NCBI GenBank assembly: GCA_040878395.1
Contig: JBBDMI010000014.1
Location: forward strand, 1-64,000
Direction: 5' to 3'
DNA length: 64,000 bases
Origin: Candidatus Dependentiae bacterium
Lineage (GTDB): Bacteria; Babelota; Babeliae; Babelales; Vermiphilaceae
Shown here piece by piece: positions 1 to 64,000 of this stretch. Within the stretch, counting starts at the first letter, position 1; each line of letters opens with the position of its first letter. The notes beneath the pieces are model-generated. The model was given only the letters and a program-made list of their open reading frames with translations. It ran no database searches and had not been told where the DNA came from. The position numbers and the translations under genes were made by a program.

Positions 1-45
1 TTACAGGATACTGGCTTTGATTTAAATTATGCACTTCAATATTGA
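1..45 (+). CDS. 3' end of a gene cut by the window edge
   Basis: The first reading frame is open from base 1 to a TGA at 43-45 and ends in the residues NYALQY. The next gene's TTG start overlaps this stop by a few bases. Relatives of the next protein usually have sequence in front of the ATP-grasp fold, so this may be the upstream part of the same enzyme, either as a coupled gene or separated by a one-base shift. Too short to identify. Confidence 0.4.
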   Translation, partial: LQDTGFDLNYALQY

Positions 46-887
46 ATGTGCGTACTAAAAAAACTCTCTCTTTATTAAAAAACAAAGAACTTACGAATGC
101 TACTTTAAAAAAAAATGACATTCCCACAAGTGATGGCGAAAACCGCTCCTTTTTTTCTGCTCTTGCCTTTGTACAACAGGTCAGTTTTCCACTCGTGATA
201 AAACCGACATATGGTACACTCAGCCAAGGTGCACATTTCCCTATCAACTCTTGGCCACATTTTGTATATGCATTTTTTGCCTCCAAAAGATATGGATGGC
301 ACACCATGGTGGAAAAATATTATAGCGGCAAAAGTTACCGTATTGTAGTTACTCAAGATAACATGCTTGCAGCGGCACACAGGCTCCCTGCCAATGTAAT
401 AGGAAACGGTAAAGATACAATTAAACAGTTAATACAACAAAAAAATAAAGACCCTAGACGCAAACCAAAAGAAATTCAAAATACGACATTGCACCATGTG
501 ATAATCGATAATAACACCACGCGCATGTTACGCCAACAAAACAAAACATTACATTCTATACCCGCACAAGACGAACAAATTTTTCTTGAACAAAAACTAC
601 TCCTTTCCCGCGGAGGTGATGTCATTGATATTACTGATCAAGTTCACCCAAAAAATAAAGCGATGTTCATCAGAACAGCAACTGTTTTAGGCGCAAACTT
701 GGCTGGCATCGACTGCATTATGACAGACATATCTCAACCATGGAACGAACAAGAGACCGGCATCATCGACGTAAATGGGAAACCATATATTGATATGCAT
801 CATTTTCCCTCTCAAGGAATTACTCGTAATATTGCAAAATCTATAGTATCTCTGCTTGATGATATCCCCTCAGGAATATATCTATAA
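42..887 (+). CDS. ATP-grasp domain protein, cyanophycin synthetase-like ligase
   Basis: 281 residues forming one complete ATP-grasp fold. The N-terminal part has the DIPTSDG and FPLVIKPTYGTLSQG stretches (nucleotide-binding lysine). The C-terminal part has SRGGDVIDITDQVHP, ANLAGIDCIMTDI and IIDVNGKPYIDMHHFP, which match the catalytic and metal-binding block of the cyanophycin synthetase/glutathione synthetase-like ATP-grasp branch. Such enzymes join an acyl phosphate to an amine, but the substrate cannot be read here. The apparent start is TTG at 42, inside the end of the preceding frame, with no clear ribosome site. One extra T at 42-43 would fuse the two frames, so this may be the C-terminal part of a longer protein. 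Confidence 0.75.
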   Translation: MNVRTKKTLSLLKNKELTNATLKKNDIPTSDGENRSFFSALAFVQQVSFPLVIKPTYGTLSQGAHFPINSWPHFVYAFFASKRYGWHTMVEKYYSGKSYRIVVTQDNMLAAAHRLPANVIGNGKDTIKQLIQQKNKDPRRKPKEIQNTTLHHVIIDNNTTRMLRQQNKTLHSIPAQDEQIFLEQKLLLSRGGDVIDITDQVHPKNKAMFIRTATVLGANLAGIDCIMTDISQPWNEQETGIIDVNGKPYIDMHHFPSQGITRNIAKSIVSLLDDIPSGIYL

Positions 888-1046
888 AGGGTTTTCCTCA
901 TTATAAAAAAATAAATGAACAAAATCCTTTATTCTGGGTAAAAAGCACGCAACTTTTAAACATAATCTATTATTACGTAATGCTTTATGATAATCTTGAA
1001 ACTGTATAAATATACATAAAAGAAAAATCCAAAAATAGGTTACATC

Positions 1047-1772
1047 ATGCAAAAAAGATATAGTGACATAGAAATAATAGCTTGGACTAGGCGTCGAGAA
1101 GGCAGTCGCATACATACATCTGCTGCACTTAGCGAAATTGAGTATATACTCAGCCTATTGTCATTAGATAGTGATCTGATCAATCAAGGCGATGCTGAAA
1201 ATGCCACACCATTACATTATGCATGCGCAGTCGGCAGCCTGGACACTGTTATATCTTTAATTCAGCATGGCGCCAATATAAACGCAACAAACTTTCATGA
1301 CGAAACACCATTGCTTTGGGCACTTCTGGAATCTGATATCAAAAAAAGACACGGCAAAATTACATATTTAATTAAAGCCGGTGCGGATATCAACAAAGCA
1401 AATGTCGAAGGCGAAACTATAGCACATCAAGCATTTCGCGATCCAATACTATTACTGCACCTTCTACAACATGCAGCTAATCCAAATGCAAAGAATATCT
1501 TCGATTGGACACCACTCCATTATGCAATGCTATTTGAAGACTCTATCGAAAGCGCAAAACACCTTATTGATCATAATGCGAATATTAATAGCCCGGACGA
1601 TGAAGGCTTTACGCCATTACATTTAGCAGCGAAATATAACAATATAGATGCTATCAAATTACTCATCTCATCAGGTGCTGACCTGACCATACAAAATAAA
1701 TATGGACAAACAGCCTATGATCTTGCTTGTAGCTTGGAATTAGATAATAAAATTTTGGACAGATTAAAGTAA
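1047..1772 (+). CDS. Ankyrin repeat protein
   Basis: 241 residues with about five ankyrin repeats from residue 50 to the end. Repeat cores such as TPLHYACAVGSLDTV, TPLLWALLES, TPLHYAMLFED and TPLHLAAKYNNIDA are each followed by a GADIN- or NANIN-type turn. There is no signal peptide or membrane segment. A ribosome site (AGGTTAC) precedes the ATG. Ankyrin proteins mediate protein-protein contacts and in intracellular bacteria are often delivered to the host; delivery is not shown by this sequence. It stands alone, with a 160-base gap upstream and a repeat-bearing gap downstream. Confidence 0.9.
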   Translation: MQKRYSDIEIIAWTRRREGSRIHTSAALSEIEYILSLLSLDSDLINQGDAENATPLHYACAVGSLDTVISLIQHGANINATNFHDETPLLWALLESDIKKRHGKITYLIKAGADINKANVEGETIAHQAFRDPILLLHLLQHAANPNAKNIFDWTPLHYAMLFEDSIESAKHLIDHNANINSPDDEGFTPLHLAAKYNNIDAIKLLISSGADLTIQNKYGQTAYDLACSLELDNKILDRLK

Positions 1773-1984
1773 TATGAATTCGACCTAAAACAGCACAAAC
1801 ACATTTAAATAAACAAACTTTTTTGGCCAAGTATTCCTCAGCCTGTCCTTTGTAGTTCTTTAGTCCGGTATAACTTTATGTAACGATGGATTAACGAAAC
1901 AGGAAGACCACACCGATCACCGCTGGATCCTCTGCGCCTGTCCGCCATAGCCTTGGCGTCGGCTGGGAGGATGCCAAAATGGGC

Positions 1985-2042
1985 AAATTGCTTTGTTCTT
2001 TGCACCTGGATTATTACATTTTATTTAAGAATTTTTTGAACA
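1985..2042 (+). repeat. Dispersed intergenic repeat, short copy A
   Basis: The block from CCTGGATTATTACATT through TTTAAGAATT-TTTGAA recurs almost unchanged at 20661-20695, where the similarity runs on as copy B; copy C (32819-32915) matches the later part. This copy is cut short after about 40 shared bases. It lies in the 343-base gap between the ankyrin gene and glmS, next to an unusually GC-rich stretch (about 1915-1980). No gene is seen in the gap. Confidence 0.6.
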
Positions 2043-2115
2043 TACTTAGTGACAAAAATAACGTCTTTTACAATACACAAAGAACTATTCAGATCGAACT
2101 CATGTTAAAATAAAA

Positions 2116-3960
2116 CTACTCAACTGTCACTGATTTTGCTAAATTACGTGGTTTGTCAATTTCACAACCTAACACTTTTGCAACTTCATATGTAAAGTAC
2201 TGCATTAAACCACTCATGGCCAATGGCTCAAGCATCGGTTTTACACGCGGCAATACAAATGCAGTTTCAGCTAAATCATAGAGCTCATCTTGGCCTTCAA
2301 ACGCAAATACCACAATATGCCCACCTCGAGCTTTTGCCTCTTGTGTATTTGCAACCAATTTTTGATAGATTATTGGATCTTGTACTGAAAAAACAAATAC
2401 CGGCGTTTGCTCATCGATCAAAGCAAGTGGCCCGTGCTTTAATTCACCTGCCGGATAACATTGAGCAAAATTATAAGAAATCTCTTTTAGTTTAAGCGCA
2501 GCCTCCATCGCAAATGGATAACTGATATTACGCCCTAAAAAGATACTTTTACTAAATTGTGCATATTTTGGTGCTAATATTTTTTGTATCACACGTTTAT
2601 AATTTTCAATACCATTTTCTAACACCTCACCAATAACCAATAAATCTTGCTCTGCAGCCTTAAGCCCTTGTTCATCAATAAGTTTTTTTTCAAATGCAAT
2701 GCGATGCGCCAACCAATATAATGCAGTCAATTGCGTTGAAAACGCTTTGGTAGAAGCGACTGCAACCTCTTGACCCGCTTGCGTTAAAAGAAATCCATCA
2801 GCTTCGCGAACCATAGTGCTTGACGCAACATTAGTTATTGCCAATGTTGGCACATTAAATACTTGCACCATACGTAATGCTTCCAAAGTATCAGCAGTTT
2901 CACCTGATTGAGAAATAGCAATCTGCATAGTATGCTTCTCTTTGAAAAAGTGCATATAACGCATTTCAGATGCAAGGTAAACTTTGGTAGGCACATTGCA
3001 TAATGTTTCAAAAAAGAACTGTGCAATACGAGCTGCATGCCATGAAGTCCCACAGCCAACCATTGAAATGCTTTCTAACTGTTGAATCTGTTCTGCTGAA
3101 ATATCAATGTGGTTCCATAAATCAGCACTCCTTGAAGATAAAAAATCGACAGTATCATGGATTGCTTTTTTTTGTTCGTAAATCTCTTTGAGCATATAAT
3201 GCTCATGACCATTTTTTTGATGTGCTTGCCAATCTGAAGTAATATCTTGCATAAGAAGTGGCTTTGGATTGCCCAAAAAATCGTACAGTTCAATCATATC
3301 AGACTTCACTATGGCAAAGTGCTCATCAGGAATAAATAAAACTTTTTTTGTTTTATCTGCAAATGCTATAATATCTGATGCAATAAACATTTGACCATCA
3401 CCAACACCCACACACAATGGTGAACGTTTACGCACCAACAACATTTGATCCGGTTTTGACTGTAAAATTGAAATAAACGCATAAGCGCCATTCAACTGCT
3501 TTACCAAATCAACAATTGCAGCTTTAAATGTATTATGCGTTAAAAGGAGAGACTCTAATAGATGAGCAATAATTTCAGTATCAGTTTCTGAATGAAATAT
3601 ATGACCGGTATTTACTAACTGTTGCTTAAGCTCATGATGATTTTCAATAATACCATTATGCACAATTGAAACGGTCTTATTGCAATCAAATTGAGGATGC
3701 GCATTTGTTGCTGTAGACTTGCCGTGCGTCGACCAACGAGTATGTCCAATGCCAATAAAACCATCAATTGGAGACAGTTCACATTTTTGCACTAAGTTAC
3801 TCAAACGCCCTTCTGCCTTACAATACAACAGTCTATGATCATCCGGATGCAAACAAGCAAAACCTGCTGAATCATATCCACGATACTCAAGACGAGAAAG
3901 ACCTTCAAAAATAAACTCACGGCTATAGTTTTTGCCTACATACCCAACAACACTACACAT
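2116..3960 (-). CDS. glmS: Glutamine--fructose-6-phosphate aminotransferase (isomerizing)
   Basis: 614 residues, the usual full length. After Met1 comes the N-terminal nucleophile Cys2 (MCSVVGYVG), followed by the glutaminase signature HTRWSTHG. Two SIS sugar-isomerase domains follow, the first beginning near residue 300 with VGCGTSWHA, and the protein ends in the conserved LAKSVTVE tail. It makes glucosamine-6-phosphate from fructose-6-phosphate and glutamine, the first step to UDP-GlcNAc for peptidoglycan and lipid A. It follows rpsI by 79 bases on the same strand and may be co-transcribed. That short gap leaves no room for a glmS ribozyme. Confidence 0.97.
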   Translation of the reverse strand: MCSVVGYVGKNYSREFIFEGLSRLEYRGYDSAGFACLHPDDHRLLYCKAEGRLSNLVQKCELSPIDGFIGIGHTRWSTHGKSTATNAHPQFDCNKTVSIVHNGIIENHHELKQQLVNTGHIFHSETDTEIIAHLLESLLLTHNTFKAAIVDLVKQLNGAYAFISILQSKPDQMLLVRKRSPLCVGVGDGQMFIASDIIAFADKTKKVLFIPDEHFAIVKSDMIELYDFLGNPKPLLMQDITSDWQAHQKNGHEHYMLKEIYEQKKAIHDTVDFLSSRSADLWNHIDISAEQIQQLESISMVGCGTSWHAARIAQFFFETLCNVPTKVYLASEMRYMHFFKEKHTMQIAISQSGETADTLEALRMVQVFNVPTLAITNVASSTMVREADGFLLTQAGQEVAVASTKAFSTQLTALYWLAHRIAFEKKLIDEQGLKAAEQDLLVIGEVLENGIENYKRVIQKILAPKYAQFSKSIFLGRNISYPFAMEAALKLKEISYNFAQCYPAGELKHGPLALIDEQTPVFVFSVQDPIIYQKLVANTQEAKARGGHIVVFAFEGQDELYDLAETAFVLPRVKPMLEPLAMSGLMQYFTYEVAKVLGCEIDKPRNLAKSVTVE

Positions 3961-4039
3961 CCTTTTGCTTCCTGTACTAATGCTCTCTGATACAACTTTA
4001 AACTACCCTAACATACCAGAAATGATATGTATGTGAAAT

Positions 4040-4459
4040 TTAACGTTTAACGAATTGGAATTTACGACGTGCGCCAGGTTGCCCAGGTTTTTTACGCTCT
4101 TTAAGACGTGAATCTACAGTTAGTAAACCATGTTTTCTTAAAAGCACACGTAATTCTTCATTTTGTTGAACAAACGCACGAGAAATAGCTAATTGAATAG
4201 CGCCTGCTTGAGAATGAGTTCCACCACCTTTAACAGTGATTTGAACATCATATTTGTCACCTTGTGGGATAACTTTTAGAGGAGTTGCGGCTTCAAGGCG
4301 AGCGATATCTGTTTCGAAATACTCTTTGTAATCACGACTGTTAACCAAAATATTACCTTTACCACGACGTAACCATGCACGTGCAACAGATGATTTACGA
4401 CGCCCTACACCGTGAGCTAAAGGAGCTCCAGATTTTGCTTTTGCTTGAATCTTTGCCAT
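4040..4459 (-). CDS. rpsI: 30S ribosomal protein S9
   Basis: 139 residues with the S9 signatures GRRKSSVARAWL near the N terminus, a central GGGTHSQAGAIQLAISRAF and the basic C-terminal tail RKKPGQPGARRKFQFVKR, which reaches the ribosomal P site. An N-terminal lysine/alanine-rich extension of about 15 residues precedes the core. In most bacteria rpsI directly follows rplM (L13); here the upstream neighbour is an unrelated secreted protein and glmS lies downstream, so the usual pair is broken. Confidence 0.97.
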   Translation of the reverse strand: MAKIQAKAKSGAPLAHGVGRRKSSVARAWLRRGKGNILVNSRDYKEYFETDIARLEAATPLKVIPQGDKYDVQITVKGGGTHSQAGAIQLAISRAFVQQNEELRVLLRKHGLLTVDSRLKERKKPGQPGARRKFQFVKR

Positions 4460-4568
4460 AATATTTTGAAAACCTTATACAATTTGAAACATTTTTTATC
4501 CACAATATACGATTATTATAATTGATTGGATGAAAATGTCAATGTAACCTCTCGTTAACTTATGGCAT

Positions 4569-4602
4569 AAAAAAAGAGCTTTGCAATTCGTGCAAAACCC
4601 TT
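4569..4602 (-). terminator. Rho-independent terminator of the 4624-5094 gene
   Basis: On the minus strand a 12-base-pair stem (4591-4602 with 4574-4585, two G-U pairs) with a 5-base loop is followed by a run of seven or so T. It sits 22 bases past the stop of the secreted protein gene. Confidence 0.8.
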
Positions 4603-4623
4603 TAAATCAACTAAATTTTGATA

Positions 4624-5094
4624 TTATCTTGATGGCGTAAAATTAAATATAGGTATTCCTGCACTTTCAAATCCTTCACGAGCAAGCCCACAAGCAGCAA
4701 CCGCTGCTACAAATTCACGCAATCTCAATTCTTGAGCGCCAGTTGCACATTGCTTTAGACCTAAATAAACGGTACCTAAAGCAGCTCCGGAACCCAATAT
4801 ATTTTTAATCATTTTGTCATCTGCGCCACCTGCATATGCAAGCATCGCTGTACACAACGTTGAAGCGGCAACATTTTGAAAATCTTCTGCAAAAGAGGCT
4901 CTTTGACGACGACCATTTTGCCAGTCATTATATGAATTTCTTATTCGTTCCAAGGCCCATCCGCCACCAACAAGTACACAAATTCCTTTTGCCAACATTG
5001 GCACCAAATCAGCCGGGTCATTATTGCGTGCTTGCACATTACTGCTCATTAATCCCATCAAGCACAAACTCAACAATAATTGCTTTTTCATCAT
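4624..5094 (-). CDS. Secreted/membrane protein of unknown function
   Basis: 156 residues. A signal peptide (MMKKQLLLSLCLMGLMSSNVQA, cleavage expected after about residue 22) is followed by a mildly hydrophobic segment (LAKGICVLVGGGWAL), a basic stretch, then Ala/Gly-rich hydrophobic helices around residues 75-115 and 125-145. No recognised domain. It is monocistronic, with its own terminator, which is the usual arrangement for the many small exported proteins in this window. Confidence 0.75.
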   Translation of the reverse strand: MMKKQLLLSLCLMGLMSSNVQARNNDPADLVPMLAKGICVLVGGGWALERIRNSYNDWQNGRRQRASFAEDFQNVAASTLCTAMLAYAGGADDKMIKNILGSGAALGTVYLGLKQCATGAQELRLREFVAAVAACGLAREGFESAGIPIFNFTPSR

Positions 5095-5203
5095 AAAAAA
5101 CCTTTGATGTAAATAAATGAAATATTAAAAACCTACTGTGCAGAAGTATACTCTGTTTTATATGAAAAATAAAAAGGATGCCCAAAATTAAAGACCATGA
5201 ATA

Positions 5204-5575
5204 TTATTGCTCTAAATCATTTTGTTCTTCAAATGCCTCTTGACACAACAGACAACGAGTTGCATTAGGATAATATTTCAGACGTTTATCAGAAATTGCC
5301 TTACCACAGTCAACACACACACCATAGCTGCCCTCATTAATCATTTCCAACGCTTGTATCACACGTTTATATTCAACATTCTTATTATCATGCAATGAAG
5401 CCTTTAAACTCTCCATAGTTGAAGCAAGTGCTTCATCAGCACTATCTTGCACTTGGTCATCAGAAAATTTTTCTTGATAAGAGCCGATCATTTCCTCTTC
5501 TAATTCAAACTTTCTTGCTTCGAGATTTTTTCTTATTTTCTCTAGCTTTTTTTTTGATAATGCTTCTTGTGACAT
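5204..5575 (-). CDS. DksA/TraR-family C4 zinc-finger protein
   Basis: 123 residues. A coiled-coil half (residues 5-80, rich in K and E, with an acidic turn SDDQVQDSADEA near its tip) leads to a C-terminal zinc finger CVDCG...CLLC. This is the architecture of DksA-like factors, which insert the coil into the RNA polymerase secondary channel. The tip is more like the short YteA/TraR group than classical DksA, so regulation by ppGpp is not certain. The ATG lies 4 bases after the tadA stop, so the two form an operon. Confidence 0.85.
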   Translation of the reverse strand: MSQEALSKKKLEKIRKNLEARKFELEEEMIGSYQEKFSDDQVQDSADEALASTMESLKASLHDNKNVEYKRVIQALEMINEGSYGVCVDCGKAISDKRLKYYPNATRCLLCQEAFEEQNDLEQ

Positions 5576-5579
5576 ACTC

Positions 5580-6050
5580 TTACCTTTTCTTTTTAAAAAA
5601 TTGCTTTAATAATTTTGCTGATTCTTCATGCATAACTCCCGGAATAATCTCCACAGTGTCATACTTGTATACCGAATCAATTCCTTGTTTGTCAAGCTGA
5701 TATCCAAACACCGGTGAATCCGCACCGTAAACGACTCTTGCTAATCGATGCAATAAAATTGCATACATACACATCGCACACGGCTCAAGCGTTACATAAA
5801 TCCAACAATTTAATAATCGCCAATCTCCTAACTTCTTGCCCGCTTTTTTTAACGCTAACAATTCTGCATGTGCGCATTGCGTATCTTTTTGTTCAACTTT
5901 ATTATATGCACGCGCAACAACAGTTCCATCACAAACAATAACCGATCCAACCGGCACTTCATCTTGATCAAATGCTTTTTTCGCTTGTTTCAATGCCTCT
6001 TTCATATATCTTATATCGATCATTTTTTGAGTATTTGCACCTGTCATCAT
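5580..6050 (-). CDS. tadA: tRNA-specific adenosine deaminase
   Basis: 156 residues. It carries the zinc/catalytic motif CAHAELLALKKAG (HAE) and PCAMC of the cytidine deaminase fold, with DEVPVGSVIV near residue 35, as in TadA, which converts wobble A34 to inosine in tRNA-Arg. An alternative start is Met10. It overlaps nothing upstream and is followed after 4 bases by the DksA-like gene. A second deaminase in the window (20803-21276) is guanine-deaminase type, so the two are distinguishable. Confidence 0.92.
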   Translation of the reverse strand: MMTGANTQKMIDIRYMKEALKQAKKAFDQDEVPVGSVIVCDGTVVARAYNKVEQKDTQCAHAELLALKKAGKKLGDWRLLNCWIYVTLEPCAMCMYAILLHRLARVVYGADSPVFGYQLDKQGIDSVYKYDTVEIIPGVMHEESAKLLKQFFKKKR

Positions 6051-6217
6051 TTGTTCCTTGCTGAATCTGACTCATCAAACTTTATATATCGAACTGAGCA
6101 GAGTAGAAAAAATACGGTTTTTTGTCTATACTCGAGTATAATATATTAAAGATGGTTGCAATAGCCATCTACCTATATTACGGTATTATAAGTTTGTACT
6201 TATCAAAGAACATGTAA

Positions 6218-8662
<2,445 letters not shown>

Positions 8663-8697
8663 CACAAAAGAAATAGTTAGAAATACTATCAAGAAAT

Positions 8698-8738
8698 ATC
8701 ATTTTAGTGCGCCAATTAATTTGGCACACTAAAATGAT
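8698..8738 (+). other. Strong hairpin after gyrB
   Basis: ATCATTTTAGTG at 8698-8709 pairs perfectly with CACTAAAATGAT at 8727-8738, and an inner GCCAA/TTGGC stem closes a TTAA loop. No T-run follows on either strand, so it is not a canonical intrinsic terminator, though it could end or stabilise the gyrB transcript. The rest of the 303-base gap holds sequences resembling the repeat ends near 32.6 kb (8811-8868) and a promoter candidate. Confidence 0.55.
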
Positions 8739-8926
8739 CAAAAATAAAAAAAGTGAATTTTATTCAACAATGCATGAATTCTATCTAAGATTTTTTTTTA
8801 AAATAACAACTTAAGAGCTTATCTGAGAAACATTAGTTCCTTTGATCAAATTCACCTTAAAATAGCCTATCGTACAAAGTGTATAAAAACATCAAAATAT
8901 GACACCTCTTTTAGTTTTTTATATAT

Positions 8927-8935
8927 TGCTATATC
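8927..8935 (+). promoter_or_regulatory. Extended -10 promoter candidate for the 8966 gene
   Basis: TG-C-TATATC lies 30 bases before the ATG of the secreted Cys-rich protein. Similar TGC-TAYAYA boxes precede the genes at 9388 and 12376, and TGT-TATACT precedes dnaJ. No good -35 box is visible. Confidence 0.35.
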
Positions 8936-8965
8936 CTAACAAAAACTAAAACTATCGAGGTCTAT

Positions 8966-9307
8966 ATGAAAAAACTATTAATACCTATATTCATGCAATT
9001 ACCATTACTGGCAATCCCACCGCTAGCTCCCGCACTCTATGTTCCTGCAATTGTCTCCACTCATGCACAAGTCATGCCGCATACATTAACTATGGATGAA
9101 GAACAACCAAAATATCCTTCTTTAAAGGATATGAAAAATCGGTGTGTTCAATGCAACAATCATCCCCTCACACAAAAATGTAAAGAAGCTGCACCACTTT
9201 GTGCTGTAATGCTTGCCGGTTCTTGCTGCATTATGCTTTGTACAACCATAACACCAATTGCCTGTATCGAATGCATCAAGCACACCGGCTTTGGCCTCAC
9301 TTTATAA
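8966..9307 (+). CDS. Small secreted cysteine-rich protein
   Basis: 113 residues. It starts with a signal-peptide-like segment (MKKLLIPIFMQLPLLAIPPLAPAL) and has a central polar part with CVQCNNHPLTQKCKEAAPLC, then a C-terminal hydrophobic segment containing CCIMLCTTITPIACIEC, about ten cysteines in all. No known domain. GAGGT sits a few bases before the ATG. The paired cysteines suggest disulfides or metal binding outside the cytoplasm, which is inference. Confidence 0.65.
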   Translation: MKKLLIPIFMQLPLLAIPPLAPALYVPAIVSTHAQVMPHTLTMDEEQPKYPSLKDMKNRCVQCNNHPLTQKCKEAAPLCAVMLAGSCCIMLCTTITPIACIECIKHTGFGLTL

Positions 9308-9327
9308 ATTCATATACCATTAAATAC

Positions 9328-9357
9328 TTGCTTCACTTCTTTTTAAGATGCTACATA
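9328..9357 (+). promoter_or_regulatory. Promoter candidate for the formamidase gene
   Basis: TTGCTT (9328-9333) and TACATA (9352-9357) are 18 bases apart, with TG one base before the -10 box. They lie 30 bases upstream of the ATG. Confidence 0.4.
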
Positions 9358-9387
9358 CAAAATAAATCTTAAAAAAAAGGAAGCCCA

Positions 9388-10608
9388 ATGCTCAAAAAAA
9401 TTATCTCCGTCAATGTAAACAAATCACCACTTGATCAACCCACTCCATTACACAATCGTTGGCATCCGGATATCCCTGCTGTTGCACATGTAAAACCGGG
9501 CGATGCATTCCGCATTGAATGTTTAGACTGGACTGGAGGACAAATAAAAGATAATGATTGTGCAAATGACATTCGCGATGTTGAGCTGGATCAAGTTCAT
9601 TATTTAAGCGGTCCTATTGCAGTTGAAGGCGCTGAACCCGGAGATCTACTAGTTGTTGATATTTTAAACATTGGACCTCTTTATGAATCTCAATGGGGCT
9701 TTACCGGCATCTTTTCAAAAAATAATGGGGGTGGTTTTTTAACTGACTATTATCCAGATGCAGGCAAAGCAATTTGGGATCTTGAAGGTATTTATGCAAC
9801 CTCACGTCACATACCTGATGTACGTTTTGCAGGAATCATTCATCCGGGTTTAATTGGCACTGCACCCTCACACGAATTATTAAAAGAATGGAATCATCGT
9901 GAAAATATATTGGTATCAACCAATCCTGATCGCATACCCCCTCTTGCATGCTTACCAAACTCAAATGCAGCGTTATGTGGTCAATTGACAGGGGATAAAT
10001 TATTAGAGGTTGCTGAGACTGGCGCACGAACTGTGCCTGGACGTGAAAATGGTGGAAACTGTGATATTAAAAATCTAACGCGAGGATCCCGCGCATTTTT
10101 TCCTGTCTTTATTGATGGTGCAAACTTATCAATGGGTGATATCCATTTTAGCCAAGGTGATGGTGAAATCACTTTTTGTGGTGCAATCGAAATGGCTGGA
10201 TGGATTGAAATAAAAGTTGATCTGATTAAAAATGGCGTTTCAAAATACGATATAAAAAATCCAATTTTCTTAAGCAGCCCGCTTGAACCTCACTATACTG
10301 AATATATTACCTTTGAAGGTATTTCAGTTGACGCACAAGGAAAACAACATTACCTCAATGCGCATATTGCATACCAAAATGCATGCCTCAATGCGATTGC
10401 ATATCTCAAAAAATTCGGATATACCGGCGAACAAGCTTATATGATTTTGAGCACGGCACCGGTTGAAGGTCGCATAAGCGGTGTTGTTGATATACCAAAT
10501 GCAATATGCACCATATATATTCCAACCTCTATTTTTAATATGGATATACGCCCAAATCATGACGGACCTATAAAAAACGATCGCGGACAGATTGCACTAT
10601 GCTCATAA
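9388..10608 (+). CDS. fmdA: Formamidase / acetamidase family (FmdA/AmdA)
   Basis: 406 residues, the normal length for formamidase. The N terminus has RWHPDIPAVAHVKPGDAFRIECLDWTGGQI and the following DIRDVELDQVHYLSGP. The middle has HPGLIGTAPSHELL and ARTVPGRENGGNCDIKNLTRG, and then FFPVFIDGANLSMGDIHFSQGDGEI, the metal/active-site block of this beta-rich family. It hydrolyses formamide to formate and ammonia. AAGGAAG precedes the ATG. Nothing next to it (tilS downstream, a small secreted protein upstream) suggests a nitrogen pathway, so the true substrate in this organism is uncertain. Confidence 0.9.
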   Translation: MLKKIISVNVNKSPLDQPTPLHNRWHPDIPAVAHVKPGDAFRIECLDWTGGQIKDNDCANDIRDVELDQVHYLSGPIAVEGAEPGDLLVVDILNIGPLYESQWGFTGIFSKNNGGGFLTDYYPDAGKAIWDLEGIYATSRHIPDVRFAGIIHPGLIGTAPSHELLKEWNHRENILVSTNPDRIPPLACLPNSNAALCGQLTGDKLLEVAETGARTVPGRENGGNCDIKNLTRGSRAFFPVFIDGANLSMGDIHFSQGDGEITFCGAIEMAGWIEIKVDLIKNGVSKYDIKNPIFLSSPLEPHYTEYITFEGISVDAQGKQHYLNAHIAYQNACLNAIAYLKKFGYTGEQAYMILSTAPVEGRISGVVDIPNAICTIYIPTSIFNMDIRPNHDGPIKNDRGQIALCS

Positions 10609-10680
10609 ACTCATTTGAGAGAACTTATCAAAGCTCTCTCACTATTCATTTCTTTATCAATTTTATATATACTGATATCT

Positions 10681-11646
10681 ATGTTTAAAAAAATTAATAC
10701 GTTTGTAACCAAACACCAACTGTTCAAAAAAGATCAAACAGTCATCGTTGGACTGTCTGGTGGTCCGGACTCATTGTTTTTACTGCACTATCTGGTTACA
10801 ATAAAAAACAGTTACAACTTAAAGCTTATCGCAGTTCACCTTGACCACGAATGGCGTAAAAATTCAAATCAGGATGTTATATTTTGTAAAAAAATATGCG
10901 CCGAGTTCAAAGTGCCATTTACAAGCAAAAAACTGTCTGAACTTTCCATCCACATTAAACCAAGTGGTTCAAAAGAACAGGATGCCAGAAAAGCACGGCG
11001 TTACTTTTTTGAGCAAATAGCAAAAGAACATGATGCTGATGCAATTGCCCTTGCACAACACAAAGATGATCAAGAAGAAACATTTTTTATTCGTCTTTTA
11101 CGCGGCGCAAGCTTAACCGGTTTATGCGGTATGTGGCCAAAAAAAGGTTTGTATATTCGCCCCTTATTAACAACTTCAAAAAAAGAAATCGTTACGTGGC
11201 TTAATAAACATCACATTAATTATCTCATTGACCCTACCAATATAAGCGACGATTTTTTACGCAATCGCATTCGTAATAAACTTATTCCCACTATTAATGA
11301 GATTGATCCTCGTTTTTCCGGTACATTAGCAAAGACCATGCAACGATTACAACAAACAGAAAACTTTCTGAAAAGACTCACTATACAAACATTTGATCAT
11401 ATCGCACAGCTTGATGAAAAGAAAATTTATATCATCAATAAAAAGGATTTTTTAATGCTTGATCCAATACTACAGTATCGCATATTGGTACATTGGCTTA
11501 CAAAAGAAAAAGTACCATTTCCGATAACACAAGGGTTTCTTGATGAAATTATTCGCTTTCTTAAGCAACCTGAAAACAAAATCCATACGATTGCCCAAGA
11601 TTGGCATATAGTTAAAAAACAGAACATATTTTATATTCAAACATAA
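10681..11646 (+). CDS. tilS: tRNA(Ile)-lysidine synthetase
   Basis: 321 residues from the ATG at 10681. The N-type ATP pyrophosphatase loop SGGPDS is at residues 26-31, followed by HLDHEWRKNS, a QDARKARRYFF block and LAQHKDDQEETFFIRLLRGASLTGL. TilS makes lysidine at C34 of the tRNA-Ile that reads AUA. The frame is open back to a TTG at 10615, but that would add a 22-residue hydrophobic segment unknown in TilS, so the internal ATG is preferred. It lies close behind fmdA and 12 bases before the next gene. Confidence 0.93.
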   Translation: MFKKINTFVTKHQLFKKDQTVIVGLSGGPDSLFLLHYLVTIKNSYNLKLIAVHLDHEWRKNSNQDVIFCKKICAEFKVPFTSKKLSELSIHIKPSGSKEQDARKARRYFFEQIAKEHDADAIALAQHKDDQEETFFIRLLRGASLTGLCGMWPKKGLYIRPLLTTSKKEIVTWLNKHHINYLIDPTNISDDFLRNRIRNKLIPTINEIDPRFSGTLAKTMQRLQQTENFLKRLTIQTFDHIAQLDEKKIYIINKKDFLMLDPILQYRILVHWLTKEKVPFPITQGFLDEIIRFLKQPENKIHTIAQDWHIVKKQNIFYIQT

Positions 11647-11657
11647 AGATCTTATTC

Positions 11658-12236
11658 ATGCAAAAACAGATAATTATTTTACTTACTTGCTTACATATTG
11701 GCATCATGCAAAGCGCTGCCCAAGGCATATCTCCTGTAACTACGCAATCGCGCCACATAAGATTTGTTGATGATTTTCATTTTCATGCGCTCCCCAACGG
11801 TTGCTATGCAAATACCTTAAAAGAAGGGCCTTACTTTAATGAAAACATTCCTGCAATAAAACATTTGCATACTGCTCTTAATATTTTATATTCGCACGCT
11901 CAATCAAACAAAGTGACTCTATCACAGAAAGAATCTTATCTAGGTGTTTGCAGCATGATTAGGCAAATAAGCAGTAAAGTTCCCTCAACTGCACCTGAAT
12001 TACTGAAACAACTGCATGCATATCAACCTGTTATTACACATTTTAAAGCTCATACACCCTTGAATAAATCTCGTGCTTTCGCTATCACCGAAACATGGCG
12101 CGGTTTATTCCGTACGTGCACTACATGTGATATTAATTTACCCGAATTTACAAGGCAAATGCGTGAAGCACTCAACTCATTAAAACAAGATTTCGATAAA
12201 AAAAAATCTTTAGGTGAAAAACGTAAACGAGAATAA
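11658..12236 (+). CDS. Secreted protein of unknown function
   Basis: 192 residues. A signal peptide of about 20 residues (MQKQIIILLTCLHIGIMQSA) precedes a soluble, mostly helical part with one CTTC motif (RTCTTCDINLPEF) near residue 155 and a strongly basic end (KKKSLGEKRKRE). No domain recognised. It begins 12 bases after the tilS stop, so it may be read in the same transcript. Confidence 0.65.
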   Translation: MQKQIIILLTCLHIGIMQSAAQGISPVTTQSRHIRFVDDFHFHALPNGCYANTLKEGPYFNENIPAIKHLHTALNILYSHAQSNKVTLSQKESYLGVCSMIRQISSKVPSTAPELLKQLHAYQPVITHFKAHTPLNKSRAFAITETWRGLFRTCTTCDINLPEFTRQMREALNSLKQDFDKKKSLGEKRKRE

Positions 12237-12288
12237 AGAAGCTTCTGCGTTTAAACCAAAATTTAAGCTCCTAATCTATCCCAACTTA

Positions 12289-12297
12289 TGCTATACA
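12289..12297 (+). promoter_or_regulatory. Extended -10 promoter candidate for the TonB-like gene
   Basis: TG-C-TATACA lies about 80 bases before the ATG at 12376. No convincing -35 box is present. Confidence 0.3.
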
Positions 12298-12375
12298 TAT
12301 AAAATATAACAAAAAGATTACATCTATAATCATCAACTTGTTAGACTAAAAAAGGATATAAAAAAAGGATGACTT

Positions 12376-13284
12376 ATGGAGCAATATCGCATTTCAAAAG
12401 GATGCACACTCACGGTGCTACTCATATCACTTTTATTGCATTTCGCCCTTGTCATGCTTATTTTATGGCAAAGCATTTCCCAATGGCAAAAACCAACTTT
12501 CATGATGCAACATGAAATCGATGATGAAACTTATATTGCCCAACAACTACTTTCTTCAGGACAACAACAACCGGCAACGGTTCTTTTTCAAGATGAAGCA
12601 CCATCAGGAAATGAAACCACTCAAAAAGATGAAGTCATTGAAGAAGAAGAATCTGAGCAAATAGAACAACTATTTGAAGAAAAAACCAAAACGCCGGCAG
12701 AACTGCAACCGGACCTGCAAACTGAAGCCACAACTCAAACAACCATAGTTCCTGAACCGGCTCCGACACAAATGAATGCTGAAAAACCACAAGAAATACA
12801 AAAACCTCGAACAAAGAAAAAGAAAATAAAACATAAACGTACAAATAATAAACAGCCAATTACTATGGCAGATGTTTCACGCGGATTTATAAAAAGTTTT
12901 GCCCAAGAGGCCGGACACAATAACGCATCACGTGATATGAAGCAACTTTCTCTACAGGTATACACAACCAAAGTATGGAACTTAATAAAAACTGCATTCT
13001 TAGCCGGTGATAGCAATTTACATTTACCTGAAGCAGTAAGCACTCACACACAATTAACATTAACTATTGATCGATCAGGAAAACTTATCGACATCGGTTT
13101 AGACTATCCAAAACATATAACTGCTTTGCGTAACATTGAGCGTTTATTAATTACACGCGCACAACAAGCCGGACTATTTCCACCACTACCTGCAAATGTC
13201 AAAGGTGCAAGTAAAACATTCAGTTTCCCTCTTTTCATTCAAGGACAACCCGGATTTCATTCATACTCATTAGGTTACCGATAA
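12376..13284 (+). CDS. TonB/TolA-like periplasm-spanning energy transducer
   Basis: 302 residues. One N-terminal TM anchor (about 13-35, VLLISLLLHFALVMLILWQS) is followed by a long acidic then Pro/Lys-rich linker (residues 60-160, including a KTKKKKIKHKRTNNK tract). The C-terminal domain of about 100 residues (TIDRSGKLIDIGL, ALRNIERLLITRAQQAGLFPPLP) resembles the TonB/TolA C-terminal fold. These proteins couple the proton motive force to the outer membrane through ExbBD or TolQR. No exbB/exbD or tolQ/tolR lies in this window. AAGGATGA precedes the ATG. Confidence 0.75.
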   Translation: MEQYRISKGCTLTVLLISLLLHFALVMLILWQSISQWQKPTFMMQHEIDDETYIAQQLLSSGQQQPATVLFQDEAPSGNETTQKDEVIEEEESEQIEQLFEEKTKTPAELQPDLQTEATTQTTIVPEPAPTQMNAEKPQEIQKPRTKKKKIKHKRTNNKQPITMADVSRGFIKSFAQEAGHNNASRDMKQLSLQVYTTKVWNLIKTAFLAGDSNLHLPEAVSTHTQLTLTIDRSGKLIDIGLDYPKHITALRNIERLLITRAQQAGLFPPLPANVKGASKTFSFPLFIQGQPGFHSYSLGYR

Positions 13285-13374
13285 CTATAAAGCATTTTTG
13301 CAAAATACCGCAATTATAGTAATCTTATCAACTAATATATACACATACTTTAAACATATCCGAAAGGTATCACT

Positions 13375-13857
13375 ATGCAAAAGCGGTTCACCCTTCTTTT
13401 GACACTACTCTTAACTGTGAGTACTTCATACACAGAGCATTACCGCAAGGCTCCTACCTTGACCGGCATTTCCTATCCATCAATTAAACACAACTATGCA
13501 AAAATTGATGCCTGGGGCATGGAAACAATTATCGATTTAAAGTCATGTGATCCTGAACTGATTCGTAATGCTGATGCAATTAAGCAGTATGTAAAAGAAC
13601 TCTGTGAATTAATTGAAATGAAAACTTTTGGTGAAACAATAGTCGTGCATTTTGGCGAAGATGAAAAAGTTGCAGGATATTCTATGATTCAATTAATTGA
13701 AACTTCATTGATTTCAGGACACTTTGCAAATATCACAAATAATATTTATATTAACATTTTTAGCTGCAAAGAATATGATCCATATAAAGCAGCAGAATTC
13801 ACTAAAGAATTTTTCAAAGGAACTGAATATTCCATGAACGTGGTATTGCGCAAATAA
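13375..13857 (+). CDS. S-adenosylmethionine decarboxylase-like protein with a signal peptide
   Basis: 160 residues. After a signal-like N terminus (residues 1-20), the body begins DAWGMETIIDLKSCDPELI, like the start of small bacterial AdoMet decarboxylases (SpeH). The key residues are present with the family spacing: Ser111 (cleavage serine that becomes pyruvoyl), His116 five residues on, and Cys131 fifteen further, in SLISGHF...INIFSC. The glutamate normally before the serine is Thr here. The enzyme makes decarboxylated AdoMet for spermidine. No spermidine synthase is nearby, and the signal peptide is unexpected for a cytosolic enzyme. It lies 22 bases before the FAD oxidoreductase gene. Confidence 0.75.
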   Translation: MQKRFTLLLTLLLTVSTSYTEHYRKAPTLTGISYPSIKHNYAKIDAWGMETIIDLKSCDPELIRNADAIKQYVKELCELIEMKTFGETIVVHFGEDEKVAGYSMIQLIETSLISGHFANITNNIYINIFSCKEYDPYKAAEFTKEFFKGTEYSMNVVLRK

Positions 13858-13878
13858 TGATGTAAAAAAAAGGCGAGT

Positions 13879-15183
13879 ATGGCAAAAGTAGTAATATTGG
13901 GTGGTGGACTTGCAGGTATCTCTGCAGCTTACCACCTTGAACAAAATGGATTTCATGATTACGTCCTGTTCGAAAAAGAAGCTGATGTTGGTGGACTATG
14001 TGGATCGGTGCAACAAGATGGGTTTACTTTTGATTATACCGGACATTTACTGCACATCAATGATCCGTATTTTGAAAAATTAATTGCCGATGTTATTGGA
14101 TTTGACCAATTTAATATCATAAATCGTCGCTCTTACATTTATTCACAAGAATGTTACACCAAGTTTCCTTATCAAATTAATTTACGTGGCTTACCCATAA
14201 AAACTATATCTGAATGTATTAACGGCTATGTCAAACGGCACAAACATATAAAAAACCCAAAAAACTTTAAAGAGTGGGTACTCAAAAACTTCGGTTCAGG
14301 ATTTGCCAAACATTTTTTTTGCCCTTATCAACAAAAAATATTTGCATGTGACTTGAAAGAAATCACTGCAAGCTGGACTGGCCGATTCGTCCCTGATACT
14401 TCACTTGAGCAGATAATTTCAGGATCTATACAAGATAATGAAAATGAAGCTATTGGCTATAATGCACAATTTTTTTATCCAAAGAAAGGCGGCATTCTAT
14501 TTTGGGTAAAAAAACTGGCAGATCAATTACAAAATAAAATTATTACCAATGCAAAAGCAACCTCTATTGATATGGTGCATAAGTTTGTTGGCTTTTCAAA
14601 CGGCCATGTTGAAAGTTATGATACCTTGATAAACACTATGCCACTCGATGACTTTCTGATCATGCAACGTGGCACTATGGCAAATGTTTTAGAATCTGCC
14701 GCTGACAATTTACGATGCAATTCGGTAGTAAACTTTAATTTGGGTATCAAGCGGCCAAATCTATCCGATAAACATTGGATTTATTTCCCTGAAAAAGAGT
14801 TTCCTTTCTATCGTATTGGCTTTGGTCATAATTTTGCTGATTCTATGGCACCGGAAAATTGCAGCTCATTGTATGGTGAATTTTCCCATTTATACCGAAC
14901 TGATCGTTGGGTAGAAAAAACATTGGAGCTCGCACTGCAAAAAACAAAAGAGTTTCTACACCTGTCTGATGATGAAATTGCTACTGAAAAAATAATCCCT
15001 ATTTCACACGCATATGTCATTTATGATCAATGGCGTGAACGCAATTTAGACAAAGTGCATAAAAAGCTTAATGAAAACAAAGTCTATTCTATCGGCCGTT
15101 ATGGCGCATGGAAATATTGTAGCATGCAAGAAACCTTACTTGATGGAAAAGAAATTGCAGACCAACTACTCAAAACTGCATAG
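13879..15183 (+). CDS. FAD-dependent amine-oxidase-type oxidoreductase
   Basis: 434 residues. The dinucleotide fold starts at the N terminus (VVILGGGLAGISAAYHL, then VLFEKEADVGGLCGS) and the FAD-contacting FTFDYTGHLLH follows. The family includes protoporphyrinogen oxidase-like enzymes and UDP-galactopyranose mutase-like flavoproteins of surface-sugar loci. The neighbour downstream is a nucleotide-sugar epimerase 35 bases away, so a role in glycan precursor making is likely but not proven. The C terminus (VYSIGRYGAWKYCSMQETLLDGKEIADQL) is the typical second FAD-binding end of such proteins. Confidence 0.85.
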   Translation: MAKVVILGGGLAGISAAYHLEQNGFHDYVLFEKEADVGGLCGSVQQDGFTFDYTGHLLHINDPYFEKLIADVIGFDQFNIINRRSYIYSQECYTKFPYQINLRGLPIKTISECINGYVKRHKHIKNPKNFKEWVLKNFGSGFAKHFFCPYQQKIFACDLKEITASWTGRFVPDTSLEQIISGSIQDNENEAIGYNAQFFYPKKGGILFWVKKLADQLQNKIITNAKATSIDMVHKFVGFSNGHVESYDTLINTMPLDDFLIMQRGTMANVLESAADNLRCNSVVNFNLGIKRPNLSDKHWIYFPEKEFPFYRIGFGHNFADSMAPENCSSLYGEFSHLYRTDRWVEKTLELALQKTKEFLHLSDDEIATEKIIPISHAYVIYDQWRERNLDKVHKKLNENKVYSIGRYGAWKYCSMQETLLDGKEIADQLLKTA

Positions 15184-15217
15184 AAATAAAAAATAAAAAT
15201 CCAAAGGAAACTTCAAT

Positions 15218-16189
15218 ATGAAGAAAAAAATATTACTATTCTGCTTCATTGTGATAAACGTTCAAGCACATATTTCATGGAGATCAAACAAAATGCAAAA
15301 TTTTTATAAAAACAAAGAAGTTTTAGTAACCGGCGGCTGCGGATTTATCGGCTCACATATTGTAGAAGAATTAGTTTCATTAGGTGCACAGGTTACTATA
15401 CTGGACAATCTATCAACCGGGTTTCTTGAAAACATCGAACATGTAGCTGATAAAGTTACCTTTATTAATGGTTCAATTACCGATAAAAAACTATGCTTGC
15501 ATGCAACAAGAAACAAATCTCACATTTTTCATTTAGCTGCATTTATTTCAGTACCAAAATCGGTTGAAGAGCCAACACTATGTCACGAAACCAACATTGA
15601 CGGTACTTTTAACATGTTAGAAGCTGCACGCATAAATGGTGTTAAACGTTTTGTTTTTTCATCATCATCTGCTGTGTATGGTGCACCGACTCATGCTTGC
15701 AATGAAGAAAGCCCATGCGAACCAACTTCACCATATGGCTTTTCAAAACTGATCGATGAATATTTATGCAAACAGTTTGTTATCAACTATGACATTGAAT
15801 GTGTGTGTATGCGCTACTTTAATGTGTATGGCGAACGACAAAATCCAAATGCAGCTTATGCTGCAGTAGTAGCAAAATTTAGAGATTTAATGAAACAAAA
15901 CAAACCGATCACTATTTTTGGCGATGGCCTGCAAACACGTGATTTCATTCCTGTAGAGCAAGTTACCCAAATAAATCTCTTGCTTGGCATGCTCCCCGCT
16001 CACACCATTAAAGGTGAAATTTTCAATGTTGCAACGGGCAAAAGCATCACCGTACTTGAACTGTTTGAAGAATTAAAAACTTCATTCCCGGCGTACAAGC
16101 ATACTCCTCAATTTGCACCTGCACGCTCAGGAGACATTAAACATAGTATCGCTGATTGCGGCAAATTACAGAAAATACTACAAAAATAA
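15218..16189 (+). CDS. NAD-dependent epimerase/dehydratase (UDP-sugar 4-epimerase type)
   Basis: 323 residues. An extended short-chain dehydrogenase: VTGGCGFIGSHIVEEL (NAD loop, about residues 37-52), the SSSAVYG strand and catalytic YGFSK, and RYFNVYGERQNPN. It epimerises or dehydrates UDP-sugars for surface glycans. Two oddities: a 25-residue signal-like leader (MKKKILLFCFIVINVQA) with its own ribosome site, although a second ATG at 15293 would give a normal cytosolic start; and a C terminus ending right after HSIADCGKLQKILQK, some 25-40 residues short of the family, just where the toxin-antitoxin pair begins. Confidence 0.85.
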   Translation: MKKKILLFCFIVINVQAHISWRSNKMQNFYKNKEVLVTGGCGFIGSHIVEELVSLGAQVTILDNLSTGFLENIEHVADKVTFINGSITDKKLCLHATRNKSHIFHLAAFISVPKSVEEPTLCHETNIDGTFNMLEAARINGVKRFVFSSSSAVYGAPTHACNEESPCEPTSPYGFSKLIDEYLCKQFVINYDIECVCMRYFNVYGERQNPNAAYAAVVAKFRDLMKQNKPITIFGDGLQTRDFIPVEQVTQINLLLGMLPAHTIKGEIFNVATGKSITVLELFEELKTSFPAYKHTPQFAPARSGDIKHSIADCGKLQKILQK

Positions 16190-16197
16190 TGTAACCA

Positions 16198-16593
16198 CTA
16201 AGCATCAAAATCAACATGTTTTTTCAGTTCTTGTACAATCTCATCTTTATTTTTTTTTGACGATGCAACCTCAAAAGCAAGTTTATAAAAATCTTCCTGA
16301 CTAGGTTGAATCTTAACACGATTATATCTCAAAAATAATATGGCACAGATAATACCGGTACGTTTATTGCCATCTAAAAAAGGATGATTTTTAATAATCC
16401 CAAAAAGATAACAAGCTGCCATTTCATATAAGTCTTTGTGTAGATAAACATTATCAAAAAAAACCTGAGGCTGAGATAAAGTTGACTCCAATAATGCTTG
16501 TGATCTTATCCCCTTCAATCCCCCAAACCTTAAGATTTGATCGTCATGAATAGCAAGAACCTCTTGAATTGTTAAAAAAATAATACAGTGCAT
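16198..16593 (-). CDS. doc: Doc/Fic-family toxin
   Basis: 131 residues, the size of Doc ('death on curing'). The Fic motif HPFLDGNKRTG near residue 85 has the invariant His and the NKR phosphate loop in the Doc form, which phosphorylates EF-Tu rather than AMPylating targets. The start of the fold (LTIQEVLAIHDDQILRFGG...GIRSQALLESTLSQP) is also typical. The antitoxin-like gene lies 3 bases upstream. The stop is 9 bases from the convergent epimerase gene. Confidence 0.9.
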   Translation of the reverse strand: MHCIIFLTIQEVLAIHDDQILRFGGLKGIRSQALLESTLSQPQVFFDNVYLHKDLYEMAACYLFGIIKNHPFLDGNKRTGIICAILFLRYNRVKIQPSQEDFYKLAFEVASSKKNKDEIVQELKKHVDFDA

Positions 16594-16596
16594 AAC

Positions 16597-16833
16597 TTAC
16601 TTTGCTAATTTTTCTAAGGCTGGCCCATACTCTTGTACAAGTTCTTCATAAAGCTTTTGCAACTTCTTATCTTTACTGATTTTTTTAGATTCAATTACTG
16701 GCTCAATAATGATTTTCTTTCCATCAGTTCCTATTTTTAGCGTTGTCCCTGCAGTAATATTAAGTAATTTTAGAATAGGCTTATCAATTATAAGAGCAAA
16801 ACTATTACCAAGCTTAGTCAGTTTTTTATTCAT
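16597..16833 (-). CDS. AbrB/MazE-like antitoxin
   Basis: 78 residues. The N-terminal half (KLTKLGNSFALIIDKPILKLLNI.AGTTLKI) is a SpoVT-AbrB swapped-hairpin DNA-binding domain; the C-terminal half is a charged helix (KKLQKLYEELVQEYGPALEKL) suited to bind the toxin. First gene of a two-gene unit with the Doc toxin, the usual antitoxin-first order. It probably represses its own promoter. AAGGGA precedes the ATG. Confidence 0.85.
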   Translation of the reverse strand: MNKKLTKLGNSFALIIDKPILKLLNITAGTTLKIGTDGKKIIIEPVIESKKISKDKKLQKLYEELVQEYGPALEKLAK

Positions 16834-17015
16834 TATCCCTTCCTATATAAGTAAATAAACATATTTGTTATAATTATAACAATGTAAGTACGGCATTACA
16901 ACAGTCCTCCATAATCCGTTAAAATCGTTAACAACTACTCTTATCAATCTATATATCCTTAAAAACTGAATTATTGCCCTACGTTAATACCCATATTTAG
17001 CTCTTGTAAATTTTA

Positions 17016-17024
17016 TGTTATACT
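17016..17024 (+). promoter_or_regulatory. Extended -10 promoter candidate for dnaJ
   Basis: TG-T-TATACT lies 50 bases before the ATG. No CIRCE inverted repeat or heat-shock sigma-type box was seen in the 240-base gap. Confidence 0.4.
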
Positions 17025-17073
17025 TTATAAAAAACATATTAAATATACAAATTCAGGACAAAGCACATATCTT

Positions 17074-18201
17074 ATGAGTAAAAATTACTATGAGGTGCTG
17101 GGTGTTTCTAAAAACGCTACAGCCGAAGAAATCAAAAAAGCATACCGTAAATTAGCTATGAAACACCATCCGGACCGCAATCCGGATAACAAAGAAGCTG
17201 AAGAAAAGTTCAAAGAAGCTGCTTCAGCTTATGAAATATTGTCTGATGAGAAAAAACGTCGTCAATATGATCAATTCGGTCACAATCAATATCAACAAAT
17301 GGGTGGTATGGGTGGACATCCCGGTGGCATGAATACCGATGACATTTTTGAATCATTTGGTGACATCTTTGGTGATCTTTTCGGTGGACGTCAAAGCACA
17401 CGCAAGAAATCCGGCCCTGAACCTATGCGTGGCCACGATTTAGCGAAAGAGATTAACATCACCTTAAAAGAAGCTTATTTAGGCACAAAAAAAGAACTAT
17501 CTTACACTCGCCTTATTGCATGTAAAACATGTAATGGCTCAGGTGCAAAAAAAGGCAGTAAACCTTCAGCTTGTGCAAAATGCCAAGGCGCCGGACAAGT
17601 ACAGTTCAGACAAGGTTTTTTCATGTATTCACAAGCATGTGGAAACTGTTCAGGACAAGGTTTCATTATTTCATCTCCATGTGATTCATGCAACGGCAAA
17701 TCTCGCATACAAGAATATACCAAATTTACCGTGAATATTCCTGCCGGTATTTATGATGGTGCTGAATTGCGCATTACAGGCAAAGGTGACGCCGGCGTTT
17801 ATGGTGGTTCTTCCGGTGATCTGTTTTTAAAAATTCATGTCATGCCTGATAAAAAATTCAGACGCGTTGGTGATGATCTGCAATGTTTAATTATGCTCAC
17901 TTACCCACAATTGGCTTTAGGTGCACAAATTGAAGTTGAAAATATCGATAACACAAAAATAAATATTAAAATACCAAAAGGCTGCCCTGTTGGCGAACGC
18001 ATTATAACACCAGGAAAAGGTTTTGCAACCATGCGTGGCAGTGTTCGTGGTAATTTGGTAGTAGTTACACAATGTCACATTCCAAAAAAATTACCTGCTG
18101 AAGCCAAGAAACTACTCACTCAATATTCTGACATTATCGGTACCGATCCAAACGATAACGAAGGAACTATTGCAAGTTTTTTCAAAAAGTTTTTGGGTTA
18201 A
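17074..18201 (+). CDS. dnaJ: Chaperone protein DnaJ
   Basis: 375 residues. The J domain (1-70) has the HPD triad in [10 protein letters not shown]; a Gly/Phe-rich linker follows to about 110; then four CxxCxGxG-type zinc repeats between about 148 and 210 ([32 protein letters not shown]); then the two substrate-binding beta domains. It stimulates DnaK ATPase and delivers unfolded proteins. dnaK and grpE are not adjacent. A perfect 19-base inverted repeat terminator follows. Confidence 0.97.
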
Positions 18202-18215
18202 TAGGTTTTAAAATA

Positions 18216-18260
18216 TAACAATAAAAAAGGCTCCTGTAATTGGAGCCTTTTTTATTGTTA
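18216..18260 (+). terminator. Bidirectional rho-independent terminator between dnaJ and the 18275 gene
   Basis: A perfect 19-base inverted repeat (18216-18234 with 18242-18260) with GGCTCC/GGAGCC core and A/T runs on both sides, so it can stop transcription from both convergent genes. Confidence 0.9.
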
Positions 18261-18274
18261 TATTAATCTAAATA

Positions 18275-19030
18275 TTATTCATTTGTACCTACATCGCCAG
18301 AAAAAGCAATTGCAGCATCAAGGTCAATATCAGTGGCTTGAGATACTAAATCCGATAGACCACCCTCAGACTCTTCAGCTTTTTCAGAACTTTCCGCAGA
18401 TTCTTTGAGAGCCTTTGCAAACGAACCTATTTGCTCGTCATGCTCCTTTACGCTGCCTACAACTTTTTCCAACTGAGCTTTAACAACACTCAACTCGTTT
18501 GCCTGCTCAACTATTGTACCCTCTGCATTTAGTAATTCAGTTCTTAATCTATCTAACTCTGATATTGATAACCGATTATCTTTTTTGTTTTTTTCTAAAA
18601 GAGAGATATTTGAATGTAAGGTCTGCAATACTACAGTTAAACTTTGCCCTCTATGCTCATCGCTAAATTTGCCGTTACCAACTAGCAACTCCAATTTCCC
18701 TAATGCACCTTTCAATTCCCAAACAGTTGAATCTTTTTCCAAATCACTCAATCTTTTAGCTAAACTTGAAACATCTGAACCTTCTTCTAATACTTTAATC
18801 CTTGATTCTAACAATCCTAATTTTGCATCTGAATCACTTGAACTCGTTGTTTCTACCGAACCTTTTTTATCTTGACCCAAGAGCTTATATCCTCCCCAAG
18901 CACTTAATACCATAACACCTGCAGCCGCTCCTAATGCTAGTGTTTTGTCGTCAAAACCGTCGGCACAAAAAGTTTGTTGTGATTGAAATAGCCCTAATGT
19001 TAACAATAAAGCTGCACATTTACTTTTCAT
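18275..19030 (-). CDS. Exported coiled-coil protein with one TM segment
   Basis: 251 residues from the ATG at 19030, which has AAGGA upstream; the frame is open a further 40 codons but only this start places a signal peptide (MKSKCAALLLTLGLFQSQQTFC) at the N terminus. A glycine-rich TM segment follows (about 30-50, LALGAAAGVMVLSAWGGYKLL), then heptad-rich coiled coil to about residue 215 and an acidic end. No known domain. It shares its plan with the products at 19573, 23334, 24443 and 36524. Confidence 0.7.
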   Translation of the reverse strand: MKSKCAALLLTLGLFQSQQTFCADGFDDKTLALGAAAGVMVLSAWGGYKLLGQDKKGSVETTSSSDSDAKLGLLESRIKVLEEGSDVSSLAKRLSDLEKDSTVWELKGALGKLELLVGNGKFSDEHRGQSLTVVLQTLHSNISLLEKNKKDNRLSISELDRLRTELLNAEGTIVEQANELSVVKAQLEKVVGSVKEHDEQIGSFAKALKESAESSEKAEESEGGLSDLVSQATDIDLDAAIAFSGDVGTNE

Positions 19031-19111
19031 AATATTCCTTCTTATATATCTATAATATGAGTAACGACAGCTTAGATATAAAACAAAAAAAGCATTTTGT
19101 AAATTGCATGC

Positions 19112-19141
19112 GCAAAAAAAAAGAGCCCCGAAGGACTCTTT
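19112..19141 (-). terminator. Rho-independent terminator of the 19165-19500 gene
   Basis: On the minus strand AAAGAG and CTCTTT (with an extra CC/GG step) flank a short loop and are followed by nine T. It lies 24 bases past the stop. Confidence 0.75.
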
Positions 19142-19164
19142 CGTGATCAAATTTATATATAAAT

Positions 19165-19500
19165 TTACGGGAAAACAGCATAATCTAATTCAACGCTCTG
19201 AGTTAGCACTGAATGCGAAGGCGCAGGGCTCTCTGAAAACACTTGACCTTGACCACAAGGAGTATCATAATACATTGTCGGCCTTGGACGAACTGCTTCT
19301 CTTTCTCGAATAATTACTTCTCTTATTTGCATTTCTAAATTTTGTCTTTGTTCTTCTATCTCACGCAATTGTTTCGATATAGCTGCACGCTTACAAGGAT
19401 CAGATATTTGTTGAGCCAATTGAAGCAACTCATTCGCTTCTAGCAAATGTACACTAAATAAAAAAAACGCAAAACTTAAAACTATATTTTTAAAATGCAT
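19165..19500 (-). CDS. Small exported helical protein
   Basis: 111 residues from the ATG at 19500 (AAGG ribosome site). The signal peptide MHFKNIVLSFAFFLFSVHLLEA is followed by a charged helix (ELLQLAQQISDPCKRAAISK then REIEEQRQNLEMQIREV) and a Pro/Ser-rich tail. The first helix resembles the start of the 21269 product (same spacing of an RRA/KRA-A-I motif and a following LE helix). No function recognised. Confidence 0.6.
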   Translation of the reverse strand: MHFKNIVLSFAFFLFSVHLLEANELLQLAQQISDPCKRAAISKQLREIEEQRQNLEMQIREVIIREREAVRPRPTMYYDTPCGQGQVFSESPAPSHSVLTQSVELDYAVFP

Positions 19501-19572
19501 ATAGGACCTTAAAATAAAATATAAAAACATCTATTCATATATGTATTCTACTATATTGTTGCATTTTGTAAA

Positions 19573-20367
19573 CTACTCAGCACATATAGCTGATGTACTC
19601 GCATAAACTTCATCATCGCTACAACCCTCATTAGAGGACAATTTAATATGCATTCCATCGTCACTTTCATTTTCCATGACATCCATTGTGCTCAATTTTC
19701 TTTTTAATGTCTCTACTAAGGATAGAGATGTATCAAGCTCACCGGCCTGATAATCAACCTTCTGCAATAAACGTTCATACATTTTTCTCATTTTCTCTAA
19801 TTCTTTTTTTGTTTGAACCTCTAAAGTGCTTGGTTTTATCATGCCTGGTATTGGATGCTCAATCTTTGTTCTTAATGAATTCATTTCTCTCTCTAATTTG
19901 GAAAAACGAACTGTAAGATGCGCCAATAAAGCTTTCAGATCATATGTTTCATATTGGCCCTTTAAAATTCCAGGTTTAGTTAACTCATCTAATTGCGCCT
20001 GAAGAACTAATACAGCTTCTGCATTCTCATTTTCTTGTCTAGATATACGCGGCAACTGAATGCGAACTGCAGGAGATTCCACAATTTTTGATGACGAAGG
20101 AGCTGCTCCTTCTTTACGACTTAGCAATTTTTTTTGCATTGTATCTGTACAATGAAATAATTTCATAATTGCAACAGTCAAAGAATCATCTTCTTGCATA
20201 CCGGCAACTCCGCTAAGACTACCTGAACCAACTATCGATTCTAAATAATGAATTCTATTTTTTAACTCTTTATTTTTTTTATCCGATACCGCTTTGTTTT
20301 CATCCAAACGTTTAACCAGTGACGCATTTTCAGAACTCAAATGCACAAACCATATCCTACTGTACAT
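19573..20367 (-). CDS. Exported coiled-coil protein, main part of a frameshifted gene
   Basis: The frame from 20367 to 19573 encodes a long coiled-coil protein (heptads over about residues 12-45, 110-140 and 155-225) with an acidic tail. It lacks a proper start: its first codons are inside a region that, in the neighbouring frame, codes for a signal peptide and hydrophobic segment starting at an ATG at 20483. Adding one base to the A-run at 20339-20341 (plus strand) joins both into about 303 residues with the plan signal peptide, TM, coiled coil, as in the 18275 gene. Either a decayed gene, slippage, or a consensus error. Confidence 0.65.
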   Translation of the reverse strand: MYSRIWFVHLSSENASLVKRLDENKAVSDKKNKELKNRIHYLESIVGSGSLSGVAGMQEDDSLTVAIMKLFHCTDTMQKKLLSRKEGAAPSSSKIVESPAVRIQLPRISRQENENAEAVLVLQAQLDELTKPGILKGQYETYDLKALLAHLTVRFSKLEREMNSLRTKIEHPIPGMIKPSTLEVQTKKELEKMRKMYERLLQKVDYQAGELDTSLSLVETLKRKLSTMDVMENESDDGMHIKLSSNEGCSDDEVYASTSAICAE

Positions 20368-20483
20368 AAGGCGAAAGCACCCAATCCATCTTTTAAAGAA
20401 AATCCGCTAGAATCTACAGAAAGAACAACCTGCATATGCATCAGACTCAATAGGGACAAAACTATAATTAATTTATTTTTCAT
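20337..20483 (-). pseudogene. 5' fragment (signal peptide and TM) of the frameshifted 19573 gene
   Basis: From the ATG at 20483 the frame reads MKNKLIIVLSLLSLMHM, then a polar linker and a hydrophobic GLGAFALCTVGYGLCI, and stops at TGA. One extra T in the ATTTGA on the coding strand would continue it as ILSSENASLVKRL into the coiled coil. The terminal stop is therefore probably not the natural one. Confidence 0.6.
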
Positions 20484-20620
20484 GACACTCTCTTTACTGA
20501 TTAATTTAAATAACATAGATATAACACGAAAAATAAAAAAAATTAATATAGTGTGAACTCGATTTTATAAAAAAAACTCTCAAACAACACTGTGAACAGT
20601 TTTTAAAGATTTTTTGTATA

Positions 20621-20634
20621 ATAATGATCATTAT
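20621..20634. promoter_or_regulatory. Perfect palindrome overlapping TATAAT boxes on both strands
   Basis: ATAATGATCATTAT is its own reverse complement and overlaps TATAAT at 20617-20622 on the plus strand and at 20630-20635 on the minus strand. It is about 140 bases upstream of the ATG at 20483 and resembles half of a Fur-type operator. Function is inference. Confidence 0.35.
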
Positions 20635-20645
20635 AAATGAAATAA

Positions 20646-20783
20646 TTTGCCTATTTTGTCCCTGGATTATTACATTCTATTTAAGAATTGTTTGAATTTG
20701 ATCAAACATTGATTTAATTACATCCTGATTATGGAAATATGCATTGATCCAGCAGCGTTATACATTAGAAATGTTCACAGTAG
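20646..20783 (+). repeat. Dispersed intergenic repeat, copy B
   Basis: About 138 bases. The first part matches copy A (1985-2042) and the second part, from TTAAGAATTGTTTGAATTT to ACATTAGAAATGTT, matches copy C (32819-32915) with few changes, including CAGCGTTATACATTAGAAAT. It fills most of the 319-base gap between the frameshifted gene and guaD. No coding potential is seen in it. Confidence 0.75.
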
Positions 20784-20802
20784 TGCTCAAATCAAATTCT
20801 CA

Positions 20803-21276
20803 TTAATATACTATTTTATTTTCAAATTCCTGCCATGCATTAAATGGCTTTAAATGTTCTTGTACATCAAGTTTGATAAACGGAATAGCACGTTCTTCAT
20901 GCTTTCTGTTTAATTGTTCATATATAAACGCATCATCAAAATTAATTTTTGCAGCATCTTGTGCTGTTGCTGCAAAATAGACTTTTTGAGGCCTTGCCCA
21001 GAATATAGCACCCAAACACATTGGACAAGGTTCGCATGAGCTATACATAACACAATCAATTAACTGAAAACTGTTTAATTTCTTACATGCATTACGTATT
21101 GCGACTATTTCAGCATGTGCAGTTGGATCATTAGTTACAGTTACAAGATTAACGCCCTCTGCAATAATTTCATTATTTTTAACAATGATTGCACCAAACG
21201 GTCCGCTATTGTTTTGTATAACATTTTCATATGCTAAATCTATTGCACGTTGCATAAATTGCTTATGATTACTCAT
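20803..21276 (-). CDS. guaD: Guanine deaminase (cytidine deaminase fold)
   Basis: 157 residues from the ATG at 21276. Active-site motifs are PTAHAEIVAIRNAC and SCEPCPMCLGAIFWARP, and the C-terminal half (NFDDAFIYEQLN...ERAIPF...HLKPFNAWQEF) follows the small Bacillus GuaD type closely, which separates it from TadA. It converts guanine to xanthine and ammonia, a purine salvage step. The ATG overlaps the end of the upstream gene by 8 bases, so the two are translated together. Confidence 0.92.
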   Translation of the reverse strand: MSNHKQFMQRAIDLAYENVIQNNSGPFGAIIVKNNEIIAEGVNLVTVTNDPTAHAEIVAIRNACKKLNSFQLIDCVMYSSCEPCPMCLGAIFWARPQKVYFAATAQDAAKINFDDAFIYEQLNRKHEERAIPFIKLDVQEHLKPFNAWQEFENKIVY

Positions 21277-21709
21277 TTTTTTTCTCACTCGCTTTTCTTG
21301 CCACTTGCACAAAAGTATTGATAGCCTGTTGCAATTCACCAAGTCTTTCATCCACTTGCTTTTTTAATTCCCGATTACTATCTTCAAGCTTCTTAATTTG
21401 TTCATGTTGTACATTAACTAATTCCGTTAATACCGGAACACGTCGAAGCAACTCTTTAACTGCAAATTTTTGCGATGGCTTATTTGGTAAAGCCACTTGC
21501 ATGGGCGCCAAATCTACTACACTCAATCCATCAACTTTTTGCTCCAATGCTGCAAGTCGTTCGAAAATAATTGCCCGTCTTGCTCTATCCATCTTGTTGC
21601 AAGCTATAAATAAATTCGCCAGACTTGGTGTTTTTTGTACCCCTTTTGCATCCATACATTGCATATACCATGGAAAACAAACACATATAACTATAATAAT
21701 CTTTTTCAT
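21269..21709 (-). CDS. Small exported coiled-coil protein
   Basis: 146 residues. A signal peptide (MKKIIIVICVCFPWYMQCMDA) precedes LANLFIACNKMDRARRAIIF and two coiled-coil stretches (about 48-60 and 95-135, with NVQHEQIKKLEDSNRELKKQ). It resembles the 19165 product in its first helix. It starts 4 bases after the nurA-like stop and overlaps guaD, so it sits inside a four-gene operon (sufU-like, nurA, this gene, guaD) despite being an exported protein. Confidence 0.65.
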   Translation of the reverse strand: MKKIIIVICVCFPWYMQCMDAKGVQKTPSLANLFIACNKMDRARRAIIFERLAALEQKVDGLSVVDLAPMQVALPNKPSQKFAVKELLRRVPVLTELVNVQHEQIKKLEDSNRELKKQVDERLGELQQAINTFVQVARKASEKKNE

Positions 21710-21712
21710 AAT

Positions 21713-22834
21713 TTAAATTCCCATAACTCGTTTTTTTGAACTTTTTTGTGAAATAAACATTCTCTTTTTAAAATCAATAGCTAACTTATTCACCATTTGA
21801 TAGAAAAACTCACGATCCGGCCCTTTGACCACCGCTTGCTCATGCGCTTCTGCTAATGCCACCGGATAACCATTACCCTTTTGCGCCTGATCATACATAA
21901 TACGCGCAACGGCATTAACATTTTCTTCATCTTGTGCAATCCAAGCAGGCACTTCGATTCTGGCAATTTCATCACCAACATGCAAGTAAAAAAAATAGGG
22001 CATAAGATGTTCCGGATATTCATCACAAATTGGAGAATGACTTTTGAATACAATACTACGTTGCCCAACTTTGAGAAAAAACCCTGCAATCGTACTATCA
22101 GAAATATGATCCATAACTTTATGTTCTGTACATCCTTTTACCAAAAAATTACACAATTCCATACGAATCAAATTTACCAAATCTTTACCTTTGGACAAAC
22201 TGATATACCCACCGTGCAAAATCCGTGCTGCATAAAGTTGATGCATCAACCCTAAATAGCGTGCTATATAATGATCTTTTAAATTCGGTGACTTTGATGC
22301 TAAATGCCAAAAAATAAGCGAACCATCAAATAAAAATGTCTGCGGAACTTCATGATTAAACAGTGGTTGACAAATATCAAGGCCATATTGCAATTCTAAC
22401 TCTTGCCGACGCGCATTAACTACATCCATCAAGTTATCATCAGCTTCATTTTCATTCCTGCCAGCATACACATATGGAATTGAGTTATACACAAATGGCT
22501 GGTGCTGCATGCCATACGAAATAACAATCGTACCAACATTAATTAAATAGCAACTGGTGCCTTGATGTCGATCGGGATAAATTTGTGAACCATCAACCGA
22601 TACCACTTGATACGGTTCATGCAATGGTGCAACATCAAATGTTTTGTCAATAGCATCAGTCCATGATGGCACCACCCATGGTGAACTTATTGCATGTGCT
22701 TTTTTTTGAAATTCAGGATCATTGGCAATACGCTGCCATGATGCACGTGCAATAGAAATCTCTTTTGAAATATCAGTAAACAGTTCACCTTTAATGTCAG
22801 TCAAAGCTTGCATAACTTTTGCATAATGAAGCAT
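21713..22834 (-). CDS. nurA: NurA-domain nuclease
   Basis: 373 residues. The NurA fold is marked by the metal-binding VVSVDGSQIYPDRHQ near residue 80, a second acidic strand with FLFDGSLIFWHLA near 165, and the C-terminal ALAEAHEQAVVKGPDREFFYQMV. In archaea NurA works with HerA in end resection; bacterial homologues are less well known. No herA lies in this window. It starts 4 bases after the SufU-like gene ends and is followed after 4 bases by an exported protein gene. Confidence 0.8.
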   Translation of the reverse strand: MLHYAKVMQALTDIKGELFTDISKEISIARASWQRIANDPEFQKKAHAISSPWVVPSWTDAIDKTFDVAPLHEPYQVVSVDGSQIYPDRHQGTSCYLINVGTIVISYGMQHQPFVYNSIPYVYAGRNENEADDNLMDVVNARRQELELQYGLDICQPLFNHEVPQTFLFDGSLIFWHLASKSPNLKDHYIARYLGLMHQLYAARILHGGYISLSKGKDLVNLIRMELCNFLVKGCTEHKVMDHISDSTIAGFFLKVGQRSIVFKSHSPICDEYPEHLMPYFFYLHVGDEIARIEVPAWIAQDEENVNAVARIMYDQAQKGNGYPVALAEAHEQAVVKGPDREFFYQMVNKLAIDFKKRMFISQKSSKKRVMGI

Positions 22835-22838
22835 ATCT

Positions 22839-23210
22839 TCATAAACCTTTTTGCTGAAACTGTTTTATACCTTCTTTTAACGCATGCAATGAAAGAAGTG
22901 CACATTTTAATCGCGTAGGGCCCAAAGGAATTTTAATCAATTGCAACATATCGTCAACTGAAAATTGTGACAATTCATCTATCGGTTTTCCCAAAGCATA
23001 TTCTGCAAGCATAGAGGCAGTTGCTTGACTAATAACACAACCTTTACCTTCAAATGCAATATGAGTAATCACATCATTGGTAATTTTACCTTGCATAGTT
23101 ACCGCATCACCACATGAGGGGTTATACTGACCACTATCAAAATCTGCACCGGTTAAAATGCCTCGATGACGCGGATGTTGATAATGATCCATTAATTCTT
23201 CTTGATACAT
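22839..23210 (-). CDS. sufU: SufU/IscU-type Fe-S cluster scaffold
   Basis: 123 residues. The three cluster ligands are in place: Cys33 with Asp35 (NPSCGDAV), Cys58 (GKGCVISQA) and Cys103 (GPTRLKCALLSLHALKEGI). The RxKCA form of the third site is SufU-like rather than IscU-like (no LPPVKLHCS), but the protein is shorter than Bacillus SufU. It probably supplies or shuttles sulfur for SufBCD with the SufS at 40.6 kb, although the gene is 18 kb away in an operon with nurA and guaD. Confidence 0.88.
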   Translation of the reverse strand: MYQEELMDHYQHPRHRGILTGADFDSGQYNPSCGDAVTMQGKITNDVITHIAFEGKGCVISQATASMLAEYALGKPIDELSQFSVDDMLQLIKIPLGPTRLKCALLSLHALKEGIKQFQQKGL

Positions 23211-23277
23211 ATCATATTATCTGTTTTTAATGTTCAATAATTTACATACACCCTATCATGACATATTTTTGTGCATC

Positions 23278-23313
23278 AAAAAAGGGTGCCTTATAAAAAA
23301 AGCACCCTTTTTT
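23278..23313 (-). terminator. Rho-independent terminator of the 23334 gene
   Basis: A 12-base perfect stem (23278-23289 with 23302-23313, core GGGTGC/GCACCC) is flanked by A and T runs on both sides, 20 bases past the stop. Confidence 0.85.
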
Positions 23314-23333
23314 CTTTATATAGTTTTTAAAAT

Positions 23334-24260
23334 TTAAGCCACAAGCTCTTGTTCAGCAACTCGTTCATCTTCTAATGTAATAATTTCAGCATGTGTAAGC
23401 CTCATATCAACGCCTTGTTGAATATTTTTATATATGCAGTCTAACATATGTATATTTTCTTTATTTTCTTCACATGAATTATACAAATCAACAAATAGGC
23501 TCTGCAACATATTCAATTCAGCTGCCAACTCTGCATTAACTTCTGACAGATCAAACTGTTTTACCATTGATGGTTGTCTGTTGCCTGCACTAAGGTGTTC
23601 AACATCTTGCTTCATGCTGTCCATCAATGAACAGATAACTTCATGCTCACGCTCAGTAATACGCAATGGATCAAGCGGCATTGCACGCTCTTGCCACCAT
23701 AGATAAGCTTGATAACCTGCATAACCCAAAATGGTTACAATACCAATTAAACTAGCCAATTGTACTCGTGTATAATTTTTAAACATACGTACAACAGAAT
23801 TGCTACTTTCAGGATCTTCCGGTTCGATTGGATCTCCACTTGCGTCACTTTCAACAACTTCCGTGATTACATCAAGTGTTGTCGCATTAAGAGCTTTAAC
23901 TGATGTACCATCTTGAGCACCTACATTTTCTGAACCAGCTGCCTCATCTGACAATGCATCATTCGATGGAGCTTGAATTTCATCTTCTGAAATCTCTTTT
24001 TTTCTCTTTGTCTGATCTTCATTAACTGACGGAGAGAGAAAATCACTTACCTCTTCTTTTTTTTCTCCAAACCAAACATTCATCCGTTTAAAAATCTCAA
24101 CTAATTTTTCTTTTGGTGGTTGATCTGTATCGGGAATAATTTCAGCAAAAATTTTTCTTGGTGCATTTGACTCATTGTTATCTTTATCTGCATACATACC
24201 AAAAGTTGATAGCAGTAAAAGAAATGACAACATTTTTTTGCTTGATACACACATCTGCAT
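23334..24260 (-). CDS. Exported TM protein with a domain shared with the 24443 product
   Basis: 308 residues from the ATG at 24260 (GAGG upstream). A signal-like segment (MLSFLLLLSTFGMYA within the first 24 residues), an acidic Ser/Glu-rich region of about 130 residues, a TM segment (LASLIGIVTILGYAGYQAYLWW) and a C-terminal helical domain follow. That last domain (MDSMKQDVEHL, QFDLSEV, FVDLYNSCEENKENIHMLDC, IYKNIQQGV) aligns residue for residue with the next upstream gene's product. I know no described family for it. Confidence 0.7.
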   Translation of the reverse strand: MQMCVSSKKMLSFLLLLSTFGMYADKDNNESNAPRKIFAEIIPDTDQPPKEKLVEIFKRMNVWFGEKKEEVSDFLSPSVNEDQTKRKKEISEDEIQAPSNDALSDEAAGSENVGAQDGTSVKALNATTLDVITEVVESDASGDPIEPEDPESSNSVVRMFKNYTRVQLASLIGIVTILGYAGYQAYLWWQERAMPLDPLRITEREHEVICSLMDSMKQDVEHLSAGNRQPSMVKQFDLSEVNAELAAELNMLQSLFVDLYNSCEENKENIHMLDCIYKNIQQGVDMRLTHAEIITLEDERVAEQELVA

Positions 24261-24388
24261 AAGAGACCTCGTTGTTAAGAATAAACATAAGATAGATTTA
24301 CTTTTTGAAAACAATTACTTTTTATAATTGTTGTCCTGAACAGGTACAAGTATACAAATGAAATATATTATTGCAATCCACTCTCACA

Positions 24389-24422
24389 ATAAACAAGGCG
24401 CTTAAAAAAGCACCTTGTTTAT
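24389..24422 (-). terminator. Hairpin terminator of the 24443 gene
   Basis: ATAAACAAGG pairs with CCTTGTTTAT, extended by a partly matched GC step, around a short A-rich loop; T-rich sequence follows on the minus strand. It lies 20 bases past the stop. Confidence 0.65.
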
Positions 24423-24442
24423 TTCAGATCTATATATAAAAA

Positions 24443-24967
24443 TTAAGCTGCACACATCGCTTGTACATCTTGTACAATTGAATCGTAGAAGCCCTCTAAG
24501 ACTGCCATTTTTTCAGGATTTTCAACACACTGTTCATACATATGCAGAAAGCTACGTTTTACCATAAGGCCTTCTTGTGCCAATTGATGATCATCCATTT
24601 GACTGAAATCAAACGACTCTATAAGTATTTCAGTTTGATCACCCTCTTTTAAACGTCTCAAATCTGTTTCCATTGTATCGGTAAATTTAATCAAAATTCC
24701 TTGATCATTCTGACTTAACAACATCACTTCTTCATTTAGCTCATCTTTTTGTTGAGATTGAGACCATTTATAATCTACACATTTATATAATGCATAAAGA
24801 CCAACCGCTGATGCTGTTACCCATCCAAAAACTGTTTTATTAAAGTGAGAAAGAAACATTTGAACATTAATTTCGGCTGCAACAACTACCGAATCCTCTT
24901 CATTTTGAGCACACAACTCAACTGAACAAAGCAATATAAGAGCTAAAAAAAACTTATTTTTTTGCAT
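24443..24967 (-). CDS. Exported TM protein, paralogue of the 23334 product
   Basis: 174 residues from the ATG at 24967, with AAAGGA upstream. A signal peptide (MQKNKFFLALILLCSVELCAQ) is followed by a TM segment (about 45-62, VFGWVTASAVGLYALYKCV) and a helical domain (TDTMETDLRRLKEG, SFDFSQM, FLHMYEQCVENPEKMAVLEG, FYDSIVQDV). This domain matches the C-terminal 85 residues of the 23334 product; the two differ mainly by the long acidic insert before the TM in the other. Unknown function. Confidence 0.7.
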   Translation of the reverse strand: MQKNKFFLALILLCSVELCAQNEEDSVVVAAEINVQMFLSHFNKTVFGWVTASAVGLYALYKCVDYKWSQSQQKDELNEEVMLLSQNDQGILIKFTDTMETDLRRLKEGDQTEILIESFDFSQMDDHQLAQEGLMVKRSFLHMYEQCVENPEKMAVLEGFYDSIVQDVQAMCAA

Positions 24968-25121
24968 AACACTTTCCTTTTTTATATTATTATCAAAACA
25001 TTTCTCTTTAAAGAATTTAGTATAGTAATTATGACTGCAATTGCAATCCAAGAATTAATTGCCAAAACAAGCATCTCGCTGTATCATGAAAAGATAGCTA
25101 TAATCATATGATTCAAGGAAC

Positions 25122-25970
25122 ATGAGCCCAATGTGTAAAAAAATAATCCTATTAGCATTTCTGTTATTTCAATTAACTATTTTTCCCGCCACCATCATAT
25201 TCGATTTAAATGGTGTATTGGTCTATCAAAATAAATTAAAGGTCTGCCTGAATGCCGGACTTTATACTCTGGCTCGCTATGTGCTCACTCATGGTCCATT
25301 CATTAAGAACCTATTTACCACTACCCTAAATGCCGTTCCTTACGATACAAATGTGATAGAAGCGCCTGAAGATCAGGATGGCAATGCATTACCCCCTATC
25401 ATGATTGGATGGTTAAAAGGTGAAATCGATGGCAATCAATTAGTTGATCACGTTGAACAATTTTTAGCATCTACTCCTGAATGTTGCAAGACTTCATCAA
25501 AAAAACGGTTTATCAGCTCTCTTGCCCGTGCTGTTTTTGCACCGAAATCTTTTGCACAAGCAACCTGTTTTTATAAAGACGCAATTACATTGGTTAAAAG
25601 CTGCAAAGCGGCCGGTCACAAAGTGTATATTTTATCAAACTGGGATAAAGCTTCATTTGAATATATTCAACAATGGTACCCGGAATTTTGTGAGCTTTTT
25701 GATGGTATAGAAATCTCAGGAAACATCGACATGATCAAACCACAAAAAGAAATTTATGAATACATTATTAATAAATATAATTTAGATCCAACCAAAACAG
25801 CATTTATTGATGATCAACGCGTAAACATTCGTACCGCAAAAGACTGTCATCTGTTTGGCATACAATGCACACAAAAAAAATCTTTCATCTCATCATCTCC
25901 TGATACACAAAAGATACGCAATAAGATTAATGCATGGTTAGCTAGCATTAATGAAATCTACATCAATTAA
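25122..25970 (+). CDS. HAD-superfamily hydrolase with a signal-like N terminus
   Basis: 282 residues. HAD motif I reads IIFDLNGVLVY at about residue 25 (nucleophile Asp), motif II KVYILSNWDK, motif III lysine in MIKPQKEIYEYI, and motif IV FIDDQRVNIRTAK. This is the YihX-like order with a helical cap. The first 23 residues (MSPMCKKIILLAFLLFQLTIFPA) are a signal peptide or anchor, so the active site would lie outside the cytoplasm unless a later start is used; none is suitable before motif I. TATAAT at 25099-25104 is a likely -10 box. Confidence 0.85.
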   Translation: MSPMCKKIILLAFLLFQLTIFPATIIFDLNGVLVYQNKLKVCLNAGLYTLARYVLTHGPFIKNLFTTTLNAVPYDTNVIEAPEDQDGNALPPIMIGWLKGEIDGNQLVDHVEQFLASTPECCKTSSKKRFISSLARAVFAPKSFAQATCFYKDAITLVKSCKAAGHKVYILSNWDKASFEYIQQWYPEFCELFDGIEISGNIDMIKPQKEIYEYIINKYNLDPTKTAFIDDQRVNIRTAKDCHLFGIQCTQKKSFISSSPDTQKIRNKINAWLASINEIYIN

Positions 25971-25975
25971 CATCT

Positions 25976-26060
25976 AATTGACATAACGTACCAAATCTTT
26001 AGGCTACATAGAATATTATCGTTTTAAATAAAGCTTTTCTTAGCCTTAAGGTTTTCAATT
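25976..26060 (+). promoter_or_regulatory. Conserved leader of the first TPR/Sel1 gene
   Basis: An 85-base block starting AATTGACATAACGTA and ending GGTTTTCAATT just before the ATG is nearly identical to 29205-29290 before the second TPR/Sel1 gene. It contains TTGACA (25978-25983) and a TACATA (26005-26010), spaced 21 bases, which is long for a promoter. Confidence 0.6.
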
Positions 26061-28604
26061 ATGTCTATAGTATTCTTTGCCACATTGTGCATTCTATTGA
26101 ACAATGTTATAACACATACATCAAGTCAAGAATATATACTTATACCTCCAGCCGATGCTCAATATGTTGATGCAGCAAAAGGTGTCATTCTTAACTTAAG
26201 CAACCCGGCTCACATCACAGAACAACTGAATCAAACTGTAAGAATTATAGAACAACTCCAACAAACAAATATATCCAAAAAAAATAAAACTAAACTTGTT
26301 AATCAAGCATTGAATATAGTAACGCCAATTACTTTAATGCCACAGAATATCGATTCTAATTGTCAACTTTGCACTACCCGTAATGATGGATTAGTTGAAA
26401 CATGGAATCCGGTTTGGACAGCACAATGTGAAGCATTAAAACTGAAAGCGCAACTGCTTGAAATAAATCATGATTATCGACAAGCAATAACAGAAAACAT
26501 TAATACACTCTTTACCGCCTACCTTAACGACAACTCCGGACTTTTTCCGGCAGAAGACACTGTCATTAAAAATTTAGCTACATTACTAAGAAAAAAAGGA
26601 AATATCTCATTTGCCAAAAAGCTTGTTGCTCAAAGATTCGAAAATAAAAAAGATGTTGAATATACCATGGAACAACTATACCTATATGCGCATCAAATAG
26701 GCAGTAAAGATGGCACCTATCTATGGGCACAAAATCGACTGGAAAACAAACAGTTTGCTCATGCCATTAAGCTTTTTAATGGATTACCATCTAAACAGTT
26801 CCCTGACGCACCAATTCATATTGCAGTATGCAATTGGCTAAACAAAACAACATTTTCTCAAGAAGAATTAACTGAGCAAGACCAACAACTCATTGCAGCG
26901 TTTCAAAACGAACAGACACGCTTTGCATTGGTTCAATTAATCACTATACACAGCAATGATGATAATCTAAAAGAATTTTGGCAATTGATGTTCAATAAAA
27001 ATAAAAACCATCTCAAATTCCATGCTGCATTGCAAATGAGTATCTTAGAGACTAATACTCAAAAATCGGACATCTATTTAACTATGGCTGCACAAAGTGG
27101 GAATCAAGATGCATGTCAACGCGCATTTGATATAGCAAAAAAATTAGCTGAAAATTCTGAAATGGTCGACCGACGACAAAAATTAATTAAAGCTGCTGCG
27201 CAAGGCGGTCATGCTGAAGCACAGCTACATCATGGACTTTGGGCAAAAATTATGCATGAACAACATGCTCAAACTGATCCCAAACAAGCTCAAGATATGT
27301 TTGAGTTAGCTAAACAAATGCTGCAAAAAAGTACTCAAAATGGAAATGACTGTGCTCGTGTAGAACTTGCTATTCTACCCCATAAACTAGAACACCGAAT
27401 AAAAAATCTGCATGCCATAATCAAAGAAAATGACTGTACAGAAATGGTTCGTGCACAATATTGGCTTGCAAAAACATATAATGAATTTGCAACATGTGCA
27501 AAAATAAATGGACAACAAAAACTTTATCTTGCACGTCGCAAACATGCGTTAGAATGGTATGCCATAGCCGCACAATCACAAGACATCCCCGCACGTATAG
27601 TATATGCCTGTGAACTATATGTAGAAGCCCTACAAAATAAAAAGGTACAAAAAAAGCATCTTGAACATGCCAGACAAATAATCACTAAAGTCTTAAAACG
27701 AGATCCTAATAATGCCGATGCACGATTGGCATTGACCACTTATTACCTGATTAAAAATGATTTTTTACATGCAATTGAACAGTTAGCCCAAGCGCATAAT
27801 GATAATCCGGACAATGATGAAGTCACTGAAAAAATGAACGATCTTATTTGTGAAATCAGAGCAACCCAGCCACTCGATTTTTTTAAAAAAACAATAGAAC
27901 GCGCACTCAGTAAAGATAAAAAATATTCTCAGTTATGGATTGAATTAGGTAGTATATATAGAAAACAAAAAAATGTTACTGAAGTAACAAGATGCTATAA
28001 CAAAGCCGGCGAACTTGGCAATCCAATCGGTTATTGCAACATAGCTGTTATGTATATCAATGAAGAGCTCACCAAGCAAAATTTTAAAAAAGCCTTACTC
28101 TTTGCGCAAAAAACCCTTGAAATTGATCCTTTATATGATGATGCATTGACCATGGCTGCAAGTATTTATGAAGAGCTCGGTGAATATAAAAAAGCTAAAA
28201 AATATTGGTTAAAAAGTGTTGAAAATAACTCTGCATTCGGCACTCGCGAGATGGCTGAACGTATGCGCAAAGGCATTTGGGGAAATGCGAATATCATCGA
28301 AACTTGCAAATCATATAAAAAAGCATGTGATATATATCAACTTGAAGCTCAACAACTTCTTACTCAAGGTATTGCTAAGCTTAAAAAATTAAATGAAAAA
28401 GAATTAGTTAAACAAGCACAGATTGAACTTAACAATAAATACAAAAAAACCATGGCAAAAGCTCATGAATGTCGCCATCTTGCAGAAATCCTCCTTCTTC
28501 AAAGCCCTATTCAATTAAATTCAGAAAATCCATTAAATAAATTTAAAGAAAAAAAAGAAACAATTAATCAATTCATAAAAAACATGAACAGAATAATCTT
28601 TTAG
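26061..28604 (+). CDS. Exported TPR/Sel1 repeat protein, 5' part of a split gene
   Basis: 847 residues. A signal-like N terminus (MSIVFFATLCILLNNVITHT) is followed by helical repeats throughout: Sel1-type (AAQSGNQDACQRAF, AAAQGGHAEAQLHHG, AAQSQDIPARIVYA) in the middle and TPR-type (NADARLALTTYYLI, LWIELGSIYRKQKNVTEVTRCYNKAGELGNPIGYCN) toward the end. The frame stops at 28604, but one more A in the run 28577-28582 would join it to the next frame and give about 1050 residues, the size of the intact paralogue downstream. Such proteins are scaffolds; function unknown. Confidence 0.75.
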   Translation: MSIVFFATLCILLNNVITHTSSQEYILIPPADAQYVDAAKGVILNLSNPAHITEQLNQTVRIIEQLQQTNISKKNKTKLVNQALNIVTPITLMPQNIDSNCQLCTTRNDGLVETWNPVWTAQCEALKLKAQLLEINHDYRQAITENINTLFTAYLNDNSGLFPAEDTVIKNLATLLRKKGNISFAKKLVAQRFENKKDVEYTMEQLYLYAHQIGSKDGTYLWAQNRLENKQFAHAIKLFNGLPSKQFPDAPIHIAVCNWLNKTTFSQEELTEQDQQLIAAFQNEQTRFALVQLITIHSNDDNLKEFWQLMFNKNKNHLKFHAALQMSILETNTQKSDIYLTMAAQSGNQDACQRAFDIAKKLAENSEMVDRRQKLIKAAAQGGHAEAQLHHGLWAKIMHEQHAQTDPKQAQDMFELAKQMLQKSTQNGNDCARVELAILPHKLEHRIKNLHAIIKENDCTEMVRAQYWLAKTYNEFATCAKINGQQKLYLARRKHALEWYAIAAQSQDIPARIVYACELYVEALQNKKVQKKHLEHARQIITKVLKRDPNNADARLALTTYYLIKNDFLHAIEQLAQAHNDNPDNDEVTEKMNDLICEIRATQPLDFFKKTIERALSKDKKYSQLWIELGSIYRKQKNVTEVTRCYNKAGELGNPIGYCNIAVMYINEELTKQNFKKALLFAQKTLEIDPLYDDALTMAASIYEELGEYKKAKKYWLKSVENNSAFGTREMAERMRKGIWGNANIIETCKSYKKACDIYQLEAQQLLTQGIAKLKKLNEKELVKQAQIELNNKYKKTMAKAHECRHLAEILLLQSPIQLNSENPLNKFKEKKETINQFIKNMNRIIF

Positions 28605-28645
28605 TTTCTGAAGCTTATGTTGCTCAAGCATTTTTATCTGTTGCT

Positions 28646-29215
28646 ATGGTTGATCATTTTCCTGATAAAGATACAGAATATTGTCGTCAGGCAATTGAAT
28701 ATCTAACTCAATCAGTAAACCTTGTTGCATCAACTCAGCGTGGTAGCACTCTGCGAACGTTGCATTTCCTTGCTTATCTTTCTTTTAACATCATTCGACA
28801 GAAGCCATTAAAACAGTTAACTAAAAATGAAACTATCAACATTAAGCAAGCTGAGGAAATCTTTGATGCATTAATTATACAATTAGAAAATGCACAACAT
28901 TACAAAAACTTCTTTTTGCTCAGTTCTTATCATCACATAGGACTTATTCAAGAAACAATCTATGAAAATTTTGAAAAAGCTCAACAATTTTATAGCAAAG
29001 GAATTGAGCAAAAACATATCCCAAGCTGTATGAGCTTGTCTAAATTGCACATGCACAAACAAAACTATGCAGAAGCATTAGAACTGGCTAAAAAAGGATT
29101 GAGTTATGCACAAAAGCAAAAAGATGCTGAAGCTACAGCATCAACACAAGAACTTATTAATCAAATTAAAGAAATACAAAATCAATCAAAACAATTGGCA
29201 TGCCAATTGACATAA
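28646..29215 (+). CDS. 3' part of the split TPR/Sel1 protein
   Basis: 189 residues from the first ATG; the frame is open upstream to the frameshift, reading HEQNNLLVSEAYVAQAFLSVA before that Met. It has TPR-like helices (FEKAQQFYSKGIEQKHIPSCMSLSKLHMHKQNYAEALELAKKGL) and no signal peptide or ribosome site of its own. It corresponds to the C-terminal fifth of the paralogue at 29291 and is best read as the end of the 26061 gene. The stop lies within the leader repeat of the next gene. Confidence 0.65.
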   Translation: MVDHFPDKDTEYCRQAIEYLTQSVNLVASTQRGSTLRTLHFLAYLSFNIIRQKPLKQLTKNETINIKQAEEIFDALIIQLENAQHYKNFFLLSSYHHIGLIQETIYENFEKAQQFYSKGIEQKHIPSCMSLSKLHMHKQNYAEALELAKKGLSYAQKQKDAEATASTQELINQIKEIQNQSKQLACQLT

Positions 29216-29290
29216 CGTATTAAATCTTTACTCTACATAGAGTATTATCGTTTTAAATAAAGCTTTTTTTCAATTCCAAGGTTTTCAATT
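29205..29290 (+). promoter_or_regulatory. Conserved leader of the second TPR/Sel1 gene
   Basis: Second copy of the 85-base block seen at 25976-26060, with TTGACA at 29207-29212, TACATA at 29234-29239 and the same ATCGTTTTAAATAAAGCTTTT segment. Conservation of both leaders points to a duplicated transcription unit. Confidence 0.6.
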
Positions 29291-32200
29291 ATGTTATTAA
29301 TATTTTTTTATATATTTTTATTTTTTGCACCAAATATTATCATTGCTGGTAACACAGAAAAATTCCCCTCTTATGCTGCTGTAACTTCCGGCAAGCAAAA
29401 GGCTCCAAAAAACGGTTTTTCTAACACTAAAATTGCACAGCAACAAGTAGAATCGACTCACTTAAACAATCAAGATCCTTATATAGCGATTTTACTACAA
29501 CTTGAAAAAGGTCATAACGCAATTCAAGCATTGCCTACTACAAACTCCAAAAAAGATAAAAAAACTATAAAAAAAACTTTAAACTCTTTACAATCTTTGG
29601 CTGAAATGAATGAAGCACCTCCGATTTGGGGTTGGCATCCGGCATGGACAAGTCAAGCAGAAGCATGGAAGTTCATTGGAAAATTAGAAGAAATAAATGG
29701 AAACAATAAATCTGCAATACAAAGCAACCTTAATGCATTATTTGTAGCTCATAATAATACGCTTCATACACCTGATGATGGACATGACCATTATCCTGTT
29801 GATGACGAAGTTGTAACATCTCTAACACGTCTGATGAACACAGAAGATAATCTAAAATACATACCTGATCTTTTACAACAGGCCGGTCTTGAAACAGAGA
29901 TAGAACAACAGCAATATTTGATTCCACTATATAAGTACGCAGATCAAATAGGCAGCAAAGATGGCACTTATTTGCTTGCAAAACATAAACAGAAATGTGG
30001 CACAGTAAAAAATTTAAAAAAAGCGGAGCAGTTATTTTCAGGCCTTGTGCAAACAAAAAATAAAAATGCTTTTATTGACCTTCTTGTAACTCAGCATGCA
30101 TTAGTATCAAAGTTACAAGAATTAGATAAACAATCTGAAGCCGAACAAAAACAAAATACTTTTTTTAAAACAGCTGAACAAAACATCAAAACGCGCCAAC
30201 AATTTGAAATGGTAATAGCTGAATTTGAACAAACAGGTAATCAACAGGCAATTTATGAACTTGCAGAACATATGTTCAAAAAAACAGATACAAAAAGAAA
30301 AGATAATTTTAGATTTAAAGCCGCATTTGAAGCTGCAAAACGAGAACCAAACAGAACCAAATCTGATATATACTTGAGTCTTGCGGTGCATCATATTGCC
30401 GAAGCGCAAACATATGCATTTGAATTACACAAAAAAACTCAAGACCCTCAGCGCTCAATGTCACTACTCAAAATGGCAGCCGATTCGGGACACCCAGAAG
30501 CATCATATCTCTATGGATGCTCATTAAAGGAAAAATATGTAAACTCAAAGGTAAAAGATCGAAATTTAATTGTACAAGCACAAAAATATTTAAAACATGC
30601 TGCAGAGCACAAAAATGCCGATCTTGAAACAAAACTGGAATATGCAACTACAGCGCACAATCATGAAGATGCTATCAAACGATTAAGAGCATTAGGAAAG
30701 GAGCCTCGAGCGTATTTTCACCTTGGCGAAACCTATAAACAATACGCAAAACATCCTACAACAAAACCTCGTATGCAAAAACGGTATCAACAACATGCCT
30801 TAGAGTACTATAAAAAGGCTTCTGATGCAGGATGTTTCGAATCCACAATTAGATTAGCTTCATTACATACTGAAATGGCAATCGTCCAAAAAAATAACAA
30901 AGAAAAAGAAAAACATTTAACTGAAGCTAAAGACTTAATCGAAAAAACTTTACGTAGCGACATTACACAGCGCCAACGAAGTAATATCCTATGTAGCCGT
31001 GGCAACATGTATTTATATCAAGACAATATACACGATGCTATCACATCATTGCTTAAAGCATATAAAACGGATCAATCTAATTATGCGGCTTGCGAAACTT
31101 TATATCTGGTTATAGATAAATTAAAAGAGCGTAAAAGCTATGAACTTATGATTTATACCTGTGAAAAAATACTTGAAACCAATAATCAATCTCACCAAGC
31201 TCATTTGGCATTAGGTGTTGCATATTTAAGTAAAAAAAATCCACAAAAAGCAATAGAACATTTTGATCAATCAGAGAAACTCGGATCTCATCAAGCAGCC
31301 TATAATTTAGGCCTTCTATTTGCTCGCGATAAAACGGTCGAAAAAGATCTTGATAAAGCCATTAAGCATCTGCAAAGAACTCTCGAAATCAGTCCAAATT
31401 TTGAAAAAGCGCTTAATCTTCTTGGCAATATTCATCAAGAACGCAATGAAAGAAAAACAGCTCGTTCTTATTTTATGCGCAGCGCTATGCAAGGTTCAGG
31501 TGAGGGCAATTTTGCAATGGGACAATGTTACCAAAAGGGACTAGGAGGAGCATTAAATTTAACACGAGCACTCGAGTATTACACAACTGCACATGATAAT
31601 TTTGCTTTGAATAAAAGAAAAATTGATCAAGAAATAGCTCGCATAAATATGAAGTTATGTTTTTATCTAAATGCAAATCATTTAAGCAGATACTCATCAA
31701 CTGAAATTCCCAAACAATTTAAAAAAATAGAAGAAGAATTATTTGGCATGCTCCCCAAAGCATCTCCTGAACTGCATAACGAGATACATCTTGCACTCGC
31801 CATACAAAATGGATTTATGGCATCATATGTTCAAGATAAAAATAAAGCGAAAGAACACAGAAACAAAGCTTTTACTACATTGAAAAAAGTCCTCGTTGCA
31901 ACAAACGGTGATCGAAAAAAAATAAATTTAGATAGCGTTAGAGCTCTTTATCACCTGTCTAATATCCTCATCAAACCAATAATGAATTGTTCTAATAACT
32001 CATTAACTACAGAACAAAAAGATGATTTGAAACAGGCTAAAAATTCTTTGGAAAAAATCACAGATCTCAAGGTCATACCTTCACATTTTAAAGACGAAGG
32101 CATTTTAGATTTAGCTCTGAATGATTTAGCAACAGTCTATAAGCGCTTTTTCAATGATGATAAAAAAAGCGTAGAAACTCTAGAGAAAGGAGCCGAACGA

Positions 32201-32557
32201 GGTGGCACAATTTGCTGCATTAGCTTAGCACAACAATATGAAAACAAAGATTTACAAAAAACAAAAAAATTACTTGAAGAAGCTGTTTCTTATGGTGGAC
32301 TTGGTTCAGATGATGCCTATAAACATTTAATTGTTATTAAGTCTTATTTAAGAGAAAAAATTGAAGTACCGGTAGAAGAAATGTTTTTAAAAGATTATTC
32401 CAAAAAAACTTTACCGATAATTCAAGCAAAGACGAAACGCTTTGAACAAAGTGAAGGTTGGAATAATTTAACGTCAGAACAACGCAATCAATTAACCCGA
32501 TTAACCTTTGGAGAGCGCAGGTCAATTTTTGCTTCTTTAGATTTAAGTATTGAATAA
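29291..32557 (+). CDS. Exported TPR/Sel1 repeat protein
   Basis: 1088 residues, intact. The N-terminal signal peptide is MLLIFFYIFLFFAPNIIIA. Over a dozen Sel1/TPR repeats follow, for example AADSGHPEASYLYGCSLKE, ASDAGCFESTIRLASLH, AHLALGVAYLSKKNPQKAIEHFDQSEKLG, ALNLLGNIHQERNERKTARSYFMRSAMQGSGEGNF and YCQKGLGG-like motifs. The region from about residue 65 to 250 shares phrases with the 26061 product (WGWHPAWTSQAEAWK against WNPVWTAQCEALK; YADQIGSKDGTYLLA against YAHQIGSKDGTYLWA), so they are tandem duplicates. Role unknown; probably a periplasmic or surface scaffold. Confidence 0.85.
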   Translation: MLLIFFYIFLFFAPNIIIAGNTEKFPSYAAVTSGKQKAPKNGFSNTKIAQQQVESTHLNNQDPYIAILLQLEKGHNAIQALPTTNSKKDKKTIKKTLNSLQSLAEMNEAPPIWGWHPAWTSQAEAWKFIGKLEEINGNNKSAIQSNLNALFVAHNNTLHTPDDGHDHYPVDDEVVTSLTRLMNTEDNLKYIPDLLQQAGLETEIEQQQYLIPLYKYADQIGSKDGTYLLAKHKQKCGTVKNLKKAEQLFSGLVQTKNKNAFIDLLVTQHALVSKLQELDKQSEAEQKQNTFFKTAEQNIKTRQQFEMVIAEFEQTGNQQAIYELAEHMFKKTDTKRKDNFRFKAAFEAAKREPNRTKSDIYLSLAVHHIAEAQTYAFELHKKTQDPQRSMSLLKMAADSGHPEASYLYGCSLKEKYVNSKVKDRNLIVQAQKYLKHAAEHKNADLETKLEYATTAHNHEDAIKRLRALGKEPRAYFHLGETYKQYAKHPTTKPRMQKRYQQHALEYYKKASDAGCFESTIRLASLHTEMAIVQKNNKEKEKHLTEAKDLIEKTLRSDITQRQRSNILCSRGNMYLYQDNIHDAITSLLKAYKTDQSNYAACETLYLVIDKLKERKSYELMIYTCEKILETNNQSHQAHLALGVAYLSKKNPQKAIEHFDQSEKLGSHQAAYNLGLLFARDKTVEKDLDKAIKHLQRTLEISPNFEKALNLLGNIHQERNERKTARSYFMRSAMQGSGEGNFAMGQCYQKGLGGALNLTRALEYYTTAHDNFALNKRKIDQEIARINMKLCFYLNANHLSRYSSTEIPKQFKKIEEELFGMLPKASPELHNEIHLALAIQNGFMASYVQDKNKAKEHRNKAFTTLKKVLVATNGDRKKINLDSVRALYHLSNILIKPIMNCSNNSLTTEQKDDLKQAKNSLEKITDLKVIPSHFKDEGILDLALNDLATVYKRFFNDDKKSVETLEKGAERGGTICCISLAQQYENKDLQKTKKLLEEAVSYGGLGSDDAYKHLIVIKSYLREKIEVPVEEMFLKDYSKKTLPIIQAKTKRFEQSEGWNNLTSEQRNQLTRLTFGERRSIFASLDLSIE

Positions 32558-32590
32558 AGGATACTAAAAAATTCTTAGATCAAATTCACA

Positions 32591-32822
32591 CTAAGAGCCT
32601 ATCCGGAAAATATTTCTTTGCTCTTCAAGGCTATATAGTTATTTGTTTCATCGTATCGAAGGATTCAATTAAAAATCAAATAATGACGTTTTGTTATCAT
32701 AATAAACGGAATCCTTCGATACTTTCGATTACATCGAAAACTCAGGATGAAATAAGTATGAATTTATATTCAAAAGCATTATTTAAAAGCTATGCAAAAT
32801 GCATTGTCGGATAGGCTATAAG
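32591..32822. mobile_element. MITE-like element with terminal inverted repeats and an internal hairpin
   Basis: The ends CTAAGAGCCTATCCG (32591-32605) and CGGATAGGCTATAAG (32808-32822) are imperfect inverted repeats (13 of 15, with a perfect 10-base core). Inside, GTATCGAAGGATTC (32653-32666) and GAATCCTTCGATAC (32709-32722) form a perfect 14-base inverted repeat. There is no open frame of note. It occupies most of the 381-base gap between the TPR/Sel1 gene and the VTT genes. Confidence 0.55.
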
Positions 32823-32915
32823 AATTGTTTGAATTTTACCAAACATTGATTTAATTCCGTCCTAATCATGGAAACACGCATTCATCCGGCAGCGTTATAC
32901 ATTAGAAATGTTAAC
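32819..32915 (+). repeat. Dispersed intergenic repeat, copy C
   Basis: TAAGAATTGTTTGAATTT, AACATTGATTTAATT, GCAGCGTTATACATTAGAAATGTT and intervening bases match copy B (20682-20783) in order. It abuts the right end of the MITE-like element. Confidence 0.75.
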
Positions 32916-32938
32916 AAATGTTGCTATAAGTTCAATCT

Positions 32939-33634
32939 TCATGATTCACTAGATATCAATTTTCTTATAACCATTGGTACCATAACCAAAATTGATAATA
33001 TAAACAACAGGACAAAAACTATAGGCGGCATAACATCATCAAGTTGTGTAATTCCCTGTATCTTTTGTCCGGCTAATGCATAAATAAATGCACCCGGCAA
33101 CATTCCTACAAATGCTGTCCACATATAGGTCCATAATGAGATATTGGTTAACCCCATAAAGAGATTAATAAAAAAAGTGGGCGTTATGGGAGAAATTTGC
33201 AAACTAAGCAAATAGCGTGCTCCATGTTTTTGGAACGCTTTACTAAAACGTTCAAACTGTTTTGCATAATGTTCATACACCCAATCACGCAATAGATGAC
33301 GTACTATTAAAAAGACTAAAGAGCCGCCAATAGTACCGGCCAAAGTAGCATAGATTGCACCATATATGCCTCCGAATAGAAAACCACCTAAAATAGTCAT
33401 CAAAATAGTTACGGGAATAAAACATGCTGTTGTACCAATAAACAGCAGCATATAACAAAATAACACGGTCCAATATTTTTGCTGAGTATACAATTGCAAA
33501 TCAAATGCATGCTTCTTTAAGAGCATTAATGAAAAAAAATGCACATCAAATTTTAAGATCAAAAATATACACAAAACCAATGTAGCAAATACATATGCAT
33601 AACGTTTTTTTCTAAATAGTTTCATGGTTGCCAT
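32939..33634 (-). CDS. TVP38/TMEM64 (VTT/DedA-like) membrane protein 3
   Basis: 231 residues with about five hydrophobic segments. VTT-domain hallmarks are GGFLFGGIYGAIYATLAGTIGGSLVFLIVRHLL and the re-entrant/TM block FINLFMGLTNISLWTYMWTAFVGMLPGAFIYALAGQKI. Relatives act as lipid scramblases or flippases (DedA, VTT proteins). It is the last of three tandem paralogues, overlapping the previous gene by 23 bases. Confidence 0.9.
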   Translation of the reverse strand: MATMKLFRKKRYAYVFATLVLCIFLILKFDVHFFSLMLLKKHAFDLQLYTQQKYWTVLFCYMLLFIGTTACFIPVTILMTILGGFLFGGIYGAIYATLAGTIGGSLVFLIVRHLLRDWVYEHYAKQFERFSKAFQKHGARYLLSLQISPITPTFFINLFMGLTNISLWTYMWTAFVGMLPGAFIYALAGQKIQGITQLDDVMPPIVFVLLFILSILVMVPMVIRKLISSES

Positions 33635-34316
33635 TTCGATTATTTTTCAGATATGAGAATAACATAGGAATCAATAATAAGCATGCAATAGCGGCAAATG
33701 CCAGCATCATACGTGGTGTAAAAATATCTTGCAAAGCATCGATTTTTTGTAACTGTTGTCCAGCAAATGTATAAGCTAGTGAAGCGGGTAAAATACCAAC
33801 CGATGTTGTCCATACAAAAGTCCAAAAAGGAACTTGAGTCAAACCGGCCAACATATTAACTAAAAAATAAGGGAAAATAACAATTAACCGCGCTACTAAT
33901 AAAAAAACTGCCCCTTGTTGCTCAAAGCGATTATTAAATTTCGCCAATGCTAGAGCATAACGTTGCTGAATTGACTCACCTAAACTATAACGTACCAACA
34001 AAAATATAATCGATGCACCTATAGTAGCACCCACATTTGTATATAATGCACCCAATGCTGTTCCGAATAAAAAACCACCGGTTACGGTAGCCAATGAGGC
34101 AAGTGGCAATGCAAGTGCAGCAATTACTGTATAAAAAAGAATAAAAAATAGAACTGCTAAATAATAATGATCATGCACAAAACTGCGCAATAAATCAACC
34201 TGTGCTTTTATGTTGAGCAAAGTAATAGCATCTAAAGCGCCCGAGACTCGCAATCCAAAAAAAATAATAATCAAACAGCTTGCGATAAAAATAGTAATTT
34301 TTTGAGATGTTTTCAT
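33612..34316 (-). CDS. TVP38/TMEM64 (VTT/DedA-like) membrane protein 2
   Basis: 234 residues. It has the same topology and motifs as its neighbours: an N-terminal TM, GGFLFGTALGALYTNVGATIGASIIFLLVRY and MLAGLTQVPFWTFVWTTSVGILPASLAYTFAGQQL. It overlaps the gene before by one base and the gene after by 23, so translation of all three is coupled. Confidence 0.9.
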   Translation of the reverse strand: MKTSQKITIFIASCLIIIFFGLRVSGALDAITLLNIKAQVDLLRSFVHDHYYLAVLFFILFYTVIAALALPLASLATVTGGFLFGTALGALYTNVGATIGASIIFLLVRYSLGESIQQRYALALAKFNNRFEQQGAVFLLVARLIVIFPYFLVNMLAGLTQVPFWTFVWTTSVGILPASLAYTFAGQQLQKIDALQDIFTPRMMLAFAAIACLLLIPMLFSYLKNNRNGNHETI

Positions 34317-35011
34317 TAAAGCTCAATTGTTTTTTTATGTTTCTTTAATAATATCGGTATACATGCTAACAGAATAAGTAATATAAAGGCAATAACAACT
34401 TCAGTTGAGAAAACATCTGAAACGGTTTTAATTGATCCTAACTCTTTGCCCGCAAATGCATATACCATACCTTGTGGAATAAATCCTACCGCAGTTGTCC
34501 AGATCACCGTTACAAGCGAAAGACGTGAAAGCGCCGCAACACTGTTAATAATAAAATAGGGAAAAACCGTTGAAAAATGGAGCATCAATAAATAACTCAC
34601 GCCATACTCTTGCATCGCTTTTTCAAACCGTTTTGCACGATCAGCATACATTTGATGCAACATATCAGAGAAAAACAGACGATATGCAATATATGCCAAA
34701 CTCGCGCCAACAGTTACCCCAATAGTCGACAAAAAGGCACCCATAAGTGCACCAAATAGATAACCACCTAATAATGTTAAAATAATTGATGAAGGGAGAG
34801 AAAATGCTATAGATCCAATAAAAACAAGCATATATGCAAAAACAGCCAAATGATAATTATACTCAACTAATGACTTGAAATAGCCACTCTTTTCTTGCAC
34901 AAAACTCAATGAAAAATAATGTCCAAGTGGTGTATAGGCTTGTAATAACCAAAAAACAACACATGAAACAATAATATATACAGTTTTATTTAACACAGTT
35001 TTATTTATCAT
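34316..35011 (-). CDS. TVP38/TMEM64 (VTT/DedA-like) membrane protein 1
   Basis: 231 residues, first of the three paralogues after the oxidoreductase. Motifs: GGYLFGALMGAFLSTIGVTVGASLAYIAYR and AALSRLSLVTVIWTTAVGFIPQGMVYAFAGKEL. It begins 18 bases after the oxidoreductase gene stops. In other bacteria a VTT domain and this type of oxidoreductase are found fused, which supports a joint function here. Confidence 0.9.
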   Translation of the reverse strand: MINKTVLNKTVYIIVSCVVFWLLQAYTPLGHYFSLSFVQEKSGYFKSLVEYNYHLAVFAYMLVFIGSIAFSLPSSIILTLLGGYLFGALMGAFLSTIGVTVGASLAYIAYRLFFSDMLHQMYADRAKRFEKAMQEYGVSYLLMLHFSTVFPYFIINSVAALSRLSLVTVIWTTAVGFIPQGMVYAFAGKELGSIKTVSDVFSTEVVIAFILLILLACIPILLKKHKKTIEL

Positions 35012-35029
35012 CTTAATCGTTCCTAAATA

Positions 35030-36457
35030 TTATATACACGAGAACCATTTTGCAATTTTAACCAATGGATTACGCATTAAATTTTCAATATATGCCTGTT
35101 TACCTGCCTGCCATATCAATTCTGAATACGTAGGATATGCATGAATTACCGGTTGTAACTGTTGCAATTTTAGATTATACCATTTTGCACATTGTGCTTC
35201 GTGAATAATATCACTCGCATGTGCCCCTAAAATATGTATTCCTAATATATTACCCCTTTTATCGCATACCACTTTTACCATACCTATTTGTGCATTATCC
35301 GTAATAGCTCGATCCAATGTTTTATATGGCTGTTTGTACAGTATAACATTTTTTTTGCCCAATTTATCAATTGCCTGTTTTTCAGTTAATCCTGCAGAGG
35401 CAAGTTCAGGGGCAGTAAAGGTGGCCCAAATCACATTGCGGTAATCTATAGATTTTTTAAAAATAGGAATACATATATTACGCACTGCAATTACCGCTTG
35501 TTGCCATGCCATGTGACTAAATAAATATGGCCCAACGACATCTCCACATGCATATATATTACTTGTAGTTGTACGCATATACTTATCTGTCTTAATTCCT
35601 TTTTTGGTAACCTCAACATTAACATTATGCAAATCTAAATGTTCAATGTTCGGTTTCCTGCCCACCGCTACTAATAACTGTTCTGCAGTAAATGTATGTT
35701 TGTTTTGTTGCGCATCAACACATGTTAATGTTATTTGATCTCCATTTTGCGCAGCATGTACTGCTTTATAACCGGTTTTAATACACACGCCTTCATCTTG
35801 CATATACTCTGATAATATTTGAACAAGCTCTGTATCCTCATGAGATAGTATATTATCTTGCATTTCAATCATGGTGACATCAACACCAAGACGATTACAT
35901 GCTGATGCCATTTCCGCACCGATTGGTCCACCACCTAAAATCAACAATGATTTAGGTAATCTCTTTTGATTAAAAAATATTTCATTTGTTTTATAATCAA
36001 CATTTTCTAGCCCATCAATGTTTGGCACAAAAGGACTTGAACCGGTACAAATAATAATATGTTTTGCAGTAATAGTTTGATCGATAAATTGTAAGGTATG
36101 CTTATCCACAAATATACATGATTGCATGAACATTGTTATGCCTAAACCTTCAAATGATTCAGGTGTTGTATGTTCATATATTTTTTCAATTCGAGAATGA
36201 AGATAATCCATTACATATTCTGTATCAAATGCCGTATCTGTGGATATGCCCCATTTGTTGGCTTGGGTTATATGATGTGCTATTTCTGCTGATTTGATTA
36301 AAGATTTACTGGGAATACACCCTGTCCAAGTGCATTCACCACCAATTTTATTATTTTCAATCAATGCAACTTTTTTGCCAAATCCAACTGCAGTTTTTGC
36401 AGCAGTTATACCTGCAGCACCTGCCCCAATTATAGCAATATCATAATCAAATTTCAT
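35030..36457 (-). CDS. Class I pyridine nucleotide-disulfide oxidoreductase
   Basis: 475 residues. FAD fold at the N terminus (IAIIGAGAAGITAAKTA), redox-active Cys42/Cys47 in GGECTWTGCIPSKSLI, an NAD(P) fold (LLILGGGPIGAEMASACNRLG) and the dimer-domain His-Glu pair in HAYPTYSE. The CTWTGC spacing is that of the mercuric-reductase/lipoamide dehydrogenase-like branch found with TVP38 proteins, but the extra C-terminal cysteines that bind mercury in MerA are absent. Not a normal Lpd (no PDH genes nearby). Head of a four-gene operon with the three VTT genes. Confidence 0.9.
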   Translation of the reverse strand: MKFDYDIAIIGAGAAGITAAKTAVGFGKKVALIENNKIGGECTWTGCIPSKSLIKSAEIAHHITQANKWGISTDTAFDTEYVMDYLHSRIEKIYEHTTPESFEGLGITMFMQSCIFVDKHTLQFIDQTITAKHIIICTGSSPFVPNIDGLENVDYKTNEIFFNQKRLPKSLLILGGGPIGAEMASACNRLGVDVTMIEMQDNILSHEDTELVQILSEYMQDEGVCIKTGYKAVHAAQNGDQITLTCVDAQQNKHTFTAEQLLVAVGRKPNIEHLDLHNVNVEVTKKGIKTDKYMRTTTSNIYACGDVVGPYLFSHMAWQQAVIAVRNICIPIFKKSIDYRNVIWATFTAPELASAGLTEKQAIDKLGKKNVILYKQPYKTLDRAITDNAQIGMVKVVCDKRGNILGIHILGAHASDIIHEAQCAKWYNLKLQQLQPVIHAYPTYSELIWQAGKQAYIENLMRNPLVKIAKWFSCI

Positions 36458-36523
36458 GCTTACTTTCCTTTTTGCAATTTAGTTTAGCAATCGGGAAAAG
36501 TAATCACAACTTGTTATCTATTT

Positions 36524-37594
36524 TTATTCTGAATCTACTAGTCTATCTGTCAAAGTAAGCTGAGATGCTCTACCAAAGGCCGGTGGTGACGTATACAGAC
36601 TTGATGTTGATGCAGGAAGTACACCAAATTGAGATAAAACAGTTGATGCTGCCCTCTTTGTTTTCCTTGTATTAAGTATTGCAACATTTATGACACCAGG
36701 TTTTTTGTCTTGCAATAACCTCAAAATTTCGCTTTGATTGCTCAATAGAACTTCTTGCCCTTCCTCCAATTTGACTAATCTTCTATCTAATGTTCCAAAT
36801 TGTTGTTGAAATACATCTAATTTATTTTGCAAAAACTGTTTCATAGAAATATCAGCATGTTGTAATTTTTCTTGTAACTGATCAAGAAAATTTTTCTCTA
36901 AAGCTGTAAGTTGTTCTTGAAGTGGTGCAATCGCTTGCGCAAGTCCTTGATCTTTCAATTCATTCAATATTTGCTGCATACCACCAAGACGTTCGGCAAA
37001 TTGTGCCGTTTGATCTTCAATTGATCGGTTTGTGTTTCCCAAACCTGATTCTAAAGCAACTTTAAGCGTTTCAAGTTCTGTTGTGATCTGTTGAACTTGG
37101 TCTGATTTTGCCAAAAGTGCTCGCTCTTGCGTTGCTTGTTCAAATCCAGCATGTACTTGTTGACCCAATGCATCAACTTTGCCATTCACTTCGTTAATTT
37201 TCTTTCCATTTTCACGAACTTTACCCACCGTATACACTCCAAGTGCAGTTGCAAATAAGCCACCACTTAAAATATGGGGAAGATATTGAGCAATATATGG
37301 GGCTAAAATCACCATAATTGAAACACAACCTTTACCCACGGAAGCACATGCTGATAAAACTGATTTTATTGCCGATGGCAACATTTTTTTTTCAACAGTT
37401 TCATCTTGCATTGCATGCAATGCTTCAGGTAACATCTGCTGCATAAATACCGGATTAAGTCTTGCATAATCTGGCAAAACGAAAGATTGAGAAGTAGATC
37501 CATACAAGCAAGAAGATAAAGAAAAACTATCAGCTGCATGCGATGAGAAATAAAATAATATGCATGACATAAGTATTAAAACTATTCTTTTCAT
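36524..37594 (-). CDS. Exported coiled-coil protein with one or two TM segments
   Basis: 356 residues from the ATG at 37594 (AGGAACAG upstream). A signal peptide (MKRIVLILMSCILFYFSSHA), a hydrophobic region (about 80-130: CVSIMVILAPYIAQYLP and GGLFATALGVYTVGKV) and a long coiled coil (about 130-300) follow. The coil has phased repeats like VNGKVDALGQQVHAGFEQ and KFGTLDRRLVKLEEGQEVLL. The tail is Ser/Thr-rich. Same plan as the 18275 product. It is monocistronic, 66 bases upstream-end from the oxidoreductase operon. Confidence 0.7.
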   Translation of the reverse strand: MKRIVLILMSCILFYFSSHAADSFSLSSCLYGSTSQSFVLPDYARLNPVFMQQMLPEALHAMQDETVEKKMLPSAIKSVLSACASVGKGCVSIMVILAPYIAQYLPHILSGGLFATALGVYTVGKVRENGKKINEVNGKVDALGQQVHAGFEQATQERALLAKSDQVQQITTELETLKVALESGLGNTNRSIEDQTAQFAERLGGMQQILNELKDQGLAQAIAPLQEQLTALEKNFLDQLQEKLQHADISMKQFLQNKLDVFQQQFGTLDRRLVKLEEGQEVLLSNQSEILRLLQDKKPGVINVAILNTRKTKRAASTVLSQFGVLPASTSSLYTSPPAFGRASQLTLTDRLVDSE

Positions 37595-37838
37595 ATCTGT
37601 TCCTATGCGTAAGTTGCAAACGTAAATATCTTTTTCAAAGTGTAATAAATATTTCAATTTTTTGCAAAAAACATCTCCGTACTGCCAAGAAAATTACGCA
37701 ATATATTTAATCCTATTTCTATTATATATGTGTAGATACACTTACTTAGCAAACTATAACCTCTTATATATAAATACATGATGATATAGTATAGTATAAA
37801 CAAAAATGAAAATTATATGCATATATTAAGGAGTTTGT

Positions 37839-38483
37839 ATGTGTTACTCAGCGCAAGCCAGCTTTATTGCTGCAACCTATTTGACCACTATCGGCATATT
37901 ATGTATTAAAAAAAATAAAATTAAGCATGCTATCCTATTCGCTTGTATTCCGGTTGTGTTTGCATTGCAACAAATCTCTGAAGGATTGTTATGGATGAGT
38001 TTCCCTCGTGATTGGCCGATGATACAATCTATTACCCCTTACATTTTTTTATTATTCGCATTTTTTGTTTGGCCTATCTACATACCAACAAGTATTGCAT
38101 TCCTTGAAAAAAAATCGTTACGCAAAAAACATCTCATACTACTCAGCATGCTCGGCATTATTGTATCGCTCTATTTATATAGTTACATTGCACTGTATGG
38201 AGCATCGGCTGAAGCACTTAATTGTCACATTTATTATAATGTAAGTATTCCGGCATCAGAAAATAAAATCGGCACCCTACTTTATTTATTAACAACTGTT
38301 GCGCCATTTTTTGTATCATCGCTTTCTTATATGCATATATTTGGTTTTGTGCTCTTGCTTTCATACATTATTTCATATCAATTTTACTTCATACATCTAA
38401 TTTCAATATGGTGCTTCTTTGCAGCAGTTTTGAGCAGTCTGGCTTATGTGATAATTGTGCAACTTAATAATAAAAAATCATAA
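37839..38483 (+). CDS. Multi-pass membrane protein, DUF6629-like
   Basis: 214 residues with about seven TM segments. The N terminus MCYSAQASFIAATYL, followed by IPVVFALQQISEGLLW, is characteristic of a family (DUF6629) of bacterial membrane proteins of unknown function. AAGGAG lies before the ATG. It ends 12 bases before the CDP-alcohol phosphatidyltransferase gene, so the pair may share a role in the membrane. Confidence 0.75.
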   Translation: MCYSAQASFIAATYLTTIGILCIKKNKIKHAILFACIPVVFALQQISEGLLWMSFPRDWPMIQSITPYIFLLFAFFVWPIYIPTSIAFLEKKSLRKKHLILLSMLGIIVSLYLYSYIALYGASAEALNCHIYYNVSIPASENKIGTLLYLLTTVAPFFVSSLSYMHIFGFVLLLSYIISYQFYFIHLISIWCFFAAVLSSLAYVIIVQLNNKKS

Positions 38484-38495
38484 GGAAAAAAATAG

Positions 38496-39089
38496 ATGAT
38501 CGAAGCCCATATAAGACCAAAAATACAACCGCTTTTTGATATCATAGGATCAATACTCAACCAATGCTATGTTACACCCAACATGCTGACTTTATGTGCA
38601 TTTTTGTGTGGCATATCTGCCGGTATTGCTGTTGTATTGCACTATTTATATCTTGCATGCATATTACTTTGTATTTCAGGTTTATGTGATATTTTAGATG
38701 GTTCACTTGCTCGATTGCAAAACAATGCTCAACCAATAGGAGCATATATTGATCTCATTTCTGATCGCATGGTTGAATCTGCATTTATATACGGATGCGC
38801 AATAGCCTATCCGGAACATATACATGCATATATCACTTTTTTCATTGCACTGTTATTACATTTCACCACATTTGTCGCAGCGGGTGCATTGTTTAAAAAC
38901 AGTGGAAATAAAAGTATGCATTATGACAGTTGCCTTATTGAACGCGCTGAAGCATTTGCCTGTTTTTGCGCAATGCTCTTGTTGCCCAACTATATGTTTT
39001 GGATATTAAGCGCTTTAAACATCGGCATTTCTGCTTCTGCTATAAACCGTTTTATAAAAATTACACAAAAAAATTCCTCGAGGGATTAA
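38496..39089 (+). CDS. CDP-alcohol phosphatidyltransferase
   Basis: 197 residues. The full family signature DG-x2-AR-x8-G-x3-D-x3-D is present as DGSLARLQNNAQPIGAYIDL followed by ISD, near residues 68-90, in a protein with about six TM helices. It moves a phosphatidyl group from a CDP-linked lipid to an alcohol. The acceptor (glycerol phosphate, inositol, other) cannot be told from this sequence. AAGGA precedes the ATG. A strong terminator follows. Confidence 0.93.
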   Translation: MIEAHIRPKIQPLFDIIGSILNQCYVTPNMLTLCAFLCGISAGIAVVLHYLYLACILLCISGLCDILDGSLARLQNNAQPIGAYIDLISDRMVESAFIYGCAIAYPEHIHAYITFFIALLLHFTTFVAAGALFKNSGNKSMHYDSCLIERAEAFACFCAMLLLPNYMFWILSALNIGISASAINRFIKITQKNSSRD

Positions 39090-39105
39090 CCGTCGAGGAA
39101 TTTTT
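39069..39105 (+). terminator. Terminator overlapping the end of the phosphatidyltransferase gene
   Basis: AAATTCCTCGA and TCGAGGAATTT pair around an 11-base loop and are followed by T. The left arm is within the last codons of the gene, and A-rich bases on the other side could let it also serve the convergent gene at 39137. Confidence 0.8.
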
Positions 39106-39136
39106 ATAAGCAACTTTAAACAATAAAGTTTTTTTA

Positions 39137-39718
39137 TTAAGCTTCTTCTGAACTATCTAATTTATGCCATGGAGCGTGATTTGCAATCACATATTTTACA
39201 ACATTGTTCAAAAACTCATCTACAAGTGGGTCACGCACATAGTGGTTTACTAGGCTACCAACTTGTGGCCCAAATCTTTCTTCAAAATTAATCAAACTTA
39301 AATTAAATGGACTTAATATGCTCCATGCAGTTTTTAATGCAGCTGATAAAGTACGAGATTCTGTATGCAATAATGCATTTTTTAAACCTGCTTTAACGGC
39401 TTCTCTTACATCACCCTGTGATAAGTCATTCAATCCATCATATGCACAATCAACACCAACTAGAGCTGCAAAACGAGCTAGATCTGCTGTCGAAACCTTT
39501 ACACCTGATTGATTCAATAGCTCTCGATCTCCTGTTACTTCACCTTCAACTTCTGAAGCCCATTTTTCAGCTTGCTCTTGAACAACTTTTTTAACTAATA
39601 ACTTTGCAGTTTTTGCAGAAACCGGATTAAATGCCAATTGAGGAAGGTCTGACAACGGATTTTCACCTTTAGCCAACAATGCACATGGTACCAACGCTAA
39701 TAATGCTAATTTTTTCAT
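39137..39718 (-). CDS. Secreted helical protein of unknown function
   Basis: 193 residues. A clear signal peptide (MKKLALLALVPCALLAKG) precedes an all-helical soluble body with no TM segment or coiled coil; one Cys (VGVDCAYDG) is present. The stretch VREAVKAGLKNALLHTESRTLSAAL suggests a helical bundle. AAGGAATATT precedes the ATG. The neighbouring 39860 product has similar size and character, but I see no firm alignment between them. Confidence 0.65.
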   Translation of the reverse strand: MKKLALLALVPCALLAKGENPLSDLPQLAFNPVSAKTAKLLVKKVVQEQAEKWASEVEGEVTGDRELLNQSGVKVSTADLARFAALVGVDCAYDGLNDLSQGDVREAVKAGLKNALLHTESRTLSAALKTAWSILSPFNLSLINFEERFGPQVGSLVNHYVRDPLVDEFLNNVVKYVIANHAPWHKLDSSEEA

Positions 39719-39803
39719 AATATTCCTTTAAACAAGATTAATAAATCAAATTACTCTGCTTATTACAACTATTTTTTGTAAATTTCCTAAAGATCGTACA
39801 TCT

Positions 39804-39838
39804 AAAAAATGAGGCACCCTTCCAGAGAAAGATGCCCT
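39804..39838 (-). terminator. Possible terminator of the 39860 gene
   Basis: On the minus strand GGGCA and TGCCT pair around a long loop, followed by CATTTTTT. The stem is short, so the call is tentative. Confidence 0.45.
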
Positions 39839-39859
39839 ATATTTTTTATTGTTTGTGCA

Positions 39860-40387
39860 TTAGTTGCCTGAAGCTCTGTTTACTAATTGAGAAACTGCAT
39901 TATTCAAGGATTTACCTAATGCATTGCTAAACCAAGCTTTACCAAATCTGTCATAGTTATCTTTAACTTCATCACTTACTTGATCAACAACACCAAATAA
40001 AGTTAACAACTCAACAAATGCTTTGTGCGCTAATGTTCCTGCACAAGATACTTTTACTGCATCAGTTACTGTATCAACACACTCAAATTTATCACTAAAA
40101 ACATATTCATCTACAACTACAGCAATTGCATCAGCTAATGCATTGAAAAGATCATGAGCATCTAAAGTTGAAGAGCCCAAGCTTACAAAATGTTTGTTAG
40201 GCAAATGTTTTTTAACCAAATCATGTAAAGCAGTTTTTACTACTAAATCACGAAATACACCATGAATAGTGTATTCTTTTTCACCTACATCTTTGAACGT
40301 ATCCAATGGTGCAAATGCACTTACTTGTTGCACACTCACCAATGCCAATACGGTTAATGTCAAACTTTTGCAAAATGATGTTTGCAT
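39860..40387 (-). CDS. Secreted helical protein of unknown function
   Basis: 175 residues. The signal peptide (MQTSFCKSLTLTVLALVSVQQVSA) precedes a helical soluble domain with two cysteines (FECVDTVTDAVKVSCAG) that could form a disulfide. No TM segment. AGGGAG stands before the ATG. It is monocistronic, and its terminator region lies 22 bases after the stop. Confidence 0.65.
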   Translation of the reverse strand: MQTSFCKSLTLTVLALVSVQQVSAFAPLDTFKDVGEKEYTIHGVFRDLVVKTALHDLVKKHLPNKHFVSLGSSTLDAHDLFNALADAIAVVVDEYVFSDKFECVDTVTDAVKVSCAGTLAHKAFVELLTLFGVVDQVSDEVKDNYDRFGKAWFSNALGKSLNNAVSQLVNRASGN

Positions 40388-40574
40388 AATGAAACTCCCT
40401 ATAAAATTATAATTATAATACGCTACAATTCCAGACTAAATAAACACGATGTTTATCTATGAAAATTTACAGGGATAAACTACACTGATAGAAAAAAAAA
40501 TTCAACCTATTTTTTAATCTTTTTTTGAATAAGTTTTTAAAAAAAAATTCAAATCCATACATTTAGGTATTTCA

Positions 40575-41786
40575 TTAAACTTTTTTTATTTTTTTCATAT
40601 TTTTTATTAATTGATCAATTTCATCAGATGTATTATAACATGCCAAACTTACACGAACTGATGCATCAATATTCCATTTTTTTGCCAACGGCTGTACACA
40701 ATGATGCCCAGCCCGCACTGCAATACCATAATCGCTCAAAAATGCAGCAACATCATGAGCGTGCATACCATCAACAACAAAGCTTACAAGATGCCCTTGT
40801 TTTTTCAGTTGTTCAATCGGGCCTAAAATGCGTATTGCTGAAATTGTTTGCAAGCCATTAATTAATTGTTTCATTAATGCAGATTCATGTTGTTGAATAT
40901 CATGCATATTCTGTTTTTGTAACCATCGCAATGCAGCAGCCAAACCAACTGCTTGTACAATAGGAGGCGTACCGGCTTCAAATTTTTGAGGCGTTTTTAA
41001 ATAGTTTGCATCATGCCAATCGACATCAAACACCATGCCTCCACCAAGTTGATACGGCACCATACTCTCTTGTAATTCTTTTTTTATATACAATACACCA
41101 ATACCGGTCGGCCCAAAAACTTTATGCCCTGAGAATACTAAAAAATCAATTTTTTCTTTTTTTACATCGATTGTATCATGAGCCATTACTTGTGCTGCAT
41201 CCACCAACAATTTTGCGCCAACTTTGTCTGCATAGTTTGCTAAAATAGCAACTTCGGTCTTTGCACCGGTCACATTTGAAAGGGCTGAGCATGCAATTAG
41301 TTTTGTATGGTTACTGACAAATTTTGATAACTGTTCATATGCCAAAGTTCCATCATCATGTACCGGCAGAAACTTAAGCGTTGCGCCTGTTTTTTGCGCA
41401 ACACGTTGCCAAGGCAACAAGTTTGCATGATGCTCATATTCGGTGAGCAGTATCTCATCACCTTGTGTTATATGCTGCATTGCCCATGAATAAGCGATTA
41501 AATTTATTCCTTCTGTGGCATTTTTTACAAAAATAATCTCATCAGGTTGCGCACCTATCGCTTGAGCAACTGTTGCACGAGCATCTTCATACAGTTGTGT
41601 TGCTTGCTCTCCAAATGTATAGATACCACGATGAATATTCGCATTATGTTGAGTATAAAAATCAACAACTGCATCAATCATCATCTGTGGTTTTTGCGTA
41701 GTTGCTGCATTATCTAAATATATAAAAGGCTTATCTTTTTTATTTTCAAAAATTGGAAATTGATTACGTATCTGTTCAATGTTCAT
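40575..41786 (-). CDS. sufS: Cysteine desulfurase
   Basis: 403 residues from the ATG at 41786 (an earlier ATG at 41813 lacks a ribosome site). PLP-dependent class V aminotransferase fold with YLDNAATTQKP at the N terminus, EYEHHANLLPW, PLP lysine in FSGHKVFGPTGIGVLY, and the sulfur-carrying Cys in RAGHHCVQP near the end, which is the SufS/group II form. It supplies persulfide sulfur, probably to the SufU-like protein encoded at 22.8 kb. Last gene of the sufC-B-D-S cluster. Confidence 0.95.
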   Translation of the reverse strand: MNIEQIRNQFPIFENKKDKPFIYLDNAATTQKPQMMIDAVVDFYTQHNANIHRGIYTFGEQATQLYEDARATVAQAIGAQPDEIIFVKNATEGINLIAYSWAMQHITQGDEILLTEYEHHANLLPWQRVAQKTGATLKFLPVHDDGTLAYEQLSKFVSNHTKLIACSALSNVTGAKTEVAILANYADKVGAKLLVDAAQVMAHDTIDVKKEKIDFLVFSGHKVFGPTGIGVLYIKKELQESMVPYQLGGGMVFDVDWHDANYLKTPQKFEAGTPPIVQAVGLAAALRWLQKQNMHDIQQHESALMKQLINGLQTISAIRILGPIEQLKKQGHLVSFVVDGMHAHDVAAFLSDYGIAVRAGHHCVQPLAKKWNIDASVRVSLACYNTSDEIDQLIKNMKKIKKV

Positions 41787-41872
41787 AAACGGCCCTACTG
41801 TATTATTATACATATAAGATTCTAGTGTAATAACAATAAATTATGAAATAAAGAGTGTTTAAAGATTTGTAT

Positions 41873-42859
41873 TTATACTACCGGCTGAACATCTGCAAAA
41901 AAAGCATCTTCCAGCAATAGCATTGCATCATTTTCTGACAAACCACGCGCTTGCAAATAAAATAAAATATCTTTATCAAAAGAACCGATTGCACTTCCAT
42001 GTGCACATTGCACATCATCTGCCAAAACCTCCAGACTTGGAATTGTGTGCGCCTGTGCAGTTACATCCATCAACATAAATTTGCTTTGCTGATTTGCCAC
42101 CACTTGTTGTGCATTTTTTTCGATACGAATCATACCCAAATGTGTAGCATGCGATTGTTGTCTATGTAGACCTTTTGTTACTGAAACTGATTCGGTTTTT
42201 CCAACTTGATGATGTTGCATTGTTTTTAACCATTGCGTTGTGTCATCACTGCCAACAAAACCGTTATACAAATGCGCATGTGCATGCTTACCCTGTAATA
42301 TCGACTGTAGGTGATTATAAACTGTTTTTTCATACCAACCATACCATTTAAACAAACTATACTCTTGTTGATAACAAACTATGTGATTATACGATTGTAT
42401 TGCATGTTTATTTTTTTGTATGCACGTTAGTTGTGCATAAGGCTCTAAAAAAATAGAAATAGTATTAATGCTTCTACCCAATAGATCGTGCGCAATAGTA
42501 ATTGAACTTGATTGTTGCACAATAATATACAGATTATTAACCTGCATTTGCGCGCTCAACACTATAGGCAAAGCAATACACATATCAAAAGAAACCCCTG
42601 AAGGAACATATAATACATATGAACGATCACAAGTATCCTTTGCTAATAAAGCATAATGATCATGTTTATAACTATGATATGTTTTATTTAATATATATTG
42701 TTGTGCAATAGCAGGAAATGCTGCAATAAAATCATCTGTATCATAAATACCGACACCTTGTGACAGATCAATAAAAGATTGTTTTTCATATGACACACCA
42801 ACCGGATCAAAACTAAATTCCGGCGCTTTACAAAAACGCCAATCATCATGTTGTTGCAT
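41873..42859 (-). CDS. sufD: Fe-S assembly protein SufD
   Basis: 328 residues, shorter than the 420 of E. coli SufD. The N-terminal third is reduced, while the beta-helix core and the C-terminal TIPSLEVLADDVQCAHGSAIGSFDKDILFYLQARGL block are kept, including the conserved His in AHGSA. It pairs with SufB on the SufC ATPase. The ATG overlaps the sufB stop by one base. Confidence 0.88.
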   Translation of the reverse strand: MQQHDDWRFCKAPEFSFDPVGVSYEKQSFIDLSQGVGIYDTDDFIAAFPAIAQQYILNKTYHSYKHDHYALLAKDTCDRSYVLYVPSGVSFDMCIALPIVLSAQMQVNNLYIIVQQSSSITIAHDLLGRSINTISIFLEPYAQLTCIQKNKHAIQSYNHIVCYQQEYSLFKWYGWYEKTVYNHLQSILQGKHAHAHLYNGFVGSDDTTQWLKTMQHHQVGKTESVSVTKGLHRQQSHATHLGMIRIEKNAQQVVANQQSKFMLMDVTAQAHTIPSLEVLADDVQCAHGSAIGSFDKDILFYLQARGLSENDAMLLLEDAFFADVQPVV

Positions 42860-44247
42860 TAGCCAATTGATCCTTCCATTTCGTGCGCAATTAAACGATT
42901 TATCTCAACGGCATATTCCATCGGCAACTCTTTAACAAATGCATCAATAAAGCCATTTACAATTAATGCACGTGCTTGTGCATCATTAAAACCACGAGAC
43001 ATAAGATAGAAAAGCTGTTCATCATTAATCGTACTCACAGATGCCTCATGGCCAATATGTGCAGTTTTTTCTTGTATATCAATAGTTGGATAAGTATCCG
43101 AACGCGATGCACTATCTAACAATAACGCTTCACATTGCACCGTTGCTTTTGCATGAGTTGCACCTTTGACAATCTTGAGCAATCCGCGATAACTTGCACA
43201 ACCGCCATCTTTTGAAATTGATTTTGAAATGATGTTTGAAGTTGTATGTGGTGCCAAATGTATCATTTTTGCTCCGGCATCAAGAGATTGACCATTGCCT
43301 GCAACAGCAATAGAAATCACTTGACCTTGAGCACCGGGCTCTTGCAAAATAATACATGGATATTTCATGGTAACTTTACTACCAAAATTACCATCAATCC
43401 ATTCAACAGATGCATTTTTTTTTGCAATGGCACGTTTAGTTACTAAGTTATATACATTGTTAGACCAATTTTGAATTGTAGTGTAACGAATTTTTGATCT
43501 TGGATGAGCAATAAGTTCAACAACTGCACTATGCAAAGAATGTTGACGATACACCGGTGCGCTACACCCTTCGACATAATGTACAAAGCTATCCTCATCG
43601 GCAATAATAAGTGTCCGTTCAAATTGACCCATCTGTTGTGCATTAATTCTAAAATAAGCCTGTAATGGCATATCCATATGCACACCTTTTGGTACATACA
43701 CAAAACTACCACCTGACCACACTGCAGAATTCAATGCTGCAAATTTATTGTCCCGTGCAGGTACGACTGTGGCAAAATGTTTTTTAAATAGTTCAGGATA
43801 CTCATGCAATGCAGAACTCATATCAGCAAAAATAACCCCTTTTTTTGCCCATGTTTTGCGTAAACTTTTATATACCACTTCCGATTCATATTGCGCACCC
43901 ACTCCGGCTAAATATTTTTGTTCAGCTTGTGGAATACCTAATTTAATAAATGTATTTTTTATATCGTCAGGAACATCATCCCATGATTGTTTTTGAGCTT
44001 GAAGCGGCTTTACATAGTAATATATATCATTGGGATTTAATCCGGATAAATCAGGACCCCATTCGGGCATCGGCATAGATTCAAAAATTGCTAATGCTTT
44101 GAGTCGAAAATCAGTCATCCATCCAGGTTCATTTTTTTGCTCTGATATGTCAGTAACAATTTTTCTGTTTAACCCTTTAGGAACTTTATAAAAAATAGTA
44201 TCAGCCTGTTGCATTAATCTGTCCATCATAACCATGTTGTTCAACAT
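42859..44247 (-). CDS. sufB: Fe-S assembly scaffold SufB
   Basis: 462 residues, full length. Conserved blocks are [47 protein letters not shown] and [17 protein letters not shown], with the C-terminal [20 protein letters not shown]. SufB holds the nascent cluster. The exact start is uncertain: the ATG at 44247 overlaps sufC by 47 bases, while a later ATG at 44214 would overlap it by only 14 bases and is the better guess for translational coupling. Confidence 0.95.
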
Positions 44248-44950
44248 GCATCGCTAATTGATAATCACCTGATTTGACAATAGTTCCATTGCCCATAATA
44301 TGCACATAATCAGGTTTAATATAATTCAATATGCGTTGATAATGAGTAATAAGTATAATCGCAAGATCCGAATTTTCTTGTTTTGCAACGGCAAGCGCAT
44401 GCGAAACAATCTGCAATGCATCAACATCAAGCCCTGAATCTATTTCATCTAAAATGACAACTTTTGGCTTTAATAACAACAGTTGCAACATTTCCAACTT
44501 TTTCTTTTGGCCCCCGGAAAAACCTTCATGTAAGTTGCGATAATATAATGCATGATCCATTTGTAAAAGATCAAAATAATGCAAAACTTTTTCTTTTAAT
44601 TCTTTGGGATTAATATGACCATGTATCGATTCATACGATGCTTTTAAAAATGAAGCAATAGGAACACCTGAAATTTCATACGGTTGTTGAAAACTTAAAA
44701 AAAGACCTTGTTGCGCACGTTTGTGTACCGGTAAAGACAATATATCTTTGCCATGCAAAAAAACCGATCCTGATTTAATATCATAATGAGGATGCCCCAT
44801 AAGCGAAAGCGCTAAGGTACTTTTGCCCGAACCATTTGGGCCCATTAATGCATGCACCATTCCTGACTTTAACTCAAGATTAACATCATGCAAAATATGT
44901 TGATTCTCAATTGAAATTGAAAGATTATGTATCTCTAATGCGTTCTTCAT
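44201..44950 (-). CDS. sufC: Fe-S assembly ATPase SufC
   Basis: 249 residues from the ATG at 44950, which has AGGA upstream. ABC ATPase with Walker [10 protein letters not shown], the ABC signature [12 protein letters not shown] and Walker [13 protein letters not shown]; the last motif with [15 protein letters not shown] is typical of SufC. It drives the SufBD conformational change in cluster building. First gene of the cluster sufC-B-D-S. No sufA, sufE or regulator is adjacent. Confidence 0.95.
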
Positions 44951-45009
44951 AGTTCCTGTTATTGTTAAGTGTGTATACCTTTTACCATAACATGTATCTC
45001 TAAAAACAG

Positions 45010-45041
45010 AAAGAGGCAATCGTTTTATTGATTACCTCTTT
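45010..45041 (-). terminator. Rho-independent terminator of the 45063 gene
   Basis: AAAGAGGTAATC and GATTGCCTCTTT on the minus strand make a 12-pair stem with one G-U pair and an 8-base loop, followed by CTGTTTTT. It lies 21 bases past the stop and separates that gene from sufC. Confidence 0.8.
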
Positions 45042-45062
45042 ATAGCTTTTTAAAAAAATATT

Positions 45063-45524
45063 CTAATCTGCAACGTAAGCAGATTCTGCAGCATTATTAT
45101 TTAGATATGTGCGAAACAAATAAGCTGCAACACCGACAACACCTGTTATGATAGCAACCGGAATTCCTATTTTTTTAACTTTTAAAACAATGGTACTGCC
45201 TTCATCCTCTGTCGATAGCTCAACTTTTAATCTATGATATGCTTCTGCATGTGTTTCAAAATCATTTTTTTCTTTTGCAGTAGCAAGTGCTTGTTCTAAA
45301 TCTTCAAGTGATAGTGATGACTGCTTATCATCACCTGAAAACAGTTGTTTTGCACGTGTATAGGCATTTCCATTTTCTGAAGGCAACGAACTTAAATCTT
45401 CAAGCGATGCTTTGCGCCCACAACTTTGTTTACAATTCTCTTCTGGACAAAATTGCGCAACCAATCCCATTGGAGATAAAAGGACCATTAACAAAAACAA
45501 ATTACTTTTTTTCATATTCATCAT
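45063..45524 (-). CDS. Small exported protein with a C-terminal TM segment
   Basis: 153 residues from the ATG at 45524 (AAGGA upstream). A signal peptide (MMNMKKSNLFLLMVLLSPMGLVAQ) precedes two cysteines (FCPEENCKQSCG, three in fact), a charged helical region (about 45-110) and a C-terminal TM segment (IGIPVAIITGVVGVAAYLF). No recognised domain. Confidence 0.65.
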   Translation of the reverse strand: MMNMKKSNLFLLMVLLSPMGLVAQFCPEENCKQSCGRKASLEDLSSLPSENGNAYTRAKQLFSGDDKQSSLSLEDLEQALATAKEKNDFETHAEAYHRLKVELSTEDEGSTIVLKVKKIGIPVAIITGVVGVAAYLFRTYLNNNAAESAYVAD

Positions 45525-45606
45525 AAAAAAAAATCCTTTACTTAAAAAGAAATGAAATATTACCAAAGTGAGTTTAAAATAAGACAAAAAAAATAGGAAG
45601 AGTTTT

Positions 45607-45912
45607 TTAATGCGAACTATTAGATATCTCTTTTGCAAGAAAACCGATACCACCAAAACATATCGCTACAAAAAGCAGCGTTGACCAATTGTGCATTGTT
45701 TGCTGTTTTGTCACCAAATAGCTATGTTGAATCTCAAGCGCTTTTTTCAATTCACCCTACTCAAGCGCATCTTCCATCTGTTTTCTCGTTTGCTCATTTA
45801 CTATAACTGACGTAAGCAAACTGCGTTCTAAATCAGAAAAAACCGGATATGAAGCAGATACAGCTGACAACGAAAAACTACTTAAAAATAGATATATTAA
45901 GAGAACTTTCAT
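45607..45912 (-). pseudogene. Small exported protein gene interrupted by an in-frame TAG
   Basis: From the ATG at 45912 the frame codes a signal peptide (MKVLLIYLFLSSFSLSAVSA) and a helix ending QMEDALE, then meets TAG at 45757-45759. The same frame continues open for 49 codons (GELKKALEIQHSYL, then a TM segment WSTLLFVAICFGGIGFLA) to TAA at 45607-45609. Read through, it makes about 101 residues with the plan signal peptide, helix, TM, like its neighbour at 45063. A CAG-to-TAG change (Gln to stop) explains it most simply. Confidence 0.6.
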
Positions 45913-45954
45913 AAAATGAAGTATAACAAAAAAATGCATTTTGATACAAATAGT

Positions 45955-47121
45955 TCAAGTTACAACACGCAATAATTCATGCAATGAAATATCACCTTGC
46001 TTTACTTTTTCAAAACCATCATACAACAAGCTAACGGTACCGTCACGTTTTGCTTGAGCACGAATGTCATCAATTGATGGATTATGAGAAATCAATGCAC
46101 GCATTGCATCATTTAATGTTACCAATTCAAAAATACCAATTCTACCTTTGTGCCCAACATCAAAACAGTCTTGGCACCCTTGAGATTCGCACACTGTTTG
46201 CATCTCAATACCATGCATATCACAAAACTCTTGTTCTTTTTCAGTTAAATTACGCTCTGTTTTACAGGCAGAACATAATAAACGAACCAAACGTTGCGCT
46301 AAAATGCCGGACAAACTTGCATTAATTAAAAACGGTTCAATACCCATATCCATCAAACGCATAATAACCGAAGGTGCATCATTCGTGTGTAATGTACTCA
46401 GCACCGAATGACCTGTCATTGCAGCTTGAATTGCAATGCGTGCCGTTTGTGCATCACGAATTTCACCGACCATTACAATATCTGGATCTTGACGCAACAA
46501 TGAACGCATACCCTTTTCGAAGGTAAAGCCGGCTTCAGGATGAATATGCCCCTGAGTAATGCCCTCAATATGATATTCAATTGGATCTTCCAAAGTAATA
46601 ATATTTTTATCAACAGTATTTATATGTGATAAACCTGCATATAACGTGGTTGTCTTACCCGATCCGGTCGGACCGGTAACCAAAAAAAACCCTTGCGGCT
46701 CTCTAAGTAACTGTTCAAATTGCGATAAAACATGTGATGACATACCAAGCCGTGCAATGTTAATCGTTTTTTCAGACGGATCTAAAATACGAATCACCAT
46801 CTTTTGACCAAACAAGGTAGGAAAAGTAGAAATACGCAAATCAATCTGTCGCTCATCATCAGCAATCTGAAATTTGCCATCCTGAGGAATACGTTTTTGA
46901 GCAATATCAATATGAGCTAAAACTTTTATGCGCGAAATGATTTGAGGCATAAGCATAGTATCAAAAAATGCATGATCATACAAAATACCATCAATACGTA
47001 AACGAACGCGCAACCCATCTTGACACGATTCTAAATGAATATCGGAAGCACCTCGTTCAATTGCATTATGCAAAAGTGCATCTACAATTTGAATAACAGA
47101 TCGATCCTGCATATTACTCAC
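45955..47121 (-). CDS. Type II secretion/type IV pilus assembly ATPase, catalytic half (GspE/PilB)
   Basis: 388 residues. It has N2 domain start VDALLHNAIERGASDIHLES, Walker A GPTGSGKTTTLYAGL near 145, Asp box ITLEDPIEYHIEG, Walker B DPDIVMVGEIRDAQTA, His box STLHTND and a C4 zinc motif CSAC...CQDC. The N-terminal MshEN/N1 domain is missing and is encoded by the gene just upstream in the same frame, separated by one stop and six bases. The start is GTG at 47121 or ATG at 47112. It powers pilus or pseudopilus assembly; no other pilus genes are in the window. Confidence 0.9.
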   Translation of the reverse strand: MSNMQDRSVIQIVDALLHNAIERGASDIHLESCQDGLRVRLRIDGILYDHAFFDTMLMPQIISRIKVLAHIDIAQKRIPQDGKFQIADDERQIDLRISTFPTLFGQKMVIRILDPSEKTINIARLGMSSHVLSQFEQLLREPQGFFLVTGPTGSGKTTTLYAGLSHINTVDKNIITLEDPIEYHIEGITQGHIHPEAGFTFEKGMRSLLRQDPDIVMVGEIRDAQTARIAIQAAMTGHSVLSTLHTNDAPSVIMRLMDMGIEPFLINASLSGILAQRLVRLLCSACKTERNLTEKEQEFCDMHGIEMQTVCESQGCQDCFDVGHKGRIGIFELVTLNDAMRALISHNPSIDDIRAQAKRDGTVSLLYDGFEKVKQGDISLHELLRVVT

Positions 47122-47127
47122 GACAAC

Positions 47128-47760
47128 TTATTTCTTTTTTTGTGCATTATGTGCACGCTTATCGATCTCTTCACGTTCTTTTGCTGTTTCTGTTTGCTCA
47201 AACTGCTCTATCTTTTCTTCAATAAATTCTTGTTGATCAAGCTCTTCTTGCCGTACAGGCAAATCATCAAGAGCTTCAATTTGCGCCTCTTTTACATAAC
47301 TCACCGGTTCTGTTAATGATTTATTGTAATACATACGAATCATGTTGATAATATCAGTCTGAATCCCAACATTAAAACGAATATCATACGAAACGTGTGC
47401 ACCAATTTTATCCAGTAATGCTTGATCACTGGGATCAGCTGCCACAACCAACAACATATTCTGATCTTGTTCATAAGGAATAATTGCATTGCGCAATAAA
47501 AAATCTTTAGGGAATTTTTGCAACATGAACGAATCAAAAAAATAACCGTCAACATCCATATAAGGAACTTGATACAAAATACTTAATGCTTTAAGTATAT
47601 CCTCTTTTGAAACCAACCCTTGATCAAGCAAAAAATCGTCAAATTGCTCATGACTCGATTGCGCAAAGCTATGCTCAAGATCATCATTCATTTCCGGTGT
47701 AATAGCTTTTAATTGTACCAAAATATCTGTTAATTTCTTTACGTACATTTTGTCTTGCAT
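47128..47760 (-). CDS. GspE/PilB N-terminal (MshEN) domain protein
   Basis: 210 residues. The domain of residues 1-150 (FLLDQGLVSKEDILKALSILYQVPYMDV, DFLLRNAIIPYEQDQNMLLVVAADPSD) is the T2SSE N-terminal/MshEN nucleotide-binding-like domain. A highly charged linker (about 160-210) ends in KKK-TAA. The stop is followed in the same frame by the catalytic ATPase half; together they make about 600 residues, the normal size of one PilB/GspE. So either the enzyme works as two chains or the TAA is a nonsense mutation. Confidence 0.85.
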   Translation of the reverse strand: MQDKMYVKKLTDILVQLKAITPEMNDDLEHSFAQSSHEQFDDFLLDQGLVSKEDILKALSILYQVPYMDVDGYFFDSFMLQKFPKDFLLRNAIIPYEQDQNMLLVVAADPSDQALLDKIGAHVSYDIRFNVGIQTDIINMIRMYYNKSLTEPVSYVKEAQIEALDDLPVRQEELDQQEFIEEKIEQFEQTETAKEREEIDKRAHNAQKKK

Positions 47761-47764
47761 AATA

Positions 47765-48205
47765 TTATCCTAATCTTAATCCAAGGATAAACCCAATAGA
47801 TGTACTTAAAACAATAGCAAAATTTGCTTTTACCCAATCAATATATGAACTGAGTACCTGTGCATCAAATGCGGTTGATGCCGGCCTTACATTAAATAAT
47901 TCTTGGATTTTAGCCCAATCAATGGTTAAATGTAACACATCAAATTGCTCCAAAATAACTAATGAAACAATAAACAAAACCAATAATAGAATATACTTTA
48001 GATATTTTTTAATTAAGAAACCTACTATAAATCCAATCCCCAAATAGATTCCCCAATCGAGCAATGTGTATTTCCACTCATGAAACCGCTCAACTAAAGT
48101 ATTTGATTTTGCAGCCTCTTTTGCTGATTCAAACGCTCCGGAAACCTTTTCTGTAACACCTTGTATAGCTTCAGGCATCATTCCTTGTTCACTTGACATT
48201 GACAT
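47765..48205 (-). CDS. Membrane protein of unknown function, FUN14-like size
   Basis: 146 residues. The N terminus is an amphipathic Ala/Glu-rich helix (EAIQGVTEKVSGAFESAKEAAK), followed by two adjacent TM segments (about 52-68 and 70-88: YLGIGFIVGFLIKKYLKYILLLVLFIVSLVIL) and a third at the C terminus (FAIVLSTSIGFILGLRLG). The glycine-patterned segments recall FUN14-type small membrane proteins; this is weak. It ends 5 bases before the PilB N-terminal gene, so the three genes are probably one transcript. Confidence 0.6.
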   Translation of the reverse strand: MSMSSEQGMMPEAIQGVTEKVSGAFESAKEAAKSNTLVERFHEWKYTLLDWGIYLGIGFIVGFLIKKYLKYILLLVLFIVSLVILEQFDVLHLTIDWAKIQELFNVRPASTAFDAQVLSSYIDWVKANFAIVLSTSIGFILGLRLG

Positions 48206-48312
48206 ACTCCTACTCTTTTAATTCATCATTATTTACTATTAGTATAATGAATAATTATTGCTGCAATCAAGAAAAAGGAAGTAAAAAGCTATTTTTATCC
48301 CTTGAGTATAGG

Positions 48313-48870
48313 TTATTTTATATGTATAGCCAGCTGTTCTTCATGGTATAATAGCCATTTTTTTCTTTCAATTCCCCCTGAATACCCTCCAAGAGCTCCA
48401 TCGGCATTAATGACCCGATGGCACGGAATGAGAATGGCATATCGATTAGCGGCATTAGCACGAGCAACCGCACGAAATGCAGATGGATGCTTTATTGCTT
48501 GAGCTATCTGCTTATAAGAACATGTCTGCCCAAAAGGAATCACTTGCAACGCTTGCCAAACTGTTTGATAAAAGAGTGAATCAAATAGAGAGATCGGAGT
48601 TTTAAAGTCTGCCAAACCGTGTTGAAAATATTCTTTTAATTCCTGTTGAATCGACACTATAGGCTCTGTATACCCCAATGTTATATTTGAAGATCTCATT
48701 CTACATAGGCGTTGCACTTCATCTGCCACATTTTTAGCATCTAAAAATGATAATAAACAAAGATCTTGTTCATCTGCAACTGCAATCATAGGACCAACAA
48801 CTGTTTGTATTTCAATTGCATAGAGAAAATTATTATGAAATTTTTTTGAAGAAATAAGATGAACAAACAT
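48313..48870 (-). CDS. ogt: Methylated-DNA--protein-cysteine methyltransferase
   Basis: 185 residues from the ATG at 48870, with a strong GGAGGA site upstream. The C-terminal domain has the helix-turn-helix segment VIPFGQTCSYKQIAQAI and the acceptor cysteine in IPCHRVINADGALGGYSGG. It transfers alkyl groups from O6-alkylguanine to itself. The N-terminal domain is of the Ogt type. Alone in its transcript, with HU upstream on the same strand. Confidence 0.93.
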   Translation of the reverse strand: MFVHLISSKKFHNNFLYAIEIQTVVGPMIAVADEQDLCLLSFLDAKNVADEVQRLCRMRSSNITLGYTEPIVSIQQELKEYFQHGLADFKTPISLFDSLFYQTVWQALQVIPFGQTCSYKQIAQAIKHPSAFRAVARANAANRYAILIPCHRVINADGALGGYSGGIERKKWLLYHEEQLAIHIK

Positions 48871-48998
48871 AATTGATCCTCCTGTGAAACATTTAGCAAC
48901 AAGTAAGAACATTTCTGACTATATTTATTGATCTCAGAGCATAAGCATACTTTGAATTGTACGCAACTTAACAAGTGTTGCTATATATTTCGGACAAT

Positions 48999-49031
48999 AA
49001 AAAAAGCACCCAGAAAATGAGTGCTTTTTTT
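48999..49031 (-). terminator. Rho-independent terminator of the HU gene
   Basis: AAAAAAAGCAC (48999-49009) and GTGCTTTTTTT (49021-49031) form a perfect stem with A/T flanks and an 11-base loop. It lies 24 bases past the HU stop. Confidence 0.85.
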
Positions 49032-49054
49032 AATTTGTATCTTAAAGATCTATT

Positions 49055-49324
49055 TTAGATCAAATCTTTAAGAGCTTTTCCTGGGCTAAATTTAGGAACT
49101 TTTTTAGCTGGAATAGTCATTTTTTTACCAGTTGCTGGATTCACACCAACACGGCTTTTTCTTTTCATTACTTTAAAAGTACCAAAACCAGTTAAAACAA
49201 CTGTTTTGTCTTTTTTCAAAGCACCACCAACAGTTGTGATAAATGCTTCTAAGCATTCCTTACAAGTTGATTTTGGCAAGCTAGTTACTTTAGCCATACT
49301 TTCAACTAATTCTGCCTTATTCAT
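49055..49324 (-). CDS. hup: HU-family DNA-binding protein
   Basis: 89 residues. MNKAELVESMAKVTSLPKST, VVLTGFGTFKVMKRKSRVGVNPATGKKMTIPAKKVPKFSPGKALK is the complete HU/IHF fold, with the DNA-intercalating beta-arm proline in NPATG. It bends and packs DNA. The basic character and lack of IHF-specific residues point to HU. AAAAGGATA precedes the ATG. Confidence 0.95.
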   Translation of the reverse strand: MNKAELVESMAKVTSLPKSTCKECLEAFITTVGGALKKDKTVVLTGFGTFKVMKRKSRVGVNPATGKKMTIPAKKVPKFSPGKALKDLI

Positions 49325-49431
49325 AAGCGTATCCTTTTAATATTTGGTTTTGTTCTATGATTACCAATAAAAAAACAAACCTCATAAATGCAATCTATTG
49401 AGATGCATTGACTTTGTCAAGCTTATTTTTT

Positions 49432-49517
49432 TGGTGCCGAGAGCCGGACTCGAACCGGCACAACCTAAAGGTCGAAGGATTTTAAGTCCTTTGCGTCTAC
49501 CATTCCGCCACCTCGGC
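49432..49517 (-). tRNA. tRNA-Leu (anticodon TAA)
   Basis: 86 nt including encoded CCA. The acceptor GCCGAGG pairs with CTCTCGGC end; the anticodon stem AAGGA/TCCTT presents a CTTAAAA loop (TAA). A class II variable arm (CGACCTTTAGGTTG) and a GGTTCGAGTCC T-arm are present. Confidence 0.95.
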
Positions 49518-49587
49518 ATATAGTCTAAGATTTAGCTTCTCCTACTCCTTTTTTTTATATAATCTTAATACATCATTACTCTTTTTG

Positions 49588-49661
49588 TGGAGGCGGCACC
49601 CGGGATCGAACCGGGGATAAAGGATTTGCAGTCCTCTGCCTTACCACTTGGCCATGCCGCC
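49588..49661 (-). tRNA. tRNA-Cys (anticodon GCA)
   Basis: 74 nt including encoded CCA. GGCGGC acceptor strands pair, the anticodon loop reads CTGCAAA (GCA), the T arm is GGTTCGATCCC and the discriminator is U, which is the identity base for cysteine. It lies 70 bases from the tRNA-Leu gene on the same strand. Confidence 0.95.
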
Positions 49662-49677
49662 CTTTTTTTATCTATTT

Positions 49678-50139
49678 TTAAAGCTTCATCTTCCGAGCCA
49701 ATTCATCAGTACTTATTATACGTATTTTTGATGATTCTTCAAGCTCTTTTTTATCAATTATCTTCTTTAGATATGGTTTTGTACATTTTCCTTCAACCGG
49801 CAACCCTTTTTGATGCCATTCTGCCATACCTGCCTCATATGCCCAAACATTTGAAAAGCCCATATCTTGCAATTTTTTAGCTCCAAAGCCACTCGCTGTA
49901 CACATGTAATTAGAGCAATAAATTACCAACTCAGATTTATCTTTATCAAGGTTTGCAACAAACTTATCTAGACCGTCAACAGATACATTGATTGAATCTT
50001 TAATATGACAATCATTAAAGTAATCTGCATCAAGTACATTAATAACAAATAAACCTTCTTTTTTTTGCTCACCAAAACAACCCGGAAGCAATAAAAGAAT
50101 ACTCAATGACATTATATATTTTGAAATCATGTTATACAT
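49678..50139 (-). CDS. Rhodanese-domain lipoprotein
   Basis: 153 residues from the ATG at 50139 (AAAGGA upstream). A lipoprotein signal ends in LLLLPGC (lipobox). The rhodanese domain follows: INVLDADYFNDCHIKDSINV, the active-site loop VIYCSNYMCTASGFGAKKL with the catalytic Cys, and VWAYEAGMAEWHQKGLPVEG. A single-domain rhodanese moves sulfane sulfur; in the periplasm it may handle sulfur or disulfide chemistry. The C-terminal 30 residues are charged and unassigned. Confidence 0.88.
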   Translation of the reverse strand: MYNMISKYIMSLSILLLLPGCFGEQKKEGLFVINVLDADYFNDCHIKDSINVSVDGLDKFVANLDKDKSELVIYCSNYMCTASGFGAKKLQDMGFSNVWAYEAGMAEWHQKGLPVEGKCTKPYLKKIIDKKELEESSKIRIISTDELARKMKL

Positions 50140-50203
50140 TTTTAATAATCCTTTATTATTCATAACCTAGCACAAAAAAAATCTTGTGCAAATTACTTAA
50201 CAG

Positions 50204-51139
50204 TTAGCGCATTATTTTGAAAAAACGACTCCATCTCATACGTTTGAAAAAATCGATTGGGTGTTTCAACAGATCAAAAATCCACCATGATTCATCACTA
50301 TCTAATGACCAAATCAAGAATACAATTTTACCATGAATTAATTGTCCGTTAATCGGCCCAAAACAACGACAATCTTTACTTCCTAAACGATTATCGCCCA
50401 TACACCAATATTGATTTTCACCTAATTGTACACGGAAAACGTCTGACCCATCCCAATAATTTTCTTGTGTATTCATTTGACGATCTTCTTGTGGTTCACG
50501 AATTGGTGTACCAGGCCACATCAAAATCGGTTTGCCATCCGCACCGGTTACAATACGATTTGCCTTCATACGATAAAATGGTTGGTCTGCATACGATTTA
50601 TTCGGGTCATATGAATAAAAAGTTACATTACGCCAAAAATCATCAATTGAACGACCGGTCATATGTTGGAACAATCCTGATGGATCAACTTTATATACCG
50701 CAATTAACGGATATTTATTCAAATATGGTTCATCCAGCTTTTTATTATTAAGATATATTACCGGTTTACCATCTTCAATTTTACCCTCAACCAAATCTCC
50801 CGGTTGGCCTATAACACGTTTTGTCCAGTTTGATGGGCCCCATACATAATTTTGATACAATCGTGTTAATTTATCATCTGAATAATTAAAAGTTGGATCA
50901 TTAAATGAAATAATGTCACCACGCTTTGGCGAACTGAATAAATAACTAAATTTATCAGCAAAGAAGCGTTCGCCAACCAACATGGTCGTTTCCATCGATC
51001 CACTTGGAACTTGGTATAAACCGAATCCAAATGTACGAATTAAAAAAACGAGCAATAATAAACCACCCATTTCTTTAAAATTTGCTGTTGAGAAAAAAGG
51101 TGGTTTCTCTTTCTTTTCTCTTCTTCTCATTCCAAACAT
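50204..51139 (-). CDS. lepB: Signal peptidase I
   Basis: 311 residues. One N-terminal TM segment (about 25-42), then catalytic Ser48 in VPSGSMETTML, the box C RGDIISF, catalytic Lys107 in NWTKRVIGQPGD, and the box E MGDNRLGSKDCRCFGPI. Between them is a large insertion (about residues 125-235) giving the long proteobacterial-like size. It cleaves signal peptides of the many exported proteins in this window. The M23 peptidase gene upstream ends 33 bases away on the same strand. Confidence 0.95.
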   Translation of the reverse strand: MFGMRRREKKEKPPFFSTANFKEMGGLLLLVFLIRTFGFGLYQVPSGSMETTMLVGERFFADKFSYLFSSPKRGDIISFNDPTFNYSDDKLTRLYQNYVWGPSNWTKRVIGQPGDLVEGKIEDGKPVIYLNNKKLDEPYLNKYPLIAVYKVDPSGLFQHMTGRSIDDFWRNVTFYSYDPNKSYADQPFYRMKANRIVTGADGKPILMWPGTPIREPQEDRQMNTQENYWDGSDVFRVQLGENQYWCMGDNRLGSKDCRCFGPINGQLIHGKIVFLIWSLDSDESWWIFDLLKHPIDFFKRMRWSRFFKIMR

Positions 51140-51171
51140 GTATAAAACCTTTCCTGTTATAATGAAACTAT

Positions 51172-51912
51172 TTAACTAAAAAATATTAATGGATTCACAC
51201 GCTTTTCATGCGAATAAACTTCAAAATGTAAATGTGATGCATCGCGTCCGGTTTTGCGTACATTACCGGTTGATCCAACATGCCCTATCAACTGCCCTTG
51301 CTTCACTGATTGTCCCTGCGTTACCAACATCTTATCTAAATGAGCATAGCGTGTTTTATAGATTTTGTTATGTTTTATTATAATTGTTTTGCCATATCCC
51401 ACAGGATCTTCATACGCTCGTTCAACGATGCCTGAAGCTGCAGATTTCACTCGAGTACCTTTTAATGCGGCCATATCAATACCATTGTGAAACTGTTTCC
51501 GCCCACTTGGTAATTTTCTCATTCCAAAATAAGAGCTTAACCAAAACTTCTGTTTTTCAATTGGCCATATAAAATCTATATCTTTTTTTTTAATATCAAC
51601 TTTTTGTTTTGGCTGCTCAGTCACTTGACGTATAGAATCTATTTCAATTTTTGCTTCAGCTATCGGCTGCATTCCTGCATGTTCAATTGATAATGGCATT
51701 TCAATAGAAGCCAAATGCTTTTCTACCATTTCAGGATAAGATACATCACATGATTTATTTAAAGAACTTATAATATCTCTCATTTGGGCCATCTTATCAA
51801 CTTCTATGATATAAGCATGATATTCTCTGTGCAAAAAAGCAAATGATAAGCCGGCTACACATAACGCTACTCCAACGAGCATATTGGAACGAAAATTTAA
51901 TCTGTTAATCAC
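51172..51912 (-). CDS. M23-family murein endopeptidase
   Basis: 246 residues. One N-terminal TM anchor (about 10-27), a short coil-like region, then a LytM/M23 metallopeptidase domain: SSYFGMRKLPSGRKQFHNGIDMA (zinc ligands His and Asp), GYGKTIIIKH, and SHLHFEVYSHEKRVNPLIFF (zinc and catalytic His). All catalytic residues are present, so it is likely an active cross-link cutter in the periplasm. It sits between lepB and the bat operon. Confidence 0.92.
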   Translation of the reverse strand: MINRLNFRSNMLVGVALCVAGLSFAFLHREYHAYIIEVDKMAQMRDIISSLNKSCDVSYPEMVEKHLASIEMPLSIEHAGMQPIAEAKIEIDSIRQVTEQPKQKVDIKKKDIDFIWPIEKQKFWLSSYFGMRKLPSGRKQFHNGIDMAALKGTRVKSAASGIVERAYEDPVGYGKTIIIKHNKIYKTRYAHLDKMLVTQGQSVKQGQLIGHVGSTGNVRKTGRDASHLHFEVYSHEKRVNPLIFFS

Positions 51913-51926
51913 GTTGCCCTAATTGT

Positions 51927-52643
51927 TTAAATTTTAGTCACCGATGCCCGTTCAACCCAACCGACCATTTTATCATAATCGATTTTATACCATTGCTTTG
52001 CCGATGCATCAACCGAAACTAATGCTCCTTTTTTTAAGGTACCAACGGTATAAAATGACTTATTAGGTCCATTATATACCGCAACATCATCTTGCATAAC
52101 CAATGCTTGTTGCTTATTTGCATGATATGCGATCACAATTGGCCATACAACAAAGCCTAATAACATAATTACTAAACCCATATAGAGCCGTTTTTTTTCT
52201 CGATTACTACAACCAATCCATAACCAAAAAAGAAGATACCATAATCCCAGAAATAATAGTTGCCAAACAAGAGGCGATACCTTTTTTGTTAATAATAAAA
52301 ACCAATCATACACCTGATCTGACAAAGTTGGTTCAGATAATCCCATTTTAGCATGCAAGTAATGCATGTTTTGCCTGCCTAATGCAAAAACTGTTGCGTC
52401 ACCATATTTTTGAGCGCGTAACCAATATAAAGTCGCTTTGAGATAATCTTGCATATGATAGGCGGCATTCCCCATGTTATACCAAACAGCAGCATCTTTA
52501 TGTTTTATTTTTTTATACGTTTGTAAAGAGTCCGCATACTCAAGTTGTTGATAAGAGTTATCTGCCTTTTTAAACAATGGTGCATCTTGCGCAATCAATG
52601 CAATAGGCAAGAAACAAAAAAGATAATACTTTATATTCATCAA
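51927..52643 (-). CDS. batE: BatE-like TPR and SH3 protein
   Basis: 238 residues. A signal peptide, TPR-like helices (SYQQLEYADSLQTYKKI and AAVWYNMGNAAYHMQDYLKATLYWLRAQKY), two TM segments (about 120-145 and 152-172), and a C-terminal SH3-like domain (DDVAVYNGPNKSFYTVGTLKKG, YDKMVGWV). This is the BatE layout of the Bacteroidetes-type aerotolerance operon. It overlaps batD by 4 bases. The M23 peptidase gene upstream-end lies 14 bases downstream. Confidence 0.85.
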   Translation of the reverse strand: MMNIKYYLFCFLPIALIAQDAPLFKKADNSYQQLEYADSLQTYKKIKHKDAAVWYNMGNAAYHMQDYLKATLYWLRAQKYGDATVFALGRQNMHYLHAKMGLSEPTLSDQVYDWFLLLTKKVSPLVWQLLFLGLWYLLFWLWIGCSNREKKRLYMGLVIMLLGFVVWPIVIAYHANKQQALVMQDDVAVYNGPNKSFYTVGTLKKGALVSVDASAKQWYKIDYDKMVGWVERASVTKI

Positions 52644-54370
52644 ACTATCCTTTCAAGTTCTGCAAGCCATTGTGCAGCTTCATGAAACAAACGTAGAACT
52701 TCTTTTGGGCCTGCAGCACCTGCATAAGCAGCTTGTGAAATTTTATCAAAAAACACAGACCATTCATGTTTTTTTTCATGTTCCCATGAACTTTTGGCAA
52801 TAATATCATTCACCTCAGTGCTGCTCAATTGCGCAACTGCAACAGATAAACGATGCGCAATCAATTGCATAAATATACCATATAACAAACGTGTATCATG
52901 ATAACGATACGCGCGAGCAAGTTGTTTTTTTGCCAACTTAAATGCACGTTGCTTTATATAATGAGGTGCAATTTTTTGAACTAGCCAACCGGAACGATAC
53001 AGTAATACATAGCATAATGAACTGAAAAGTGGCATTACTAACAAGAAAACAAACCACCAGAATGACAATACACTGTTTCTCGGATAATCCGATAATCTAT
53101 ACTCGATTAAAGGCGCAATATCATCTTGTATAGATACTGGCTCACCACCGGATACATCCGGAAGCGGCGCTGATGCCTTACCGGGCAAAATTGAAATGAA
53201 TAAAGGAGTAGTATGCAATGTTTTATAGGTGCGTCCTTCAACATCAAAAAATGCAAATGTTTGCTCAGGGATTTCCCAATCCCCTTCTTGCATTCCTTGT
53301 ACAATGTATTCAAATGTTTTCTTTTGTCCAAATGGCCTATTTTCAACCGCGCTTTTTGAAAAATAATATTTAAAAGTTTCAGGCATATCCTGCAATATCG
53401 GTTCTTTTAAACTGATCATATTGCCATCACCTTCAATTGACAAACGCAAAACCATTCCTTCATATTTCTTTGCAACTGCCGGTTGAATTTTTGCACGATA
53501 AGCAAGAAAGTTTCCAACAGCATCAACCTTGCGCTGCTCATCGGGTAATGCACGCACTTGTAACGTTAATGCATTTGAATATACTCGTTTACGTTCATAA
53601 CGAGGACCAAAAAATATAGCAAAATGTCCCAATCCACTGTGCATAGGTAACTGTTTATTATAATCAACAAAATAAGCCGGAATAACCAATTTTCCTGCCT
53701 GATTTGCATACATGTCCCATTGCCATTCATAAAAAATATATTCCGTACCATCAATTTCTTGTACCCCTTTTTTTGGGCCAATTTTTTCAGTAACCTGAAT
53801 AGTATCCGGATCGTTAGTGATAATCTGTTCAACTGAAATATCATCACTTTCAGGGAAATATAAACGTAAAACTGTTTTTACTTTTTCTCCAACAAATACG
53901 GTATCTTTATCTGTCCACAGACGTAATTGAACATCACCATTCTTTTTCTTTGATGATGCATGTGATCTGTTTGCTCTATTTTGCGTTACCTGCTCCGCTT
54001 CAACACTCATTCGTATAGAATTTGAGCGCTCTTTAGTGCTTGGACTATAAGCGGGCCCTAAACTATATGAACCCGGCCTGTCAATCTGCACTTGATAGGT
54101 AAGCTGTGCTGTTTTTTCTCCATTAACCGTAATAAGACTGTAACCGGTTTTGCGTACAGAAAAATCTCTTAATCCTTTAATTTGCATATCTGCGGCTGCA
54201 TCTGCATTATCCAATGAAACTTTTATTAAAAAAGGTTCGCCCGCTGCAACTTGTGAAACTTTGTTTCCATTAATATTGGTAACTTCCATTACAAGTTTTG
54301 CATGCAATCCAACATGTACTAATACAAGTAAAAAACCAATGTATCTGTATTTACCAACAATTTTGTCCAT
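52640..54370 (-). CDS. batD: BatD-like aerotolerance protein
   Basis: 576 residues. A signal peptide (about 1-24) is followed by several beta-sandwich domains typical of BatD: GEPFLIKVSLDNADA, LTYQVQIDRPGSYSLGPAY, RLWTDKDTVFVGEKVKTVLRLYFP and YEWQWDMYANQAGKLVIPAYFVDY. A TM segment at about residue 435 and a cytoplasmic helical tail follow. It overlaps batE by 4 bases and batC by 20. Confidence 0.88.
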   Translation of the reverse strand: MDKIVGKYRYIGFLLVLVHVGLHAKLVMEVTNINGNKVSQVAAGEPFLIKVSLDNADAAADMQIKGLRDFSVRKTGYSLITVNGEKTAQLTYQVQIDRPGSYSLGPAYSPSTKERSNSIRMSVEAEQVTQNRANRSHASSKKKNGDVQLRLWTDKDTVFVGEKVKTVLRLYFPESDDISVEQIITNDPDTIQVTEKIGPKKGVQEIDGTEYIFYEWQWDMYANQAGKLVIPAYFVDYNKQLPMHSGLGHFAIFFGPRYERKRVYSNALTLQVRALPDEQRKVDAVGNFLAYRAKIQPAVAKKYEGMVLRLSIEGDGNMISLKEPILQDMPETFKYYFSKSAVENRPFGQKKTFEYIVQGMQEGDWEIPEQTFAFFDVEGRTYKTLHTTPLFISILPGKASAPLPDVSGGEPVSIQDDIAPLIEYRLSDYPRNSVLSFWWFVFLLVMPLFSSLCYVLLYRSGWLVQKIAPHYIKQRAFKLAKKQLARAYRYHDTRLLYGIFMQLIAHRLSVAVAQLSSTEVNDIIAKSSWEHEKKHEWSVFFDKISQAAYAGAAGPKEVLRLFHEAAQWLAELERIV

Positions 54371-55475
54371 CCTGTCCTGCCATTTCGTGACTAACTAAAG
54401 CTTTTACCATTCGTTTATTCAATTGAGCATCTCGACCTTCACGTTTTTCAAGTACCCGTTCTAATGCCGGATCAAGTTGTTGTACCGGTTGCGCTGCTTC
54501 CTCTTGTTCAAGGATATCTTGTTCTTTTTGCTCACCTTGCATATCCTGTTGTTGTGCGTCATCTTCATTTTCACCTAAGGATTGATCATGATCGAACTGT
54601 TTTTCTTGTTGCTGTTTTTGCTCTTCATCTTCCGTATTTTTATTAAACTCGTTACGTTTGTCCCGTTGATTATCCTGTTGGGATTGCTGTTCCTCTTTAT
54701 CTGGCCCACCCTCTTTTTCGTCTTCTTGATCGCCTTGTTGGTCAAGACGGTCATCATTTCCTTTTTTTGGCTGTTCATCCTGTTTTTGTTCGTCACCCTC
54801 GGATTCTTGTGAATCATCAGACGATTCATCTCCATCTTTTGGTGAACTGTCTTTATCTTGTTGACCATCTTTTTTACTTTGCTCGTCTTTGCCTTGGCAA
54901 TCATTACAATCATTACTATCTTGCTCTTGATCATCTTCCTTGTTTTGATCATTGTCCTGTTTTTGTTGATCTGATTGTTGTTGATCCTGATTTTGATTAT
55001 CCTGCTGATCTTTGTTTTGATCTTTATTTTCTTGATTATTTTTTTCTTGTTGCTGTTGCTCTTGTTGGTCAAGTATTTTTTTTACCGTCTCATGATTATG
55101 CTTTGCGTGTTCATTTTCCGGATTAAGCATCAACGTTTGCTCATAACTCAACAATGCTTCTTTTAATTCTTCTGCTTTAACATGCGTATTCCCTTTATTA
55201 AAGTAAGCCTGTTCTTTTAATGTACGCGATGCTTTTTCATTTTGTGCAGCAGCTTCAAACAATGCTTTTGCTTGCATAAGATCTTCATTTTGAAAAGCAA
55301 CTACACCCGCATCATATAACAACTCAGGATTATCCGGTTGCTCCGTGACCAATGTTTTGAACTGCTGACCTGCTTGAGCCCATTGTTCTTTTTGTGCACT
55401 ATGTACTGCACGATCATAGTCAAATAGCCCATGGGCATTGCAAACTACTAACAGAAAAATAATTAACTTCTTCAT
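54351..55475 (-). CDS. batC: BatC-like TPR protein with a very acidic Q/D/E/K tract
   Basis: 374 residues from the ATG at 55475. A signal peptide (MKKLIIFLLVVCNAHG), three TPR units (about 20-135: EQWAQAGQQFKTLVTEQPDNPELLYDAGVVAF, KEQAYFNKGNTHVKAEELKEALLSYEQTLMLNP), then a tract of about 190 residues made almost only of Q, D, E, K, N and S, ending in a short conserved tail. BatC proteins often carry such low-complexity tails, but this one is long. It starts inside batB (overlap a few bases) and ends inside batD. Confidence 0.85.
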   Translation of the reverse strand: MKKLIIFLLVVCNAHGLFDYDRAVHSAQKEQWAQAGQQFKTLVTEQPDNPELLYDAGVVAFQNEDLMQAKALFEAAAQNEKASRTLKEQAYFNKGNTHVKAEELKEALLSYEQTLMLNPENEHAKHNHETVKKILDQQEQQQQEKNNQENKDQNKDQQDNQNQDQQQSDQQKQDNDQNKEDDQEQDSNDCNDCQGKDEQSKKDGQQDKDSSPKDGDESSDDSQESEGDEQKQDEQPKKGNDDRLDQQGDQEDEKEGGPDKEEQQSQQDNQRDKRNEFNKNTEDEEQKQQQEKQFDHDQSLGENEDDAQQQDMQGEQKEQDILEQEEAAQPVQQLDPALERVLEKREGRDAQLNKRMVKALVSHEMAGQDGQNCW

Positions 55476-56482
55476 AATAACCATTCAATTGCAAAACAAA
55501 TAAAACTGATTAACAACGGATAATGATACTGTTCTTGAAACTGTGTAACCATCTTATCTTCAAGATGTTCTTTTTCAAATGAACGTACAAATTGCTGAAT
55601 TTTTTTAATATCATTACTGTTTTCTGTAATCGGTACAAACATCCCCCCGGTATCTTCTGCCAAACGATGTAAAATGCCTTCATTCATACGAGAAATCACT
55701 ACATTGCCTTGTGCATCATGTTGATGTCCCGTTTGCTTTGATCGTCTATCATATAAAGGAATCGGTGCACCTTCAGGAGTCCCCACACCTACTGTAATTA
55801 TATGCAAACCAATCTTGGCTGCATCTTTTTTCACTTGCGTTAAATTACTGGAGAAATCTTCACCATCAGTAAAAATTAATAACAGTTTATTTTTACGTTC
55901 AGGCATTTTTTTAAACAATAAAATCGCTTCTTTTATTGCTTGTTCAATCGCAGTGGTTCCCGATGAGATTGTCTCAACATCAATTGAATCTAAAAACATA
56001 TTAAATGCAGCTTTATCGTCAGTAAGTGGACATTGTAAAAAAGTTGAACCGGAAAATAGAAGTAATCCTACACGTTCAGTCGGCAACGATCCTAACAATT
56101 TTTTTATTTTATTTTTTGCAAAACTTAAACGATCTGGTTCTAAATCTTGTGCTAACATACTGCGTGAAATATCAAGCGCAATAAGCAGGTCGCGCCCTTT
56201 CTGTGTAACCGCATGTTCAGCTTCATTCCATTGTGGTCGCATTAATGCAACAGCCAAAAAAAACATCCCTGCTAAAAACAGAACAATTTTGACTATAGAT
56301 CTTATGAATGAATAATGTCGTAACACATTTTTTATTTGATTCGGACCGGCCAATAAATGCACTACCGCATTTGTTTTGTATAATCGATACATTAATATAA
56401 CGGTAGCTACAATAATATAAGGTAAAACCTTCCACAACATATCCGGCCGTGCAAAATGTATATTAAAATCCATAATGTTCAT
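55472..56482 (-). CDS. batB: BatB-like von Willebrand factor A protein
   Basis: 336 residues. Two N-terminal TM segments, then a VWA domain with MIDAS motif DISRS (LIALDISRSMLAQDLEPDRLSFAK), Thr in the GTTAIEQAIKEAI loop and Asp in FTDGEDFSS, and a C-terminal TM segment. It overlaps batA by 4 bases. Pairs with BatA in the membrane. Confidence 0.9.
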   Translation of the reverse strand: MNIMDFNIHFARPDMLWKVLPYIIVATVILMYRLYKTNAVVHLLAGPNQIKNVLRHYSFIRSIVKIVLFLAGMFFLAVALMRPQWNEAEHAVTQKGRDLLIALDISRSMLAQDLEPDRLSFAKNKIKKLLGSLPTERVGLLLFSGSTFLQCPLTDDKAAFNMFLDSIDVETISSGTTAIEQAIKEAILLFKKMPERKNKLLLIFTDGEDFSSNLTQVKKDAAKIGLHIITVGVGTPEGAPIPLYDRRSKQTGHQHDAQGNVVISRMNEGILHRLAEDTGGMFVPITENSNDIKKIQQFVRSFEKEHLEDKMVTQFQEQYHYPLLISFICFAIEWLL

Positions 56483-57489
56483 AAACTAAACCACACAAAA
56501 GTTGCAACACTTAATTCAACAATTAACAATGCTAGAATAAACCAAATTACAGAAAATGCGATATCATACCATTTACTAAATATAGGAACCTCTTGCTCTG
56601 ATGTTTCCAATGCATTGATCGTATCATAAATTGCACGCATATCATTCGGTTTTTTTGCCAAGAAGAATTTACCACCGGTTTCATGCGCAATAGATTCCAA
56701 TACATCACGATTGATGCCCGGAATTAATGCCATGCCCATATGAGTATGCACATATGCAGGTTTATCATTGCCCACACCAATTGCATACACTTTAATGCCA
56801 AGTTGTTTGAGTATTTCAGTCACAACTTGCGGACTCATATCGCCATCGGTCGGTTCACCATCAGTGAGTAAAATCATAATTTTACTTTTTGCTTTTGAAT
56901 GTTTCAAGCGATTTGCAGCGGTCAAAACACCGGTAAACAATAAGGTGCCATCCGGATTAATAAATCCTAAATAAAGTTCTGAAATCACTTTTTTTAATAA
57001 CTGTTTATCCATAGTTAATGGCACACGAGACAATGCATCATTTGCAAAAAGAGCCAGTCCAATTGCATCATTATCACGCTTATCAACAAACCGAATCGCT
57101 TCTTGCTTTGCAACATCAAGTCGTGTGCGCGGATCACCCGCTTCATCCTGAAAACGCATACTTCCTGAAATATCCAATACCATCATAATATCAACACCTT
57201 CAACCGGCACCCGCGAATCCATATCCACTAAACGTGGCTGCGCAATAAGCAATGCAAGAGTTGATAAGGTAAGCAATCTTAACAGAAAGAAAAATGATGC
57301 GTATATATGTTTTGTTTGTATATTATTTTGAAAAAATTGTTGTACTAAAGTAAAACGATAACGCACCGGACGATACATTTTCAGTCGCAACCAACAAAAC
57401 AAAAAAATTGCTGGAATAAGCCAATAAAGATAAGATAATTGTTGCCACTCTAACGTATAATTCATTACTGTTCCTGCTGTATAAACCAC
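56479..57489 (-). CDS. batA: BatA-like von Willebrand factor A protein
   Basis: 336 residues. Same plan as BatB: N-terminal TM segments, VWA domain with DISGS (MMVLDISGSMRFQDEAGDP), TLLFTGVLTAANRL and LTDGEPTDGDMS, and a C-terminal TM. It overlaps the plsC-like gene by 25 bases. MoxR ATPase and DUF58 genes, which usually precede batA, are not present here. Confidence 0.9.
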   Translation of the reverse strand: MVYTAGTVMNYTLEWQQLSYLYWLIPAIFLFCWLRLKMYRPVRYRFTLVQQFFQNNIQTKHIYASFFFLLRLLTLSTLALLIAQPRLVDMDSRVPVEGVDIMMVLDISGSMRFQDEAGDPRTRLDVAKQEAIRFVDKRDNDAIGLALFANDALSRVPLTMDKQLLKKVISELYLGFINPDGTLLFTGVLTAANRLKHSKAKSKIMILLTDGEPTDGDMSPQVVTEILKQLGIKVYAIGVGNDKPAYVHTHMGMALIPGINRDVLESIAHETGGKFFLAKKPNDMRAIYDTINALETSEQEVPIFSKWYDIAFSVIWFILALLIVELSVATFVWFSL

Positions 57490-58220
57490 CGGTGAACCCG
57501 ATCTTTAAACTCCGTATCTGTTTCATCTTCACGCATGTACATTGGTTCACCAATCACTACATTGACCGGATGATAATGCACCCAAAACGTATTGGGTGGA
57601 TACACTTTTTCCAAGTTAAACATCCGTACCGGAATCACCGGAAGATGCATTTTTTTTGCCAACAAAGAAAAACCACCATAAAAATCATGTACTTTGCCAT
57701 CAGTGTATCGTGCACCTTCAGGAAAAATCATAACATGCGTATTATATTTTTTTATCAAATCAATTGTTTTTATCAAGGAACGTCCCCCCCTTTGCGGGCT
57801 GGACATATCAACTAAAACCGCTACGCGCGGCAACAACAAACGGAACAACCAAAACTTGGTTAACCATGTCATCGCCAACCAAATATGCGGATGACTATTG
57901 ACCAATGAGCCCAATAAAGGAACATCAAACGATGAAGAATGATTAGCCACAAAGATAGCCGGATCTTCAGGAATATGCTCTTTGCCTGTGATATGAATCG
58001 GCAACCACGAAGCCCACAATACAGCTTTATACATTATATGAGATACAAAAAAATATACCCTATTGTAACGATACTTTTGTGGCACCAAAAACACCAATAC
58101 TAACATCGGCAAGGCTATGACAGACATTACCAATAAAAATAAAAGGCGCCCGAAAAAATTATATATAACAGTTTTTATCGATATTTTATTCATTTGGATA
58201 ATACAGGCTAAATTGATCAT
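57465..58220 (-). CDS. plsC: 1-acyl-sn-glycerol-3-phosphate acyltransferase family
   Basis: 251 residues (or 242 from a second ATG at 58193). The acyltransferase motif NHSSSFDVPLLG (H-x4-D) lies near residue 93 and the glycerophosphate-binding FPEGARYTDGKVHDF near 167. An N-terminal TM anchor is present. It makes phosphatidic acid. It overlaps the membrane protein gene before it by 35 bases and batA after it by 25, so it is translationally tied into the bat transcript. Confidence 0.9.
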   Translation of the reverse strand: MINLACIIQMNKISIKTVIYNFFGRLLFLLVMSVIALPMLVLVFLVPQKYRYNRVYFFVSHIMYKAVLWASWLPIHITGKEHIPEDPAIFVANHSSSFDVPLLGSLVNSHPHIWLAMTWLTKFWLFRLLLPRVAVLVDMSSPQRGGRSLIKTIDLIKKYNTHVMIFPEGARYTDGKVHDFYGGFSLLAKKMHLPVIPVRMFNLEKVYPPNTFWVHYHPVNVVIGEPMYMREDETDTEFKDRVHRWFIQQEQ

Positions 58221-58965
58221 GAACTCGTTTTACATACATAGTTTTAAAATATGATACCACAAACGGCACGAATGAAAAGAAGAGGAACTTGCCATAAAGT
58301 GGTGAAATGTAATGCAATACAGTCCACAAACCAAAGCATGCCAGCACTGAAATCAAACAAAAAGGAAAATTATACACAAACATTACAATGCCACGCACAA
58401 TAGATAAAAGCCACGATTTAATGGTCCCATTACTATCAAAATAAAAAAGCACACTAAACACAAATGGGGGCAACATAATAAACGGTGATTGATCATACAA
58501 AAACTGTGCAAATGGATGTAATGTTTCATATATTAATGATTGACCATTTAACCATGCAAGAGCATTCAAAACCGCATCACCCAGATGCGACCGTACAAAA
58601 TTAAACAAAAAATATAAAACAACAAAACCTATTGCTGTTTTTTTTGCATGCTCTTCAAAATAATGGAATCCCTTGGGTTGCACCGATGGACGCACCAACA
58701 TTAATAATGAAAATGCTAAACAAACAATCAGCACAGAATCAATCAAATACCAAGCCGGCCCAAGCAATATACATTCGGGATAATAGCAACCGATCTCAAA
58801 AACAAATACCAATAATATAAGCCACCAAAAGTAATACAAAAGATTACCATAGGTTTCCATTGCAGTTTTTAAACTGACCAATAAAAAAAGCTTAAAATTC
58901 TTTGGGATAAATAAAGCTAATGAATCTTTCCATGAACGCAGTAAAAGCATCTTGATGATCTCCAT
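58186..58965 (-). CDS. Multi-pass membrane protein of unknown function
   Basis: 259 residues with about six TM helices (clear ones at about 45-62, 74-92, 112-128, 160-175, 185-205 and 215-240). The first 20 residues form an amphipathic helix with MLLLRSWKDSLALFIPKNFK. No domain recognised. It heads the transcript that continues into plsC and batA-E, overlapping plsC by 35 bases. Confidence 0.7.
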   Translation of the reverse strand: MEIIKMLLLRSWKDSLALFIPKNFKLFLLVSLKTAMETYGNLLYYFWWLILLVFVFEIGCYYPECILLGPAWYLIDSVLIVCLAFSLLMLVRPSVQPKGFHYFEEHAKKTAIGFVVLYFLFNFVRSHLGDAVLNALAWLNGQSLIYETLHPFAQFLYDQSPFIMLPPFVFSVLFYFDSNGTIKSWLLSIVRGIVMFVYNFPFCLISVLACFGLWTVLHYISPLYGKFLFFSFVPFVVSYFKTMYVKRVHDQFSLYYPNE

Positions 58966-59055
58966 ATCAATTTAAAGTATAAGTATATATACAAAAAATC
59001 TACCAAAATGGGAGAATTCATACAAGATGCTTTATATTTACCTTGAAAATAATGA

Positions 59056-59553
59056 TCAAACAACAATATCCTGCATAACTGCATCAATATCTTCTTGTAA
59101 CGACTCACATGACCAATCAAGCCATTTATTTACCATTAAAGCGACACATGGAATGCCGGTGACAAAACAATAAAATTTATTCCAAAATAGATAAAACTCT
59201 CCTCTAGATAACGTTTCAAACATAGCTTTTTTATATCTAAGTCTTTCTTCTAGACCTTTAGAAAGAGCTTCCTTTGTAACAAATTCATTATAGATTCGAT
59301 CATAAAATTTCAACTCCCGAAGAGTAAAATATACTCCCATAAAACCAATCAAACCGAAGAATAACATCGGTTTGATTCCTGATAACTTTGCAAATGGCGC
59401 CTTAAATGCTTTACACATAGACAGCTTATTTTTTAAAGATAACATATATTCGTTGTTTACTTTTTCTTTATCTCGTAAATTCACTTCTGCATTTGTTGTA
59501 TACGCATTACAAGCTATCAATAACATTATTGTGATCACACATTTTTTTTTCAT
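59056..59553 (-). CDS. Exported protein with two TM segments
   Basis: 165 residues from the ATG at 59553 (AAGGG upstream). A signal peptide (MKKKCVITIMLLIACNAYTTNA), a polar helix, a TM (GIKPMLFFGLIGFMGVYFTL), a charged helical region and a second hydrophobic segment (FYCFVTGIPCVALMVNKWL). Unknown function. Just downstream of the 59568 gene on the same strand, overlapping its end in the longer reading, so co-transcribed. Confidence 0.6.
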   Translation of the reverse strand: MKKKCVITIMLLIACNAYTTNAEVNLRDKEKVNNEYMLSLKNKLSMCKAFKAPFAKLSGIKPMLFFGLIGFMGVYFTLRELKFYDRIYNEFVTKEALSKGLEERLRYKKAMFETLSRGEFYLFWNKFYCFVTGIPCVALMVNKWLDWSCESLQEDIDAVMQDIVV

Positions 59554-59567
59554 TTTTAACCCTTCTG

Positions 59568-59993
59568 TTAACATATACTTTTTCTTTGAATTTCAATACT
59601 TTCTATCCGTTGTTGTAATAACTGTATTTTTTTAGTTAGTTGCGCTTTGTTCCCACGCTTATCAAAAATACTAAGAGCCCCCAATATTGAACCCATTGCC
59701 AAGCAAAAACTGCAACAAAAAACCGTTCCATAAAAAGAACGCCTGTATCCTGAAGACTCATCAATCTTATTTGCCATACAAAAAGCCAAAGTAAAGCCTA
59801 CCAAAGAGACTATTGCAGCCGGTTTCAAAGTAAACTTTTTTACAGCATCATCAAGGATTTCTTCTTCTATTTCTAATTTCTGAAGATCATATTTAAGATT
59901 CGATAATAAGAATTCTTGAGTAAAATCTTCAGCAAAAATAAATTTGGCAACAAACATAACCGAAAAAAACGTTAATACAATTTTATTATTCAT
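59568..59993 (-). CDS. Exported protein with two TM segments and a C-terminal coiled coil
   Basis: 141 residues. A signal peptide (MNNKIVLTFFSVMFVAKFIFA), a charged helix, two TM segments (PAAIVSLVGFTLAFCMAN and GTVFCCSFCLAMGSILGAL) and a coiled-coil end (KAQLTKKIQLLQQRIESIEIQ). No recognised domain. Its plan resembles the 59056 product, and the two genes are adjacent. Confidence 0.6.
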   Translation of the reverse strand: MNNKIVLTFFSVMFVAKFIFAEDFTQEFLLSNLKYDLQKLEIEEEILDDAVKKFTLKPAAIVSLVGFTLAFCMANKIDESSGYRRSFYGTVFCCSFCLAMGSILGALSIFDKRGNKAQLTKKIQLLQQRIESIEIQRKSIC

Positions 59994-60033
59994 AACTTTC
60001 TTTTGTTCTAATATTTATAACTTACTTACAACT

Positions 60034-60165
60034 TTATGCCATTTCAAATTTACTAATCTCAATCTGCAATGCATTGATTGCGATTTCATGTGATGTTTGA
60101 TTCGCTTGTGCAAAACCACATAAATATAAAAAAAATGTAATAAAAAATAGTTTATTTAAATTCAT
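60034..60165 (-). CDS. Very small secreted protein (43 residues)
   Basis: The frame from the ATG at 60165, with AAGAGAG upstream, codes a signal peptide (MNLNKLFFITFFLYLCGFAQA) and a 22-residue mature helix (NQTSHEIAINALQIEISKFE). It lies between the 59568 gene and the AAA+ ATPase gene, on the same strand. Small but with good start signals and the same exported style as its neighbours. Confidence 0.5.
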   Translation of the reverse strand: MNLNKLFFITFFLYLCGFAQANQTSHEIAINALQIEISKFEMA

Positions 60166-60225
60166 AGCATCTCTCTTTTAAGCATATACAGACTCTATCA
60201 GCAACTGCCTAATACTTACAAAATA

Positions 60226-61245
60226 TTACTTATAACTAAACATTATAATGCTCGACACAACAGCTATAGATGCAACAGAACCCAAAATCTTTATTTCTTG
60301 ATCATGTCTCTCTAACCATTTTTCCCAAGATTCAGACTTTAATTTTCTTTTTCGGCATTCTTCTTTTGCTTCTTCAAAATTTTCAAATGCTTGTATTATA
60401 TCGGCTTTAATCAAAACAGGTTTTTCATTATCACGCTCAAATGCTACACCTTCTGCTTCTTGAACAATGTGATCGACCAAACGCAAGTCACCTTTAAAAT
60501 ATCTTGCAACCTCTTTTATTTCTTCGTTGGTTACATTACGAGGCACACGACTTGGTCTTGATAAACAAATTTGTAACAAGCGTTCATGATGAGCATCTGA
60601 TGCAACTGGATTAAAATGATAAAGTTCACTTCTCAAATATCTAGGATTTAAAGACTGTGGGATATAACGCATTTTTCTAACAACACCAACAAGAACAATA
60701 TTTTCTGTCTTTTTCATCTCATCAACCAATGACAAAAAATGCAAAACGGTATTTCTTCGATCAACAGAATAACCATCCTTTATCCGAGTCAATATTTGTA
60801 GTTCATCAATAACAACAAACTGAGGCTCTTTTGAGGCTAGTTCTATAATCGGCTTTAAGTTAACATCCAAAGATCTTTGGTTCGAATTGCGGTATGCATC
60901 ACCAAGCAAATTCACACTAACAAAATAATACGGGTTTTTATAATATGCTTGACCAATAGACCTGGCTGCCGTTGTCTTTCCCGTTCCAGTTGGACCACAA
61001 AATAACATGACACCACTCTTTATGCTTCCATCTGAAAGTCCCTTTGCAGTCATCTTAAATTTTGTGGGCAAAAAATCAATAGCAGCATCAACAACATCTT
61101 GCTTTAAAGGCATGGGCTGAGCAACAATATAACGCTCATCTGTAATGGCACTTGTCGGCTCAAGAGTCTTATATGCTGTTAAAGCTGCACCGTGAGCCTG
61201 AGTTGTAATAATGATAAATAAAGCAAATATATAGTTTTTTTTCAA
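60226..61245 (-). CDS. AAA+ ATPase with an N-terminal signal-like segment and C-terminal TM
   Basis: 339 residues from a TTG start at 61245, which has AGGA six bases upstream. A signal peptide or anchor (MKKNYIFALFIIITTQAHGA) precedes the AAA+ module: Walker A GPTGTGKT (84-91), Walker B QFVVIDELQ, an arginine-rich second-region loop (VGVVRKMRYIPQSLNPRYLRSELYHF) and a lid domain with GDLRLVDHIVQ. It ends with a TM segment (ILGSVASIAVVSSIIMFSYK). A cytosolic ATPase domain following a cleavable signal would be unusual; an uncleaved anchor would put the module on the wrong side too. Function unknown. Confidence 0.75.
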   Translation of the reverse strand: MKKNYIFALFIIITTQAHGAALTAYKTLEPTSAITDERYIVAQPMPLKQDVVDAAIDFLPTKFKMTAKGLSDGSIKSGVMLFCGPTGTGKTTAARSIGQAYYKNPYYFVSVNLLGDAYRNSNQRSLDVNLKPIIELASKEPQFVVIDELQILTRIKDGYSVDRRNTVLHFLSLVDEMKKTENIVLVGVVRKMRYIPQSLNPRYLRSELYHFNPVASDAHHERLLQICLSRPSRVPRNVTNEEIKEVARYFKGDLRLVDHIVQEAEGVAFERDNEKPVLIKADIIQAFENFEEAKEECRKRKLKSESWEKWLERHDQEIKILGSVASIAVVSSIIMFSYK

Positions 61246-61935
61246 AATAAATCCTAAATCATAAAAGTTAATGTAAATGTTCACGCTCAAGTTTATCTCT
61301 ATTATTAAAAATTCTCTTACTTCTTACTTATGGTAAGCTGTTTATAAAAAATATATTGATTTGAGTTTCGTCAGAATGTGACGTAAATGATATCGATAGA
61401 TTTCATCGAGAGTTCCTTCATGTTTTTAAAAGTGTCTTAAACTTGTCTGCTTGCTTCACACAAAGAATCTTCGATCTTTTTTAATATTAAATCATACACA
61501 TACAAAAGAAGCTGTCAATAGTATTTGCGAGCTCATTTAAATTTATTTTTTCATTTGTTGCAATATGATAATTTTGACAATTTTGCACACCCATTTTTGC
61601 ACAATATTATGTTGCGCTTTCCCGATTTTTAATATTTTTTGCTTTTGTTGCACAATTTCGTTGCTTTGACAGCAATCAAACTAACATGTACATTTTTTAT
61701 ACACTATACACAATTTGCTTTGAATGAGCAGATATTGCCTATTGGCTTTTTTTTATAAAATCTATACCCTGTGATAGATAATGCACAAAACCATTTAGTA
61801 ATCATATTATAGGTTTTCAACGCCGAACTTATTTGACTTTTTGAAAATTTTTTGATTATCCTAAAAATGATGGTAGGCGCTATTTATGCATATCGCATAG
61901 GTATTATAGGTATTTTTATAGGTATAAAAGATAGA
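61246..61935. other. 690-base gene-free region before topA
   Basis: Very AT-rich, with no credible reading frame on either strand. It holds TTTTGCACA at 61581-61589 and 61595-61603 and GTTGCACAAT at 61647-61656, plus a promoter candidate (TTGACA 61666-61671, TACATT 61689-61694). It may contain regulatory sites for the divergent ATPase and topA genes. Confidence 0.5.
61666..61694 (+). promoter_or_regulatory. Promoter candidate for topA
   Basis: TTGACA (61666-61671) and TACATT (61689-61694) are separated by 17 bases. The start codon is about 240 bases further on, so a long leader would follow. Confidence 0.35.
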
Positions 61936-64000
61936 ATGAAAAAATTACTAATTGTTGAGTCACCCGCGAAAATCAAAACTATCTCCAAATTTTTGGGTTC
62001 AGATTTTAAAATCATGTCCACGGTTGGGCATATTATGGATTTGCCATCAAAAAAACTTGGTGTCACCCTTAATGATGATACTATAGAGCTTGAATACGTT
62101 CCTTTAGACCGAAAAGAACGCGTCATTGCCGATATCTGTAAAGCTGCCGCAACTGCACAAGAAATCTATCTTGCACCTGACCCTGATCGCGAGGGTGAAA
62201 TTATCGCTTGGCATATTGGTCAAGAGATTGAAAAGCTTATTAAAGATAAAAGTCGCATTCATCGCATTACCTTTAATGAGATTACCAAGCCTGCAATTCA
62301 ACAGGCTATTTTAGAAAAAAATCATATTGATTTGGATAAAGTAGCAGCACAACAAGCACGCCGTGTATTAGATCGCTGGGTAGGTTATGAAGTATCTCCA
62401 ATATTATGGCGCAAATTACAAAAAGGTTTATCTGCCGGACGTGTACAATCTGTTGCCTTACGCTTAATTTGTGAACGTGAAGAAGCTATTCGCAACTTTA
62501 AACCTGATGAATACTGGAGTATCACTGGTACATTTGAGCATAATAAAGATAAATTCGATGCTGTATTAACACACATCAATAAGAAAAAAATAGAAATTAA
62601 AGATAAAAAGAAAGCGGATGAAGTTGTTGCTGAAATCAAAAAGAACAACTATGTCGTTACTGAAGTAAAAGATAAAAAGCGCATAAAAAATCCAGTTGCA
62701 CCATTTATGACCAGTACATTGCAACAAGCCGCATTTAATCGCATGGGTTTTTCAGTTAAAAAAACTATGACCATCGCACAAAAGCTATATGAAGGTTTAC
62801 CATTTAAGGACCCTTCTTCTCCCGTTGCTCTTATTACCTACATGCGTACCGATTCATTACGTTTATCCGATACTGCTATAGGTCAAGCACGTGACTATAT
62901 AGGCAAAACATTTGATAAGACTTATCTGCCGACAAAAGCAAACGTATATGCAAAAGGCGGCAAAGCACAAGATGCTCATGAGGCAATTCGCCCTATTGAT
63001 ACAAGCATCACTCCGGAAATTGCAAAAAAATACCTTTCTCGCGATGAAGCTCGTTTATATGAATTAATTTGGCAACGTTTTGTTGCATGCCAAATGAAAT
63101 CGGCAATCTATGCTCAGCGCCAAGTTGTTATTGATGGCGGTAAATATACATTTAAAGTTACCGGTTCAACCTTGATATTTGATGGTTTTTTGAAAGTATA
63201 TGGCGTCGATGAAGATGAAAAAGAGAAAAAAACTGCCATACCAAAAGATATTAAAGCAAAAGATCCATTGGGTCTGAAAAAAATTAATCCAAAACAACAT
63301 TTCACTCAACCACCTCCAAAATACTCTGAAGGTTCATTAGTTAAAGAGCTGGAAAAAGAAGGTATTGGCCGACCAAGTACTTATGCTGCAATTTTAAGCA
63401 CCATTCAAGCACGTAAATACGTTACACTTGAGAAAAAACGATTTATGCCAACTGAACTTGGCATGGCTGTTACAAAAATGTTGGTTGATAATCTACCCAA
63501 AATAATGAATGTAAAATTCACTGCATTAATGGAAGAAGATCTAGATAAAATTGCACAAGGCGAACTTGAGCGCGATGCTTTATTGCGTGAATTTTATGCC
63601 GCATTCAAAAAAGATCTCGATGCATTTTTGGGCAATGATAAAACAAAAAAAGCTGAACCGACCGATGTACAATGTCCAAAATGTAAGCAACATCAATTAG
63701 CAATTCGTTTTGGTAAAGCCGGTGCATTTTTGGGCTGTCTTGGCTATCCCGATTGTGATTTCACTTCAAACTTTAAACGTAATGAAGATGGAACTCTTGA
63801 ATTAATCCAAGCTGAAGCACCAAAACTTCTTGAAGAAGTATGCCCTAAATGCGGCAAAAACCTTCGTGAAGTGCGTGGTAAATTCGGCATGTTCAAAGCA
63901 TGTTCCGGTTATCCCGAATGTAAATTCATTCCACAGGTCAAAGCATCATTTAAATGTTTATCGTGCAAGAAAGGGGATATTATTCAACGTAAATGGCGCG
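61936..64000 (+). CDS. topA: DNA topoisomerase I, 3' end outside the window
   Basis: 688 codons are visible, with no stop before the window edge. The TOPRIM domain (LLIVESPAKIKTISKFLG, then APDPDREGEIIAWH) is followed by the GLSAGRVQSVALRLI block, the active-site Tyr302 in TYMRTDSLR and QDAHEAIRP, EGIGRPSTYAAIL. The C-terminal part has at least two and probably three C4 zinc ribbons (CPKCKQHQ...CLGYPDC, CPKCGKN...CSGYPEC, CLSCKKG). It relaxes negative supercoils, opposing gyrase. The ATG at 61936 has only a weak ribosome site. Confidence 0.97.
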   Translation, partial: MKKLLIVESPAKIKTISKFLGSDFKIMSTVGHIMDLPSKKLGVTLNDDTIELEYVPLDRKERVIADICKAAATAQEIYLAPDPDREGEIIAWHIGQEIEKLIKDKSRIHRITFNEITKPAIQQAILEKNHIDLDKVAAQQARRVLDRWVGYEVSPILWRKLQKGLSAGRVQSVALRLICEREEAIRNFKPDEYWSITGTFEHNKDKFDAVLTHINKKKIEIKDKKKADEVVAEIKKNNYVVTEVKDKKRIKNPVAPFMTSTLQQAAFNRMGFSVKKTMTIAQKLYEGLPFKDPSSPVALITYMRTDSLRLSDTAIGQARDYIGKTFDKTYLPTKANVYAKGGKAQDAHEAIRPIDTSITPEIAKKYLSRDEARLYELIWQRFVACQMKSAIYAQRQVVIDGGKYTFKVTGSTLIFDGFLKVYGVDEDEKEKKTAIPKDIKAKDPLGLKKINPKQHFTQPPPKYSEGSLVKELEKEGIGRPSTYAAILSTIQARKYVTLEKKRFMPTELGMAVTKMLVDNLPKIMNVKFTALMEEDLDKIAQGELERDALLREFYAAFKKDLDAFLGNDKTKKAEPTDVQCPKCKQHQLAIRFGKAGAFLGCLGYPDCDFTSNFKRNEDGTLELIQAEAPKLLEEVCPKCGKNLREVRGKFGMFKACSGYPECKFIPQVKASFKCLSCKKGDIIQRKWR

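Follow-up and report, generated by a model that had tools for sequence, protein, structure and literature searches.

Two neighbouring genes for probable membrane proteins with signal peptides

The window, i.e. the entire stretch of 64,000 nucleotides of DNA from a parasitic Dependentiae bacterium analysed here, carries on its minus strand two adjacent genes, designated gene A and gene B, whose products share the same architecture and which lie next to genes for a SufU/IscU-like protein and a NurA-domain protein (Table 1). Both open reading frames were present as given in a preliminary description of this DNA. That of gene B can be extended to an upstream TTG at 24314; ATG codons at 24260 or 24254 are the likelier starts, because a GAGG stretch resembling a ribosome-binding site precedes 24260.

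Table 1 Features of the gene pair and its surroundings in the window
Feature	Coordinates	Strand	Remarks
Gene A (24443 product)	24443..24967	-	174-aa precursor: signal peptide, short acidic linker, one hydrophobic segment, C-terminal three-helix domain
Signal peptide, gene A	24908..24967	-	MQKNKFFLALILLCSVELCA; Ala before predicted cleavage site invariant in six members
Probable transmembrane segment, gene A	24776..24832	-	VFGWVTASAVGLYALYKCV; Kyte-Doolittle 1.34
Shared C-terminal domain, gene A	24446..24727	-	Predicted helices 86-107, 127-149, 151-173
Promoter, gene A	25019..25046	-	TTGCAA-N16-TATACT, 51 nt before ATG
Terminator hairpin, gene A	24388..24424	-	16-bp stem, fold z -7.61
Gene B (23334 product)	23334..24260	-	308-aa precursor, architecture as gene A, 131-residue acidic linker
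Signal peptide, gene B	24189..24260	-	Ends in LLLLSTFGMYA; putative cleavage
Probable transmembrane segment, gene B	23700..23765	-	VQLASLIGIVTILGYAGYQAYL; Kyte-Doolittle 1.29
Shared C-terminal domain, gene B	23385..23669	-	Predicted helices 201-222, 241-263, 265-287; pLDDT about 90
Promoter, gene B	24349..24376	-	TTGCAA-N16-TATACT, same GGATTGCAAT context as gene A promoter
Terminator hairpin, gene B	23278..23313	-	15-bp stem, fold z -4.95; parts gene B from sufU in the window genome
sufU/iscU-like gene (NifU_N)	22839..23210	-	Adjoins the family in all four genomes having it
NurA-domain gene	21713..22834	-	Part of the same conserved block

When the two products were compared by BLASTP, they aligned over 134 residues including the hydrophobic segment (E=3e-11, 24% identical, 51% positive). 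Smith-Waterman scores set against 500 shuffles gave Z=16 for the C-terminal domains alone, with none of the shuffles scoring as well, and only Z=1.1 for the hydrophobic segment together with its N-terminal flank. The similarity therefore resides in the C-terminal domain and does not simply stem from a common membrane helix, and the 23334 and 24443 products are, judged by their sequences, paralogues. The alignment had originally been described as almost gapless over some 85 residues. This is true of the C-terminal domain, which contains a gap of just one residue, while the similarity as a whole extends more widely. Every residue of the motif proposed at that time (M-x2-D-x3-L-x2-G, F-D-x-S, L-A, F-x2-[LM]-Y-x2-C-x-E-N-x-E and Y-x2-I-x-Q-x-V) was recovered in the alignment of A and B. 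The motif survives in part in the wider family described below, where five members share M-x2-D-x3-L, D-x-S, E and F-x3-Y without variation, while C-x-E-N-x-E is not conserved.

Distribution and evolution of the family

Five clear members were found among 101 genomes of the phylum: the pair in the window, a second pair in a congener (G001) and a single gene in a second congener (G002). A sixth, diverged member was found in Candidatus Babeliales SW_55 (G007), which belongs to another genus. Further members thus exist, as had been expected, and they are confined to a few close relatives among these genomes. The pair in G001 has the same gene order as that in the window; G001a (L003 1486-2112) is the orthologue of gene A with 36% identity and G001b (L003 532-1323) that of gene B with 32% identity over the shared region. 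A profile built from the domains of the five clear members returned all five with E<1e-50, a value that follows by construction, and the G007 protein with E=2e-5. The alignment of the latter covers the hydrophobic segment and the beginning of the domain (Z about 7 against the 24443 product and the G002 protein), and the C-terminal domain of this protein alone gave no significant score (Z about -0.7 to 1.1). The gene occupies the same place as the family gene of G002, between a VTT/DedA-like gene and sufU, and this position along with the promoter described below supports its classification as a probable orthologue. Adding it to the profile revealed no further sure member in the phylum genomes, and no relatives were found among IMG/VR viral contigs or PLSDB plasmids. 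Weak profile matches in G011, G039, G058, G083, G092 and on contig G000:C4 were set aside. Those inspected, in G011, G039, G058 and G000:C4, are other signal-peptide or transmembrane proteins whose match lies chiefly in or close to the hydrophobic segment, and none is encoded beside sufU; the one from G058 has a single transmembrane segment and a long helical region that appears TPR-like by eye.

In a phylogenetic tree, the 24443 product and G001a form a clade (99/99) separate from the 23334 product, G001b and the G002 protein. The duplication is therefore older than the split of the two species. Note that the exact placement of the G002 protein, which sits on a long branch, is uncertain. The family is present as a single copy in G002 and G007, and the pair is thus not obligatory. 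Orthologues from the window and G001 are only 32-36% identical in the shared region and the SufU proteins of the same two species 79%; by this comparison, the family proteins evolve far faster than SufU.

Signal peptide, membrane segment and topology

As originally described, each protein combines a signal peptide with one transmembrane-like segment, and these sequence features recur in all six members. The predicted signal peptides invariably consist of a basic n-region and a hydrophobic core and have alanine at position -1, and position -3 is occupied by L, M, V or A. The linker that follows varies from 24 to 182 residues and is strongly acidic in four members and weakly so in the 24443 and G007 proteins. 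The hydrophobic segment is rich in Gly, Ala and Tyr and of only moderate hydrophobicity (best 19-residue Kyte-Doolittle values of 1.06-1.59 across the six members).

If the signal peptide is cleaved and one stop-transfer helix comes after it, the standard rules place the C-terminal domain in the cytoplasm. In such a bitopic protein an excess of positive charge is expected on the cytoplasmic, C-terminal side of the segment. Summed over the six members, however, the N-terminal side carries 13 K/R and few D/E, while the C-terminal side is acidic with 7 K/R and 16 D/E. The predicted topology signals are thus in conflict, the stop-transfer rule pointing to a C-terminus inside and the flanking charges to a C-terminus outside. 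The earlier term "exported" may accordingly stand for the proteins as such but is not established for the domain they share.

A predicted three-helix domain

In the AlphaFold2 models of both proteins, the C-terminal domain consists of three helices with a confidence of about 90, and residues 1-80 of the 24443 product received low confidence. Because the input alignments held six sequences, we consider the predicted fold plausible rather than secured. The domain has no conserved Cys or His, and no catalytic site is apparent in the proteins.

The shared domain had been called unrecognised, and this was borne out by searches of Pfam, NCBIfam, PHROGs, PADLOC and PDB sequences with single members and profiles, none of which gave a match above cut-off. 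Membership of a known family required either that the score of the whole protein exceed the curated cut-off or that several members give consistently low E-values. The best sub-threshold values, 0.00028 for HpnD in NCBIfam and 0.0037-0.0062 in PHROGs, were each obtained with one member only. Mistic (PF11458) gave a weak match to 32 residues of the 23334 protein (E=0.027, 14.9 bits versus a cut-off of 26), and the protein is not a member of that family. Foldseek found no fold match at E <= 0.001 in PDB or BFVD. The best recurring resemblance, which was not significant, was to the FliS-type helical bundle (PDB 6gow, 5maw, 6lea and 3iqc; E 1.2-4.9 in the PDB search, Foldseek probability up to 0.57), and this candidate was rejected. 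No sequence similarity to FliS was found; this cytosolic chaperone of flagellin has neither a signal peptide nor a transmembrane segment.

A fixed position at the sufU-nurA locus

In all four member genomes the family genes lie next to the sufU-nurA pair. The gap between family gene and sufU amounts to 123 nt in the window and 113 nt in G001, and the single-copy genes of G002 and G007 end 6 nt and 4 nt, respectively, before sufU. Such short gaps suggest that in the single-copy state the gene was a member of a sufU-nurA operon. In about 23 of the 27 sufU-bearing genomes of the taxonomic family, no member was recognisable at that place. Instead, many of the genomes with sufU and without a member carry a divergently oriented gene for a HAD hydrolase, and some carry genes for other proteins with signal peptide and transmembrane segment. 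A scan with SufU as bait recovered the relatives and, in addition, two loci (L065 and L066) without a family member.

Several further observations concern the same region. Just upstream of sufU in three further genera (L052, L048 and L049) there are genes for proteins with signal peptide plus transmembrane segment that are either unrelated or unrecognisably diverged. In the window, sufU is directly followed by the gene for the NurA-domain protein (PF09376, E=6e-26), and G001, G002, G007 and L065 retain the sufU-nurA pairing; NurA is known chiefly from archaea, together with HerA. Positions 25122-25970 of the window, oriented divergently to the family genes, encode a HAD-superfamily hydrolase with a signal peptide, and genes that look related are found upstream of sufU in many other genomes of Dependentiae. 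Three tandem genes for VTT/DedA-like membrane proteins are present at 32939-35011 of the window (the product of 34316-35011 was checked; PF09335, E=4e-21), and a similar gene directly adjoins the family gene in G002 and G007.

Promoters and terminators

Each gene had been credited with its own terminator. Both are real hairpins, which a simple terminator scan missed and which became apparent from their fold z scores. The genes also share their putative promoter sequence. The pattern GGATTGCAAT-N15-TATACT occurs before both genes, nowhere else in the 64 kb and in none of 100 shuffles. Its core, TTGCAA-N16-TATACT, is found at four sites in the 1.34-Mb genome, two of them at the gene pair, five times in G001, including one site before the gene A orthologue, and once in G007, directly before the member gene. 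Since the pattern was chosen from the window, the sites in G001 and G007 represent an independent test; by our own arithmetic, about 0.001 sites would be expected before the four genes concerned (250 nt each) and two were found. Also note that G001b lacks the core site and that G002 has TATACT without TTGCAA at that spacing. A dedicated regulon defined by the common promoter was rejected, as the same or nearly the same site precedes unrelated genes and the gene for EF-P, where it is closely similar in G000 and G001. It therefore looks like an ordinary promoter that has been inherited with the gene. Promoter and position together mark the G007 gene as a probable orthologue in another genus, even after its C-terminal domain has diverged beyond recognition.

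Possible functions

Weak spurious matches are frequent with helical, charge-rich sequences and were seen here for other proteins that combine a signal peptide with a transmembrane segment. A mere chance resemblance of the A and B products is nevertheless refuted by the shuffling experiment and by the recurrence of the pair, in the same order, in a second species; we regard it as practically inconceivable. Could the genes be decaying or nearly functionless duplicates retained by chance? The low identity of orthologues and the absence of the gene from many relatives would fit, but the frames are open without internal stops, they have their own promoters and terminators, and core residues and helical pattern are conserved in five proteins. 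Decay is thus very improbable. What is established for the pair is common ancestry, the signal peptide, the hydrophobic segment, the predicted three-helix domain, the fixed sufU-nurA locus and, for each gene, a promoter and a terminator of its own. We tentatively favour the explanation, giving it not quite an even chance, that the genes are old tandem duplicates belonging to a small, fast-evolving family of envelope proteins in one Dependentiae lineage, and that they provide a membrane-anchored helical module for protein interaction. The proposed function is deduced from the architecture only. The signal peptide would send the N-terminus through the inner membrane via Sec and would be cut off by signal peptidase I, the flexible and mostly acidic linker would lie outside, and the Gly/Tyr-rich segment would anchor the proteins and may pair them. 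The three-helix domain would then act in protein binding, perhaps with the two paralogues combined in a heteromer.

A role in host interaction is unlikely but deserves serious consideration. Here, the whole mature protein would cross the inner membrane, the hydrophobic segment would anchor it from outside, either in the outer layer of the bacterium or in a membrane of the host, and the three-helix domain would face the host. The signal peptide, the narrow distribution and the fast evolution relative to SufU agree with this, as do the charges around the segment, positive before and acidic after it, which favour a C-terminus outside; moreover, the large signal-peptide proteomes of Dependentiae have been proposed to act on hosts (PMC6561590). 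On the other hand, neither a eukaryote-like domain nor a known effector signature was found in Pfam, transfer normally stops at a hydrophobic segment that follows a signal peptide, and location and promoter are of a housekeeping type, a similar site being present at the EF-P gene in the same genomes. The proximity to sufU allows for yet another function, that of an accessory membrane protein for SufU whose cytoplasm-facing C-terminal domain tethers Fe-S scaffold assembly to the membrane or aids it there. A family gene adjoins sufU in all four genomes, the 4-6 nt spacing in G002 and G007 makes co-transcription likely, and a signal peptide with a stop-transfer segment predicts a cytoplasmic C-terminus. 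We nonetheless judge this improbable: a recognisable member is missing from about 23 of the 27 sufU genomes of the family, a terminator parts the genes in the window, and the domain is without conserved Cys or His. A hetero-oligomer of the two membrane-anchored paralogues, the cytoplasmic three-helix domains of which recruit SufU, appears highly improbable; if true, it would mean that Fe-S scaffold assembly is membrane-tethered in one lineage of intracellular parasites.

Place among the exported proteins of Dependentiae

Irrespective of function, a small family has been defined that has a predicted fold, a fixed locus, a conserved promoter and no match in the libraries searched. The initial suggestion that it might be the most novel protein unit of this DNA was overstated, since orphan signal-peptide proteins are very common in the phylum (PMC6561590). 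In Chromulinavorax destructans, a signal peptide is predicted for 44% of the coding sequences, and orphans are enriched among these (PMC6561590). Like the orphans of that predicted secretome, the proteins described here have a signal peptide, no recognisable domain and a lineage-restricted distribution; unlike them, they form a defined family with a duplicated pair, a common promoter and a fixed locus. The family is thus genuine and new to the libraries searched, but of a kind common in the phylum. It usefully illustrates how orphan genes for exported proteins arise and diverge in Dependentiae and cautions that some "orphans" of this phylum are fast-evolved orthologues. A crude scan of the window revealed many open reading frames with signal peptide-like starts, several of which have a late Gly-rich hydrophobic segment. 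This combination is possibly a common layout of envelope proteins in the lineage. Open reading frames with a likely signal peptide and such a segment are located at 18275-19030, 36524-37594, 45063-45587 and 4624-5094.
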